Shown here one piece after another: positions 1 to 40,003 of a DNA stretch of 40,003 nt. A model generated the notes under the pieces. That model did no database searches. It was not told the DNA's origin and saw nothing but the letters and a program-made list of their open reading frames with translations. The translations under genes and the position numbers were made by a program. The DNA comes from a virus. How positions within the stretch are numbered: the first letter of the stretch is position 1; each line of letters begins with the position of its first letter. The stretch spans positions 1-40,003 of the IMG/VR virus record IMGVR_UViG_3300021509_000004; one strand, 5' to 3'.

Positions 1-1
1 C

Positions 2-835
2 ATTGTAATGCGTAATTGTGCCTGGCAAACCTTAAATGAAAATCAGCGCATTTTAATGTTGCCGCTGGAGATGGGGGCCGAAAGCTGGCTAATGCGGATT
101 GTCTCGGCTATTGTGCGCGTGCCCCAGGCCGACCTTGAGCGGGGGCTGCCCACTAAGCGGCTTGACCTGACCGAGGCCAGACTTCAGGCGATAGAAAGCG
201 ACCAGCTAAAGGGCCTGTGGCGGGAAGTTCAGGCGGCTTTCGAGCTTATGGCAGGCTGGCCCGTAGACATCTGGACGGCCTCCGACTGTAATACTTTTCT
301 GCTGCACGAGTTGCTAGAGGAGAAGAAACAGCAGGGCATAGATTATCCGCTTGTCATCCTGGATTATGTCGAGCAGCTTAGCGATGTAGGGGAGACAGAA
401 GGCTCAACGGCCAAAGTAGATTTTATCGTGACCCGCCTGACAAACTTTGCACAGCAATACAACACAGCAATTTTAGCTATATGGCCGATGACAAAGGAGG
501 GGATGAAAACGGCGCGTCCGCGCTTTTCATCTCTCAGACAGAGCGCAATGCCCCTGTATTCAGCGGATACCATCCTGATGATGTCATCTCCTCAGTTACA
601 TGATATGCGGATGGGCGATACCGATGTAGCCCAACTGCCGCCGAAGATAAGGGTAGACATCCGAGTGGACAAAGCGCGCATTAGCGGCGGCTCGTTGGGG
701 ACGGCCAGCCTGTGGTTTTATCCGCCCGTTGGCGTGTATCAGGATTTGCAGCCACTAACTCGTTTCGAGATTCAGCGGTATAAGGATTTTATATTACACA
801 TAGAGGAAGAAGAGGAGGGAGGTGATGAGGAATGA
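2..835 (+). CDS. Replicative DNA helicase, DnaB-like ATPase domain (5' end cut by window)
   Basis: The reading frame is open to the left edge, so the N-terminus, including the Walker A loop, lies outside the window. What remains looks like the RecA-fold C-terminal half of a DnaB/gp4-type replicative helicase. It has a LEM-type motif (LEMGAESWLMR) shortly after where Walker A should be, a Walker B strand LVILDYVEQL near residue 115, the strand ending in AIWPMTKEG where DnaB proteins have the conserved Q/T region, and a late basic motif (RVDKARISGG) like the DnaB K-x-R segment. It would unwind DNA at the phage fork with the primase and polymerase encoded downstream. It ends in an acidic tail and overlaps the next gene through ATGA. 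KaiC/RadA-like ATPases are the main alternative, but the primase and Pol A context favours a helicase. Confidence 0.8.
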   Translation: MVMRNCAWQTLNENQRILMLPLEMGAESWLMRIVSAIVRVPQADLERGLPTKRLDLTEARLQAIESDQLKGLWREVQAAFELMAGWPVDIWTASDCNTFLLHELLEEKKQQGIDYPLVILDYVEQLSDVGETEGSTAKVDFIVTRLTNFAQQYNTAILAIWPMTKEGMKTARPRFSSLRQSAMPLYSADTILMMSSPQLHDMRMGDTDVAQLPPKIRVDIRVDKARISGGSLGTASLWFYPPVGVYQDLQPLTRFEIQRYKDFILHIEEEEEGGDEE

Positions 836-1035
836 ATGTGCAGTTTCGGTTAACCTCTGCTAAACTGAAAGGAAATGAGCTGGTTCTAAATTTTGAGGAC
901 GTAACACCTTTCCGGCTTCATAATATGGTGCAGCGTGTGCTGGAGACAGCCTGCAAAGGAAAGGAAAACGTCAGCATTACACTCAAACTTTTCTTTAATG
1001 ATAAGGAGGGAGAGGATGGACACAAAGAAGTATGA
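832..1035 (+). CDS. Hypothetical protein, 67 aa
   Basis: This small gene starts inside the stop codon of the helicase (ATGA overlap), typical of translational coupling, and sits behind GGAGG in the helicase tail. The product alternates beta-like strands (VQFRLTSAKL, ELVLNFEDV, VSITLKLFF) with one short helix, so a small compact alpha/beta fold is plausible. No family is recognised. It overlaps the start of the next gene by about 20 bases. Its place between helicase and nucleotide-metabolism genes suggests an accessory role in replication, but nothing in the sequence shows this directly. Confidence 0.65.
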   Translation: MNVQFRLTSAKLKGNELVLNFEDVTPFRLHNMVQRVLETACKGKENVSITLKLFFNDKEGEDGHKEV

Positions 1036-1345
1036 TGAAGCGTTCGCGGCAAACTGTGCCGACCTGCTGGAGACAAACCGGCGCAAGCGTCACGATTATG
1101 CCAGCGACGATGACCCGCTTAGCAACTTCCGTTTTGTCGCCTTTGTCCTGGACTTTGCCGTGCAGAAGGGGGTGCGGGGACGGGCGCTGGTTTATCTGAC
1201 GCATCTTGCCACGAAGATGGCCCGCCTGATTGAGTTGTTGGGGACGGGCAAAGTCCCGAAGAACGAAAGCATTGACGATTCGCTACGTGACCTGGGGGTT
1301 TACAGCCAAATCTGGCGGACTGATTTACAAACGGAGGAGGAGTAA
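1016..1345 (+). CDS. DUF1599/Nmad1-like (MazG-like all-alpha) protein
   Basis: The chosen ATG at 1016 follows AAGGAGGGAGAGG; an open frame further upstream lacks this signal. The 109-residue product is all-helical. Its pattern fits the DUF1599 group, also called nucleotide modification associated domain 1: K-Y-D-E near the N-terminus, a central HLATKMARLIEL helix, and the closing motif ESIDDSLRDLGVY, matching the E-S-x-x-D-x-L-x-D-L-x-x-Y signature. These proteins are distantly related to MazG/dUTPase-type NTP pyrophosphohydrolases and recur in phages with altered nucleotide pools. A role in nucleotide metabolism is inferred from the family and from the deoxyribosyltransferase-like gene downstream. 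The substrate is not visible from the sequence. Confidence 0.7.
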   Translation: MDTKKYDEAFAANCADLLETNRRKRHDYASDDDPLSNFRFVAFVLDFAVQKGVRGRALVYLTHLATKMARLIELLGTGKVPKNESIDDSLRDLGVYSQIWRTDLQTEEE

Positions 1346-1346
1346 A

Positions 1347-1919
1347 ATGGCAACGACAGTTGAGGAAATTTTAGGCGTTATGGAGGCCCCGATTGAGGAG
1401 GCCGAAGCTCCGGTTGAGGAGGATTGCCCGGTGGTGGAGGAGGGCAACGAAATGGAGGATGTGGATTTCCCCGAAGGGGTAGAAGTTACCCTTGATACAC
1501 AGAAATATCTCTGGCCCCTGGGCCACATTGGGATGAAGATTGTCGTCTATTCCTGGGACGACCTCCTCCAACTTGTGGAGGATTGGATTGCTTTCCAGGA
1601 TGACCTCAAAGCGGCCTATGCTGACCGCCTGGCCGAAGTCTATGACAGGGTTAGGTATGAGGCTGACGAGGACGAAGATGAAGAGGAGGTGGGGACTGGC
1701 CCCACAACCGAGCAGTGGCGCACCATTTTTAGCCTCGGCAACCAGAAGGGCGTCTACGTCAAGAAGGCATACCCTAACATCGGCCAGGCTACGCCCAGGG
1801 AAGTCAAGCGTATTATTGCCGAGCTAAGGGCAATGCCCGATAAGGGGGCGCAGGACGAGGAGGAAGAGACCGGCCCGGCTCGCCTTCGCAAGCGGGTGAA
1901 ACGAGCAAGGAGGCGATAA
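1347..1919 (+). CDS. Acidic hypothetical protein, 190 aa
   Basis: It starts at ATG 1347 behind GGAGGAGGAGT, immediately after the previous stop. The N-terminal 45 residues are very rich in Glu and Pro and probably disordered. A middle helical segment (residues about 60-100) is followed by a second acidic stretch. A C-terminal region then reads TEQWRTIFSLG, a short loop, and PREVKRIIAEL. That last part resembles the short motif (residues Q-x-x-x-I-x-x-L ... T-x-x-E-A-x-x-x-I-x-x-L) found in many phage and plasmid single-strand DNA-handling proteins. This likeness is weak. The tail is basic (RKRVKRARRR), giving a strongly polar protein with acidic front and basic end. The gene overlaps its downstream neighbour by one base (TAATG). 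Confidence 0.65.
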   Translation: MATTVEEILGVMEAPIEEAEAPVEEDCPVVEEGNEMEDVDFPEGVEVTLDTQKYLWPLGHIGMKIVVYSWDDLLQLVEDWIAFQDDLKAAYADRLAEVYDRVRYEADEDEDEEEVGTGPTTEQWRTIFSLGNQKGVYVKKAYPNIGQATPREVKRIIAELRAMPDKGAQDEEEETGPARLRKRVKRARRR

Positions 1920-2140
1920 TGGACGTTATGAAATACGAAGCCCTTGTCTTCTATGTAGGGCCAAACGGGGAGACGTGCACCTATCGTCAAACCTTCCCCT
2001 CTTTGTGGAGGGCGCTTGATTGGGCCTCAGCCGCTATGCGACAGCAAGTTTACTTGCAAGTCAATCACGAATACCTCTTCGTCAAACCCACACTCATTAA
2101 AGTGCGGGAGATAGGAAGTGATGTATTGGAGGAGGCATAA
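1919..2140 (+). CDS. Hypothetical protein, 73 aa
   Basis: This gene is translationally coupled to the gene before it (TAATG overlap, with AGGAGGCG just upstream). The 73-residue product has two predicted beta strands around a central helix (SLWRALDWASAAMRQQ) and aromatic residues typical of a small globular domain. No family is recognised. It directly precedes the Cas4-like nuclease gene, whose ATG follows its stop codon without a gap, so the two are likely co-translated. Confidence 0.6.
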   Translation: MDVMKYEALVFYVGPNGETCTYRQTFPSLWRALDWASAAMRQQVYLQVNHEYLFVKPTLIKVREIGSDVLEEA

Positions 2141-2965
2141 ATGATTAAGGGCGTTCGCTGCCCCGTAACAGGCGAAAAGGTTTCCACCGAAGATTGCCTC
2201 CGTTGTTCAGTAGAGTTTCCCTTTCGTTGCCCCTGGGACACAGTGACATTGGCGAGTATGTTACACAATCGGAATGTCAAGGGGCTGTCTGTTACGGAGG
2301 TGATGACCGACCAAATTCGGCGAAGTCTACTCACCCACCTTGTGGACTACTATATCGAGCCACAACACGGCTACTACTCGGCGCGGGGGCGGACGATACA
2401 CGACGGACAGGAGATAGCCGCAGCGAAGTTTCTGACCGATGAAATCGAGGTAGAAACCGAAAAGCGGCTAAGCATAAATGTCGGTGGCTTTGACTTGTCG
2501 GGGAAGTTCGACATATACTATGTGCGGCGGGGCTTACTTCTGGATTATAAAAGCACGTCCCGCATTCCAGAAGAGCCGCGTCCCAATCACATCCAGCAAC
2601 TTAACGCATATGTATATATTCTGCGAAAGAATGGCTACACCGTCAACGAGGCGGGCCTGGTATATATGACTTTCTCTAAGGAAGAGATGATGCCTGTGGA
2701 GATATGGCCGCCCGATGAGACGGAAGCGTTGCTGGAGGAGTTAATTCCCTTTTATGTCGAATATCTCCACAAGCATAAAGTCCCTCCGCGCTCAGCCTGT
2801 GTTGATGCGCAGTCGGCTTGGGTTTGTCGTTTCTGTCCGTTTCAGCGCTTTTGCAAAGAGCACCCTACGGAATTTGTTCTCCCTGAGAGGTGGTTGAGTG
2901 ACGAATGGAGGGAGATATGGGCAAATGTGTTCGATACCGCCACTATAAACGCAAAGCTGAGTTAA
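2141..2965 (+). CDS. Cas4/RecB-type PD-(D/E)XK nuclease with Fe-S cysteines
   Basis: The 274-residue protein carries the RecB/Cas4 nuclease motifs: H87 in RGRTIHDG, D124 in GKFDIYY, D135-Y-K137 as the (D/E)XK motif, and Q-L-N-A-Y as the downstream QxxxY-like motif. C-terminal C229-x2-C232-x5-C238 has the spacing of the [4Fe-4S]-binding cysteines of Cas4 and AddB proteins, whose fourth ligand is an N-terminal Cys. The N-terminus holds C7, C19-x2-C22 and C30, more than a single ligand would need, so a small zinc-binding element is also possible. Family members are exonucleases that process DNA ends. Lying between helicase and primase genes, it is probably the phage replication/recombination exonuclease. 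There is no CRISPR array in the window, so a CRISPR adaptation role is not supported. Confidence 0.85.
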   Translation: MIKGVRCPVTGEKVSTEDCLRCSVEFPFRCPWDTVTLASMLHNRNVKGLSVTEVMTDQIRRSLLTHLVDYYIEPQHGYYSARGRTIHDGQEIAAAKFLTDEIEVETEKRLSINVGGFDLSGKFDIYYVRRGLLLDYKSTSRIPEEPRPNHIQQLNAYVYILRKNGYTVNEAGLVYMTFSKEEMMPVEIWPPDETEALLEELIPFYVEYLHKHKVPPRSACVDAQSAWVCRFCPFQRFCKEHPTEFVLPERWLSDEWREIWANVFDTATINAKLS

Positions 2966-3828
2966 TCAGAGAACACATTGACTGGCGCGATGTGTTTGGA
3001 ACGGGCCACCTCCGATGCTTTAATCCCGAACACAAGGACGAACACCCGTCGGCCTATGTGTATCCTGACGGTATCTTCTGCTTCGGCTGCCATCATACTC
3101 TGACTGACATCTTCGAGGCTGTGCGCTTCTACTTCGGGTGGGGGTATACGGAAGCCCTGCGGAAGCTGTGGCCGATAGCTGTGAAGGAGGCCCGCTTGAA
3201 TGTCAAGCAGAAGCGCACACGGCCCATACCGGATAACGTCTGGCAGGAGTGGGTAGACGCGCTGGACGCTGCCGGTGCTGCCGAGCTATGTCGGCGATAT
3301 GCGCTGAATACGGCGGTTATCAAAGAGAGGAAGTTAGGATATACAGGGGTGGCATTTTCCATCCCGCACTTTGGAATGGACGGGAAGTGTTGGGGAGTAA
3401 AGTTTCGGGCTGACCCCCGGAAAGAAGTGAAAGGCCCAAAGTATTGGGCATTAAAACCTTCCCTGTTTGATTGCCTATACCCTGCCGCCCACTTTTTGCA
3501 ATACCGACAAAGCCCGCCTCCCGATTTGTGGTTGGTTGAAGGGGAGTTCGATGCTATGGCGCTACACTCGCGTGGATACCCTGCGTTGGCCCTGCCTTCC
3601 GGGGTATCCACGCCCCTGGAAAAGTGGGAGGACTTCTGGAAACAACTCGAACAGGCAGGCACGTTCATCTGGCTGTGTTTCGACAACGATGATGCAGGCA
3701 GGGCGGGCACGGTCAGGGCAACTGACTACTTTAAGAAAGTTACTCCCGACCTGATAGTGGGGCAGCAGTTATGGGAAGGAGACGCTAAGGACATTGCCGA
3801 ATATCTGCGGGACGGGGGTACAATATGA
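2917..3828 (+). CDS. DNA primase (CHC2 zinc finger plus TOPRIM)
   Basis: The ATG at 2917 lies five bases after GGAGG; an in-frame ATG at 2905 has no such signal. The product has 303 residues. The CHC2 zinc-binding domain is at residues 34-58 with ligands C34, H39, C55 and C58. A TOPRIM catalytic domain follows, with the glutamate motif LWLVEGEFDAM near residue 207 and the metal-binding DNDDAG near residue 256. It synthesises RNA primers at the replication fork. There is no fused helicase domain as in T7 gp4; the helicase is the separate gene at the left edge. The 5' end overlaps the nuclease gene by about 49 bases, and the 3' end overlaps the next gene through ATGA. Confidence 0.92.
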   Translation: MGKCVRYRHYKRKAELIREHIDWRDVFGTGHLRCFNPEHKDEHPSAYVYPDGIFCFGCHHTLTDIFEAVRFYFGWGYTEALRKLWPIAVKEARLNVKQKRTRPIPDNVWQEWVDALDAAGAAELCRRYALNTAVIKERKLGYTGVAFSIPHFGMDGKCWGVKFRADPRKEVKGPKYWALKPSLFDCLYPAAHFLQYRQSPPPDLWLVEGEFDAMALHSRGYPALALPSGVSTPLEKWEDFWKQLEQAGTFIWLCFDNDDAGRAGTVRATDYFKKVTPDLIVGQQLWEGDAKDIAEYLRDGGTI

Positions 3829-4463
3829 GTAAACGATTTTCAATGCGCACACAAATGCAAGTGGGCCAATCAGGTTTCAAAGAACTAATGCGTTTGTGTC
3901 AGAAGCGTTTCGGGACTTTCCGAGATTATAGCGCCGACCAGAAGAAACAGCGAATGGGTGTAGACTGCTGGCTGCCCGGCTATGGCTACGTTGAGGTCAA
4001 GACTGACACACACAAATCAGGCAACTTCTTTATGGAATATGTGTGCGCTAACAAGCCTTCCGGCATTATGACCAGTCAGGCCAAATGGTGGGCAATATAC
4101 CTTGTTAACCTGGGCCTGGTATATTTCCTCTATGTGCCGGGCGTGCGGCGCTGGATTAAACAAAACCTGGGGTGGCTTGAACAGCGCTATAAGCGCACGA
4201 TATGGTCTGAAGAGGCTGAGCACGCCTGGAGTGCCTTTGGCCTTGTCATTCCCCGCGACTTTCTTATTCTTCCGGGCAAGGCCGTCATTTACCGGGTAGA
4301 GGATGACGAGTTGGTTTTAATTGCCGGAAGAGAACCGATAAGGAGGAGGCGAAATGTTAACCGTGTATCTGGCCGGGACGATGAGGGGCAAGCCGACGAC
4401 GTGGCGGACGACGGTGATGGAGGCGACGAAAGCGGAGGCGGAGAAGGAGGGCAAGAGGCTTGA
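3825..4463 (+). CDS. PD-(D/E)XK endonuclease-like protein
   Basis: The product has 212 residues. A clear nuclease core reads G-V-D47 in RMGVDCWLPGYGY followed by E57-V-K59 in YVEVKTD, the D-x9-ExK geometry of small PD-(D/E)XK enzymes such as Holliday junction resolvases and restriction-like nucleases. A basic N-terminus and a helix before D47 complete the usual core. The last 40 residues are low-complexity (Arg, then Asp/Gly/Glu). They lie in the stretch that overlaps the following gene by 110 bases in another frame, so they look like a tail grown by loss of an earlier stop. A role in recombination or branched-DNA processing is inferred from fold and context; the substrate is unknown. Confidence 0.75.
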   Translation: MSKRFSMRTQMQVGQSGFKELMRLCQKRFGTFRDYSADQKKQRMGVDCWLPGYGYVEVKTDTHKSGNFFMEYVCANKPSGIMTSQAKWWAIYLVNLGLVYFLYVPGVRRWIKQNLGWLEQRYKRTIWSEEAEHAWSAFGLVIPRDFLILPGKAVIYRVEDDELVLIAGREPIRRRRNVNRVSGRDDEGQADDVADDGDGGDESGGGEGGQEA

Positions 4464-4815
4464 CGACCTCATCACCTTCCTTAACCCTGTGGCCTCCCAC
4501 GAGGGGGGCAGTGTTCAGACCGTCTCCAACTATGCCACCTGCGCGTCCGACCTGGGGATGGTGGACAAAGCCGACCTCGTTGTCTTCTACGATGGCGAGG
4601 AGATGAGCGAGGGCGGCCTGCTGGAATTCGGCTACGCCGTTGGTTCAGCTAAGCCGGTGTGGGTTTGGACACGACGGCATTTCCTCCATCCCCTCAAAGC
4701 AGGAATGGCTCGCTACATCTTTAGCGATGTGGAAGCCCTGGCGAAGGCCCTGGTAACGTTGGCCACAAAGAAGAGCGAACTGCTCGCGGCTTACGAGAAA
4801 GTCTACGGGCAATAG
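4354..4815 (+). CDS. Nucleoside 2-deoxyribosyltransferase-like protein
   Basis: The start at 4354 follows AAGGAGGAGGCGA, well inside the preceding gene. The 153-residue protein opens with the strand VYLAGTM typical of the Rossmann-like nucleoside 2-deoxyribosyltransferase family. It continues with KADLVVFYDG (D74 and D80) and the signature MSEGGLLEFGYAVG, where E91 sits at the place of the catalytic nucleophile. Family enzymes exchange bases on deoxyribonucleosides or hydrolyse (deoxy)nucleoside monophosphates. In a phage this would serve nucleotide salvage, pool control or production of a modified base. The DUF1599-like gene upstream supports a nucleotide-metabolism theme, but the specific reaction cannot be read from the sequence. 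Confidence 0.8.
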   Translation: MLTVYLAGTMRGKPTTWRTTVMEATKAEAEKEGKRLDDLITFLNPVASHEGGSVQTVSNYATCASDLGMVDKADLVVFYDGEEMSEGGLLEFGYAVGSAKPVWVWTRRHFLHPLKAGMARYIFSDVEALAKALVTLATKKSELLAAYEKVYGQ

Positions 4816-4824
4816 GAGGGCAAG

Positions 4825-5013
4825 ATGAAAGAGAAACTCCCCATCTATCTATTACGCCTGGGCGTGGGCGGGCTGATTGTCATTCCGACCATAATCGGGG
4901 TAACTCGCTATCCTGACCAAACCGCCCGTGCCATAGCCTGTTTAGGTGCGCTAGGTCTGACATACCTGGTTGGGTATGTTGTTCTGGCAGAGCTTAAAGG
5001 ATTGTGGGGTTAG
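4825..5013 (+). CDS. Small two-helix membrane protein, 62 aa
   Basis: This gene follows AGGAGGGCAAG with good spacing. The 62-residue product contains two hydrophobic helices (about residues 8-25 and 36-56) separated by a short polar loop, RYPDQTAR. It is most likely an inner-membrane protein with both ends on the same side. It stands alone among cytoplasmic replication proteins, so its function is unclear. A membrane tether for the replication complex or a superinfection-exclusion protein are guesses. It ends six bases before the preferred start of the DNA polymerase. Confidence 0.65.
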   Translation: MKEKLPIYLLRLGVGGLIVIPTIIGVTRYPDQTARAIACLGALGLTYLVGYVVLAELKGLWG

Positions 5014-5018
5014 GAACT

Positions 5019-6887
5019 ATGCATATTGTGACCGACCCGGTAGCATTAAGCGAAATAATTAACAAGTTAAAAGGCAAGGCCGTCGCCGTTGACCTGGAGT
5101 GCACGGGCAATGATTACCTGACCGACCGGGTTATAGGAATTGGGCTGGCTAATGCGGAAGACGAATGGTTCATTCCTGCGGAAGCCATTCCCAACTGGCC
5201 GGAGTTTATGAGGCAACTCTGGCTGGAGAACCGCACGCGCGTCATTGCACACAACCTGGCCTTTGACCAGCTTTTCTTCCTTAAGCACAACTGTCGCGTT
5301 CCTGCCGATTGCAACCTGGACACAATGGGCCTGGCCCATCTCTACAACGAGATGGCCCCGTTGGGCCTGAAAAAGCTGGCAAAGCTGGTGCTGGACAGGG
5401 AGATGACACCCTGGAGTAAGGATTTAGAGGGGGAGGAGTTGGCGGCCTACTGTTGTGACGATGTGCGCGCCACCTATGACCTGGCGGTTTGGTATCTTAA
5501 AGCCTTATCGCCTGCCCTAAGCAAGCTATATCTCGACCATCTCCAGCCTCTGCCTGTGGTGGCAGCCCAAATGACGTGGGACGGCTGGGCACTCAGTAAA
5601 GAGGCCATCGAAGCTGACCGAGCCGCTTTGCAAGAGAAGCTGGACACCTTGTTGGGCAAGCTCGGTGGCTTGGGCCTGGAAAATCCCAACTCGCCCGCCC
5701 AGGTTGTCGAATGTCTGGAGAGGTTGGGGGCACAATGGAAACCGGGCGAAATGACGGGCACAGGCGCAAAGTCCGTAAATAAGGCGGTGCTAACCCGCTT
5801 TGCCTCGGAGGGGAATGAGGCCGTGCGACAACTTGCCCTATTGTTGCTGAAATATCGTAGTATAGCAAAGCTGGCGTCATACCTCTCGCCCCAAAAGGGG
5901 CGCGGCTTGCTGACGCATACGGTGGAGACGGAGTATGGGTATAGAGTTCATCCGCGCTGGCGCTGCTTCGGCCCTGCCACAGGGCGGTGGTCGTGTTCAG
6001 AACCCAACCTTCAACAAATCCCCTCCACCCGCAAGGGTCAGGTGGACGAGGAGGCCGCCCTTCACCCTCGGCGCTGGCTCTGTGGCGGCTATAACAAGCT
6101 GGTTGTAGCCGACCTGAGCCAGGCCGAGTTGCGGGTGTTGGCAGCGTTGTCCAACGACGAGCACTTGCGCTCGGCGTTTGCCAACGGCGAGGACATTCAC
6201 CGAGCCGTTGCCGCCCGCATTTTCAACATCACGCCTGCACAGGTCACGCCCGAACAGCGCTTCCTGGCTAAGACCATTAACTTCGCCATTCTCTATGGGG
6301 CAGGGGCAGGCCGGGTGGCGAGCGTAGCAAAGATAAGTAAGCGGGAAGCTGAGCAAGCTATGGCCCGTTTCTTCCAGGCATTTCCCAGGGTTTCCGCCTG
6401 GCGGCGGATGGTGATAGAGGAAGCCCAGGTCAGGGGCTATGTCTTGACCGCCTTTGGGCGGCCTCGGCGTCCTGTCTTGCTGAACTTCTTCGACCTGCTG
6501 AACTACGAAAGCGTTGAAGATGCCCCGCCCGGACACGACCGCTTGCGCTATGCTGCCTTCGAGCAGGAGTTGCGCAAGAAGGGCTTGACCCGCAACACCC
6601 TGACGGAGGATGACATCCGCTATCTTCAAGAGCGGGGCAAACGCCAATGCGTAAACGCCATCATTCAGGGCACGGTTGCCGACGTTATCAACAGGGCGCT
6701 TGTGCGTCTGTATAATTGGGGCTTCAAAATCGTAGGGCAAGTGCACGATGAGATTATAATCGAGGTTGAAGAGAGTGAGGCCGAGGACGCAGCCCGCGCC
6801 CTAGAGAAGGCAATGTATACCGACCTGAATGGAGTGAAGCTGACAGCGGAAGCCACGATTGGCTATACGTGGGAAGAGTGTCACTAG
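5019..6887 (+). CDS. polA-like: DNA polymerase, family A, with 3'-5' exonuclease domain
   Basis: The product has about 622 residues from the ATG at 5019, preceded by AGGA; a GTG fifteen bases upstream is possible. The N-terminal proofreading domain shows Exo I D25-L-E27, Exo II (AHNLAFDQLFF) and Exo III (YCCDDVRATYDL, about residues 145-155). No 5'-3' nuclease domain is present, as usual for phage enzymes. The polymerase domain has motif A (DLSQAELR at about 365), motif B (RFLAKTINFAILYG at about 414) and motif C (QVHDEI at about 574) with the catalytic aspartates intact. It is the replicative polymerase and acts with the helicase and primase of the same operon. The insert between motifs B and C (about 480-540) is longer than in bacterial Pol I. 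Confidence 0.96.
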   Translation: MHIVTDPVALSEIINKLKGKAVAVDLECTGNDYLTDRVIGIGLANAEDEWFIPAEAIPNWPEFMRQLWLENRTRVIAHNLAFDQLFFLKHNCRVPADCNLDTMGLAHLYNEMAPLGLKKLAKLVLDREMTPWSKDLEGEELAAYCCDDVRATYDLAVWYLKALSPALSKLYLDHLQPLPVVAAQMTWDGWALSKEAIEADRAALQEKLDTLLGKLGGLGLENPNSPAQVVECLERLGAQWKPGEMTGTGAKSVNKAVLTRFASEGNEAVRQLALLLLKYRSIAKLASYLSPQKGRGLLTHTVETEYGYRVHPRWRCFGPATGRWSCSEPNLQQIPSTRKGQVDEEAALHPRRWLCGGYNKLVVADLSQAELRVLAALSNDEHLRSAFANGEDIHRAVAARIFNITPAQVTPEQRFLAKTINFAILYGAGAGRVASVAKISKREAEQAMARFFQAFPRVSAWRRMVIEEAQVRGYVLTAFGRPRRPVLLNFFDLLNYESVEDAPPGHDRLRYAAFEQELRKKGLTRNTLTEDDIRYLQERGKRQCVNAIIQGTVADVINRALVRLYNWGFKIVGQVHDEIIIEVEESEAEDAARALEKAMYTDLNGVKLTAEATIGYTWEECH

Positions 6888-6898
6888 TCCTATTTTGT

Positions 6899-6925
6899 GT
6901 AACGAAAGTTACGTAGGAGGTAACT
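6899..6925 (+). promoter_or_regulatory. Bistable leader hairpin masking the ribosome binding site of the zinc-finger gene
   Basis: GTAAC (6899-6903) pairs with GTTAC (6908-6912) around a GAAA tetraloop. AGTTAC (6907-6912) can pair instead with GTAACT (6920-6925), which places AGGAGG (6915-6920) in or beside a seven-base loop just before the ATG at 6926. The two hairpins share the middle arm and exclude each other. This could tune translation of the zinc-finger protein. The stems are short and AT-rich, so the effect may be small. Confidence 0.4.
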
Positions 6926-7240
6926 ATGACGACAATAAATGTGCCGCAGGCCATCATCTCAGTGCGCTGTCCCCTGTGCGGGCAGATGATAGGCTGGAAT
7001 GTCTTTGCAGCCCACCTCGTTGAGAAGCACGGCGCTAACCCGGCCAGCACGCAGGAACATCGAGACGTGCGCGTGCCCGGCAGGGCCAGCGGCGGGACGT
7101 ATGGCTTCGAGCCAGCGGAATACAATCCGCAGGATGTCGAGCATACCTGTCCGTTGTGCTGGCAGCGAGGTGTGGTAGCGCAATTTCCCAACCTGTCGGA
7201 TTTTGCCGACCATCTGCGCAACGTGCACGGGGCTAGCTAG
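6926..7240 (+). CDS. Double C2H2 zinc-finger protein, 104 aa
   Basis: Two C2H2-type fingers are visible. The first runs CPLCGQ to HLVEKH (about residues 15-36). The second runs CPLCWQRG to HLRNVH (about residues 75-101). They are joined by a basic, Gly/Pro-containing linker. Each finger has a Cys-x2-Cys pair and a closing His-x3/4-His, a fold that binds DNA or mediates protein contacts. Small C2H2 proteins are known in phages, sometimes as transcription or host-takeover factors. The specific role here is not known. It follows polA after a 38-base gap holding the leader hairpin and is separately provided with a strong AGGAGG. Confidence 0.75.
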   Translation: MTTINVPQAIISVRCPLCGQMIGWNVFAAHLVEKHGANPASTQEHRDVRVPGRASGGTYGFEPAEYNPQDVEHTCPLCWQRGVVAQFPNLSDFADHLRNVHGAS

Positions 7241-7252
7241 GAAGGGGGAAGA

Positions 7253-7714
7253 ATGGGACAACCAACGCCCTTTGGGGAATGGCAAGATATTGAGTTTGAC
7301 GAACCATACCTGAACGTGCCCGGACTGCCGGAGGAGGAAGAAATGTGCGAAGACTTCTTTTGTGTTCTCTCGGCGCTGGAGGAGTTGGCCGACCACTACG
7401 GCACAGTCTTGCCCGCCGTCTTGCGGGAAATCCTCAAGAGAATCATCGAACAAGAGCGCGGCCTGGACGACCATCATCTGCCGGAATTGTTTGAACTTCT
7501 TCTCCAATTCTTCCCCGCCCTTTGCCTTATCCGCAGCGACGAGGCTCAGCTTAGCCTAGCACCGGGAATGCCGATGTTGGTGTTTTCCATTGTGGGTGAA
7601 CAGAAGGAGTTTTATGAAGGTCATTGCACGTTCATAGTCACAGGAGAGTTAGAGAAGGAGATTGAAGGCAAAGTCTTCGCCGTGATAATCTTTGCTCCGA
7701 AGGAGGAGGAATGA
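7253..7714 (+). CDS. Acidic hypothetical protein, 153 aa
   Basis: It begins at ATG 7253 after GGAAGGGGGAAGA. The product is strongly acidic, with helical N-terminal two thirds (CEDFFCVLSALEELADHYG, HHLPELFELLLQF) and a C-terminal beta-rich part (MLVFSIVGEQKEFYEG, TFIVTGEL, FAVIIFAPKEEE). No catalytic motif or family is recognised. Its size and acidity would fit a host-protein inhibitor or DNA mimic, but this is speculation. The stop overlaps the next start (ATGA-type junction at 7711). Confidence 0.6.
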   Translation: MGQPTPFGEWQDIEFDEPYLNVPGLPEEEEMCEDFFCVLSALEELADHYGTVLPAVLREILKRIIEQERGLDDHHLPELFELLLQFFPALCLIRSDEAQLSLAPGMPMLVFSIVGEQKEFYEGHCTFIVTGELEKEIEGKVFAVIIFAPKEEE

Positions 7715-7980
7715 AGCCGAGGGTTAGGGTAACCAACGGCTACTTACGAAAAATCCGGCTGGGCGAGAAGCTATACATCGAAGTCCAGCCGGATTTTATA
7801 AGGGGAAAATACCCCGCGCCGGTTAAAATTACCGTGGAAATAAAAGAAGGCCCTGCGGCTGGGGCAAGGCCGCAGGGCCAAAGGAGGAGGGAAGATGGAG
7901 AAGAAGCCAGAAGCGGCTTCCCCTGCCATCTATCACGTCGCAGTAAACCTCTTCGTGACAAAGAAAGAGGCGGCGGATGA
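7711..7980 (+). CDS. Hypothetical protein, 89 aa, carrying two strong RNA hairpins
   Basis: The first 45 residues look like a small beta protein (RVRVTNGYLRKI, LYIEVQPDFIRG, PVKITVEI). From about residue 46 the composition changes to Gly/Arg/Glu-rich, low-complexity sequence. That part overlaps the following gene's ribosome binding site and first 86 bases in another frame. Two perfect inverted repeats lie inside the coding region (7750-7797 and 7849-7879). The gene may have lost an earlier stop through evolution of the second hairpin, or the true product may be shorter. Function is unknown. Confidence 0.5.
   Translation: MKPRVRVTNGYLRKIRLGEKLYIEVQPDFIRGKYPAPVKITVEIKEGPAAGARPQGQRRREDGEEARSGFPCHLSRRSKPLRDKERGGG
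7750..7797 (+). repeat. Terminator-like hairpin inside a coding region
   Basis: AAAATCCGGCTGG (7750-7762) is perfectly complementary to 7785-7797. The stem extends by a G-U and a C-G pair, around a loop of about 20 bases. The 3' arm ends in ATTTTATA, so it could act as a weak intrinsic terminator or attenuator on the plus strand. The complementary strand ends in ATTTTTCG. It sits within the gene at 7711-7980. Confidence 0.6.
7849..7879 (+). repeat. GC-rich intercistronic hairpin
   Basis: GGCCCTGCGGC (7849-7859) pairs perfectly with 7869-7879 around a nine-base loop. The ribosome binding site AGGAGGAGGGA of the gene at 7895 follows three bases later. There is no T-tract, so RNA stabilisation, an RNase processing site or a translation spacer is more likely than termination. 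Confidence 0.6.
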
Positions 7981-8137
7981 GTTCATTCAAAGTCTCAAGC
8001 CGCCAGGCAAAGAAGAAGGATTGTTAGCTTTCCTGGTGATACGTGAGAAGCTGGAGGGTGACGAAGCCACACAAACCTTATATGACCTGTTGGTTACAAG
8101 GCAGGTGCTAGAAGAGAAGGGGGCGCTGGGGGCATAG
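7895..8137 (+). CDS. Hypothetical protein, 80 aa; last gene of the replication operon
   Basis: A strong AGGAGGAGGGAAG precedes the ATG at 7895. The 80-residue product has a beta strand (IYHVAVNLFVTKKEA) followed by helices (ADEFIQSLKPPG, LLAFLVIREKLEG, ATQTLYDLLVTRQVLEEKG). It is compact and looks like a real small protein, but no family is recognised. Its last codons and TAG stop lie within the stem-loop of the bidirectional terminator, so translation and termination overlap here. It is the last plus-strand gene before the convergent structural block. Confidence 0.65.
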   Translation: MEKKPEAASPAIYHVAVNLFVTKKEAADEFIQSLKPPGKEEGLLAFLVIREKLEGDEATQTLYDLLVTRQVLEEKGALGA

Positions 8138-8151
8138 CGCCCCCTTCTCTT
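8112..8151. terminator. Bidirectional intrinsic terminator between convergent operons
   Basis: A perfect 16-bp stem (8112-8127 with 8136-8151, core GGGGGCGCT/AGCGCCCCC) encloses an eight-base loop. On the plus strand it is followed by a T-rich stretch (TCTCTTTCTTT). On the minus strand the purine arm gives a T/C-rich run (TTCTCTTC). It lies exactly between the last rightward gene (stop 8137) and the last leftward gene (stop 8155), so it probably ends transcription from both sides. Confidence 0.85.
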
Positions 8152-8154
8152 TCT

Positions 8155-8346
8155 TTACAGCATCTGTGCTTTCTTCGCCGCCTTCGGGAAGAGCCAGCCC
8201 AGGATGATAGTGATGAGGGTGAGAACTTCGGGCGGAAGCTCGAACTCCTTGAAGCCAAAGTAGTTGGCGATGGCAACGATGATGGCTAAGGCGAAGAAGA
8301 GCGCGCTCTTGTTCTCCTTAAACCAATCACGAATTTTCTCCCACAT
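8155..8346 (-). CDS. Holin-like two-TM protein, 63 aa
   Basis: The ATG at 8346 follows AAGGAGGGAAACT. The product starts with an amphipathic, charged segment (MWEKIRDWFKENK), then has two hydrophobic helices (about residues 14-31 and 40-56) and a basic C-terminus (KAAKKAQ). This length and topology are typical of small class II-type phage holins, which form lesions in the inner membrane to release endolysin. It lies next to an XhlA-like protein, a common lysis pairing, at the end of the late operon. The assignment rests on topology and context only. Confidence 0.65.
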   Translation of the reverse strand: MWEKIRDWFKENKSALFFALAIIVAIANYFGFKEFELPPEVLTLITIILGWLFPKAAKKAQML

Positions 8347-8366
8347 AGTTTCCCTCCTTGTCGTCG

Positions 8367-8561
8367 TTAGCCGCCGAGTGCCTTGAGGAGCACAGGAAAA
8401 ATCCGTGCTGCCCCCTCCCCAAGGGCAAGCGCGCCAACGACTATGATGAGAATGAGCATATGTTTTTGCTCATTCGACCTGATTTGTTCATACAGTTCTA
8501 TCAGGTCATCCAGCTTCGTCTCGATTTTCGTCAGACGATGTTCCAGTTGTGTCTCCTTCAT
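8367..8561 (-). CDS. XhlA-like membrane protein, 64 aa (lysis module)
   Basis: The 64-residue product consists of an N-terminal heptad-like coiled coil (residues 1-32, with the repeated pattern LTKIETKLDDLIELYEQI), one transmembrane helix (about 35-52) and a short tail. This is the architecture of the haemolysin XhlA family, which works with a holin in lysis of several phages and prophages. The gene starts behind GGAGG with a six-base spacer, inside the 3' end of the upstream gene (56-base overlap), and is followed by the holin-like gene. Confidence 0.7.
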   Translation of the reverse strand: MKETQLEHRLTKIETKLDDLIELYEQIRSNEQKHMLILIIVVGALALGEGAARIFPVLLKALGG

Positions 8562-8847
8562 CAGTGTCCTCCGACCGTGAAAGGTGTTGTAATGCCTGGT
8601 CAGTCAGGATTTCAGCAGCAATGCGTAATTGTTTTGCCAGAAATAATTGAAGCTGGGGCGTAAGGCCCGCAGGCAACGCTAAAGTAGGTTGCCTGGTTAT
8701 TTGGGGGTGTGCCGTAACTGCAACAGTGAGCGGCGGAGTTACGGCTGCATTCACAAGCTGCATAACAACGCTGTCAAGTTCGGCGGGTGGCACACCTAAT
8801 TTGGCTGCTAGCTGCTCGTATTTCGTTTGTCGTTTCTTTTTACTCAT
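8506..8847 (-). CDS. Hypothetical protein, 113 aa
   Basis: The start chosen is ATG 8847 (MSKKKRQTKYEQL), which has AGGAGGAGGGCTAG just upstream; a longer frame upstream lacks this. A helical N-terminus reads KYEQLAAKLGVPPAELDSVVMQLVNAA. A Pro/Thr-rich middle and a helical region (QLFLAKQLRIAAEILTDQALQHL) follow, then an acidic Thr/Ser/Asp tail that overlaps the XhlA-like gene. It lies between tail and lysis genes. No family is recognised; a tail- or lysis-associated role is inferred from position only. Confidence 0.6.
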   Translation of the reverse strand: MSKKKRQTKYEQLAAKLGVPPAELDSVVMQLVNAAVTPPLTVAVTAHPQITRQPTLALPAGLTPQLQLFLAKQLRIAAEILTDQALQHLSRSEDTDEGDTTGTSSDENRDEAG

Positions 8848-8848
8848 T

Positions 8849-9157
8849 CTAGCCCTCCTCCTTATAGTCAGCATCCAAACGCGCCTTGATGAGTGCTGCT
8901 AATGTTTGAGCCGCCTTTGCTTCCTCGGCGGTCATTTCATCCATATCGTCTAAGGGAGGTTCGATGGCAGGGTCATAAAGACGGAGTTCACTGCCCACCA
9001 GGGGGCGGTAGTGTTTTTTTCCTTTTGGCCCTATGCGCGTTGTCCCTTCTGTGTAATTGACAACAATTACTTTACCATCACGCGCAACAACGATACGGTC
9101 AATAACGTATTTTGTAAGTTCAATAACTTTCTTTTTCTTGATGAGTTTCCCAGCCAT
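8849..9157 (-). CDS. Hypothetical protein, 102 aa, downstream of the tail fiber
   Basis: It follows the fiber gene after a two-base gap, with AGGAGGTAACA before its ATG. The basic N-terminus (MAGKLIKKKKV) leads into two beta strands (DRIVVARDGKVIVVNYTEG, the second ending in charged residues) and a helical acidic tail (EMTAEEAKAAQTLAALIKARL). Small genes directly after tail-fiber genes are sometimes fiber chaperones or minor tail proteins. The sequence has no motif that would confirm this. Confidence 0.6.
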   Translation of the reverse strand: MAGKLIKKKKVIELTKYVIDRIVVARDGKVIVVNYTEGTTRIGPKGKKHYRPLVGSELRLYDPAIEPPLDDMDEMTAEEAKAAQTLAALIKARLDADYKEEG

Positions 9158-9159
9158 TG

Positions 9160-12100
9160 TTACCTCCTATACCGCAAGCACGCAAAGACGGTTTCAACCC
9201 AGTCTAGACAGGTGGCTTCTGCCATACCTTGCAGATAGACATAAATTGTGCTTCCGTTTACGTCCGGGATGTCGGCGAAGACAAACCCGGTTACCATCGG
9301 CCACCAATCGCTGCCGCCCGCTATGCGCTGATGGTTGACAGTAGCATAATAGTGATTGCTGCCATTATAGTAAATACGGAAACGAAAGCCCACGCGATAG
9401 TTAGTGCCCCACCCGCTGAGGGTACGCATATATGTGCGGTGTATTAAGAACCAACGTTCGTTCGCATAAGTAGTGGTAGACCACGTAAAATACCAGAGGT
9501 CATACCACGTCCACCCTGCGCCGGGGCTTTGGTTACTGTGGCTAACCCAACGCCATTCGTTAGCATAATACCCTATATGTTGCTGGCCCTGAAAACTGCA
9601 CTGATATGAACTATCATAACGAGCAACAAGAATGTCGGGCTGGAAACTATACCGCCACTGCGACCCAAAGCACACATCGAGGTGATTGTCCGATTTCAGG
9701 TAGCTTAGATAATCGCCGCTATCAAACGTAATTTGGGGCGTACCTGCATTACTAAGATTTAAAAGGTTTCCGTAAAGATTGTACGCATAAAGATTCGCCC
9801 ACCGATAGCCACTACTGCCCAGGCTGCGGGCATTGTTTGCGTTGGGTATAATGTCAACATCCAAAGCGGAGGTTAAGTGTTCATTCGATAGTCCGCCGTG
9901 TGCTTGTGTGCAGACATAGTGTGCATCGCTAGGCGCGCCACCGCCACCACCTACATCTTGCGGTTCCCACTGACTAGCCCCGCTATTCCACACAAGGGCC
10001 TGTCCATTTGACGGGGCGGCGGAAGCCACCGTCCGTCCTTGCAGACGGTTTGCATTCCATTGGGCGGTATCCTTTCCGACTTGTGCAGCGGTGACGTTGT
10101 GGGGGTTAGAAGTATTAGCAACGTGGCTGTCGTGCGCCGACTTCAGCGCGGCAACATCTACACCGTCCACCGTGCCGGAGACAGTAATGTTGCCCGATAC
10201 GTCGAAGTTTTTGTGGCACTTAACCTGATTGCTAAGCCACTCGAAGATAGTTTCAGTGGTAGGGTTCTCGCCGTCCCCGCTCAGGAAACGCACATAGCCT
10301 TGTGCACCTGAAGGCGCGCCGCCTGCATTGTAATCGCCGAAGTCAAGGTAGAAGCAGCCAGGATGCAGGCTATGTGATGGGCCAAAGACTTGCACTTCAG
10401 CGCCGCGCCAACCTGCGCCGCCCAACAAAGCTACGCGCCCTTCCAATCCTGCGTGAGCGAGATACTCATCGCTAATGTATAGCCCCTCTGCCCCACCGAT
10501 GTACGTCACGAAACGGTTGTTGGCCTTGTCATAACGAAACTCGTCATTGCCGTCCACCCAAATCGAAGGGGTAGAAAGGGGCGTTAAGTCAAGAGCGTGC
10601 GCGTTAATATATGCACGGGTTGCGCCGTCGGCATAAAATTCAATACGTTTGTTAGTATTGTCCAGGAAAACGCACTGGTCGCCGCCCCAAATGTGGCTAA
10701 CGTGTAAACTGTCCCAACGGTGGGCAGCGTCACCTAAACCGCGCGTCAGGTCGGCGTCAGGTATAATGTTAACATCAATCTGCTGGATTAAATGCTCGTT
10801 CGTTAGCGTGCCATTGGCCTGTGTTACCACATAGTGGGCGTCAACAGGTGCGCCACCGCCGCCGCCCGCGCTAAATTGTGTCCAGCTATTGCCACTATCT
10901 TCTGTCCAGAGAAGATGTCCACCATCAAATCGAATCGCAGCCCAATGGCTTACTCCCTGGTCATAAAAGCGTATGTCAGCGTGGTCGTGGGTTTGCAGCC
11001 AGTTAATATGCAAATCAGCGCCACGCATACGCACTTCGCCGCCGAATTGCACAACATCATTAAGTCCTTCCGTGTAGATAGCGTAGCGCGTGTTGCCCGA
11101 TAGAGTGGGAATATAAAGGCCGTAGCACGTATTGATTGTGCCATAGTTTGCAACCGCTACTCCCCGGAAAAGCCAAACATTCTCGACTGTCCCGCCCAGG
11201 TGATTAACGTAAGCGGCTATTGCTGCCCCATCGGTAATAGTTCCGGCAGCAGCAGTTTTCTCAAATTCGCCATAAACTCCCGTTACAGCTTGAATAGTTC
11301 CGGCCCCGCAGTGGTGAACATAACCTAAAACACCCGTCAATGACCCAGGGATGTTTTCGTCAGTTTTGGTAGTCTGCGCCGCTGCTAATATACCACGGTA
11401 ACTTGCACTGCTCGACCCACTAGGCGAGGGCTGAATAACAATAAGTGCGCCGCGCTTATCGCCCGATGTGGCAGGGCAAGTCCAGCGCACCTCCAGCGTG
11501 TCGTGTAGTGTAATACCATCAGCGCTCAGAACAGCATCGCCACCAGCGAAATATGCTTTACCGGTTGCAGCGTCAATCCAAAACTCTTTGGTGGTATCAT
11601 TCCAGCCCAGGATACCATCAGGTGTTAATTCGACATAGGCGTGGTCGTCATAAATGGTTTGCTTGTTAGTTAGGCCGCCATAGCTGTCGCCAGGCCAGCA
11701 GAATGTAAAGTAAGCCCACTTCTTTCCATCATCTTTCCACGTCGAGTTACTATAAGCTGCGCCACCAATATACAGGGCCGCCGCCGTCCACGCATTGCTC
11801 TCTGCTTTGGTATCATCAATATGGCCGCTCTCCGGTTCTTGTCCGTGCCAGTAGTTAAGCTCGGAGGTCATATTGGTTTGAATATCGCCGAGCTTGTTTG
11901 TACCCGCGTAATTGTCAATAAGCCAGGCGGCCAGAATTAGGGAGTAGGTAGCGAGAGGCGAGCCGAACGATTGTCCCCAATCGCTATAATGGTTATTAAC
12001 GTCATCAATTAGTTGGGTGCATTCGTCCCGGTCAGATGTGTTGTTGGTATAGTAATACTTTGTGGCGTACAAGACGGCAACGTTTGCCAGTCCTCGCGCC

Positions 12101-14082
12101 TTTGCTGCATTGTCTATTCCGGTTAAATCACTCCACCGCGTACCTGCCGAGTATGTACCATAGAATTGTTGGGCTGAATGCCACTCTTCGGCTTTTTCTG
12201 TGCTAGCATTTTTGGCGTGGTTAATCCAATGGGCTACCAAATGGCGAAGACAAAAGATACTGTCATAAAACCATTTTTCATCGTCGTTATAGTCGTAGCC
12301 GTCGTTGTACTCAATGTAGACAGTATAGTGTCCACCTTGGTCTAGCCACCACCGCTGATAGCCCAGCAACTCCCAATAGTAAGGTTCGGTTGTATAATGG
12401 TAGCGATAAGCAAAGGCATCGTTGAAGTGGCGGCCCGTGCTGCCATATTCGTCCTGCCCGTGTGCCGTGCGGTGGCTGTCATTCCAATCTGCACTCCACG
12501 TCCAATTGCTGCGGTCAATGTAATCAAAATGTCGCAACCAGACACCATCGGCTCGATGGTAGAATTCAGACAAGACGCTGCTTTCGCCCTCAATCAGCCA
12601 GCGAGCTAGCTGGCAGCGGGCCAAACAGCTAATCGAGGCTAAAGCATAGGATGGGTAAGGGTGTGCGTTATGGTTGTCTAGCAAGTATGCCTGGCTACCA
12701 CGAATGCGGTCGGCAGTAATTGACCAGCCTGCAATGTCCCCGCTTGCTGCGTGTAGCTTGCCGGTGAAGTAACCATCCTGGGCAAAGATGCCATAACCGC
12801 TAAGCGAACCAAAGCGGGGGTGAGAAAGTCCAGTTAGATTACCTAAGCTAACTTTGGTTGTCCAATCATAGTGGGCAAAGCCTTCGCGCTTAACAATATC
12901 TATACGATTGGGCCGCCACGTATGCCCGCCCACCATTGCTATCCAGCCATCCCCGCGTTGGCCGGTGTTCAGAACACCTTCGTCTTTGTAAAAACTATCG
13001 GCCCCACCACCATCACAATTTCGAGTGACGGAGTAGCGATAACCCCCGCTGATGGGTGTCCCGCTACTGGTAACTTTCATCCACTCCGTTCGGTCAGCGG
13101 CGGGGTGAAGCCAAATATAATCGCCGGATTCAAAGATGTCATCAGCAACATCAATCGTAGTATCGGTCGGGCTAACATCGGCAATTAGCTTCGTGGCAGG
13201 CATTACATAGAAGAGGCTGCCTAGACATTGCGCTATATTCAGGCGCAAAACAGTGGCTTGTAGTTCGCCGCGTAAAAGAACATTGTTGAACTCCGCATTT
13301 CCATCGTAATTGATTTGCCAGCCACGTATGCCACTAGAAAAGTTTGAAGTTTTGATGAGTTTGTTTGTGCCGTCAATGACGATATTAGCGCCCGAACCAA
13401 CTTCAATCTTGGCGTTTTGGGCGTCTAGCTTAATACCCCCGCCCTGAAGATAAGTATCAGTGATTGTCCAGCCACCAATTTGTCCCTTACTTGACCAGAG
13501 CGTACCATCCTTTTGGACACTAAACGGCGCATCGCTGGGGTTTTCGTCCCCAACCCACAAGCGGTAAGTATCATTAACAGCCGAGAGAAAGATAATTCCG
13601 TTTTCTGTCCCCAGGACAAGTTCGCCACTGCTGCGCAATTCGGCATTGTTCTTGTATAGCTTGTCAGCGCCAATCGTCCAGCCTGCAATGTCACCGGCAC
13701 TAGCGTGAATCGTACCCTTGAAAGTGGCGTCACCTGTCTCTGCGTCTAGGTTTACTGTCTCTTCGGTGTCGCTATACAAGCGGAGGCCCTGGCCGTCTAT
13801 AACAATGCGCGCGCCGGACGCGCCAGACTTGAACTCAAAGGCATCGCCATATGCCTCAACCCGTCCTGCCCGCAAGCGCGCCCACTCGCCGCTGCCGCTG
13901 AAGCTAAGCGGGCGAGGTGTGCCCTCAGTCCAAACAGCAATCTGGTCGTCAGAAACCTCCCACAATGCGCCGCTAAACTGTCCGCCGCCCGTGGTATCAT
14001 TAACGCCAATGGCGGCCAGTCGTTTATAAATATCGTCAATTTGAAATTCGAGTTTCTTAAGAATGTCACAAACCGTAGCCAT
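9160..14082 (-). CDS. Tail fiber / receptor-binding protein, 1640 aa, with embedded helical domain
   Basis: An N-terminal coiled coil (residues 1-27) is followed by tandem beta modules of the type GDIAGWTI ... LYKNNAELRSSGELVLG, seen near residues 130-245 and again near 470 and 800, typical of trimeric phage fibers. Residues about 477-805 are different: helical and rich in Trp, Tyr and His, like an alpha-helical toroid (polysaccharide lyase or glycosidase type). They interrupt the fiber repeats. The C-terminal half contains two copies of a glycine hinge plus module (AP.DAHYV.TQA ... LDVDIIP) near 1077 and 1377. It ends in an aromatic-rich tip (about 1480-1640). It probably binds, and may degrade, a surface polymer. 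About 60 Trp were counted by hand, roughly three times a usual share. Confidence 0.85.
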   Translation of the reverse strand: MATVCDILKKLEFQIDDIYKRLAAIGVNDTTGGGQFSGALWEVSDDQIAVWTEGTPRPLSFSGSGEWARLRAGRVEAYGDAFEFKSGASGARIVIDGQGLRLYSDTEETVNLDAETGDATFKGTIHASAGDIAGWTIGADKLYKNNAELRSSGELVLGTENGIIFLSAVNDTYRLWVGDENPSDAPFSVQKDGTLWSSKGQIGGWTITDTYLQGGGIKLDAQNAKIEVGSGANIVIDGTNKLIKTSNFSSGIRGWQINYDGNAEFNNVLLRGELQATVLRLNIAQCLGSLFYVMPATKLIADVSPTDTTIDVADDIFESGDYIWLHPAADRTEWMKVTSSGTPISGGYRYSVTRNCDGGGADSFYKDEGVLNTGQRGDGWIAMVGGHTWRPNRIDIVKREGFAHYDWTTKVSLGNLTGLSHPRFGSLSGYGIFAQDGYFTGKLHAASGDIAGWSITADRIRGSQAYLLDNHNAHPYPSYALASISCLARCQLARWLIEGESSVLSEFYHRADGVWLRHFDYIDRSNWTWSADWNDSHRTAHGQDEYGSTGRHFNDAFAYRYHYTTEPYYWELLGYQRWWLDQGGHYTVYIEYNDGYDYNDDEKWFYDSIFCLRHLVAHWINHAKNASTEKAEEWHSAQQFYGTYSAGTRWSDLTGIDNAAKARGLANVAVLYATKYYYTNNTSDRDECTQLIDDVNNHYSDWGQSFGSPLATYSLILAAWLIDNYAGTNKLGDIQTNMTSELNYWHGQEPESGHIDDTKAESNAWTAAALYIGGAAYSNSTWKDDGKKWAYFTFCWPGDSYGGLTNKQTIYDDHAYVELTPDGILGWNDTTKEFWIDAATGKAYFAGGDAVLSADGITLHDTLEVRWTCPATSGDKRGALIVIQPSPSGSSSASYRGILAAAQTTKTDENIPGSLTGVLGYVHHCGAGTIQAVTGVYGEFEKTAAAGTITDGAAIAAYVNHLGGTVENVWLFRGVAVANYGTINTCYGLYIPTLSGNTRYAIYTEGLNDVVQFGGEVRMRGADLHINWLQTHDHADIRFYDQGVSHWAAIRFDGGHLLWTEDSGNSWTQFSAGGGGGAPVDAHYVVTQANGTLTNEHLIQQIDVNIIPDADLTRGLGDAAHRWDSLHVSHIWGGDQCVFLDNTNKRIEFYADGATRAYINAHALDLTPLSTPSIWVDGNDEFRYDKANNRFVTYIGGAEGLYISDEYLAHAGLEGRVALLGGAGWRGAEVQVFGPSHSLHPGCFYLDFGDYNAGGAPSGAQGYVRFLSGDGENPTTETIFEWLSNQVKCHKNFDVSGNITVSGTVDGVDVAALKSAHDSHVANTSNPHNVTAAQVGKDTAQWNANRLQGRTVASAAPSNGQALVWNSGASQWEPQDVGGGGGAPSDAHYVCTQAHGGLSNEHLTSALDVDIIPNANNARSLGSSGYRWANLYAYNLYGNLLNLSNAGTPQITFDSGDYLSYLKSDNHLDVCFGSQWRYSFQPDILVARYDSSYQCSFQGQQHIGYYANEWRWVSHSNQSPGAGWTWYDLWYFTWSTTTYANERWFLIHRTYMRTLSGWGTNYRVGFRFRIYYNGSNHYYATVNHQRIAGGSDWWPMVTGFVFADIPDVNGSTIYVYLQGMAEATCLDWVETVFACLRYRR

Positions 14083-14591
14083 CAGTCAGGACAGACCTCA
14101 TCAAACGAATAGGGGCAGGGCTTAAATGCTCTTTGCATCGGTGCTTCTTGGGGCACATAACCAAAGATAAGTTCAAATAAACGCCGGGACATCTGGATAT
14201 AATCCATCGTTTCCCACTCCCAAATGTCCTCGACCCTGAAGCCCTCCCGTTCAAGCACGGCTTTCTGGAGGGCGTCGAGTTCCACCTGGGCGGGGTCGGT
14301 GTGCCAGTATGACTGGACACGGATGACGAGGGGAGGGTAGCTTAGATAAATCACAAAGTCCAGGACGGCCCCGCCAGGAATCAAACGCCCGCCCATTACC
14401 GGAACCTGGTATGCGAACGGGATGTTGTGACGCTGAAGCCAGCCATAAACGGCCCTCTCAGCGGCGGAAGCCTCAAACGGCCCTGCCGACAACGCTTCCC
14501 GTTCGGTCAGGCCCACGCGGGCGAGGCGCGTACCACGGGGAATATCTGGCCTTTCGCCTTTCTTAAACCGAGGGTAACGCGGTAAATCCAT
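14082..14591 (-). CDS. Restriction-endonuclease-fold protein with degenerate active site, 169 aa
   Basis: The core resembles the DUF559/Vsr-like branch of the PD-(D/E)XK fold. It has E45 in a helix (AAERAVYGWLQRH), the strand YQVPVMGGR, D78 in GGAVLDFVIYL, then the strand PPLVIRVQSYWH and the helix-turn DALQKAVLEREGFRVEDIWEWE. In active members the second strand carries ExK or ExD. Here that place reads R91-V-Q93, so catalysis is doubtful. It is wedged between the propeller-like tail gene and the fiber gene with one-base overlaps on both sides, suggesting a structural or assembly role in the tail. A DNA-processing role during ejection cannot be excluded. Confidence 0.6.
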   Translation of the reverse strand: MDLPRYPRFKKGERPDIPRGTRLARVGLTEREALSAGPFEASAAERAVYGWLQRHNIPFAYQVPVMGGRLIPGGAVLDFVIYLSYPPLVIRVQSYWHTDPAQVELDALQKAVLEREGFRVEDIWEWETMDYIQMSRRLFELIFGYVPQEAPMQRAFKPCPYSFDEVCPD

Positions 14592-17320
14592 TATGCCTCG
14601 ACAATGCTAATGTTGACAAGCTGTTCCCATTTGGGTTCGCCGTGTTCTTTATACTGCTGAACCTGTCCAACCAGGGCCGAAATCCAACCTCGGATAGTTG
14701 TCCAGGGGAAGGAGACCAGGATAGGTTCGGGCTTGGCCGCTGCAATCTTCAGGTGTTCCACTAATTCTTCAGCGCTGCGCGTGCAATGTGTTCTGTCCAT
14801 CAACTCCAGGTCATCGGCGATAGTCAGCGTAACGGAGTGGACGTAAGCCGGTTCAGGCCGTACCAGGCACTCTACATTGTAGCTGCGCAGGCGGGGTGTT
14901 TTGGTATTGTCAGTTGTGTAGAGATGAAACTCAAGCTGAAGGCTTGTAGCCTCGATTTCGTCGCCGAAATGGAGAGTGTTAGTGCTGGAATATTGAGAAA
15001 TCGTCCCCAGGTAATATAGCGTATCTTCGCCATCAAGCCGATAGTAAACATCAATCCACGTGCCGTCTGGCACGTCGGCTTCAATGGTCACTTCATTAAA
15101 GTATTTCTTGGCTGCATACAAGCCCCCATTCCACCAGGGTGTCCGCAGCAAGCCAAAGAATTCATAACGCGCATCCGCCCAATCATAGTGGTTTTCCGTG
15201 TTGGGGGAGAATTTGACATAGCGAATGTGCTGGGCGTCCATAAACCACAAGCGCAATTCGTTGCCGATGGTGCTGGTAAATGTCAGCCCTCGAATGCGTG
15301 TGTCGTGGGTAAACCCGGCCACAAGCGGAAGCCAGCCAATACCGTTGTAGGCTAAGATATGCGACCAGCCTGAGCCTTCGCTGTCTATGACGGCGAACAG
15401 CCAGTTGGCCGCCGAGACCATATGAGTTACCGGCCCCTCAAAACCTTTGGGCAGGCCAGCCCGACGGTCGGGGCCAACGGTAGTAACCGAGCTTCCCGTC
15501 CAACGCCACAGGCCGGAGAGAACGTTGATGTAGATGTTGTCCGACCAGGTTTTCATATATTTGCCGTTGGTGCTGTGCTTCTGGTCTTCGTAGCTGAAAT
15601 AACTATGGGCCAGCCAGTCTTTATCAATGTACCAAAGGCCGTCTTCTTTGCTGACTACAACTACGTCGTTGAACAAGGTAAAGCCGGTTACCTTGGACGT
15701 GTTGTCTCCAACTGCGATGTCCGCACTCCAGTCTATCCCGTTGTTGGAATAGTTAATCTTGTGGTTGCCGTTTGACTTCCACAAGTAGCCCTTGCCGATG
15801 AAGAAGATATATGCTTTGTAGCCTGCATCGTGCCAGTTTGAACCGTCAAAATAAACGACGTTTTTGTCGTCTCCATACGCTACCCACAGTTTATCGTCAA
15901 AGACAATCATTGAGGTAGCGACATCGCCGGTGTCCGAGCCGTAGGCCCAATACCATTTTTGGTCGGCCTCCGACCATTTCCAAACCATATCTTCACAGGC
16001 TACATACAGTTCACCTTTATACTCGGCGAAGAAGGCTTCCTCGTCCGGCCACAAATTCCAGTTGACTAGAAATTGGAGGCTATAATCGCTGGATACATCC
16101 GTCCAGTTACTCCCGTCCGCCGAATACATACACTTGCCGCCGCTATACCCAGCATCGGGGTCGGCCACAACCTCGAAGTATGGCTGAGTGAAGTCCTCGT
16201 CTGTGTAGACGACAAGCCAAAGTTTCTCGGTGCCAGTTGGAGTATAGTCAGCAATGTCTGCCCTCTCCCAACGCAAGGCCCAACCCGTCATTCCTGTGAT
16301 GTCTACTTCGGCAATCTTCGTGCCGGGCTTATCTCCATTGTCGTTATATAAAGCAACTTTCAAGTTAGGCGTATGTGCGTGGGCGATAGGCGTGCGGCGT
16401 ACACGCACAGTTAGATAGCGCACAATCTGGTCAGTGGAAAACTGCTGTGCGATATACTTAACGTTCTGGCCCTTTTCCGTCCAGGGCAAACCAATCATCT
16501 TGCCCTTGTCGGAAACGTGATAAGGCCAGGCCGTGTCAGTAACTGTCAGCTTCGCCTCTGGCCCAAGGATGGCTTGGTGTTCTACGCGGCAGTCAAGATT
16601 CCATCCAAAGCGCATAGTCTCCGGGTCTTCAAAGTATTCCCAACCCATTCCGTGTTTCCAGGTGTCCTGCGAGAATGCGGAGTAGGGATAAGTAAGGTCG
16701 GAGTGTTTTTCCATTCCGCCGCGTAGTCCAGCCCCAAACTGCGAAGCAAGCTGGCAGCTATAACTCCGCAGATTGTGGGGCGTCATATAACCTACGCCGT
16801 CCACAACCACGTGATACTTAACGCCTGCCTGGTCATCATTAACAAGAAGGGCTAAGTCCCAACCAGAAATCTGCGACCAACTTCCTTCATACTTGAAGGA
16901 CACAAGGTCGGGGTCGTCGGTGTTGTAGCCAACATCATACCAGGCCGCGCAATATTTCAGGTTCTGGCTGTCCGCGCCCGAATAGACAACGAGGAAATAA
17001 TACTTGTCGCTTTTACATAGAACGGGGTCGGGGAAGACCGCCGTTTTCCAAATCATACAATACGGAGGCCAGACATCATCGTTATTGAACGTCCACGTCC
17101 CCTCGGTGACTTTGGTTGACCCGTTCAGCCCGGCAACGCTTGCTGCCGTGCCCTCGCGCAACTCCCAACGCAAGACGCTAAGCTCGGTTGTACCGCCACA
17201 CGGCAGCCGAGCCAGAGGGACGCTGACGTGCTTCAGGTATTTGTCGGCGTCCACCTGAAAGCAGACGGCATAGCGCGTAGGCGTGTTTGTACCCTGCCCT
17301 AAGATGTGTCCCTGTCTCAT
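14591..17320 (-). CDS. Large tail protein with beta-propeller-like repeats, 909 aa (nozzle/hub candidate)
   Basis: The N-terminal 190 residues form beta-sandwich-like sequence (CFQVDADKYLKHVSVPLARL; YYFLVVYSGAD). A second similar sandwich lies near 290-400 (KYIAQQFSTDQIVRYLTVRVRR ... KLWLVVYTDEDF). From about 420 to 720 there are repeated propeller-like blades with W-rich strands (LWVAYGDDKNVVYFDGSNW, LWKSNGN, LWYIDKDW, LWRWTGSSV). A C-terminal region (about 740-909) has further strands and a helix. Proteins of this size and build placed after the adaptor gene are typical tail nozzle or hub proteins of short-tailed phages. This is inference from order and composition. The ATG follows GGAGGTAAG, which lies in the end of the preceding small gene. 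Confidence 0.65.
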   Translation of the reverse strand: MRQGHILGQGTNTPTRYAVCFQVDADKYLKHVSVPLARLPCGGTTELSVLRWELREGTAASVAGLNGSTKVTEGTWTFNNDDVWPPYCMIWKTAVFPDPVLCKSDKYYFLVVYSGADSQNLKYCAAWYDVGYNTDDPDLVSFKYEGSWSQISGWDLALLVNDDQAGVKYHVVVDGVGYMTPHNLRSYSCQLASQFGAGLRGGMEKHSDLTYPYSAFSQDTWKHGMGWEYFEDPETMRFGWNLDCRVEHQAILGPEAKLTVTDTAWPYHVSDKGKMIGLPWTEKGQNVKYIAQQFSTDQIVRYLTVRVRRTPIAHAHTPNLKVALYNDNGDKPGTKIAEVDITGMTGWALRWERADIADYTPTGTEKLWLVVYTDEDFTQPYFEVVADPDAGYSGGKCMYSADGSNWTDVSSDYSLQFLVNWNLWPDEEAFFAEYKGELYVACEDMVWKWSEADQKWYWAYGSDTGDVATSMIVFDDKLWVAYGDDKNVVYFDGSNWHDAGYKAYIFFIGKGYLWKSNGNHKINYSNNGIDWSADIAVGDNTSKVTGFTLFNDVVVVSKEDGLWYIDKDWLAHSYFSYEDQKHSTNGKYMKTWSDNIYINVLSGLWRWTGSSVTTVGPDRRAGLPKGFEGPVTHMVSAANWLFAVIDSEGSGWSHILAYNGIGWLPLVAGFTHDTRIRGLTFTSTIGNELRLWFMDAQHIRYVKFSPNTENHYDWADARYEFFGLLRTPWWNGGLYAAKKYFNEVTIEADVPDGTWIDVYYRLDGEDTLYYLGTISQYSSTNTLHFGDEIEATSLQLEFHLYTTDNTKTPRLRSYNVECLVRPEPAYVHSVTLTIADDLELMDRTHCTRSAEELVEHLKIAAAKPEPILVSFPWTTIRGWISALVGQVQQYKEHGEPKWEQLVNISIVEA

Positions 17321-17321
17321 C

Positions 17322-17456
17322 TTACCTCCGCACAGGCGGCATAGGGCGTTCTTTTTCCTTTACTTGTTGCGCCGGGACGGAGATGACTATTTTCTCCCCG
17401 TCCTTGAGGCGCGGGAATTTAACGTCCTGTATGCGAATTTTCCGACGCTTAGCCAT
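17322..17456 (-). CDS. Small basic hypothetical protein, 44 aa
   Basis: This short gene is read as MAKRRKIRIQDV ... and ends in PPVRR. It begins in a TAATG overlap with the adaptor gene's stop and ends one base before the start of the 909-residue tail protein, whose ribosome binding site GGAGG lies in its last codons. The tight fit on both sides argues that it is translated. The protein is basic at both ends with a beta-like middle (KIVISVPAQQV). No function is recognised. Confidence 0.6.
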   Translation of the reverse strand: MAKRRKIRIQDVKFPRLKDGEKIVISVPAQQVKEKERPMPPVRR

Positions 17457-18256
17457 TAGTCTCTCCGTGGCGGGAAGGGGCGCTGTTGCTTTTCCATAAT
17501 GTACTCAGCCATCTGTGCGTGATACTGCGCCCATTCCATATCTTCCGTAATATCCTGTCCTGCACCCTTGTGCCCGGACAACTCGAACAGATTGGCCGCA
17601 GCGCGGTGAATGATGTAGGCTTCGGGTACGGTCGTTTTCCAGTTGACGGCGAAAGACTGATTACTGGCAGTAGCGGGGAAAGTCCCGTAGATGGTAAGCT
17701 GTGTTTCGCTGTCTACGGACTTAATCAGATACTTGCCCTTGTTAGCACCCGACTTAATGAACAAAACATCGCCTTCCTCCACGCCATCCGTGATAAAGGT
17801 TGAACCGGATGAAGTGAAGGTAGACTGGTCTTTAGTGGTCGAGCCGTCAGTCCCATCCGCCGTGCCCGCCGGGAATAACTCCCAAGGAGGAGTAATGCAG
17901 ACAAACCGCATCTTCTTGTTGTCATATGCCTGTCCCAAAGTCTCGTGCAAGAAGAGCGTGTCGCCATCCACGTGCCAGGCCCGGAGACGATGCCACGAAT
18001 TGCCCGCCGTGATAGGTTCAACATAGACAGCGAACAAGTCTTCTACCCCATAGGGCAAGTCGTATTCATAGGTCTCATCATCGTAGGTCGTGTCCTTGAC
18101 GATGATGACATCGTACCAGGAGGGCCAGGCAAGCTGGATGGCCTTGTTTATAGCCTCCTCCTTTTCGTCCTGCGACCATCTCTGATGTGCCGTGTCGTCC
18201 AGCCGCTTCCCAAGGGTGGAGACTAGTTGGGCCAGCGTCCTTGGGCGTGCCCTCAT
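17456..18256 (-). CDS. Head-tail adaptor-like protein, 266 aa
   Basis: The start follows GGAGGTGACAA. The N-terminal 60 residues (LAQLVSTLGKRLDDTAHQRWSQDEKEEAINKAIQLAWPSWYDV) have the helical layout of phage adaptor proteins, which bind under the portal: a residue run of the type W-s-x-x-E-x-x-x-x-I-N-x-A. The middle is beta-rich (YEYDLPYGVEDLFAVYVEP; TLFLHETLG; KMRFVCITPPWEL). An inserted Gly/Thr/Ser segment (about 130-190) follows, then a helical end (AYIIHRAAANLFELSG). Position after the capsid genes and before the large tail protein supports an adaptor (T7 gp11-like or gp6-like). The specific homologue is not identified. Confidence 0.65.
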   Translation of the reverse strand: MRARPRTLAQLVSTLGKRLDDTAHQRWSQDEKEEAINKAIQLAWPSWYDVIIVKDTTYDDETYEYDLPYGVEDLFAVYVEPITAGNSWHRLRAWHVDGDTLFLHETLGQAYDNKKMRFVCITPPWELFPAGTADGTDGSTTKDQSTFTSSGSTFITDGVEEGDVLFIKSGANKGKYLIKSVDSETQLTIYGTFPATASNQSFAVNWKTTVPEAYIIHRAAANLFELSGHKGAGQDITEDMEWAQYHAQMAEYIMEKQQRPFPPRRD

Positions 18257-18269
18257 TTGTCACCTCCAA

Positions 18270-18602
18270 TTACGGCTGAACGGCAAAGATGTCCAGAAGC
18301 TCGAACTCCTCACCTGAGTTGGCCGACACAAACAGCAGGCCATTGGCACACTTATGGCCGTTAGCCGGGAAACGAACTTTCAGTACCGAACCGGCCTTAT
18401 TGGTCACCCACGTCATAATCGGCGTGCCACTAATAGACGTGGCATCGTAGATTTTCAGGGTGGCAGAACCGCTAGCCAAGGCTCGCGTTCTGATAACAAG
18501 GCGGTAAACCGTGCAGGCCCCGTTGACCAGCCGGATACCGTTGCTATCAATAACAACTGCGCCCCGCAGGGGGCTAAGCGTGTCCAGATTTGTTACAGCC
18601 AT
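18270..18602 (-). CDS. Small beta-sandwich protein, 110 aa (paralogue of the 34448 gene)
   Basis: The product is almost entirely beta: VYRLVIRTRAL, ATLKIYDATSISGTPIMTWV, SVLKVRFPANGH, GLLFVSANSGEEF. The segment A-T-L-K-I-Y-D-x-T-S-x-S-G-T and the later N-G-L motif are shared with the protein encoded at 34448-34774. The two are therefore probably paralogues, about 16 kb apart. Proteins like this are frequent near phage capsid and tail genes as decoration or connector subunits. Lying just before the adaptor gene, it may be a head-decoration or head-tail junction protein. Confidence 0.6.
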   Translation of the reverse strand: MAVTNLDTLSPLRGAVVIDSNGIRLVNGACTVYRLVIRTRALASGSATLKIYDATSISGTPIMTWVTNKAGSVLKVRFPANGHKCANGLLFVSANSGEEFELLDIFAVQP

Positions 18603-18614
18603 TTTCTTACCTCA

Positions 18615-19001
18615 CTATTCAGTGGTTGTGCTGATTGCGTTAATCAGCGCCTCGTGTTTCTTCCAGTGTTCGCGCAACTGCTCTAGCGAATCAAACATTT
18701 CGCCGCAGATGATGCACGCACAGTGGTATTCCGGTCGAGCCAGAAGCTGCTCGACCATATCATCATAGGTCTCGAAACCAGGATAGACCTCGCGCCCCTC
18801 TATTAGTTTGGCGTACTCCTGGGGAGTTAGAGACATCTGGCACCACTGGATTCCCTCCCGTGGGTTGGGAACATCCCAGGGAAGAAACTGGAGATAGAGA
18901 GGATATTCGTGAACACCCTCTACCCGTGGGCCAATCTCTACCTTGAGCATACGCCCTTGAGTAACGATTAAAATAGGAAGTGATTTCTTTTTCCTAGCCA
19001 T
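18615..19001 (-). CDS. C2H2 zinc-finger protein in the capsid operon, 128 aa
   Basis: The N-terminal basic patch MARKKKS is followed by beta-rich sequence and a helical middle (TPQEYAKLIEG ... YDDMVEQLL). The C-terminal part holds a clear C2H2 finger: CIICGEMFDSLEQLREHWKKH (about residues 95-116), with Cys-x2-Cys and His-x4-His. A zinc finger in a head-gene operon is unusual. It could be a regulatory protein expressed late, or a structural protein stabilised by zinc. The gene has an excellent ribosome binding site (GAGGAGGAGAG). No family is recognised beyond the finger. Confidence 0.65.
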   Translation of the reverse strand: MARKKKSLPILIVTQGRMLKVEIGPRVEGVHEYPLYLQFLPWDVPNPREGIQWCQMSLTPQEYAKLIEGREVYPGFETYDDMVEQLLARPEYHCACIICGEMFDSLEQLREHWKKHEALINAISTTTE

Positions 19002-19023
19002 CTCTCCTCCTCGTGATGTAGAG

Positions 19024-19048
19024 GGGGAGGGGGTCTAGCCCCCTCCCC
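19024..19048 (-). repeat. G/C hairpin between decoration-like and zinc-finger genes
   Basis: GGGGAGGGGG (19024-19033) is perfectly complementary to 19039-19048, with a five-base loop TCTAG. It lies in the 64-base gap after the decoration-like gene (stop at 19066). There is no T-tract on either strand. Its very stable stem could slow polymerase or protect the upstream mRNA from 3' degradation. Confidence 0.6.
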
Positions 19049-19065
19049 ATACTATTCAGTTGTCA

Positions 19066-19512
19066 CTAGACGTTCGGCCACTCGATGTACCGCACAACCA
19101 GGGTGGCTGCGGGCTTCTGCTCGTCGGACGTAGCCTGGTCGGTGCAGGTCACCTCCACACCCAACACATACCCAGCGTTCAGCACATAGCCGAATGCGCC
19201 GAAGTCGTGCTCGATGTCGTCCGCGAGGTCGCCGCTGTTGTTGTCAATAGTCGAGCCAACCTGCGTGGTGCCGCTACCGTCATCCTTGCGGTCATACAGC
19301 TTATACTCCTGCTTAGAGTAATTGCCGTTTGACTTCTGAGCGATGTCAGCACCAAAGATGATGGACACACCAACCAGCATTACATCCACGCCAGCGGGGT
19401 TAGCCCAATGGCCGATGCAGACGGTTTGGCCGTCTGCAATGTTCGCCTGGTTGAGGCCGACGCAATCGGTCTTAATCTCGTTCTCGCGCTTGATATTTAA
19501 GAACCTGCCCAT
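19066..19512 (-). CDS. Capsid decoration-like protein, 148 aa
   Basis: It lies immediately downstream of the major capsid gene, the usual place of head-decoration or head-fiber genes. The product is beta-rich (DVMLVGVSIIFGADIA, YKLYDRKDDGSGTTQVGSTI, GYVLGVEVTC, PAATLVVRYIEW) and has the polar, Gly/Asn/Asp-rich loops of an exposed jelly-roll-like protein. It carries no enzyme motif. A role in stabilising the expanded capsid is inferred from position and composition. It is flanked by stable hairpins on both sides, so its mRNA may be separately stabilised from that of the capsid gene. Confidence 0.55.
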   Translation of the reverse strand: MGRFLNIKRENEIKTDCVGLNQANIADGQTVCIGHWANPAGVDVMLVGVSIIFGADIAQKSNGNYSKQEYKLYDRKDDGSGTTQVGSTIDNNSGDLADDIEHDFGAFGYVLNAGYVLGVEVTCTDQATSDEQKPAATLVVRYIEWPNV

Positions 19513-19548
19513 TTCTTAACCTCGTTTTCCTCCCAAGACTATGGGGTA

Positions 19549-19611
19549 CTAGGGGGAGGCGAGTAAAGTAACCTTCGCCTCCCCTGGCGAATTCCCTTTA
19601 CTCGGCCCTAG
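19549..19611 (-). promoter_or_regulatory. Bistable RNA structure downstream of the major capsid gene
   Basis: Two exclusive folds are visible. Fold one is a long arm: CTAGGG (19549-19554) with CCCTAG (19606-19611), GAGTAAAG (19561-19568) with CTTTACTC (19596-19603), and TTCGCC (19574-19579) with GGCGAA (19586-19591). Fold two is a perfect ten-base stem GGGGAGGCGA (19553-19562) with 19575-19584. There is no T-tract. It may be a partial terminator, processing site or mRNA-stability element that lets capsid transcripts exceed those of downstream genes. Confidence 0.5.
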
Positions 19612-19613
19612 AA

Positions 19614-20768
19614 CTACTTGGTCGTGGAGAAGTTGTAAATCTTCGCCATCGTCTTCTCGTTCTTGACCTTCCAACCGTACACACCGTAGGCCCGGCGTGC
19701 CTGGTGCGCCTTGCCCGGAATGGTTGCGTCCCACTCGGTCAGGCCCAGGTTGCCTAGCACCACAGAGGAGATGTCCTCCGTCCGCAGCAGGTACAACTCA
19801 TCGGGCTTAACCAGGTGGTCAATCATCAGGTCAAGGTCGCCGAAGTCGGTCTCGATGTGGTCAATGCGCGCGCCGCCCACACGCTCGGCCCGCTCGGTCG
19901 TGATAAGACCACGATACCAGGCGGTCATCTTGCGCTTGGGCCAGGTGTTGCCGACCATCAGGTCAGGCACATAGGAAGCGCCGCAAGCCTTGAAAATACT
20001 CTCCAAGGTGTCAATCAAGTCCTTCTCCTCCAGAGCCGCGCCGGACTTGTCGGTCAGGTTGGTGGACAAGAAGGTTGCCAGGCCGCCAGATGCATAAGGC
20101 TCGTCATTGGTGGAGGGGGCATTCCTCTTACCATAGATAAGAGACCTCTCCATAGCCTGATACATCTCGCGCAGGCGCTTGTCGAGACGATAGTTCAGAA
20201 GCTCGGCTCCCGACATACCGTGATACTGGATTTGAGTGTCCTCGATGAAAATCTCCGCATCCTCAGACCAGATTTGCGGATAGTTGTAGTATTGTGCAAT
20301 CTCAACGTTGCGAGCAGCACCGGGGGCACTACCCTGAAGCTGGGCGTTACCCACATTGTACACAGCCGTGTTGTCGTTGTGGGTTGCCGGAGTGGTACCA
20401 GCAAAACCCCGCTTCACATAAAGGTCGTTGCCCTCGATATACTTCACCCATACAAGCTCATCCTCAATGAGGAGAACGTCACCGGGGCGGAAATACCCGC
20501 CGTGGTCAACGGTAATCTTGGTGTCGTTCTGACCAAGATTGCCAGCCATATTGATGGCGTCCTCCAGAGGGATGAGAGTATCCTCCTGCCACTCATACTT
20601 GAGGTTGTGCACAACACCACCACTCCCCAAACCGACGGTCGTGAGCAGGGGATAATCATCGGGGCAAATCATATCCAGATGGTCTTCGAGAGACCGAATG
20701 GGCTGAAAGCCCGCCAACTCCGTTGCGAAAGTGCTCTCAGGGCCGACCCGAACAGTCCCTAAAGCCAT
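19614..20768 (-). CDS. Major capsid protein, 384 aa
   Basis: The product has the expected size for an HK97-fold capsid subunit and follows a scaffold gene. Recognisable blocks are LDMICPDDYPLLTTVG near the N-terminus and a beta-rich insert (DHGGYFRPGDVLLIEDE ... VKRGFAGTTPATH), the DVLLI...RG..GT..A.H pattern common in the DUF5309/SU10-type capsid family. A long helix follows (LNYRLDKRLREMYQAMERSLIYG), then PDLMVGNTWPKRKM and a C-terminal beta domain ending in YGVYGWKVKNEKTMAKIYN. About 415 copies form the shell in typical T=7 phages, but the number here is unknown. Its ribosome binding site is AGGTGAG. The transcript is followed by a strong RNA hairpin. Confidence 0.9.
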   Translation of the reverse strand: MALGTVRVGPESTFATELAGFQPIRSLEDHLDMICPDDYPLLTTVGLGSGGVVHNLKYEWQEDTLIPLEDAINMAGNLGQNDTKITVDHGGYFRPGDVLLIEDELVWVKYIEGNDLYVKRGFAGTTPATHNDNTAVYNVGNAQLQGSAPGAARNVEIAQYYNYPQIWSEDAEIFIEDTQIQYHGMSGAELLNYRLDKRLREMYQAMERSLIYGKRNAPSTNDEPYASGGLATFLSTNLTDKSGAALEEKDLIDTLESIFKACGASYVPDLMVGNTWPKRKMTAWYRGLITTERAERVGGARIDHIETDFGDLDLMIDHLVKPDELYLLRTEDISSVVLGNLGLTEWDATIPGKAHQARRAYGVYGWKVKNEKTMAKIYNFSTTK

Positions 20769-20775
20769 TTCTCAC

Positions 20776-21462
20776 CTAGACTTTTGTACTAGCGCCCTTC
20801 TCCGTCTGTTTCCGAAGAGTAGGGTCGGTGGCTAAGAGGAAGTCCAAACCTCTGTCCACGCCCTTCTCTTTTGCTGCTTTTCGCATTGCTGATAGTTCGT
20901 CAGGAGCGGGCGCGGCGGGTTCCGATGGCCGTCCGCCCACATAGCCTAACGAACGCTTGTCACCTTTTGCTTTTGCCACTTCAGTCTCCAAGCGTTTTCT
21001 TTCGTTTAGCTGCTTTTTCAGATATTCGTAAGCTGCGGCACTGACATCCGCCTCGGTTCTGCAATTTGCATACACCTCGGCGGGAATCTCAGGCCAGTCT
21101 TGTCGGTAACGTGCAATGGCTTGCTGAAGCCGAGACGCCCGCTCAATCTCTTCCAATGCCGGTCTAGCGTGGCCCAGCGTAGTCTGTATGTATGATTCCA
21201 GGTGTGCTATTTTGGCATTGAAGAGTTCAGCTTGTTCCTGCATCTTCTGCTCTAGCTCTGCCAGCGCAGCCAGGGCACGTTCCTTTTCCTTACGCTCAGC
21301 AGCTATTTTCTTATCTAGGCTAGAGCGGAGTGCGTCCAAGTCCCGCTGCGGAACCATCTTTTCGGGCGTCCCTTCCTCTGGAACCCCGGCTTGCGGTTGA
21401 GGCGTCCCCTCTGCGGAACTCTCTTCCTGGGTCTCCACTTTGGGCTTGGTCTCATCAGACAT
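20776..21462 (-). CDS. Capsid scaffold protein, 228 aa
   Basis: The gene is directly upstream of the capsid gene in the same operon. The N-terminal 40 residues are acidic and disordered (Glu/Pro/Gln-rich). Residues about 40-100 form a long coiled coil (LRSSLDKKIAAERKEKERALAALAELEQKMQEQ ... KIAHLESYIQ). The C-terminus is helical and basic. This layout (acidic start, coiled coil, basic helical end contacting the capsid) is characteristic of scaffolding proteins. It would assemble the procapsid core and then leave or be cleaved. No protease is encoded nearby other than the membrane-anchored metalloprotease at 32603. Confidence 0.82.
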   Translation of the reverse strand: MSDETKPKVETQEESSAEGTPQPQAGVPEEGTPEKMVPQRDLDALRSSLDKKIAAERKEKERALAALAELEQKMQEQAELFNAKIAHLESYIQTTLGHARPALEEIERASRLQQAIARYRQDWPEIPAEVYANCRTEADVSAAAYEYLKKQLNERKRLETEVAKAKGDKRSLGYVGGRPSEPAAPAPDELSAMRKAAKEKGVDRGLDFLLATDPTLRKQTEKGASTKV

Positions 21463-21465
21463 TTT

Positions 21466-24400
21466 CTATCTCCTCAGTTGCCATCGTGCGCGTCCGGTTA
21501 CACGCGGCGCGCCCACCGATGGTATAGTTGGCCTAGGCGCTCGTGGCCGCCGGAACGTCCTAGACCCAAAGCGGCTAAAGAGGCGGCGTAGGTATTGCAG
21601 CCACTCATCAAAGTCCATACTACCGCCATACTTACGGTGCAATGCCTTGAGGACATTGCGTGCGCCTTCCGATAAGGCCGCGCGTCCAAACCAGAAGGCG
21701 ACCAACTCGCCCATCACAAGGGGGCCAGCGTCCATTACGAATTCCTGCCACGACATTCGGCTATACCCTCCGCGACCTCCACCTCGGCCACGGCCCCAAT
21801 AGCCACGACGACCTCCCCCACCTCCGCCTCTGCCTCCGCCCTCGCCACGCGGTATCCAATCGGGGTCATAGTATTTGACGTAGATGGGGTGAGTTTTCTT
21901 GAACTCTTCCCAAGCATCGAACAGGGCAACAAGTTCCGGGTGGGCTTTGAGAAACTCGCGCCGTTCTTTACTGCGGCGGGGAAGAGCGCGATAGGCGTTA
22001 TAAACAGGCTCAAGCTCTGGCGTGAGAAGAGACCAGAATTGCTCGTTTTCTTGTCTGGCCTGTTTATATTCCGCAGGGTCGCCGATGTCGTGCCGTGGTA
22101 ATTCGTCAATCAACCAATTGATGGCATCGGTATAAATCTCATCGTCCAGATATTCTCGAACCGACCTTTCGAGAATAGCTGCGACGACAGGATTATTCCG
22201 TGCCCATTCGCCTAGCTTCCCAGGAGGAACACTCTCATAGTAGAAGTCCCAAAAGCGGCGAGAGGGCGAATTAGGCGGGAAGTATTTCTTCAAGAGCGGG
22301 TCATCCCACAAATCTGTCTCGCCATTCAGCGCGCGCTGAAGAAGTTGATATGCTTGCTGATATTCGGCCTCTTCTTCCTCCGTGGGCGGTGTATACTTTT
22401 CTATGCCCTCTTCTAGCTTTTCTTTAGCTTCTGCACCCGCCTCCATCGCGGCTCTCTCTGCCTCCTCCGCCGAGATATACTCGCCTTCTTCGCCCTTGCG
22501 CGCCGTAGGGCCATAGGCATATTTCTCTCGTGTCGGAGGTTCAGGTGGCACCCAAGGCCCAACTTCATCGCCCACCCGTGCTTTGAACTCCCGGACAAAA
22601 TCCGGTTCGTGTATAGGGCCTTCGCCAAATGGGGGCCTTCTACCTGGAGGCAGCTTTTCCTCCCAGTCCGCCGGTAAAAGCTGAAGCCATAGAGCCAATT
22701 CCTGGTCAGGAATTTGGTTGTACTCTTGCCCCAAGAAGAGTTCGGCGAAGCGGGGGCCGAACACCTCCTTGACCCGCTTCCTGGCAAGAGACCGTGGCTC
22801 TAGTGAATTCCAGAATCTCCAAATAAGGCTAATTACCATCTCACGGTCGCTGTGTTTGAGGTCGGTATACTCGCTAACCGTGAAGATGGGGGTCTTTGCC
22901 AGTGCTTCGTCTAACTCTTTCTCAATATCTGTTCCCCTCCAATCGGGGTGAAGCCTCAGAATTCGCTCTTTGAATTCCGGGGCTGTAACATCTAGTTTGG
23001 TTTCTAGAATAGATTCTTTGTATTCCTGGAGTTTAGTTAGTGCCTCATCCAGGTCAGGATGTGCTTCACGATACTTGATGTTATCCGGGTATTCCAGGGC
23101 TAAATACGCAGCATATTCATCAACTAAGTCCGGCCATTGGCGACTAAAATAGTCATTGTAGAATAAGTCCCAAGTCTGTGCAACCTGGTTGTTTAATTCC
23201 CGGTAAATCGCGTCGGTCGGGTCATCGTTGCGAGCCATAAACTGGAGAATCTCGTCCCTGGTAAACAACCGGGGTTCCATTGAACTGCGGACTTCCCGTG
23301 CCACATCTGCCATTGTGCGAGGCAGATTGGCTAACATCCGCTGCTTTTCTTCGGGCGGGGCAGCATACCATCTATCGAGGAAAGTGCGCATCGCCTGGGC
23401 TTTCGGCCCATCACGCCACTCAAGATATTGCTTGCGATTCCTCTCTAGATAGTTATACCACTCGTCCAGGATTTCGTCATTTTTCTCCCACCATTGCCGA
23501 CGTTTTTCAGCGAAGTACTCGCGTGCCCGTTCATATTCCGGTGTACCCAGGGGATAAAGTTTCTGTGCCTCAACCCACTCGCGTTCTAGGCGTCCACGCT
23601 CTTCGTAGGCTTTTTGAACTTCATCTTGAAGCTCGACAATTCTTTGCCAATCTTCGGGCGTCATCTTGCCCGACGCTACATCCCAATACCCAAAGGCTAG
23701 CTGACGTAAGCGATACTCAGGGTAAAGCTCATAAAATTCCTTCAAGGCATTGCGGTCGCCCTGTTCATACTTTTGCCGAGCAACGCGATAGATTTGCCCG
23801 ATACCCCGCATCGTCATTTCGGCTTCAGGATAAAACTTAACGTTTCCTACACCGAAAGCGTGCGGTAACCCCGACCAACTCCACGCACTAGGCACAGCCA
23901 CTTGCCGGGCTGCATACTGAACGGCCAAATCCCAAGCGGGGCCTTTCTTGGTCTTGAACGCCTCCCACGCTTCTTCTTCGGTGATGGCCCCTGTGCCAGC
24001 CAGATTAGCCAACCATTGATACCGCCAATATTGCTCGCCCAGGGACACGCGGGGCAAGCCCAAGACATCCCGAATTGCCCCTTCGGGGTTGAGACCTTCG
24101 GGCGGGACATCGAAGCCCATTTGCTTGAGTAAGTCTCGGAAAATAATTGACCCGCCTCGAACACCCCGGTTACCCGACCACCACGAGCCATCTATGAAAA
24201 CGTGTGAAGCCGGTAGATAACGTTTGATTGTTTGTGCTAGCCCCGGATGATGTTGTTCAATATGAGGCAGCATTGCGTTGACGGCAAAGACGGCAGTTTG
24301 AAGAGCGGGGTTAGCACTCAAGATGTTGTCTATAAGAAGAATTTCCCGGCCACGTCCAATATCCCCCCACCGGCCAGGCAAGAATGTTTCGCCAAAGAAG

Positions 24401-27400
24401 GGGATAGTTTCAAGCGGAAGAGCATCGCGTTCTGGCCGAATGTAAGCTTTCGCTGGGTAGCCCAAGACCTCGTTGATGAGCGCCCACGTCCCAATCGGTG
24501 TCCACTTCTTCAGGCGGCTGGGCACGAGCGGGTCACGGTTAATTTTCTCCATCGCCTGCTGGTAGCGATAATAATTCGCCAGTATCTCCGGCGACTGAAT
24601 CAGCCGCACAATCCAGTGCCCGAAGTTGTGGACAGGCCATATTGCATAGGGGAAAGCTAGCCCGGCAAACAAGTCCAGATAGGTGCGGTCACCATAGTCT
24701 ATAATCGCAAAGTCACGAGCAGCAATGGCCTGACGTAGCGTTGTATAAATTGTGGCCCGCATCTCCGGCTTGAGGGTTGTCTCAACCCACCGTTTATACT
24801 CTTCCAACAACGGGCGGGGAATTTCCCACGCCTCCTCAAGCCTCATTGTTTTCCGCACCCGCGCCTTGAGGGTTTCAAGAGCAGCCGTCAAACGGGGGTA
24901 AATAAGTTTTTGGGCATCATAAGGGTTGGGAACTTCGTTAGGTAAGCGGTCAATATGGTGGTCGCTATTAGCCCAATCAATCCAACGTTGTGGGTCTTTC
25001 TTGTACCAGATATAATGCGCGGCCACCTCCATAGCTTCCTGAAGTTCATCCAGGTGTTCATCCGGGCAAACCCATTCGGGATGCTCTTCGGCAAATTTCG
25101 CTATTTTTGCAGCAACATTGTCCCAAGCATCGGGTGAAAGACCCGGCGTCTTTAAGGCTAAACGAATTTCCTTGTCTTGTCGAGCAGCCTTTCGGCCCGC
25201 AGGCAAGAGCCGCTTATAAAACCACCAGAATTTATCGCGGCTGTTTATTAAACCTTCGGGTTGACGTGAAGTTGCCCGAACAATCTCCTCTGCACCATCG
25301 GCTACATCCCACGCATTAACTGCCCCCTCATTCGGGAAGAATTTTGTTAGAACAGGATGTTCTTCGGTTAAGATTTGCCACAATTCGGCAGGCGATGCCC
25401 CTTCCTTAATGGCCTTGAATTCCGCGTCCGTCATTGGACGCATCAGTGCATCCACACTACTGTTTGATTGACGAGCAAGAGTTGCTAGAACATCAAAGTC
25501 GTGAGTTTTCTTTCTCAACATTTCGGCCACGTGAGGCATATCATCGTAAGAATGGGTGAATGGCTCACGTGCCCGCAATATGTCCACTGTTTGGTGTGCC
25601 CACCCAACAGTCTGTAAATCACGTTGGTGTACGTGCTTGAGAACGACTTCAAGGTCTTCCTCCAACAAACGGCGGGCTGCATCGAAAACATCATCTACAT
25701 CGGCATCGGTTGTTGCTTTCTTCAGCCCGGTCTTCAGTACATCCAATAAATCTTCACGCTGAAGAAGAAGTGTGCGCTGGTCTTTCGGAAGTTGCTGAAT
25801 ATAAAAGCCCAAACCGTATGCCGCACGCTCGCCCACGGCTTCGGCTTTTATCATTCTCTCTAGATTGGCAACGGCTTCATCTAATTCATCAATTCCATAA
25901 ACAGAGGCAGGAAGATTCTCAATGAATGCTCGTAAGCGTGGGCTGACAGCCTCAAGCCGGGCTGCCAGGTCGTCAGGCAGTTTGTATGCTTCTGATGTCC
26001 AGTTTTGTGTCCAGTGAATCTTATAGGCTTTATAAGTGGCGATTGCTGACGCATTACGCTCGACCTGGCCTGACTGGATAAGGGTAGGCCCAAAAGTCAA
26101 ATCTCGTTTTAGTTGTTTAAGAGCCTTTCCCCACTCTTGTTTTCTTATCAGGTCAATGAGGCGCTCGCTTTGTGGAACTTCTACACCAGTTTGGTATGCC
26201 CTGCCAAAGCCTTTTTCAAAACGTTCAGCAACAACACCAACCCGTTTTGTAAAAAATTCTCGTGCCCTATCGTGCTTAAGTAAAAATCGCTCAGCCCACG
26301 AAAGCCCATCATCACCTCGACCTAAATCGAGGATGATGTTGACTAGATTGTCCTTCCAGTTATTGATAAGATATTGTGGGTTCCAGCCCAGGAAAAGCGC
26401 AGAATATGCGCGCTTACCCCAACGAGAAACTTTACCCAACTTGCTTTCCATATCCCAAACCCAGCCGGGCATTAGAGTTGGGGCTTTTTTCACCACAGCA
26501 TCTCGAATACCTTTAGTTATAACATCATAAGCCTCATTCCAATTTTGAGTTTCAGCATAAGTTTTCTGTGCTTTTTCTAAAATCTTATCTAGGGGAATAT
26601 CTTCTTGATTCAAAAACCACTGTACAACACGACCCGATAAGCTCTGCTGATGCCTGAGAGGAAGGCCGTGTTCCGTATGTCCCCAATTTCTTAGAATATC
26701 TTCAATCTCGTCCCAATTGTGAACACCCGACAAAGCCGCGTGAATGCGGTCGTGTACAAGCTCGATAGTCTTGTGAATGCGAGTATGGCGCGTTCGACCG
26801 ACCCCACCTATTTGATTGATGGCTTTAGCAAGCTGTGCTTGGTCAGCAATCTCATCCACAGGGGTTTCAGTTAAGCGAGCTAAACGCTGCCTACGTAGAG
26901 CAGTAATCCAATGGGGGGCCGCTGTTTCCACAATGTTTAGTGGGTCAAGCGCTGTCTGGAAAACGGCCTCTACTAAGGGGTCTTCTAGCTCTTCAAGAAC
27001 GGTATCTACTGGTTCACCCTTATCTACAATACGGGTGATTCCTTCCCGGAATTTTTCGGGATTAAGGGTTAAGGTATAACCAATACGTTCGAGTTCTTGG
27101 GCCGCAACTTGAGCACGTCGAAACTTTTCGGGGTCATCGCCGTAAGTTTTCTCCAACCATTCGTTTGGTGTCCGCCCGTAAGTCTCTTCATATTCTTTAT
27201 CATATTCAAATACTGGCCGCTCATCTGAAAAACCAAAAGTTATAGCTAAATCACGTTTAAGGCGCTCTGGAAATGATAATTGCTCAGGAGCGCTCTTGAC
27301 CGGTACCCACGGCGACTTCCTGAATTGTTTCCCAGCAAAACGCTCAGTAGCATAAGCCAATTGGTTAGCTACCGGCCCGGCCACTTTAGTTATGCCTGCA

Positions 27401-27873
27401 AGCGCCAGCTTGAGAACTCCCTTACCCACCTCCCAACCCAGCTTTCCGGCCCCCTTGAGGGTAGGGTGTCGAAATTGTTCGACTGCCAACTGTTGAACTA
27501 ACTCAGCGGTAGTTTTAATGTCTTGCTTTCCCTCATCCAGGTCAGTTATCCAGTTATTCAGCCCCATCTTAAACCTATCCCATACCGAAAGGTAGGGGTC
27601 ATCAAGATAGGGGTCATAAGGCGGCTCTTGAAAGACAGGCTGAGGAGGTGCCGGAGGTGTAGGAGGTGCTGCCGCAGCGGGCTGTTCTGGCGGACGCCCA
27701 TAGCGGTCATACTCCCACCATTCATAATCCTCTGGCCCACGCTCAGGTTCTAGCCTGTGCTCAGGAGGCGCAGTAGGTGTAGGTCTATATTGAGGGGGAA
27801 GAGTTTCAGGCTGTTCTTTAATTTTTCTCTCAAGTGCTTCCCAACGACTTGCACCGGGGCCTTCTAATGCCAT
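21466..27873 (-). CDS. Giant internal virion / minor head protein, 2135 aa
   Basis: This is the largest gene in the window, between the minor head genes and the scaffold. The N-terminal 95 residues are Pro-rich and disordered. A helical segment with small-residue runs follows (LGWEVGKGVLKLALAGITKVAGPVANQ at about 145-170). Near residues 490-510 the sequence SALFLGWNPQYLINN resembles a segment seen in large phage polyvalent and ejection proteins. Most of the remainder is helical with many charged repeats. Residues about 2006-2036 form a Gly/Arg-rich RGG-like tract (GRGRGGGRGG). No transglycosylase or MuF toxin motif was recognised. A protein ejected with DNA, like T7 gp16, is the best guess. 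Its position before the scaffold argues against a tape measure. Confidence 0.75.
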   Translation of the reverse strand: MALEGPGASRWEALERKIKEQPETLPPQYRPTPTAPPEHRLEPERGPEDYEWWEYDRYGRPPEQPAAAAPPTPPAPPQPVFQEPPYDPYLDDPYLSVWDRFKMGLNNWITDLDEGKQDIKTTAELVQQLAVEQFRHPTLKGAGKLGWEVGKGVLKLALAGITKVAGPVANQLAYATERFAGKQFRKSPWVPVKSAPEQLSFPERLKRDLAITFGFSDERPVFEYDKEYEETYGRTPNEWLEKTYGDDPEKFRRAQVAAQELERIGYTLTLNPEKFREGITRIVDKGEPVDTVLEELEDPLVEAVFQTALDPLNIVETAAPHWITALRRQRLARLTETPVDEIADQAQLAKAINQIGGVGRTRHTRIHKTIELVHDRIHAALSGVHNWDEIEDILRNWGHTEHGLPLRHQQSLSGRVVQWFLNQEDIPLDKILEKAQKTYAETQNWNEAYDVITKGIRDAVVKKAPTLMPGWVWDMESKLGKVSRWGKRAYSALFLGWNPQYLINNWKDNLVNIILDLGRGDDGLSWAERFLLKHDRAREFFTKRVGVVAERFEKGFGRAYQTGVEVPQSERLIDLIRKQEWGKALKQLKRDLTFGPTLIQSGQVERNASAIATYKAYKIHWTQNWTSEAYKLPDDLAARLEAVSPRLRAFIENLPASVYGIDELDEAVANLERMIKAEAVGERAAYGLGFYIQQLPKDQRTLLLQREDLLDVLKTGLKKATTDADVDDVFDAARRLLEEDLEVVLKHVHQRDLQTVGWAHQTVDILRAREPFTHSYDDMPHVAEMLRKKTHDFDVLATLARQSNSSVDALMRPMTDAEFKAIKEGASPAELWQILTEEHPVLTKFFPNEGAVNAWDVADGAEEIVRATSRQPEGLINSRDKFWWFYKRLLPAGRKAARQDKEIRLALKTPGLSPDAWDNVAAKIAKFAEEHPEWVCPDEHLDELQEAMEVAAHYIWYKKDPQRWIDWANSDHHIDRLPNEVPNPYDAQKLIYPRLTAALETLKARVRKTMRLEEAWEIPRPLLEEYKRWVETTLKPEMRATIYTTLRQAIAARDFAIIDYGDRTYLDLFAGLAFPYAIWPVHNFGHWIVRLIQSPEILANYYRYQQAMEKINRDPLVPSRLKKWTPIGTWALINEVLGYPAKAYIRPERDALPLETIPFFGETFLPGRWGDIGRGREILLIDNILSANPALQTAVFAVNAMLPHIEQHHPGLAQTIKRYLPASHVFIDGSWWSGNRGVRGGSIIFRDLLKQMGFDVPPEGLNPEGAIRDVLGLPRVSLGEQYWRYQWLANLAGTGAITEEEAWEAFKTKKGPAWDLAVQYAARQVAVPSAWSWSGLPHAFGVGNVKFYPEAEMTMRGIGQIYRVARQKYEQGDRNALKEFYELYPEYRLRQLAFGYWDVASGKMTPEDWQRIVELQDEVQKAYEERGRLEREWVEAQKLYPLGTPEYERAREYFAEKRRQWWEKNDEILDEWYNYLERNRKQYLEWRDGPKAQAMRTFLDRWYAAPPEEKQRMLANLPRTMADVAREVRSSMEPRLFTRDEILQFMARNDDPTDAIYRELNNQVAQTWDLFYNDYFSRQWPDLVDEYAAYLALEYPDNIKYREAHPDLDEALTKLQEYKESILETKLDVTAPEFKERILRLHPDWRGTDIEKELDEALAKTPIFTVSEYTDLKHSDREMVISLIWRFWNSLEPRSLARKRVKEVFGPRFAELFLGQEYNQIPDQELALWLQLLPADWEEKLPPGRRPPFGEGPIHEPDFVREFKARVGDEVGPWVPPEPPTREKYAYGPTARKGEEGEYISAEEAERAAMEAGAEAKEKLEEGIEKYTPPTEEEEAEYQQAYQLLQRALNGETDLWDDPLLKKYFPPNSPSRRFWDFYYESVPPGKLGEWARNNPVVAAILERSVREYLDDEIYTDAINWLIDELPRHDIGDPAEYKQARQENEQFWSLLTPELEPVYNAYRALPRRSKERREFLKAHPELVALFDAWEEFKKTHPIYVKYYDPDWIPRGEGGGRGGGGGGRRGYWGRGRGGGRGGYSRMSWQEFVMDAGPLVMGELVAFWFGRAALSEGARNVLKALHRKYGGSMDFDEWLQYLRRLFSRFGSRTFRRPRAPRPTIPSVGAPRVTGRARWQLRR

Positions 27874-27885
27874 ATTACCTCAAAT

Positions 27886-28644
27886 CTAAATATATTCAGG
27901 GTGGGGCAACAAGGGGACTGCACCGCTTCTATACCAACCAGTTTCCGGGGAATATCGCAGTCCCTGGTAATACTGTTGCTCTTCCAATGATAGCGATTTC
28001 AAAGTCTCCAGAAACGCATTCCACGCCTGAGCGTATGTTTCGATACTCTCAAACTCTTCCAGCGGCTTTTCAGCGGCCTCTTCCGTAGGCGGGATTAACT
28101 CGCCTTGCTCGTTGAGCTTCGGGGGCGCAATAGCAAACTCCGGGTTTTGGGTTAACAAGTCTTCGATGTAGCGCCCAAAGTCGCGCATATATGGTGGAAG
28201 TTGAAACTGTTCAGGGAAGAGAAGTTTGCCGAGAATTTGCCCTATGGTTTCAGGGCGCTGAGTTTCTTCTCCCCCTCTACCGCCCCCTCCACCTTGTGTA
28301 GCAAACCAGTGAGCTTTCCAGTCCTCCTCAGAGGGTGGACGGCCATACAGCCGCTGAAAATCTAGCGACCACTTATAATCCTCATAGTCCTGTTCGTTAG
28401 GCCAGCGCCCGTGCGTCAAATAAAACTGATAGCGCCAAGCAGCAGGCCCCGGCCCACCAGGGTCGCCCTTCTTGCGGGGAGACGCTATTGGTTTCTTAGG
28501 AAACTCAGGCTCGCCCGCAACAGGATAAGTGGTCTCACGGGGAGGGAGTTTTGGCCCCGCAGGAACAACAGGTGGTCGAGGCTTGGGTGTAGGTTTTCGC
28601 CGGGGATACGTAGGTAATCCGGGTTTATCCTCAAATAGTGCCAT
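27886..28644 (-). CDS. Proline-rich minor head protein, 252 aa, with internal repeat
   Basis: The first 65 residues are Pro/Lys/Arg-rich (KPTPKPRPPVVPAGPKLPP). A duplicated 25-residue unit follows: FYLTHGRWPNEQDYEDYKW and FQRLYGRPPSEEDWKAHWF, each with an aromatic-x-x-x-G-R-x-P-x-E-x-D-W/Y pattern. After a Gly-rich linker comes a helical C-terminal half. It sits between the small gene after the portal and the giant protein, and shares with the latter the Pro-rich start. It may be a partner of the giant protein in the head. The function is not known. Confidence 0.6.
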   Translation of the reverse strand: MALFEDKPGLPTYPRRKPTPKPRPPVVPAGPKLPPRETTYPVAGEPEFPKKPIASPRKKGDPGGPGPAAWRYQFYLTHGRWPNEQDYEDYKWSLDFQRLYGRPPSEEDWKAHWFATQGGGGGRGGEETQRPETIGQILGKLLFPEQFQLPPYMRDFGRYIEDLLTQNPEFAIAPPKLNEQGELIPPTEEAAEKPLEEFESIETYAQAWNAFLETLKSLSLEEQQYYQGLRYSPETGWYRSGAVPLLPHPEYI

Positions 28645-28882
28645 TTCTCATTGCCTTCAAATTTTCTAATTGTGCCACTACATACCGCATTAACTCCGTC
28701 GTCCCCCGCTGCCGCCTGATATTCTCCAGGTCGTCCATCGTCAAGGACAAGAAACGACGCACCTGCTCTTCGGGCGGGAGAACATATATCTCATCGCGCG
28801 GAGGCCGAAAAGTACGACGGATTGCTCGTCGCCGTTGAGTTATAGTACGCGCCGCACCTCTTACAACGTTATCCAGATTCAT
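28631..28882 (-). CDS. Small helical basic protein, 83 aa, after the portal
   Basis: The gene starts two bases after the portal stop and overlaps the next gene by 14 bases. The basic first half (RTITQRRRAIRRTFRPPRDE) is followed by helical sequence (PEEQVRRFLSLTMDDLENIRRQRGTTELMRYVVAQLENLKAM). It might bind nucleic acid or the portal. No family is recognised. Its ribosome binding site is weak, so translation is probably coupled to the portal gene. Confidence 0.6.
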   Translation of the reverse strand: MNLDNVVRGAARTITQRRRAIRRTFRPPRDEIYVLPPEEQVRRFLSLTMDDLENIRRQRGTTELMRYVVAQLENLKAMRNGTI

Positions 28883-28884
28883 CG

Positions 28885-30747
28885 CTACTCTTGTACTTCA
28901 GTCGGAAGGTTTGGCCCCATCGGGGATGCTGGCGGAGGTGGCGCAGCACCCTGGCCCCCTCCTGCACCTAACGTTACCTGTGCTAGACGCCGAACAAGGT
29001 CGGGTGTCGTAGGCTCTTGTCTGCCCGCCTGCCGGAAGGGGAAGGTTTGGGCCGGAAGCCCGGCTTCAGCCCCCGCCTGGAAAATTGCACCCTGCCTGGG
29101 CTTTTGCGCTTGACTGCCCATCAGTTCCTCAAGGATGGGCAAGCCCGCTTCCTGTGCAGCGTCCATCATCAGGGCACTCTTGATGGCGGGCATTTCCAAC
29201 AGGGTCTCGATAAGAATCTGGTCTTCCTCTTGCTTCAGGCTCTGCGGGCTTAGGTCACGGAAAGTCTGCTGAATGATGTCACGGGCTGCCCGCTTAGACA
29301 TAATGTTTAACTGGACAAGCGCCGTCAACATCGCCACCACCGCAGGTTCATCCGTGGGCAAGCTAGCCGACAGCTTGACCCTGTTGCGATAATAACCCCC
29401 GATGGTCTCCGCGTCTAACAGCGTCTCAATGGGCGTCCCATCGGGCATTGTTCCCCAAATGTAGATAGGCTTGGTCACGCGCTTCTCTACAATGCGGAGG
29501 AACATCTCATTCATCTTTTCCAGCGCCCGCTCGATGTTCATCTGCTTGAAGGCAATCTTCATCAACACGGGCGTGCGCAACAGGTTCATAGCCACGCCAG
29601 ACAAGCGGCTAACGGTCAACTGTCCGAGGACGTGGCGCGGCAAGGCTGCCTGCTCAAACTGCCCTAGTATCTCTTCAATCTGGACATCTACGCTGCTGAG
29701 TGCCTGGGTCGGTGGCTGAAGATAGTAAGCATCCTCCTCCAACTCCAGGGGAAGCTGCCCACCATACAAGCCGGTGCCCTCAAAGCCCCGGCCCTCCATC
29801 GTCTTTGTAACCAGGGTTGGGTCAGCAAAGCGGGCAATAATGGTAGCTTTTTGAGAGAAAAGCTGACAGATGTACCGAATCAGTCCCTCGACGGGCCAGA
29901 GAACACTTACGCCTATGCGCTCGCCCTTGTTCCTGTAAGGTAGCTGGATACCGAAGAAAACCACGAACGGGATTTGCCCTAATTCGTGTTCCGTAGGCTC
30001 TTGCAGCCAGCGCACTTCGCCCGGCACATCGGCTTCCTCATCTCCATACAAGCCGTATGGGGCAATACCGGTGGCAAAGTGCTCGTTGTCCCAATAACCA
30101 ATGACCACGACTTTCTGTGTGTCCTCCAGGCCCTCCAAGGCTTGGGCAGCAATGCGAGTTGTGCGTAGTCGCCCGTCTCGCCCTTCAACGAACGTCCGTC
30201 GCAACTCGCCCACCAGTCGCTCTTCAAGTAGAATTACATACGACCACTCGCCCGGCTTATCGGAGGGCATAGGATAGAAGTTCAAGGGGTCAATAGCCTT
30301 GGCATACAGGGGACACTCGCCCCGGTCTTCGGCATCCGCATCATAGACAATCTGCAATACTCCCCAGCCTTCGGCCAGTGCGTGCCACAATGCATCCTGA
30401 ATTGCCCCGTTGACGTTGTTGTACTCCCACAGGGCATACAACATCTTTTCAATGGCTTCCGCCTGTTCCTGATGCACGGCCTGAATAGCCGAGGTCGGGA
30501 CAGTGATAAGGGGAGGCCGGGAGAGTAGCATTGTCCGATAGCCTTCAACGGTAGCATACCCAAGAGGAATGTTAATGCGCGTCTCCTGGTCTTCTGGAGG
30601 AATGTAAGCGCCGTTTTCGTCCACCCAAATGGATTCTTTATTACACAGCGCCAACGACCTCCAGACTTGCATATTGATGTTACGTTGGGCATAGAAGGCT
30701 TTTAGCTTTCGTGCTAATTCTAGAATTTCGTTTGTGGTAAGTTTCAT
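28885..30747 (-). CDS. Portal protein, 620 aa
   Basis: The gene follows the large terminase gene with an ATGA overlap, the canonical order. The 620-residue product has typical portal features. An N-terminal helical and beta region is followed by the segment IPFVVFFGIQLPYRNKGERIGVSVLWPVEGLIRYICQLFSQKATI (about 265-310), the conserved patch before the stem helix. Long helices then run around residues 380-440 (LSGVAMNLLRTPVLMKIAFKQMNIERALEKMNEMFLRIV), like the crown/stem of P22-like portals. The C-terminal region is Gln/Pro/Gly-rich. It forms the dodecameric channel for DNA packaging and ejection. Confidence 0.9.
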   Translation of the reverse strand: MKLTTNEILELARKLKAFYAQRNINMQVWRSLALCNKESIWVDENGAYIPPEDQETRINIPLGYATVEGYRTMLLSRPPLITVPTSAIQAVHQEQAEAIEKMLYALWEYNNVNGAIQDALWHALAEGWGVLQIVYDADAEDRGECPLYAKAIDPLNFYPMPSDKPGEWSYVILLEERLVGELRRTFVEGRDGRLRTTRIAAQALEGLEDTQKVVVIGYWDNEHFATGIAPYGLYGDEEADVPGEVRWLQEPTEHELGQIPFVVFFGIQLPYRNKGERIGVSVLWPVEGLIRYICQLFSQKATIIARFADPTLVTKTMEGRGFEGTGLYGGQLPLELEEDAYYLQPPTQALSSVDVQIEEILGQFEQAALPRHVLGQLTVSRLSGVAMNLLRTPVLMKIAFKQMNIERALEKMNEMFLRIVEKRVTKPIYIWGTMPDGTPIETLLDAETIGGYYRNRVKLSASLPTDEPAVVAMLTALVQLNIMSKRAARDIIQQTFRDLSPQSLKQEEDQILIETLLEMPAIKSALMMDAAQEAGLPILEELMGSQAQKPRQGAIFQAGAEAGLPAQTFPFRQAGRQEPTTPDLVRRLAQVTLGAGGGQGAAPPPPASPMGPNLPTEVQE

Positions 30748-32138
30748 CTACCAATACTCCACCGGCGGCGTGGTCGTATTGCTCTCCGTTTATCAGGACG
30801 AATACCCCGCCAACCAAATTTTGCTACCAAGAAATAAATAACCGCCTTAATCAGGTGATTATATTCATCCACAGGATTTCCGGCCAAATCCTCGCGCGCC
30901 CCCGTTCGCCGGGGATACGCATAACGCTTGGTTTCCATCAGGAAATTGTGACACCTGGGATGAACGACAAACTGCCGTTTACTTATGAACGTGCGCAACA
31001 GGTCATTCCCAGGCTCGACCGGAACGGCGTGAATATGTAAGGGAATGCCAGCTAACCTCCACAACTCCCGGCTTTCCTTGTTGGCCTTGTCAATAGCCCC
31101 GCAAAATCTCTCGCCCCCATACTTCAGGTTACGGAACCAACGCCGCTGGCGTAGTTCTGCAATGAGAGTAGGTGTAGCTTTGCCGCTCTTGTCATAAAGT
31201 TCGTCAAACAGGCAAACCACATCGCCCCGGCCCTCCACGAACTTAACTTGAAGAGCGGCAATAGCATAAACACCGCCGGGGTCAACGCCCAGGTAAACGG
31301 GGAGGTGTGGGTCAAACTCGGCCAGTTCCGCGTCCACGTTTTCAACGAAGTTGAAGTTGCGCAGAACGAGACGAGTGTTAGGCTTGGGAATGGCCTCAAA
31401 CCGGGCAGCAAACAAATCGGGGTCATAGTTCTTACGCTGTTCCTCTAGCCACGCCTTATCCACATAGGGGTTGGCAGACGTAGGGTGGCGGAAACTCTCA
31501 ATACCCCGCTCGTTTGGCATTTGCCCGATGTACCAGTAATCCTCAAACCATTTGCCAATAAGGGTGTCCTCGAATGTCCCCAGGGCAGCAATCCAGCCGC
31601 CGGTAACTGTCAGACGTGGAACAAGGGAGACCTGGTAAATCTCAAACGGCACCAGACCTCCCTCGTCTATCAGAATCCAGTCGAGGGGTTGTGCGTGTAG
31701 TGCAGCCGGTTCGTCCGCCGATTTGACCCACAACTCAGCACCAGTCCAGACGGTCAAGTGGTGAGTTTTCTTTGCCCAATGAAACTCACCTTCCCTCAGC
31801 GCCCCGCCGCGTGATACCCGCTTAAATCCGAACATTTCTAACACATTGAATATTTCTTGGGTAATCGGGTCGGCCAGCGAGTAACGCGGGACAACAATCC
31901 ATCCCCGTCGGCCTCGCGCCGCGCCCAAGGTTGGGTCATAAATGGGGACGACAAGCTGCGGAAAAACTTCCCTCGCTCCACAATATGTTTTGCCGCTTTG
32001 ATTACCTGCCCCGAAGATTCGATGTAAAGCCGTGCTGCGATGAAACGGCTCTTGTGCACCAAACGGCTCATAACCTATCGCTTTATACAACGGGGCTTTG
32101 ATTGACCAAGGTATATGAGCACGTGATTGGTATGCCAT
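30744..32138 (-). CDS. terL: Terminase large subunit, 464 aa
   Basis: The ATPase domain shows Walker A GAGNQSGKT (about residues 42-50), then a strand WIVVPRYSLADPI and Walker B WILIDEGG (about 155-162), followed by a coupling motif in WIAALGTFED. The C-terminal RNase H-like nuclease domain has YLGVDPGG (first acidic residue), the CGAID strand (second) and DEYNHLIKAVIYFL (third). It cuts concatemeric DNA and pumps it into the procapsid. It overlaps the upstream basic protein gene by TAATG and the portal by ATGA. The basic C-terminus (RPDKRRAIRPRRRW) could contact DNA or the portal. Confidence 0.95.
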   Translation of the reverse strand: MAYQSRAHIPWSIKAPLYKAIGYEPFGAQEPFHRSTALHRIFGAGNQSGKTYCGAREVFPQLVVPIYDPTLGAARGRRGWIVVPRYSLADPITQEIFNVLEMFGFKRVSRGGALREGEFHWAKKTHHLTVWTGAELWVKSADEPAALHAQPLDWILIDEGGLVPFEIYQVSLVPRLTVTGGWIAALGTFEDTLIGKWFEDYWYIGQMPNERGIESFRHPTSANPYVDKAWLEEQRKNYDPDLFAARFEAIPKPNTRLVLRNFNFVENVDAELAEFDPHLPVYLGVDPGGVYAIAALQVKFVEGRGDVVCLFDELYDKSGKATPTLIAELRQRRWFRNLKYGGERFCGAIDKANKESRELWRLAGIPLHIHAVPVEPGNDLLRTFISKRQFVVHPRCHNFLMETKRYAYPRRTGAREDLAGNPVDEYNHLIKAVIYFLVAKFGWRGIRPDKRRAIRPRRRWSIGR

Positions 32139-32359
32139 TACTTCCGTCGTTTGGCTCTACGACTGCGGCCTCTAGCCGCCATCTTCTGGAATCGCTTCTT
32201 TCCGTATTTCTTTCGTCCAATCCAGGCAGCAAGCGCTTTGGGGTTCTTAGCACCACGCTTCTTCAGGGCCGCAACCAACTTCTTAAAGCGCGTCCCTTTA
32301 CCCACAGGGCCGGTTGCCTTGTACCTGGATGTGCTCTTCGAGCGTCGTCTTCGTGCCAT
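32138..32359 (-). CDS. Short highly basic protein, 73 aa
   Basis: About two fifths of the residues are Arg or Lys. The middle segment KNPKALAAWIGRKKYGKKRFQKMAARG carries a pattern found in many short phage proteins of unknown function encoded near terminase genes. A second short basic protein with a related K-K-Y-G-R/K-K motif lies upstream at 34954. It may bind DNA in the head or assist packaging. It is translationally coupled to terL by a one-base stop/start overlap. Confidence 0.65.
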   Translation of the reverse strand: MARRRRSKSTSRYKATGPVGKGTRFKKLVAALKKRGAKNPKALAAWIGRKKYGKKRFQKMAARGRSRRAKRRK

Positions 32360-32368
32360 TTTTATTTC

Positions 32369-32491
32369 TCACCAATCGTCATAAAATCCGTCGTGGCCTT
32401 CGCCTACCAGGAAACCAATTATCACACAAATGATTAGGGCGAAGACCAGAAATACGCCAAATGCGGCGAATGCATCAAATTCTCCGCCCAT
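32369..32491 (-). CDS. Tiny single-TM protein, 40 aa
   Basis: The start at 32491 (MGGEFDAFAAFGV) follows AGGAGGAGGGCTATA; the longer open frame to 32566 has no such signal. The product has a short acidic N-terminus, a hydrophobic helix of about 22 residues (GVFLVFALIICVIIGFLVG) and a short tail rich in Asp, Gly and His. It is one of two tiny membrane peptides encoded back to back downstream of the metalloprotease gene (TAATG overlap), so a joint membrane function is plausible. Confidence 0.6.
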   Translation of the reverse strand: MGGEFDAFAAFGVFLVFALIICVIIGFLVGEGHDGFYDDW

Positions 32492-32592
32492 TATAGCCCT
32501 CCTCCTAGAAGTAACGCCGAACATCCGAGGAAGATGATAGCCCCAACGAAGGCCAGAACTACCCACGCCATAAAAGCGCGTCCACCGACCAT
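32491..32592 (-). CDS. Tiny single-TM protein, 33 aa
   Basis: This open frame begins at ATG 32592 (MVGGRAFMAWVV) behind AAGGAGGGGGCA and ends with TAA overlapping the next start. It translates to a short basic N-terminus, a hydrophobic helix of about 20 residues (AWVVLAFVGAIIFLGC) and a glycine-rich end; the last codons supply the ribosome binding site AGGAGGAGGG for the next gene. It lies eleven bases after the metalloprotease gene. The good ribosome binding site and tight coupling argue for translation in spite of its size. A C-A/G context near the helix end could suggest lipidation, but no proper lipobox is at the N-terminus. Confidence 0.55.
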   Translation of the reverse strand: MVGGRAFMAWVVLAFVGAIIFLGCSALLLGGGL

Positions 32593-32602
32593 TGCCCCCT
32601 CC

Positions 32603-34438
32603 TTACGTCTCGAAAGGTGTCAATTGGTCTTCACCCTCGTCTTCCTCCACGGAATCTTCACAGTGCCCAGGGTCAATTAAGTTCAAGAACCAACAGATGA
32701 TTCGGTAAAACTTCACCTTGTCTTTGAACTTCCCCAACCGGCTCGAAATCGTTTCATCGGGGTCGCCGAAGAACAAGGTATTGAAAAATTGGTCAACGCT
32801 GATACAAAGATTGATGAAGTAGTGCCAGGCGAATGCCTTAACCTTGGCCCACCACGACTTCTTCCTGACCTGCCACTCGACAATCACTAATACAACCGTT
32901 ACCAGCGGCAAGACCGGGAACACATTCACGCGAGGCTCTTCAGGCGGTTCGTCAAAGGTGAAGGGTACAATTTCGTCATAACCCCCTTCGGCGCTAGTCT
33001 GAGGCATCAGCTTGAGATTCAGCAGCTTCCAAACAACAGGCCCAACATCCTCGAACTCCATCTCGGAAACTTGCGCCCCAAACCCAAAATAGAAAACAAA
33101 GAATATCATCATATCGCCGCCTTCGAGGATGTCGTTGATGTCCATCGCCCAGGTAAGGTAGCGGCAAGGTACTCCCGCTGCTTTAGCCTCAATAACCTGA
33201 AGCGGCCCATAGAGATATTCCCACCAAATGGGGGCGAAATGTTCGGGGTCTTCGCGCATTTTGTGCTCAAATTCAGCCTTGTGCGTATATTCGCCCTTGT
33301 AGATGGCCTCGGTATAAGTTTTAAGATAGTCGCGCTCGCCTGGCTTGATTGTCCAATCTATGTACCAATAATTGGGGCCGAGGAGTTTCCGCAAAACCTG
33401 GTAGCTTACTCCCAGCTTGTGTAGAATGTGTGCAGGCCGAATGTGAATACCATTAACGCGAAGGTTGAACTTCCACCGCACAAACGCCTCAGTGAACTTG
33501 ACGAACGGGTCTTTAATCATAGGCTCAAAATCCAAGAGCCTGGAATGGCCGGTCAAAACCCACCATAACGAGTGGAATATGGATGGCATAGCGTCCTCGA
33601 AATCATAAGTCATCCAGGACATAGGAAGATGCTCATCGTCCTCACCAGCATACCACCGGAGGTTGTAACCGATATGCCGTGCCATTCCCAAATTAACGGC
33701 CCGCCACCCGTGGTTGTAATACACCCTATACTTGGCGGCGCAGAGGAACCACGAGCGGAGTTCATCCCAAAAGGCGAAGTTCGCGCCGGGGTAGCCATCC
33801 TCTGCCATATCATACAAAACCTGCAAAGTAAGCAACTGGCAAAGAATCTCCCCCGTCCCGAAGTTCAACGCAGAGTGGTTCATCTCGTGGACGAGGACGG
33901 CCAGAAAGCTATCTTTCCCGCGCACATACTCGCGGAAGAACGACATATTGATAGTAATGCTGCGTTCCAAATAACAATAATATGCGATGGGGAGGTCATA
34001 ACGCCCACTTCCCTTCTCCGGCCAGAAGAATTTTACCTCATCCACAGCAACCGGGCGTCCGATGGCCTTCTCATAGGCGTTGATGTATGGAATGATGTCC
34101 TCGACCATCTGGAGGATTGCGGCCTCGTTTTTCGGGTTGTGTGGCCCCTCTAGCTCATAATACATGTCGCGCATCGCATCGGCATATAGCGCTGCCTTGA
34201 GATAGTCCAGCGTTGTGGGCCACTTAATTCCCATCTTGAATGACATCCGTTCCATAAACGGGTCAACAAGGTAAACGCCCGGCTCGGTAATGTACCCGAC
34301 CTCCGTGTTATAGCCCTGGAGAGTGCGGTAGGTTAGAATTTCGACTTCGTTCGGCCCCACAACCGTAAGGCCCTGGGCTGTGAATGTCCCTACGGTCACC
34401 AGAAGAACGAGAAATACCCGCACCAGAATTTCTTTCAT
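32603..34438 (-). CDS. Membrane-anchored zinc metalloprotease-like protein with SPFH-like N-terminus, 611 aa
   Basis: An N-terminal hydrophobic segment (residues 6-20) could be a signal anchor. It is followed by VVGPNEVEILTYRT ... EPGVYLVDPFMERM, which resembles the start of SPFH/band-7 proteins (V-x-P-x-E-x-G-V ... P-G-L-H-x-x-x-P-F-x-D). The catalytic zinc motif is H184-E-M-N-H188 in the helix FLAVLVHEMNHSAL, with E197 (GTGE) as a possible third ligand. The body (200-490) is helical and Trp/Tyr-rich. A second transmembrane helix lies at about 505-523 and an acidic C-terminus closes the protein. It sits between the two terminase genes. Its substrate is unknown; host envelope proteins or the phage virion are possible. 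The SPFH likeness is weak and needs a profile search. Confidence 0.7.
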   Translation of the reverse strand: MKEILVRVFLVLLVTVGTFTAQGLTVVGPNEVEILTYRTLQGYNTEVGYITEPGVYLVDPFMERMSFKMGIKWPTTLDYLKAALYADAMRDMYYELEGPHNPKNEAAILQMVEDIIPYINAYEKAIGRPVAVDEVKFFWPEKGSGRYDLPIAYYCYLERSITINMSFFREYVRGKDSFLAVLVHEMNHSALNFGTGEILCQLLTLQVLYDMAEDGYPGANFAFWDELRSWFLCAAKYRVYYNHGWRAVNLGMARHIGYNLRWYAGEDDEHLPMSWMTYDFEDAMPSIFHSLWWVLTGHSRLLDFEPMIKDPFVKFTEAFVRWKFNLRVNGIHIRPAHILHKLGVSYQVLRKLLGPNYWYIDWTIKPGERDYLKTYTEAIYKGEYTHKAEFEHKMREDPEHFAPIWWEYLYGPLQVIEAKAAGVPCRYLTWAMDINDILEGGDMMIFFVFYFGFGAQVSEMEFEDVGPVVWKLLNLKLMPQTSAEGGYDEIVPFTFDEPPEEPRVNVFPVLPLVTVVLVIVEWQVRKKSWWAKVKAFAWHYFINLCISVDQFFNTLFFGDPDETISSRLGKFKDKVKFYRIICWFLNLIDPGHCEDSVEEDEGEDQLTPFET

Positions 34439-34447
34439 CTCCCCTCC

Positions 34448-34774
34448 CTACACATAGTAGATAATATACTTCGCACCGGTGCCTGAAACGTCCACGTATA
34501 GGCCGTTAGTAGCCCGAACCCACAGAGGGAAGAACGCATAGCGGTCGGCTGCGGGGACGGTGACCTCAAGCAGTTTTGTGCCGCTGGCAGAAGTATTGTC
34601 ATAAATGGTCAAACTTGCATCATTATTGCCATCAGTTAAGACCAGCACTGCCGCCAGCACAGTCTTGCCTGAAATAATTGTGGCATCTGCGCTCTTCAGG
34701 CCACTACATTGGGCCGGGTATGGGAACGTTCGCGTCCAGGCATAGCTTCCATCCGTCTTGTGCAATTCGGCCAT
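34448..34774 (-). CDS. Small beta-sandwich protein, 108 aa (paralogue of the 18270 gene)
   Basis: The start follows a perfect GGAGGTGAC. The product is all beta (TVLAAVLVLTDG, ASLTIYDNTSASGTKLLEVTV, PLWVRATNGLYVDVSGTG) and shares A-S/T-L-x-I-Y-D-x-T-S-x-S-G-T and the N-G-L motif with the protein at 18270-18602. This suggests duplication and dispersal to two loci. A head or tail decoration role is inferred from the second copy's position. It separates the tRNA pair from the metalloprotease gene. Confidence 0.6.
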   Translation of the reverse strand: MAELHKTDGSYAWTRTFPYPAQCSGLKSADATIISGKTVLAAVLVLTDGNNDASLTIYDNTSASGTKLLEVTVPAADRYAFFPLWVRATNGLYVDVSGTGAKYIIYYV

Positions 34775-34815
34775 ATGTCACCTCCAAATTACTGAATCTC
34801 GACCATCCCGCAAGG

Positions 34816-34886
34816 TGGAGGAGAAGGGAATCGAACCCATACCTGCGGCGTGCAAAGCCGTTGCACTCCCATTATGCTACTCCCCC
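34816..34886 (-). tRNA. tRNA-Ala (anticodon TGC)
   Basis: Read on the minus strand, the acceptor stem GGGGGAG pairs with CTCCTCC including one G-U. The D arm GCAT/GTGC, anticodon stem CGGC/GCCG with loop TTTGCAC, and T arm around TTCGATT complete the cloverleaf. The T stem has one T-T mismatch. The anticodon is TGC. The discriminator is A and the full CCA is not encoded. It lies five bases from tRNA-Trp. Confidence 0.92.
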
Positions 34887-34891
34887 ACAGG

Positions 34892-34963
34892 CAAGGAGGG
34901 CAGGATTTGAACCTGCACTGCCGGTTTTGGAGACCGGTGTTCTGCCAATTAAACTACCTCCTT
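34892..34963 (-). tRNA. tRNA-Trp (anticodon CCA)
   Basis: On the minus strand the acceptor AAGGAGG pairs perfectly with CCTCCTT, the anticodon stem CCGGT/ACCGG carries loop CTCCAAA, and the T stem GCAGG/CCTGC encloses TTCAAAT. The D stem has three pairs. The discriminator is G and CCA is not encoded. Its 5' end overlaps the last ten bases, including the stop codon, of the basic protein gene at 34954. Confidence 0.93.
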
Positions 34964-35112
34964 CTGCGTCGTTTCTTCCGGCGAGACTTGCGCACAGCAG
35001 CGGGCCTGGTCGCGGGATGGCCTTTGGCTTCCATCGCGTAATATATTCTTTCGCCTTTCTTTCTACCGTACTTTTTCTTCAACTTGCGCATTAACGTTTG
35101 GTTGATAGGCAT
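34954..35112 (-). CDS. Short highly basic protein, 52 aa
   Basis: The start MPINQTLMRKL at 35112 lies in an ATGA overlap with the terminase small subunit gene. The sequence LKKKYGRKKGERIYYAMEAKGH is a pattern seen in short phage proteins of unknown function; the tail is a run of Lys and Arg. It ends with TAG inside the acceptor/D region of tRNA-Trp, so tRNA processing would cut the message just at the stop codon. A DNA-binding or packaging role is possible. The other basic gene at 32138 has similar composition. Confidence 0.65.
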   Translation of the reverse strand: MPINQTLMRKLKKKYGRKKGERIYYAMEAKGHPATRPAAVRKSRRKKRRRRR

Positions 35113-35675
35113 CAGTCTTCCCCTTGCACATCGGGCATATCGTCCTCGTCGTGAACCTCTTGCATTTCGGACACACCCGAATCTTCGAGCAGTTGCCAAT
35201 CCTCCGCTTCAACTATCTCTCCTTTCGCCACGCCTTCCAATGCAGGCGAGATGGTCTTAAAAACACGCATCCAATTGGCCCCGACATCCCTGGTAATCTC
35301 CATCTTGTTTTGGAAGGTCGGGTCAGCCATTGCCTGCAAGAGAAGTTTTGACGCCGCCAACGCCACGCGCTTATTCTGGTCTTGGTCGCGCAACTCAATC
35401 AACCGCGCCAGCGAGCGGGCTGCTTCCTCCTTAGCCTTGCTCTTGATAAGCTCGGTTACCTCAGTCCGAACAACTCTGTCCCACCAAGCCTTGAACAGAG
35501 CGTTCTTCGACCAGGTATACTTGACCGTCGCCGGAGAAACTCCCGCTTGTTCGGCTGCCCACTCCAGGTCAGGGCATTGGGCGTAATAGAAAAGAAAAAG
35601 CCGCTGCGCCGGAGTTAGGGCAGTCAAATCCATTGTCTCGTCAACAGGTACAATCGCTTTTGCTGCTTTAGTCAT
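35112..35675 (-). CDS. terS: Terminase small subunit-like protein, 187 aa
   Basis: The segment LTPAQRLFLFYYAQCPDLEWAAEQAGVSPATVKYTWSKNALF (about residues 20-60) is a helix-turn-helix domain of the type in phage small terminases, where it recognises the packaging site. A long helix follows (TELIKSKAKEEAARSLARLIELRDQDQNKRVALAASKLLLQ) that would form the oligomerisation core. The C-terminus is acidic and may contact the large subunit. The start lies in AT-rich sequence without a clear ribosome binding site, just after a terminator hairpin, so an alternative start cannot be excluded. Its separation from terL by 3 kb is unusual. Confidence 0.75.
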   Translation of the reverse strand: MTKAAKAIVPVDETMDLTALTPAQRLFLFYYAQCPDLEWAAEQAGVSPATVKYTWSKNALFKAWWDRVVRTEVTELIKSKAKEEAARSLARLIELRDQDQNKRVALAASKLLLQAMADPTFQNKMEITRDVGANWMRVFKTISPALEGVAKGEIVEAEDWQLLEDSGVSEMQEVHDEDDMPDVQGED

Positions 35676-35681
35676 TTACAT

Positions 35682-35710
35682 AAAAGCCCGACAACGCAAG
35701 CATCGCCGGG
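35682..35710 (-). terminator. Intrinsic terminator after the glycosidase gene
   Basis: On the minus strand an eight-base stem CCCGGCGA (35710-35703) pairs with TTGTCGGG (35694-35687), including two G-U pairs, and is followed by CTTTTATG. It stands six bases past the stop region of the glycosidase gene (35716) and just before the terminase small subunit gene. The stem is short, so read-through into the terminase genes is likely. Confidence 0.6.
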
Positions 35711-35715
35711 GAAGA

Positions 35716-36774
35716 TTAACGAATAATGTGAACGTTGGCGTAATCGCCCTCGAAACACCAGGCTATACCAAGAACGAAAACTTGATAAACAATATCTCGT
35801 CCCTGCTTGTTTGTCCGAATCTCGCCGGTCAGGGGCATCCCTAAACCGTGACGGATGGCAGCCTTTGCCAAAGCCGCGTTCGGGTTATAGGGAATCTCAC
35901 CCCAGGGGAGATGATTCCAGGCCCAGTTGCGTAGAGCTTCTTCCAGCTTACCGTAATCAAATTCGGGCACCACATCTCCCAAGGATTTAATATGGTCACC
36001 CAGCGTCGCTGCCACGTGCGCGCTCAGGTCGAAAGAAGCCCATTTCCTGTCGAACGTTCCATAACAAAATACACACGCCCCAAATACCCTGGGGTCTTCC
36101 ATCAGCGCCTGGTCGAGACTGATGAGTTGCCAGATATACTCGGTATCTATCCAATACTTTCGGTAACCTTTGTACGGGCCGCCGCAATCTACCCCGCACT
36201 CCGTCAGGATGACCGGCTTCTCTACTCCCGCAGTTTCCAACAGTTTTCGATAGCGAAAAGTCGTCCAGTCATCTCCGACGGCCTGGGGACAGCCATAACC
36301 GTGATAGCCAAAGTAGTCTGCAACCTCGATGGCCGGGGCAAAATGCTGCATCAGGCCGATGTCCGCCGGGTTGCCAACGGCGAAATTGCCCACGATGGCC
36401 CGTAGCCCATATTCGTGCATCGCCTCCGCCCAAGTCTTTTCAAAACGCGCCAACCGCTTCATCGAGGCTGCCGAACCAACCACCGGCTCGTTAACGCACT
36501 CCCAGGCATCTATACGTCCGCCGTGCAGCCCGGAGAGTTCGGCCATCTTCGCCGCCAGCGTCCTGGCATTTCCCTTCGTCCATTCCCAATAGTCTACGTC
36601 GCCCTGGCCGTAGTAGCGAGCAATCAGAAAAACGTCATCGGGAATATCCCAATCGGTGAAGTCCTTGTCGCTGACGATGACAATTTTGAAAACGCGCGGG
36701 TGAACGTCTTTAACCCACGACAGTGCCTTAGCATCAACGGCCAAGGTCTGTACACCTAATTTGCTTCTTCTCAC
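35716..36774 (-). CDS. Clan GH-A glycoside hydrolase-like protein, candidate endolysin, 352 aa
   Basis: The GTG start at 36774 follows GGAGGGTTCAG and overlaps the previous stop (GTGA). Residues 1-270 form a TIM-barrel-like domain. RIDAWECVNEP carries E96, the acid/base glutamate of the NEP motif. PVILTECGVD carries E192, the nucleophile position about 96 residues later, the layout of clan GH-A. YFGYHGYG and the W-rich end fit barrel strands. A C-terminal domain (about 275-352: IPYNPNAALAKAAIRHGLGMPLTGE ... YQVFVLGIAW) resembles substrate- or wall-binding modules attached to hydrolases. No signal peptide is present, so export would need a holin. It may cleave peptidoglycan or another envelope sugar polymer. 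Confidence 0.75.
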   Translation of the reverse strand: MRRSKLGVQTLAVDAKALSWVKDVHPRVFKIVIVSDKDFTDWDIPDDVFLIARYYGQGDVDYWEWTKGNARTLAAKMAELSGLHGGRIDAWECVNEPVVGSAASMKRLARFEKTWAEAMHEYGLRAIVGNFAVGNPADIGLMQHFAPAIEVADYFGYHGYGCPQAVGDDWTTFRYRKLLETAGVEKPVILTECGVDCGGPYKGYRKYWIDTEYIWQLISLDQALMEDPRVFGACVFCYGTFDRKWASFDLSAHVAATLGDHIKSLGDVVPEFDYGKLEEALRNWAWNHLPWGEIPYNPNAALAKAAIRHGLGMPLTGEIRTNKQGRDIVYQVFVLGIAWCFEGDYANVHIIR

Positions 36775-36956
36775 CTGAACCCTCCTCCGTAATATTCATA
36801 CGGGTCGTCCGGGCTTTGCGGGCCAAGCTCATTTCGCGGCGCGCCCCTTATGAATTCAAACGCCAAGTGTAGAATGACTGGCCAGCTAAGAATGAATAAG
36901 CAAAAGAGAATTGGCCCAAGTATGCGACACCAGAGAAACCGCAAAATTTCTACCAT
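36771..36956 (-). CDS. Small membrane protein, 61 aa, coupled to the glycosidase
   Basis: The start chosen is ATG 36956 (MVEILRFLWCR) preceded by AGGGAACAT; an open frame further upstream lacks a ribosome binding site. One long hydrophobic segment (about residues 6-36, ILGPILFCLFILSWPVILHLAFEFI) is followed by a Gly/Tyr/Asp-rich tail. It ends in a GTGA overlap with the glycosidase. A membrane protein directly before a cell-wall hydrolase could be a holin or antiholin, or a lysis partner. It is the first gene of the leftward late block. Confidence 0.6.
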   Translation of the reverse strand: MVEILRFLWCRILGPILFCLFILSWPVILHLAFEFIRGAPRNELGPQSPDDPYEYYGGGFR

Positions 36957-37077
36957 ATGTTCCCTCCCCCTTGACTTGCGACTGCCGCCGATGTCTTGCG
37001 CTTTTTGTGTGACTAACTTACTTGACATAACTTCTCGTCACCTAGCTAGACTTCGACGGTCTTGCCCCCTAGCTTGT

Positions 37078-37118
37078 CATCCGCGCCGCGCAGCACTTAA
37101 TTCGGTGCGGCGCGGATG
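37078..37118. repeat. Perfect 12-bp GC hairpin
   Basis: CATCCGCGCCGC (37078-37089) is perfectly complementary to 37107-37118 around an AT-containing loop; GCAC/GTGC can close the loop further. Its ATCCGCGC core recurs in the next hairpin. Confidence 0.8.
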
Positions 37119-37125
37119 CTTGTCA

Positions 37126-37158
37126 ATCCGCGCCATTCATTTCATTCATTGCGCGGAT
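37126..37158. repeat. 8-bp hairpin sharing the ATCCGCGC core
   Basis: ATCCGCGC (37126-37133) pairs with GCGCGGAT (37151-37158) across a loop made of ATTC/ATTT repeats. With the preceding hairpin this gives four copies of the same 8-mer, two in each orientation, within 80 bases, like binding-site iterons. Confidence 0.7.
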
Positions 37159-37159
37159 G

Positions 37160-37276
37160 GGCGGGCAGGCGAGATTCTGCTAACATTTGACTTCTTGCAT
37201 AGCATCACGCCCGCGACTGAGGCGGCAGCCGAATCGCGGGCGTGATTGCACGCTAACCGCATCTCGCCTGCCCGCC
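37160..37276. repeat. Nested dyad: 16-bp outer and 13-bp inner perfect arms
   Basis: GGCGGGCAGGCGAGAT (37160-37175) is perfectly complementary to 37261-37276. Inside it, ATCACGCCCGCGA (37204-37216) is perfectly complementary to 37234-37246, with a 17-base loop. GCTAAC occurs as a direct repeat next to both outer arms (about 37178 and 37252). It could extrude as a cruciform or fold as an RNA with two coaxial stems. Confidence 0.85.
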
Positions 37277-37373
37277 ATTGGAAAAAATATTCACTCTCTC
37301 TATATACTACTAACATTGAAGCATTTTTATGTAAAGTAAAGAGTAGACATAAGTGACGAGTTTTGATTGTATG

Positions 37374-37433
37374 GCGAAGAAAGTCCCTTCAGGTGCGTGG
37401 GCTGCCGCCCACCTTCTTCGGGACTTTCTTCGC
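37374..37433. repeat. Perfect 14-bp hairpin with inner 6-bp stem
   Basis: GCGAAGAAAGTCCC (37374-37387) is perfectly complementary to 37420-37433. Inside, GTGGGC and GCCCAC form a second stem with a four-base loop. There is no T-tract on either strand, so it looks more like a structured RNA than a terminator. Confidence 0.8.
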
Positions 37434-37460
37434 AACTTAGATTTGCTTTAGTAATTTTGA

Positions 37461-37498
37461 AAGCTATGAAAGTTTCGTTATGCATTCTTGCATAGCTT
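37461..37498. repeat. 8-bp hairpin AAGCTATG/CATAGCTT
   Basis: AAGCTATG (37461-37468) pairs with CATAGCTT (37491-37498). The flanking CTTAG (37436-37440) and CTAAG (37500-37504) can add an outer stem. It directly follows the 14-bp hairpin. Confidence 0.6.
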
Positions 37499-37523
37499 GC
37501 TAAGTGCCTCGCCTTGTTTAGCT

Positions 37524-38025
37524 TGTCACACAAACAGGGCCTTGCATTTCGCCCATCTCTCGCAAATTGCCCCCCGCTTTGTGGGAAAATCCTACAAATT
37601 ACGGGCGTAATTTCCGCGACTTGCCCTAAATCTCAGCCGAATTTCACCCAACTTTGGCCTGATACACCGTCCACCATCACCATCGCCAGCGCCATCACCC
37701 CCCATCATCGCCGCTCGCTCGCCAACGCGGGAGGGGCGGAGGAGGCGGGGGGTAGCTATGCCTTGATGTTGAGCAGGCAAGTCAAGACATTGGCCTTTGC
37801 GCTATGCTAGATTTTTGACGGTAGGGAAAGGGAAAGCTCGACCGTCTTCTGTGTGCTATGTCACACAACAAGGCCAATTGCTTTTTGCCTTTGCTAGTCT
37901 AGACTTTGGCCTTGCCTTTGCTATGTCCAAAGCTTGCTCTGTTTGTGTGACAAGCTTGACAAAGCAAGGCAAGGGAAAGGCCAAAGCTTGCTATGCTTGC
38001 CTTGCTTGCTATGCTTGTCACACAA
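37524..38025. repeat. Four copies of TGTCACACAA (iteron-like)
   Basis: Copies lie at 37524-37533, 37859-37868 and 38016-38025 on the plus strand and at 37943-37952 in inverted orientation. The second and fourth share the 19-base block TGTCACACAACAAGGCCAA. Three of the four lie within 170 bases. They may be binding sites of a phage initiator or regulator. Confidence 0.65.
37986..38017. repeat. Direct repeat GCTTGCTATGCTTG, 18-bp period
   Basis: Two exact 14-base copies (37986-37999 and 38004-38017) are separated by four bases. They belong to a wider family of CTTGC/CAAAGC elements in 37780-38040. There is no regular repeat-spacer pattern, so this is not CRISPR. Confidence 0.7.
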
Positions 38026-38184
38026 CAAGGCCAAAAGGCCAAAGGCGTGTAAATACCTAAACCGTTTTAGATGATATATAATTGGTGTGGCCAACAAAGT
38101 CAAAACATAGCGCAAAGCACAAAACAAACGTCAACCGTATTCATACGATTTAGTATAAATTTGCCCAAAAACGGCATTTTTCAC

Positions 38185-38213
38185 TTGACAAGATAAACAA
38201 AAAGTGCTTAAAT
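38185..38213 (+). promoter_or_regulatory. Candidate sigma70-type promoter of the right-end operon
   Basis: A consensus -35 TTGACA (38185-38190) is followed after 17 bases by TTAAAT (38208-38213), four of six matches to TATAAT. The gene at 38268 starts about 50 bases later, behind a short GGAAAC/GTTTTCC hairpin and AGGGGG. The surroundings are AT-rich. Confidence 0.45.
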
Positions 38214-38267
38214 ATAGGTGGCCAGAATAGGAAACGCGCGTTTTCCTTCACGAAAGGGGGTAGAATT

Positions 38268-38669
38268 ATGTTAAGCTTAAAAACGCATATAACTAGATGG
38301 AATAAACAAGATTTAATACTTGCCTCTAAACTTCAGCAAAAGCACATTGCGCTATTAAAAGCTTTTGGCGTTAACTATATTGACCATAGCGAAAGCAAGC
38401 TCAAACGTCTAAAGAAGAAAGTTAACAAGGGAATGGTAAAGAAAGCGATAACAAGAGGTTACCTCTTTGAGGTTCATAATAATAGAGGCAAAGCTTTGCG
38501 CTATTGTTATCGCTATGGTGTTACCTGTATAGCAATAGAGGCAAGCGAAAAAGGCATAACTGTTATAACTGTTTGGCATAACGCCAAAGACGATAATCAC
38601 GAAACCTTGAGACAAGGCCAATACAATTGCCAGCTAACTGATATAGCGAAAGCTTATCAGTTATGTTAA
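38268..38669 (+). CDS. Basic hypothetical protein, 133 aa
   Basis: It is the first gene of the rightward right-end block, with AGGGGG eight bases before its ATG. The first half is helical and Lys-rich (LILASKLQQKHIALLKAF; KLKRLKKKVNKGMVKKAITRG). The second half alternates beta strands (YLFEVHNNRGKAL, VTCIAIEASEKGITVITVWH). A helix-plus-beta basic protein at the edge of an iteron-rich region might bind that DNA; this is a guess from position. Codon use is AT-richer than in the other modules. No family is recognised. Confidence 0.65.
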   Translation: MLSLKTHITRWNKQDLILASKLQQKHIALLKAFGVNYIDHSESKLKRLKKKVNKGMVKKAITRGYLFEVHNNRGKALRYCYRYGVTCIAIEASEKGITVITVWHNAKDDNHETLRQGQYNCQLTDIAKAYQLC

Positions 38670-38710
38670 GTTAGCGTTCACTTTTTTGCCAGATATATGG
38701 AGGGATTGCT

Positions 38711-39214
38711 ATGTCTACACGTATACCTGGAAACAATAGGCCACCAACAAAGCGAAAACCTGTTGGCGTTAGTGCTCTAAGGTTTGCCAAAGGTTTAAAG
38801 AATACCACACCAACAAAAACAGGCAAACCTGTTAAATCCGGTAGAGCACACGTTATAATCAAGACCATTACCTTTACACAGCATAGGCCAACAAGTTGGA
38901 AAGTTGAAAAGGCCAGACAAGCACAAACCGGTAGCTACAAGCTTGTCGCTTTCGCTACATACGTATCAGCAAGACGCTATTTAGAAAACGCTATTGAGGC
39001 CAGCAATAGCAGGACAGTCAAAAAGGCCAGCATTATACTTAAATACGCAAAGCAAAATTGGCCTCAAGGTTTAATTGCGTTTTACGTCTATGTAGAATAT
39101 TGGCGAAACAATGAGGGAAACGTTAATCCTAGGTATTTTAGAATGGGATTGCCTTTGGATTGCTTGACCATTAGACGTAAACGCAAAGGCCAATATGAGC
39201 AGGTAGCTATATAA
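38711..39214 (+). CDS. Basic hypothetical protein, 167 aa
   Basis: A strong GGAGGG lies seven bases before the ATG. The first 45 residues are very basic and Pro/Thr/Lys-rich (RPPTKRKPVGV ... TPTKTGKPVKSGRA), likely disordered and nucleic-acid binding. The rest is a compact domain with strands HVIIKTITF and YKLVAFATY, helices (SARRYLENAIEAS, KKASIILKYAKQ) and the strand pair LIAFYVYVEYW ... YFRMGLPLDCLTI. No family is recognised. The DNA of this gene contains seven copies of AGGCCA or TGGCCT, in several reading frames. Confidence 0.65.
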   Translation: MSTRIPGNNRPPTKRKPVGVSALRFAKGLKNTTPTKTGKPVKSGRAHVIIKTITFTQHRPTSWKVEKARQAQTGSYKLVAFATYVSARRYLENAIEASNSRTVKKASIILKYAKQNWPQGLIAFYVYVEYWRNNEGNVNPRYFRMGLPLDCLTIRRKRKGQYEQVAI

Positions 39215-39227
39215 TGGAGGCCAAACG

Positions 39228-39575
39228 ATGAAAACCTATGACTTGCCAACAATCGAGATACCGCAAAGAATTGGAGGCCACAAGGTTTTGTCTTATGATG
39301 CCTTGCTCGAAAGGTATGAGCAAACGTCTAACAAGACGCCAAACGCTATATCGGCATTTACTGGAGGCAACAGCATAGATTTGGACGTGTTAGTGGACAA
39401 AGGCATTATAACAGAAGACATTAAAGACGCTATCACAACAATGGTGGCCTATGAAGGCGGCTATCTTAACGATGAAAAGGCATACCATAAGGCAAGGATG
39501 AAGTTTAACAGGTTTATGAAGAACAAAGTCCCAACATTAGCTAAATGTGCAAAGGCCGGTTTACTGGAGTTATGA
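39228..39575 (+). CDS. Hypothetical protein, 115 aa
   Basis: The ATG follows GGAGGCC with good spacing. After a short start with a PxIExP-like segment, the product is mostly helical (SYDALLERYEQTS, DLDVLVDKGIITEDIKDAITTMVAYEGG, EKAYHKARMKFNRFMKNKVPTLAKCAKAG), giving a small acidic-to-basic helical protein. No motif is recognised. It ends in an ATGA-type junction with the membrane protein gene, suggesting coupled translation. Confidence 0.6.
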   Translation: MKTYDLPTIEIPQRIGGHKVLSYDALLERYEQTSNKTPNAISAFTGGNSIDLDVLVDKGIITEDIKDAITTMVAYEGGYLNDEKAYHKARMKFNRFMKNKVPTLAKCAKAGLLEL

Positions 39576-39811
39576 TGAAGAGGCCAAAGCTTATACCACA
39601 ACACAAAGCTTTAGCACAAGGGACGATATTAACGTTAGCGATTATACAAGGTAGCTCATATATAGGCCAATGCTATGCTATTGGCGTTAAATCCCACTTG
39701 CTATATCTCGGTTTTGGTGTATTGCGCCCGGTTTTAATTGGCATAGTTATCATTGGCCTGGTGTGGGGATGGATTAAAATCACGTTAGATTATGTGAAGA
39801 AAGGGGGTTGA
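39575..39811 (+). CDS. Small two-TM membrane protein, 78 aa
   Basis: ATG 39575 is preferred because GGAG (39566-39569) is five bases upstream; ATG 39572 is an alternative. The product has a polar start (MKRPKLIPQHKALAQG), a first moderately hydrophobic helix (TILTLAIIQGSSYIGQCYAIGV) and a second, strongly hydrophobic helix (VLRPVLIGIVIIGLVWGWIKITL). A basic end (DYVKKGG) suggests a cytoplasmic C-terminus. Function is unknown. Confidence 0.6.
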   Translation: MKRPKLIPQHKALAQGTILTLAIIQGSSYIGQCYAIGVKSHLLYLGFGVLRPVLIGIVIIGLVWGWIKITLDYVKKGG

Positions 39812-39813
39812 CG

Positions 39814-40003
39814 ATGCGAAAGCATTATCACGTTTCAGAAGGTTTCCTAGGATGTTATCCCGAAAACAATGTGGCCTTTGCCAGCAAGGATGATGCATTG
39901 GCATACCTTCACGATGTGCTGGCCTATTGGGATGATGTCGGGGAAACGATGATTTGTGTGTGCAATGAGGACGAACACAAGGTTTATGAGATGTTGGGTT
40001 CTA
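39814..40003 (+). CDS. Hypothetical protein, 3' end cut by window
   Basis: The ATG at 39814 follows AGGGGG. The 63 visible residues start MRKHYHVSEGFLGCYPENN and continue with an acidic helical segment (SKDDALAYLHDVLAYWDDVGE) and the strand MICVCNEDEHKVYEML, then run off the window. The layout (strand, helix, strand) resembles small phage proteins that carry a short H-Y-H-V-x-E-G start, but no family is recognised. It continues the rightward right-end operon. Confidence 0.6.
   Translation, partial: MRKHYHVSEGFLGCYPENNVAFASKDDALAYLHDVLAYWDDVGETMICVCNEDEHKVYEMLGS

Follow-up and report, generated by a model that had tools for sequence, protein, structure and literature searches.

A membrane metallopeptidase-like gene between the terminase genes

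The window, by which we mean the whole 40,003-nucleotide stretch of viral DNA analyzed here, carries on its minus strand an ORF that is open over all 611 amino acids and starts at an ATG preceded by a strong purine-rich ribosome-binding site (RBS), agggaggggagATG. The first-pass annotation had called this ORF and placed it between the terminase genes, and both statements hold, since a TerS-like gene and TerL flank it (Table 1). Two tRNA genes, tRNA-Ala (tgc) and tRNA-Trp (cca), also sit between TerS and TerL (window 34814-34963), in the packaging region and on the late-gene strand. Just ahead of TerL, a 73-aa very basic (K/R-rich) peptide is encoded at window 32138-32359 and is kept in the related contigs L003 and L004. 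For the TerL and DNA polymerase of the window, matches are remote only and spread over many hosts.

Table 1. Features of the protease gene and its surroundings (window coordinates)
Feature	Position	Strand	Basis
Terminase large subunit (TerL)	30744..32138	(-)	phrog_2, E=2.2e-28
40-aa hydrophobic peptide, holin-like candidate	32369..32491	(-)	strong RBS; starts at TAATG overlap
33-aa hydrophobic peptide, holin-like candidate	32491..32592	(-)	strong RBS; kept in L003, L004, L005
611-aa membrane metallopeptidase-like protein, whole ORF	32603..34438	(-)	open frame, ATG, RBS, purifying selection
phrog_3342 domain, residues 536-606	32621..32833	(-)	E=3.7e-15, model 6-80 of 90; stand-alone relatives
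Second hydrophobic segment, residues 504-524, predicted C-in	32867..32929	(-)	Kyte-Doolittle; 5 K/R in next 16 residues
Residues 263-480, family-specific, without known relatives; 263-395 least conserved large region	32999..33652	(-)	conservation, searches
Aspzincin-like core, residues 150-220 (strand, HExxH helix, third-ligand turn)	33779..33991	(-)	PF14521, 1g12
E197, proposed third zinc ligand	33848..33850	(-)	aligned with Asp130 of 1g12/1ge6
HEMNH, residues 184-188	33875..33889	(-)	two zinc His and catalytic Glu by homology
Residues 25-65, claimed earlier as SPFH-like start	34244..34366	(-)	without profile support
N-terminal hydrophobic segment, residues 3-22, predicted signal anchor (N-in)	34373..34432	(-)	Kyte-Doolittle, flanking charge
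Terminase small subunit (TerS-like)	35112..35675	(-)	phrog_2538, E=3.3e-4
Glycosidase-like probable cell-wall hydrolase, co-occurs with protease gene	35716..36774	(-)	NEP and ECG motifs, by eye
85-aa protein, one hydrophobic segment, 4-base overlap with hydrolase gene	36771..37028	(-)	ORF call

Relatives of the protease were found in seven IMG/VR contigs besides the window. Identity to the window protein is 90% for L002, 86% for L003 and L004, and 67% for L008 and L009; among the partial relatives, L021 is 82% identical over its piece and L005 is identical over its 85 residues. Comparison with L003 gives dN/dS values of 0.06-0.11 per region, which indicates purifying selection. The homologue most distant from the window protein is 82% identical to it over residues 160-215 and 54% over residues 263-395. 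For the first ~525 residues, scans of annotated phages, plasmids, and genome contigs revealed no relative within their reach, and a scan of the genome contigs with the hydrolase likewise turned up no distant cellular relative. Plasmids and annotated phages (40 of 60 phage matches listed) match the C-terminal domain of the protease only.

A putative zinc site resembles that of the aspzincins

The protein had been annotated as a membrane metalloprotease on the strength of HEMNH at residues 184-188 and of E197 as a candidate third ligand. The positions are exact, and H184, E185, H188, and E197 are identical across the homologues aligned over the motif region, so that the HExxH and third acidic ligand typical of zinc peptidases at the clan level are present by sequence and alignment. 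An HExxH appears in 3.3% of shuffles of the protease sequence, and in the window set (38 genes, 12,164 aa) 0.38 copies are expected and 1 is found. Since HExxH alone is thus weak evidence, conservation and profile searches are needed to decide. The extended pattern HExxH-x6-T-x-[DE] occurs in no other ORF at the 74 phrog_3342 loci examined outside the protease family.

Searches with the full window protein against Pfam, NCBIfam, and PDB returned nothing useful, including no family match for the N-terminal part, and a profile of residues 76-262 gave only noise against PDB; the zincin matches emerged once the 71-residue stretch 150-220 was searched in isolation. When this stretch of three homologues was compared with Pfam, all seven rows were metallopeptidases, with nothing else up to E=10. 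Aspzincin_M35 (PF14521) matches with E=0.029 for the window, 0.0084 for L002, and 0.0017 for L008, followed by SprT-like (E=0.054, 0.015, and 0.021, respectively) and, for L008, M50B (E=0.0026). Across four phage genomes, PF14521 yields one match each, always in the protease core region (E=0.0026 for the window, 9.9e-4 for G001, 3.8e-3 for G002, and 1.5e-4 for G003), and it matches in only 1 of 14 control genomes. These matches score 13-19 bits, below the curated PF14521 cut-off of 30 bits, and all other zincin scores are likewise below cut-off. Two other zinc-peptidase profiles, PF13485 and PF06114, have no match in the phage genome.

The M35 aspzincins, represented by deuterolysin and by 1g12/1ge6, are the best PDB and Pfam match of the isolated core. 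The top PDB entry is 1g12, a peptidyl-Lys metalloendopeptidase (E=0.81 for the window fragment, 0.92 for the L008 fragment, and 0.44 for a four-row profile). Each of these matches is weak by itself, but in the alignments H184 and H188 fall on residues 117 and 121, and the alignment with the window additionally sets T195 on T128 and E197 on D130. In the structural description given in PMC3268031, the ligands of the 1g12/1ge6 enzyme are His117, His121, and Asp130, the carbonyl of Thr128 is hydrogen-bonded to His121, and Asp154 is hydrogen-bonded to His117. The phage protein shares the HExxH, an acidic ligand nine residues past the second His, and a Thr two residues before that ligand, which makes the proposal of E197 as third ligand probable; the invariant D225 could be the counterpart of Asp154. 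In the account of M35 in PMC7215534, the third-ligand Asp lies within a GTXDXXYG motif. The corresponding stretch reads GTGEILCQ in the window and MTGESLCQ in L008, with Glu at the same spacing and YG missing. We therefore call the protein "aspzincin-like" rather than a member of M35, because its third ligand would be Glu instead of Asp, YG is missing, the scores are below cut-off, and the AlphaFold models are poor. Fungal M35 enzymes, as presented in PMC7215534, are predicted to be secreted, whereas the phage protein is predicted to be membrane-anchored and is fused to a phage domain.

For the whole protein, AlphaFold2 with five sequences gives a mean pLDDT of 34.6 (low confidence), and for residues 76-262, it gives a mean pLDDT of 53.6 and a pTM of 0.55 (also low confidence). 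In the latter model, the HExxH ends a helix (178-188) that is preceded by two short strands, and the next helix runs from 196, with E197 at its start. This geometry is compatible with a zincin at a confidence too low to count. Fold searches with these low-confidence models gave no significant structural match; the VIA fold-search rows, which reach a Z of 3.2 at most, were set aside. Altogether, the motif, its conservation, and the Pfam and PDB matches of residues 150-220 make it likely that the protein is a zinc peptidase.

Predicted membrane topology and the small membrane peptides

Hydrophobic segments had been noted at both ends of the protein, and a Kyte-Doolittle scan with a threshold of 1.6 locates them at residues 3-22 and 504-524. 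Residues 1-8 contain 2 K/R, compared with 1 K/R and 2 D/E in residues 23-38, the second segment is followed by 5 K/R in 16 residues, and the outer flanks of both anchors are acid-rich. Because K/R would thus lie inside and the acid-rich flanks outside, a two-anchor topology with N-in, ectodomain out, and C-in is the probable arrangement, with a weaker hydrophobic patch at residues 437-455 as a caveat on this prediction.

Just downstream lie two tiny hydrophobic ORFs, which the first-pass annotation had suggested as partners of the protease. They are real candidates, with strong RBSs and with the stop of the 33-aa peptide and the start of the 40-aa peptide overlapping as TAATG, but they do not travel with the protease gene. 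Both are kept in L003, L004, and L005, close relatives in which the entire region is shared, and neither was found in the partial contigs of the other two protease-carrying phage types.

The C-terminus is a phrog_3342 domain

The C-terminal ~70 residues of the protease belong to phrog_3342, a family of widespread small phage proteins whose function is listed as unknown in PHROGs. The match covers most of the model, and the protease carries the signature DQ..N...GDPDETISSR.GK ... HC..S.E.DEG; the near-invariant residues of the family lie in DQ..N, G.PDET.SSR.GK, H, and E.DEG, with ETxSSxxxK imposed by the search pattern itself. phrog_3342 proteins share their conserved residues with the protease but normally stand alone, whereas the protease carries the domain as a C-terminal fusion. 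The architecture of anchor, aspzincin-like ectodomain, anchor, and phrog_3342 is real, and we found no existing name for it.

By tblastn, the phrog_3342 region matches at least 60 phage records and 15 plasmid records, and a viral scan returned at least 80 loci. Among 80 listed loci, 6 are protease relatives, 1 is a fusion to a GH19 lysin (L086), and 1 is a longer ORF with a doubtful start (L037); 72 remain, all of them small ORFs (48-109 aa). In the fusion (L086:5980-7164), phrog_3342 forms the N-terminus of the GH19 lysin (PF00182, E=1.2e-9), which ends in a C-terminal hydrophobic segment; this is a second, independent architecture of phrog_3342.

We examined the neighbors of phrog_3342 in 19 annotated records (15 phages and 4 plasmids), picked from the match lists to avoid near duplicates. 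The commonest neighbor type is a tail-fiber or fiber-assembly gene. A lysis gene lies within two genes in 6 of the 19 records, namely Percy, KSC, PBR31, mumin6-4, and Marinomonas YY by annotation and X1 by our own reading of its next gene, which looks like a GH19-type hydrolase. Of these, Percy and KSC belong to the same genus. The other 13 records have no recognized lysis gene within that distance. In four records (Percy, KSC, BUCT-ZZ01, and ctOsX528), phrog_3342 lies shortly ahead of the terminase genes. In the tailless corticovirus Marinomonas phage YY (L117), the phrog_3342 gene directly follows a peptidase M15 gene, and its annotation as "DNA helicase UvrD" is probably a mis-annotation.

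For an enrichment test, the 80 listed loci were reduced to 74 without the six family loci and to 65 after duplicate removal, and neighbors of 50-600 aa on the same strand were considered. Within the top 25 Pfam families, the near set contains M15_3 (2/115) and Muramidase, Amidase_2, Phage_lysozyme, M15_4, and two holin families (1/115 each), and the far control contains Amidase_3, Amidase_2, and Phage_lysozyme (1/115 each). Lysis families amount to about 7-10/115 near phrog_3342 versus at least 3/115 in the far control. PHROG endolysin families appear in the near list only, among the best 25 of 180 and 25 of 203 families. The top Pfam neighbor is DUF4376 (12/115), often found beside tail fibers. 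The excess of lysis genes beside phrog_3342 is small and suggestive only.

The protease gene is accompanied by a probable cell-wall hydrolase gene

The probable hydrolase is the sole window gene seen alongside the protease in all long records compared. A scan with the hydrolase found three viral contigs, all of which (3/3) also carry the protease. The label "cell-wall hydrolase" is given because a SpoIID domain (PF08486, E=3.5e-22) is inserted in its homologue P0002 and because glycosidase-like motifs were read by eye; the window hydrolase has no PDB or Pfam match of its own, and its fold is without support. In L002, the P0002 gene starts at 9839 and the protease gene ends at 9842, a 4-base overlap. 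P0002 itself (L002:9839-11425, 528 aa), with SpoIID inserted in a glycosidase-like protein, is an unusual two-enzyme cell-wall hydrolase. In the window, the 85-aa protein encoded at the 4-base overlap with the hydrolase gene is a possible lysis partner.

When 46 greedily called window genes were compared with G003, a 61-kb phage, only two matched, the protease at 67% and the hydrolase at 52%. Against G001, eight genes match, with the protease at 90% identity and TerL and portal at 29%. Because its TerL and portal are only 29% alike, G001 is taken from these comparisons as a distant relative of the window phage. Given that G003 shares only protease and hydrolase, and that the G001 protease is 90% identical versus 29% for TerL and portal, the protease gene appears to move horizontally. 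The G003 copy is ~46 kb away from the hydrolase gene and has a Neck1-like and a tail-terminator-like gene as its neighbors. The ORF after the G003 hydrolase (L107:8837-9418) has a coiled-coil-like end and a C-terminal hydrophobic segment, by eye resembling the holin-associated XhlA, and has no match in Pfam.

Proposed function and alternatives

The ORF, its motif and conservation, the zinc-peptidase profile similarity, the phrog_3342 domain, and the co-occurrence and exchange with the hydrolase are backed by the data. Beyond these, we infer zinc binding, catalysis, topology, timing, substrate, and a role in lysis. The protease would be a late phage protein, anchored in the host cytoplasmic membrane by its two hydrophobic segments, with a ~480-residue middle part outside the membrane that bears the aspzincin-like zinc peptidase site (H184, E185, H188, and E197) and with the phrog_3342 domain on the cytoplasmic side. 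Late in infection, it would most probably cleave at least one host envelope protein, be it a surface-layer, lipoprotein, or membrane-linked cell-wall protein, which would let the phage's own cell-wall hydrolase work and the cell be opened. As such, the protease would be a host-specific lysis accessory, exchanged among phages together with the hydrolase.

We favor this reading of a portable late envelope or lysis accessory protease tentatively, as a whole giving it somewhat less than an even chance. The co-occurrence and exchange with the hydrolase, the 4-base overlap in L002 (G001), the GH19 fusion in L086, and the 6/19 lysis-adjacent records speak for it; the sub-cut-off scores, the poor models, the placement in G003, the 13/19 records without a nearby lysis gene, the smallness of the lysis-family excess, and a hydrolase label based on one homologue's SpoIID domain and on motifs read by eye speak against it. 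A more specific version, which we place on the unlikely side, is an extra lysis factor besides holin, endolysin, and spanin. Its aspzincin-like ectodomain would cut a protective protein of the host envelope, its inner phrog_3342 domain would link the protease with the machinery of lysis or late assembly, and the factor would move between unrelated phages paired with a host-suited endolysin.

A functional precedent for a protease that helps lysis is the Mtz/Tim pair of phage origin in Listeria, in which a secreted metzincin zinc peptidase raises sensitivity to phage lysins, as described in PMC8235301. It resembles the window protein as a phage-derived zinc peptidase, and it differs in belonging to the metzincins and in having an inhibitor-like partner; the abstract of PMC8235301 describes no such membrane-anchor fusion. 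Among the titles and abstract openings by which the literature was judged, we found none on aspzincin/M35 in phages.

Lysis by tailed phages is usually explained by three protein classes: holin, endolysin, and spanin. If the favored reading is true, a membrane-anchored protease exchanged with a cell-wall hydrolase adds a proteolytic step to lysis, and the widespread phrog_3342 family gains a testable context.

Two alternatives concern what kind of protein this is. It could be a structural membrane protein in which HEMNH arose by chance or has decayed, with the weak zincin matches as composition effects. The number of HExxH copies expected in the window proteome (0.38), the sub-cut-off zincin scores, the replacement of the M35 GTxD by GTGE in the window and MTGE in L008, and models without a known fold would fit such a protein; however, homologues, libraries, and PDB agree on the kind of enzyme and on its residues, and few regions are conserved as well as the core in the distant homologue, which leaves this explanation unlikely. 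The other alternative goes back to the first-pass annotation, which had seen an SPFH/band-7 start at residues 25-65 and hence a fusion of an SPFH domain with a metalloprotease; such a fusion would regulate FtsH-like quality control. The resemblance to HflK/HflC, an N-terminal anchor followed by a beta-like stretch, is by eye only, without a tool result and without profile similarity. Band_7 (PF01145) has no match in the phage genome at E<=10, although all 14 control genomes match, and residues 20-80 alone, taken from the window protein and from its L008 homologue, have no Pfam match up to E=10. With searches of both genome and fragments empty, an SPFH domain in the protease was dropped, and the fusion to it is highly improbable; the fusion found instead, overlooked in that annotation, is of the protease to the small phage protein phrog_3342.

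Two further alternatives keep the enzyme and change its task. Acting late in the host membrane, it could destroy a receptor or an injection factor and so exclude superinfecting phages. Membrane anchoring with an outward active site would suit this task, as would the passage of the gene between phages that may share a host; against it, the gene sits among late virion and packaging genes, and co-inheritance with a cell-wall hydrolase would be uncalled for, which makes exclusion quite unlikely. We judge it just as improbable that virions carry the enzyme and eject it along with the DNA to clear a way through the envelope on entry. The packaging and portal gene neighbors and the G003 copy between Neck1 and tail-terminator-like genes point that way, but a pair of anchors whose flanks are oppositely charged fits a protein that resides in the membrane, and PHROGs searches gave no similarity to known ejection proteins.

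Other features of the window

Between divergent gene blocks, a TTGTCACACAA-like word recurs at scattered places in window 37000-38300, in direct and in inverted orientation; this stretch is a possible regulatory or origin region. At window 2141-2965, a phage-type Cas4/PD-(D/E)XK-type nuclease is encoded (phrog_1706, E=2.1e-19).

Follow-up and report, generated by a model that had tools for sequence, protein, structure and literature searches.

A local excess of the hexamer AGGCCA over the control region and early genes of an uncultured tailed phage

The closest working analogue of the locus described here is the stoperator array of cluster A mycobacteriophages (L5, TipsytheTRex), in which 13-bp sites occur genome-wide in promoters and short intergenic spaces, are oriented with transcription and have a known repressor (PMC9283540). 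The window, that is, the whole stretch of 40,003 bases analyzed here, resembles these genomes in that more than 20 copies of a short asymmetric site are present in one phage genome (23 copies of AGGCCA within 2.4 kb). Unlike the 13-bp stoperators, however, the AGGCCA sites are 6 bp long and are confined to a single stretch of 2.4-3.3 kb, 15 of the 23 are located inside genes, both orientations are found within rightward genes, with no strand preference (15:8 in the window, P 0.21, and 11:12 in a relative), and no repressor match was detected among the proteins scanned in this incomplete window. Thus, two defining features of stoperators, namely orientation and the genome-wide promoter and intergenic distribution, fail in this case.

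DNA uptake sequences and Chi are genome-wide features of bacterial chromosomes, and Chi is additionally orientation-dependent. The AGGCCA sites share with them a short exact word, high density and the turnover of single copies, but unlike DNA uptake sequences, HIP1-like words or Chi, the word is restricted to a single region of the phage; a Chi-like recombination site was rejected given that the 15:8 and 11:12 ratios show no strand-oriented distribution. Restriction-site avoidance in phages, the stated topic of PMC12602166, is present in an extreme form in the same genome, where it shapes the available GGCC contexts. Avoidance removes words, however, and simulations of it fall short of the excess that a single word reaches here in a single stretch.

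Genome layout and the control region

The left contig end falls within the helicase gene (Table 1). A relative, IMGVR_UViG_3300005099_000077 (51,048 bases), is about 81% identical across most of the window and, given the 91-base overlap of its ends, is probably circular and complete. The GC content of the right 2.4 kb is 42.9%, compared with 53% in the remaining window. Seven AGGCCA sites lie in the right part of the control region, and the hole in the array overlies the first early gene, which is better conserved than any other in the stretch. The promoter ahead of this gene was not listed by the promoter scan because position 2 of its second hexamer is not A; at the same place, the relative carries TTGACA-17-TATAAT. 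For the gene listed with 88 aa, the relative's version starts at the homolog of position 39578.

Conserved G+C-rich hairpins are predicted in the control region (37078-37118, 37160-37276 and 37374-37433, within 37078-37435); in 9 predicted pairs, both bases differ between the two phages, and there was no Rfam match at the gathering threshold. The sequence TTGTCACACAA is present five times (37005, 37523, 37858, 37943 and 38015, on both strands and with 0-1 mismatch) across 1 kb of the control region, with related copies in the relative, and a C- and G-rich segment of ~75 bp (37673-37745) is nearly unchanged between both phages inside diverged intergenic DNA. A search for the host through tRNA similarity was uninformative, with 74-89% identity to many different genomes. 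Beyond the right end of the window, the relative (L014:722-1825 and L014:3496-5891, both on the minus strand) encodes one protein with weak matches to sigma-70 region 4, along with phiEco32-like COOH.NH2 ligase and RimK-like (S6 glutaminyl transferase) proteins.

Table 1. Features of the window and of the AGGCCA array
Feature	Position	Strand	Remarks
Window	40,003 bases		entire IMG/VR record IMGVR_UViG_3300021509_000004, uncultured tailed phage
Replication genes	left	+	helicase (cut by contig end), exonuclease, primase, DNA polymerase
Tail, capsid, portal, terminase genes	middle	-	
Two phage tRNA genes	34814-34963	-	Ala(TGC), Trp(CCA)
Divergent intergenic control region	37029..38267		between leftward late genes and rightward small early genes at right end; ORF map, alignment
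AGGCCA array	37655..40003	both	23 sites, 3.7 expected
Array sites, first part			37655-, 37791-, 37871+, 37907-, 37978+, 38028+, 38036+, 38615+
Array sites, second part			38738+, 38885+, 38910+, 38997+, 39024+, 39059-, 39187+, 39218+
Array sites, third part			39275+, 39445-, 39581+, 39664+, 39754-, 39872-, 39920-
Array hole	38042..38614		flanking sites start 579 b apart (589 b in relative); spans promoter and most of first early gene
Sigma-70-like promoter	38185..38213	+	TTGACA-17-TTAAAT, ahead of first early gene; read from alignment
First early gene, 133 aa	38268..38669	+	98% identical in relative; weak match to phrog_1905 (unknown function)
Early gene, 167 aa, basic	38711..39214	+	81% identical in relative; no confident family
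Early gene, 115 aa	39228..39575	+	no family match
Early gene, 88 aa as listed	39545..39811	+	hydrophobic stretches; overlaps preceding frame
Early gene	39814..40002	+	truncated by contig end

Size, locality and recurrence of the excess

In positions 37,601-40,003, the 23 copies of AGGCCA, about one every 100 bp when both orientations are counted, compare with 1.6, 3.7 and 10.3 expected under Markov models of order 1, 2 and 3, respectively, trained on the region, and this word is the top hexamer of the stretch (order-2 z of 10.0). Order-2 simulations (n=400) gave a mean of 3.9 and a maximum of 11 copies, with no hexamer above z 6.8, and order-3 simulations (n=300) gave 10.4 +/- 3.2, with a maximum of 19. 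A preliminary description of this DNA had counted 15 AGGCCA and 8 TGGCCT among 26 GGCC sites, to which our recount agrees to the base (the others being two TGGCCA and one AGGCCG); its expectation of less than one copy is near a zero-order figure, and 1.6-3.7, from orders 1 and 2, is fairer. The same description had named two outcomes that would speak against it, an excess throughout the genome and no excess over a third-order model. Neither was observed: the other 37.6 kb of the window contain 32 copies, with 34.7 expected (order 2), and about 4 sd remain above the third order in the window and 5.5 sd in the relative. Outside the homologous region of the relative, 51 copies were seen and 50.0 expected. 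Since the rest of the window is at the expected number, the excess is local as well as real, and an uptake- or HIP1-like genome-wide word was rejected on these counts.

When 2.4-kb windows were slid along the genomes, AGGCCA was the best hexamer genome-wide in both phages. Other words elsewhere in both genomes attain z of 7-8.7, so that z by itself does not single out AGGCCA, which is unusual through its exactness, frame independence and recurrence. Its one-mismatch neighbors are scarcely enriched (28 vs 24 expected in the window and 36 vs 29 in the relative), which favors an exact word. The base 3' of the word is A in 34 of 50 sites and T in one, and past the adjacent bases the flanks of these 50 sites are mostly diffuse. 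Spacing of the sites is Poisson-like; regular or helical spacing was considered and rejected, with a gap CV of 1.1-1.2 and no phase.

The enrichment recurs in the one related genome, where the homologous 3 kb contain 23 copies, compared with 4.5 expected, AGGCCA again is the top hexamer (z 8.7), and 23 of the 29 GGCC are in the AGGCCA context. In the site-by-site alignment, 10 of the 23 window sites are kept (0.43, compared with 0.39 for hexamers in general), individual sites being conserved no better than their neighbors; 13 sites in the window and 11 in the relative are without an exact counterpart, where roughly 2-3 would be expected in each. Equal density with 10 of 23 positions in common implies that individual positions turn over at a maintained density. 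The early stretch as a whole diverges from the relative much like the remaining genome. In the relative, the array continues as far as about rel_rc 41,010, roughly 0.9 kb more, and thus the array, whose range in the preliminary description stops at the last base of the window, probably extends past the right end of the window. The evidence for the array comes from these two related genomes: searches via the terminase, the polymerase and the early proteins showed only one further genome covering the stretch, INPHARED yielded neither a DNA match nor a match for the first early protein, and a triple-pattern scan of IMG/VR for other array-bearing phages was insensitive, the relative itself being absent among the matches listed.

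Coding constraint and restriction-site avoidance

As the preliminary description had stated, the word is found in non-coding DNA (8 of the 23 sites), in all three codon frames (frames 0/1/2 with 3/3/4 sites in the plus orientation and 1/3/1 in the minus orientation) and in both orientations; the use of all codon frames without orientation preference argues for double-stranded DNA and against RNA. The five early genes contain 15 AGGCCA in the window and 13 in the relative, compared with 2.8 and 3.0 under synonymous codon shuffling, and 0 of 2000 shuffles reached the observed count; with a palindrome penalty added, about 3 are still expected. Coding DNA also has more GGCC than expected (17 vs 7.6 in the window, 13 vs 7.0 in the relative). 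A codon cause, already discounted in that description, and an amino-acid cause are dismissed by the shuffles with and without the penalty.

The main rival explanation requires no protein that reads the word. Under it, AT-rich flanks and the loss of palindromic contexts (AGGCCT, CGGCCG, GGGCCC and, in the window, TGGCCA) would leave AGGCCA/TGGCCT as the usual setting of GGCC, and duplications over short distances within the low-complexity control region would add further copies. We consider this explanation somewhat unlikely, notwithstanding several facts that agree with it. Of the 64 six-base palindromes, 27 are absent from both genomes; GATC is likewise absent (91 kb together), CATG occurs twice in each, and GGWCC, CYCGRG, GRGCYC and GASTC are absent or nearly so, which suggests a host with many restriction systems. 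The early stretch is under the same bans (27 palindromes, 0 seen vs 11.6 and 16.3 expected; GATC plus CATG, 0 vs about 15). AGGCCT, CGGCCG and GGGCCC are excluded from both genomes, and for 89% of the GGC trinucleotides in the early stretch of the window the preceding base is A or T, so that the prevalence of AGGCCA among GGCC sites is to a large extent ordinary; thus, the dominance at the right end (23 of 26) was counted correctly in the preliminary description but is partly due to restriction-site scrubbing, which that description missed.

Simulations limit how much scrubbing can achieve. With 43 forbidden words, the order-2 model yields only 5.0 +/- 2.2 copies in the window and 5.8 +/- 2.4 in the relative, and the most stringent one, a third-order model that was trained on the stretch and also bars the forbidden words, yields 14.5 +/- 3.8 and 10.6 +/- 3.1, compared with 23 and 23 observed; being trained on the sites themselves, the latter model is partly circular and bounds the surprise from below. 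Scrubbing as the sole cause was rejected since these simulations fall short of 23, and the shuffle with the palindrome penalty, the over-representation of GGCC in coding DNA and the lack of an AGGCCA excess in the equally scrubbed remainder of both genomes likewise speak against the composition-and-scrubbing account. The counts from the most stringent model and the enrichment of other words, such as AAGCTT and ATAGCG, in the same stretch are in line with that account.

ATAGCG is present there in 11 and 12 copies. AAGCTT occurs 10 times in the early stretch (37930-39611; 2.8 expected), 16 times in that of the relative (2.4 expected) and once in the remaining window (13.8 expected), where it is avoided; elsewhere in the relative, it is not avoided (20 vs 16.1). 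Nine of the 10 AAGCTT copies are conserved in the relative, the opposite of the AGGCCA turnover. AGCC/GGCT is found once in 38001-40000, compared with 12-30 per 2 kb elsewhere and 13.1 expected by codon shuffle, and is lower in the relative too; this deficit coincides exactly with the AGGCCA-excess stretch. A targeted A-to-G change from AGCC to GGCC, an idea derived from the deficit, was rejected: the alignment contains no AAGCCA/AGGCCA site differences and four AGGCCA/AGACCA differences.

A predicted reader of the word and the remaining alternatives

We tentatively favor a dispersed array of recognition sites for a predicted DNA-binding protein, the function being inferred. The exact non-palindromic hexamer, usually followed by A, is dispersed over the control region and the early operon, and selection would act on how many sites the stretch holds and not on where they lie; a sequence-specific double-strand DNA-binding protein, possibly a phage early protein, a virion protein or a host factor, would load at many sites, and the loading might compact, silence or protect the region or mark it for replication. 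That the array covers the divergent control region and the early genes, where one would expect regulation, agrees with this reading. A binding site for a phage protein, one of the possibilities raised in the preliminary description, is still the best fit, but no protein that reads the word was found: among the proteins scanned, there was no such binding protein, homolog or structure, AlphaFold models of two early proteins have mean pLDDT of 43 and 41, and no known family fits the array. Candidate binders would be the early proteins encoded at 38268-38669 and 38711-39214 and a zinc-finger-like protein of 104 aa (6926-7240). The idea that the 2135-aa protein contains an N4-like virion RNA polymerase was rejected, with no match. 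In the literature, AGGCCA/TGGCCT was encountered only in papers that, judging by title and abstract, seem unrelated. A bolder and unlikely version of the protein-read array is that the early and control region is marked by dense six-base sites read by density, not position, by a nucleoid-like or silencing protein, perhaps jointly with AAGCTT and the exclusion of AGCC; as an address code for a region, this would differ from operators, stoperators, uptake words and Chi.

Non-palindromic six-base modification and restriction sites exist, and AGGCCA could be a methyltransferase site or a BREX- or type III-like site, with the array serving protection or modification-dependent regulation. The heavy restriction pressure on this lineage and the tolerance in the same stretch of AAGCTT, avoided in the remaining window, are compatible with such a signal. 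Restriction pressure, however, depletes sites and does not enrich them, AGGCCA is at a neutral number in the remaining genome, and no methyltransferase or restriction-related match was detected among the proteins scanned, which makes a modification signal quite improbable; a restriction-modification recognition site as such was rejected, the word being not depleted but neutral elsewhere and in excess here.

It appears similarly hard to sustain that duplication or gene conversion dispersed a longer unit, of which AGGCCA is the remaining core. The intergenic DNA does contain short repeats (TGTCACACAACAAGGCCA twice and TTGCCTTTGCTA), but the scarcity of one-mismatch copies, the diffuse flanks and the Poisson-like spacing make the dispersed micro-repeat of the preliminary description unlikely as the whole cause, and the genic sites are compatible with the frames of proteins that the relative has in conserved form. 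An origin of the AT-rich stretch in a replicon with AGGCCA as a genome-wide, uptake-sequence- or HIP1-like word, which would agree with the drop in GC from 53% to 43% and with word usage unlike that of the remaining genome, is very improbable, given that the stretch shows the scrubbing of the whole phage and ordinary divergence from the relative, and that scans for triple AGGCCAA in viral contigs and triple AAGGCCAA in prokaryote genomes gave scattered hits among the matches listed, the densest clusters inspected among them being mostly one-strand codon-spaced repeats.

This case shows how a true word excess can be separated from the side effects of restriction scrubbing. If the word is indeed read by a protein, the phage would use word density to label a single genome region, with single sites turning over freely, and such an array would be missed by motif finders that expect fixed positions.
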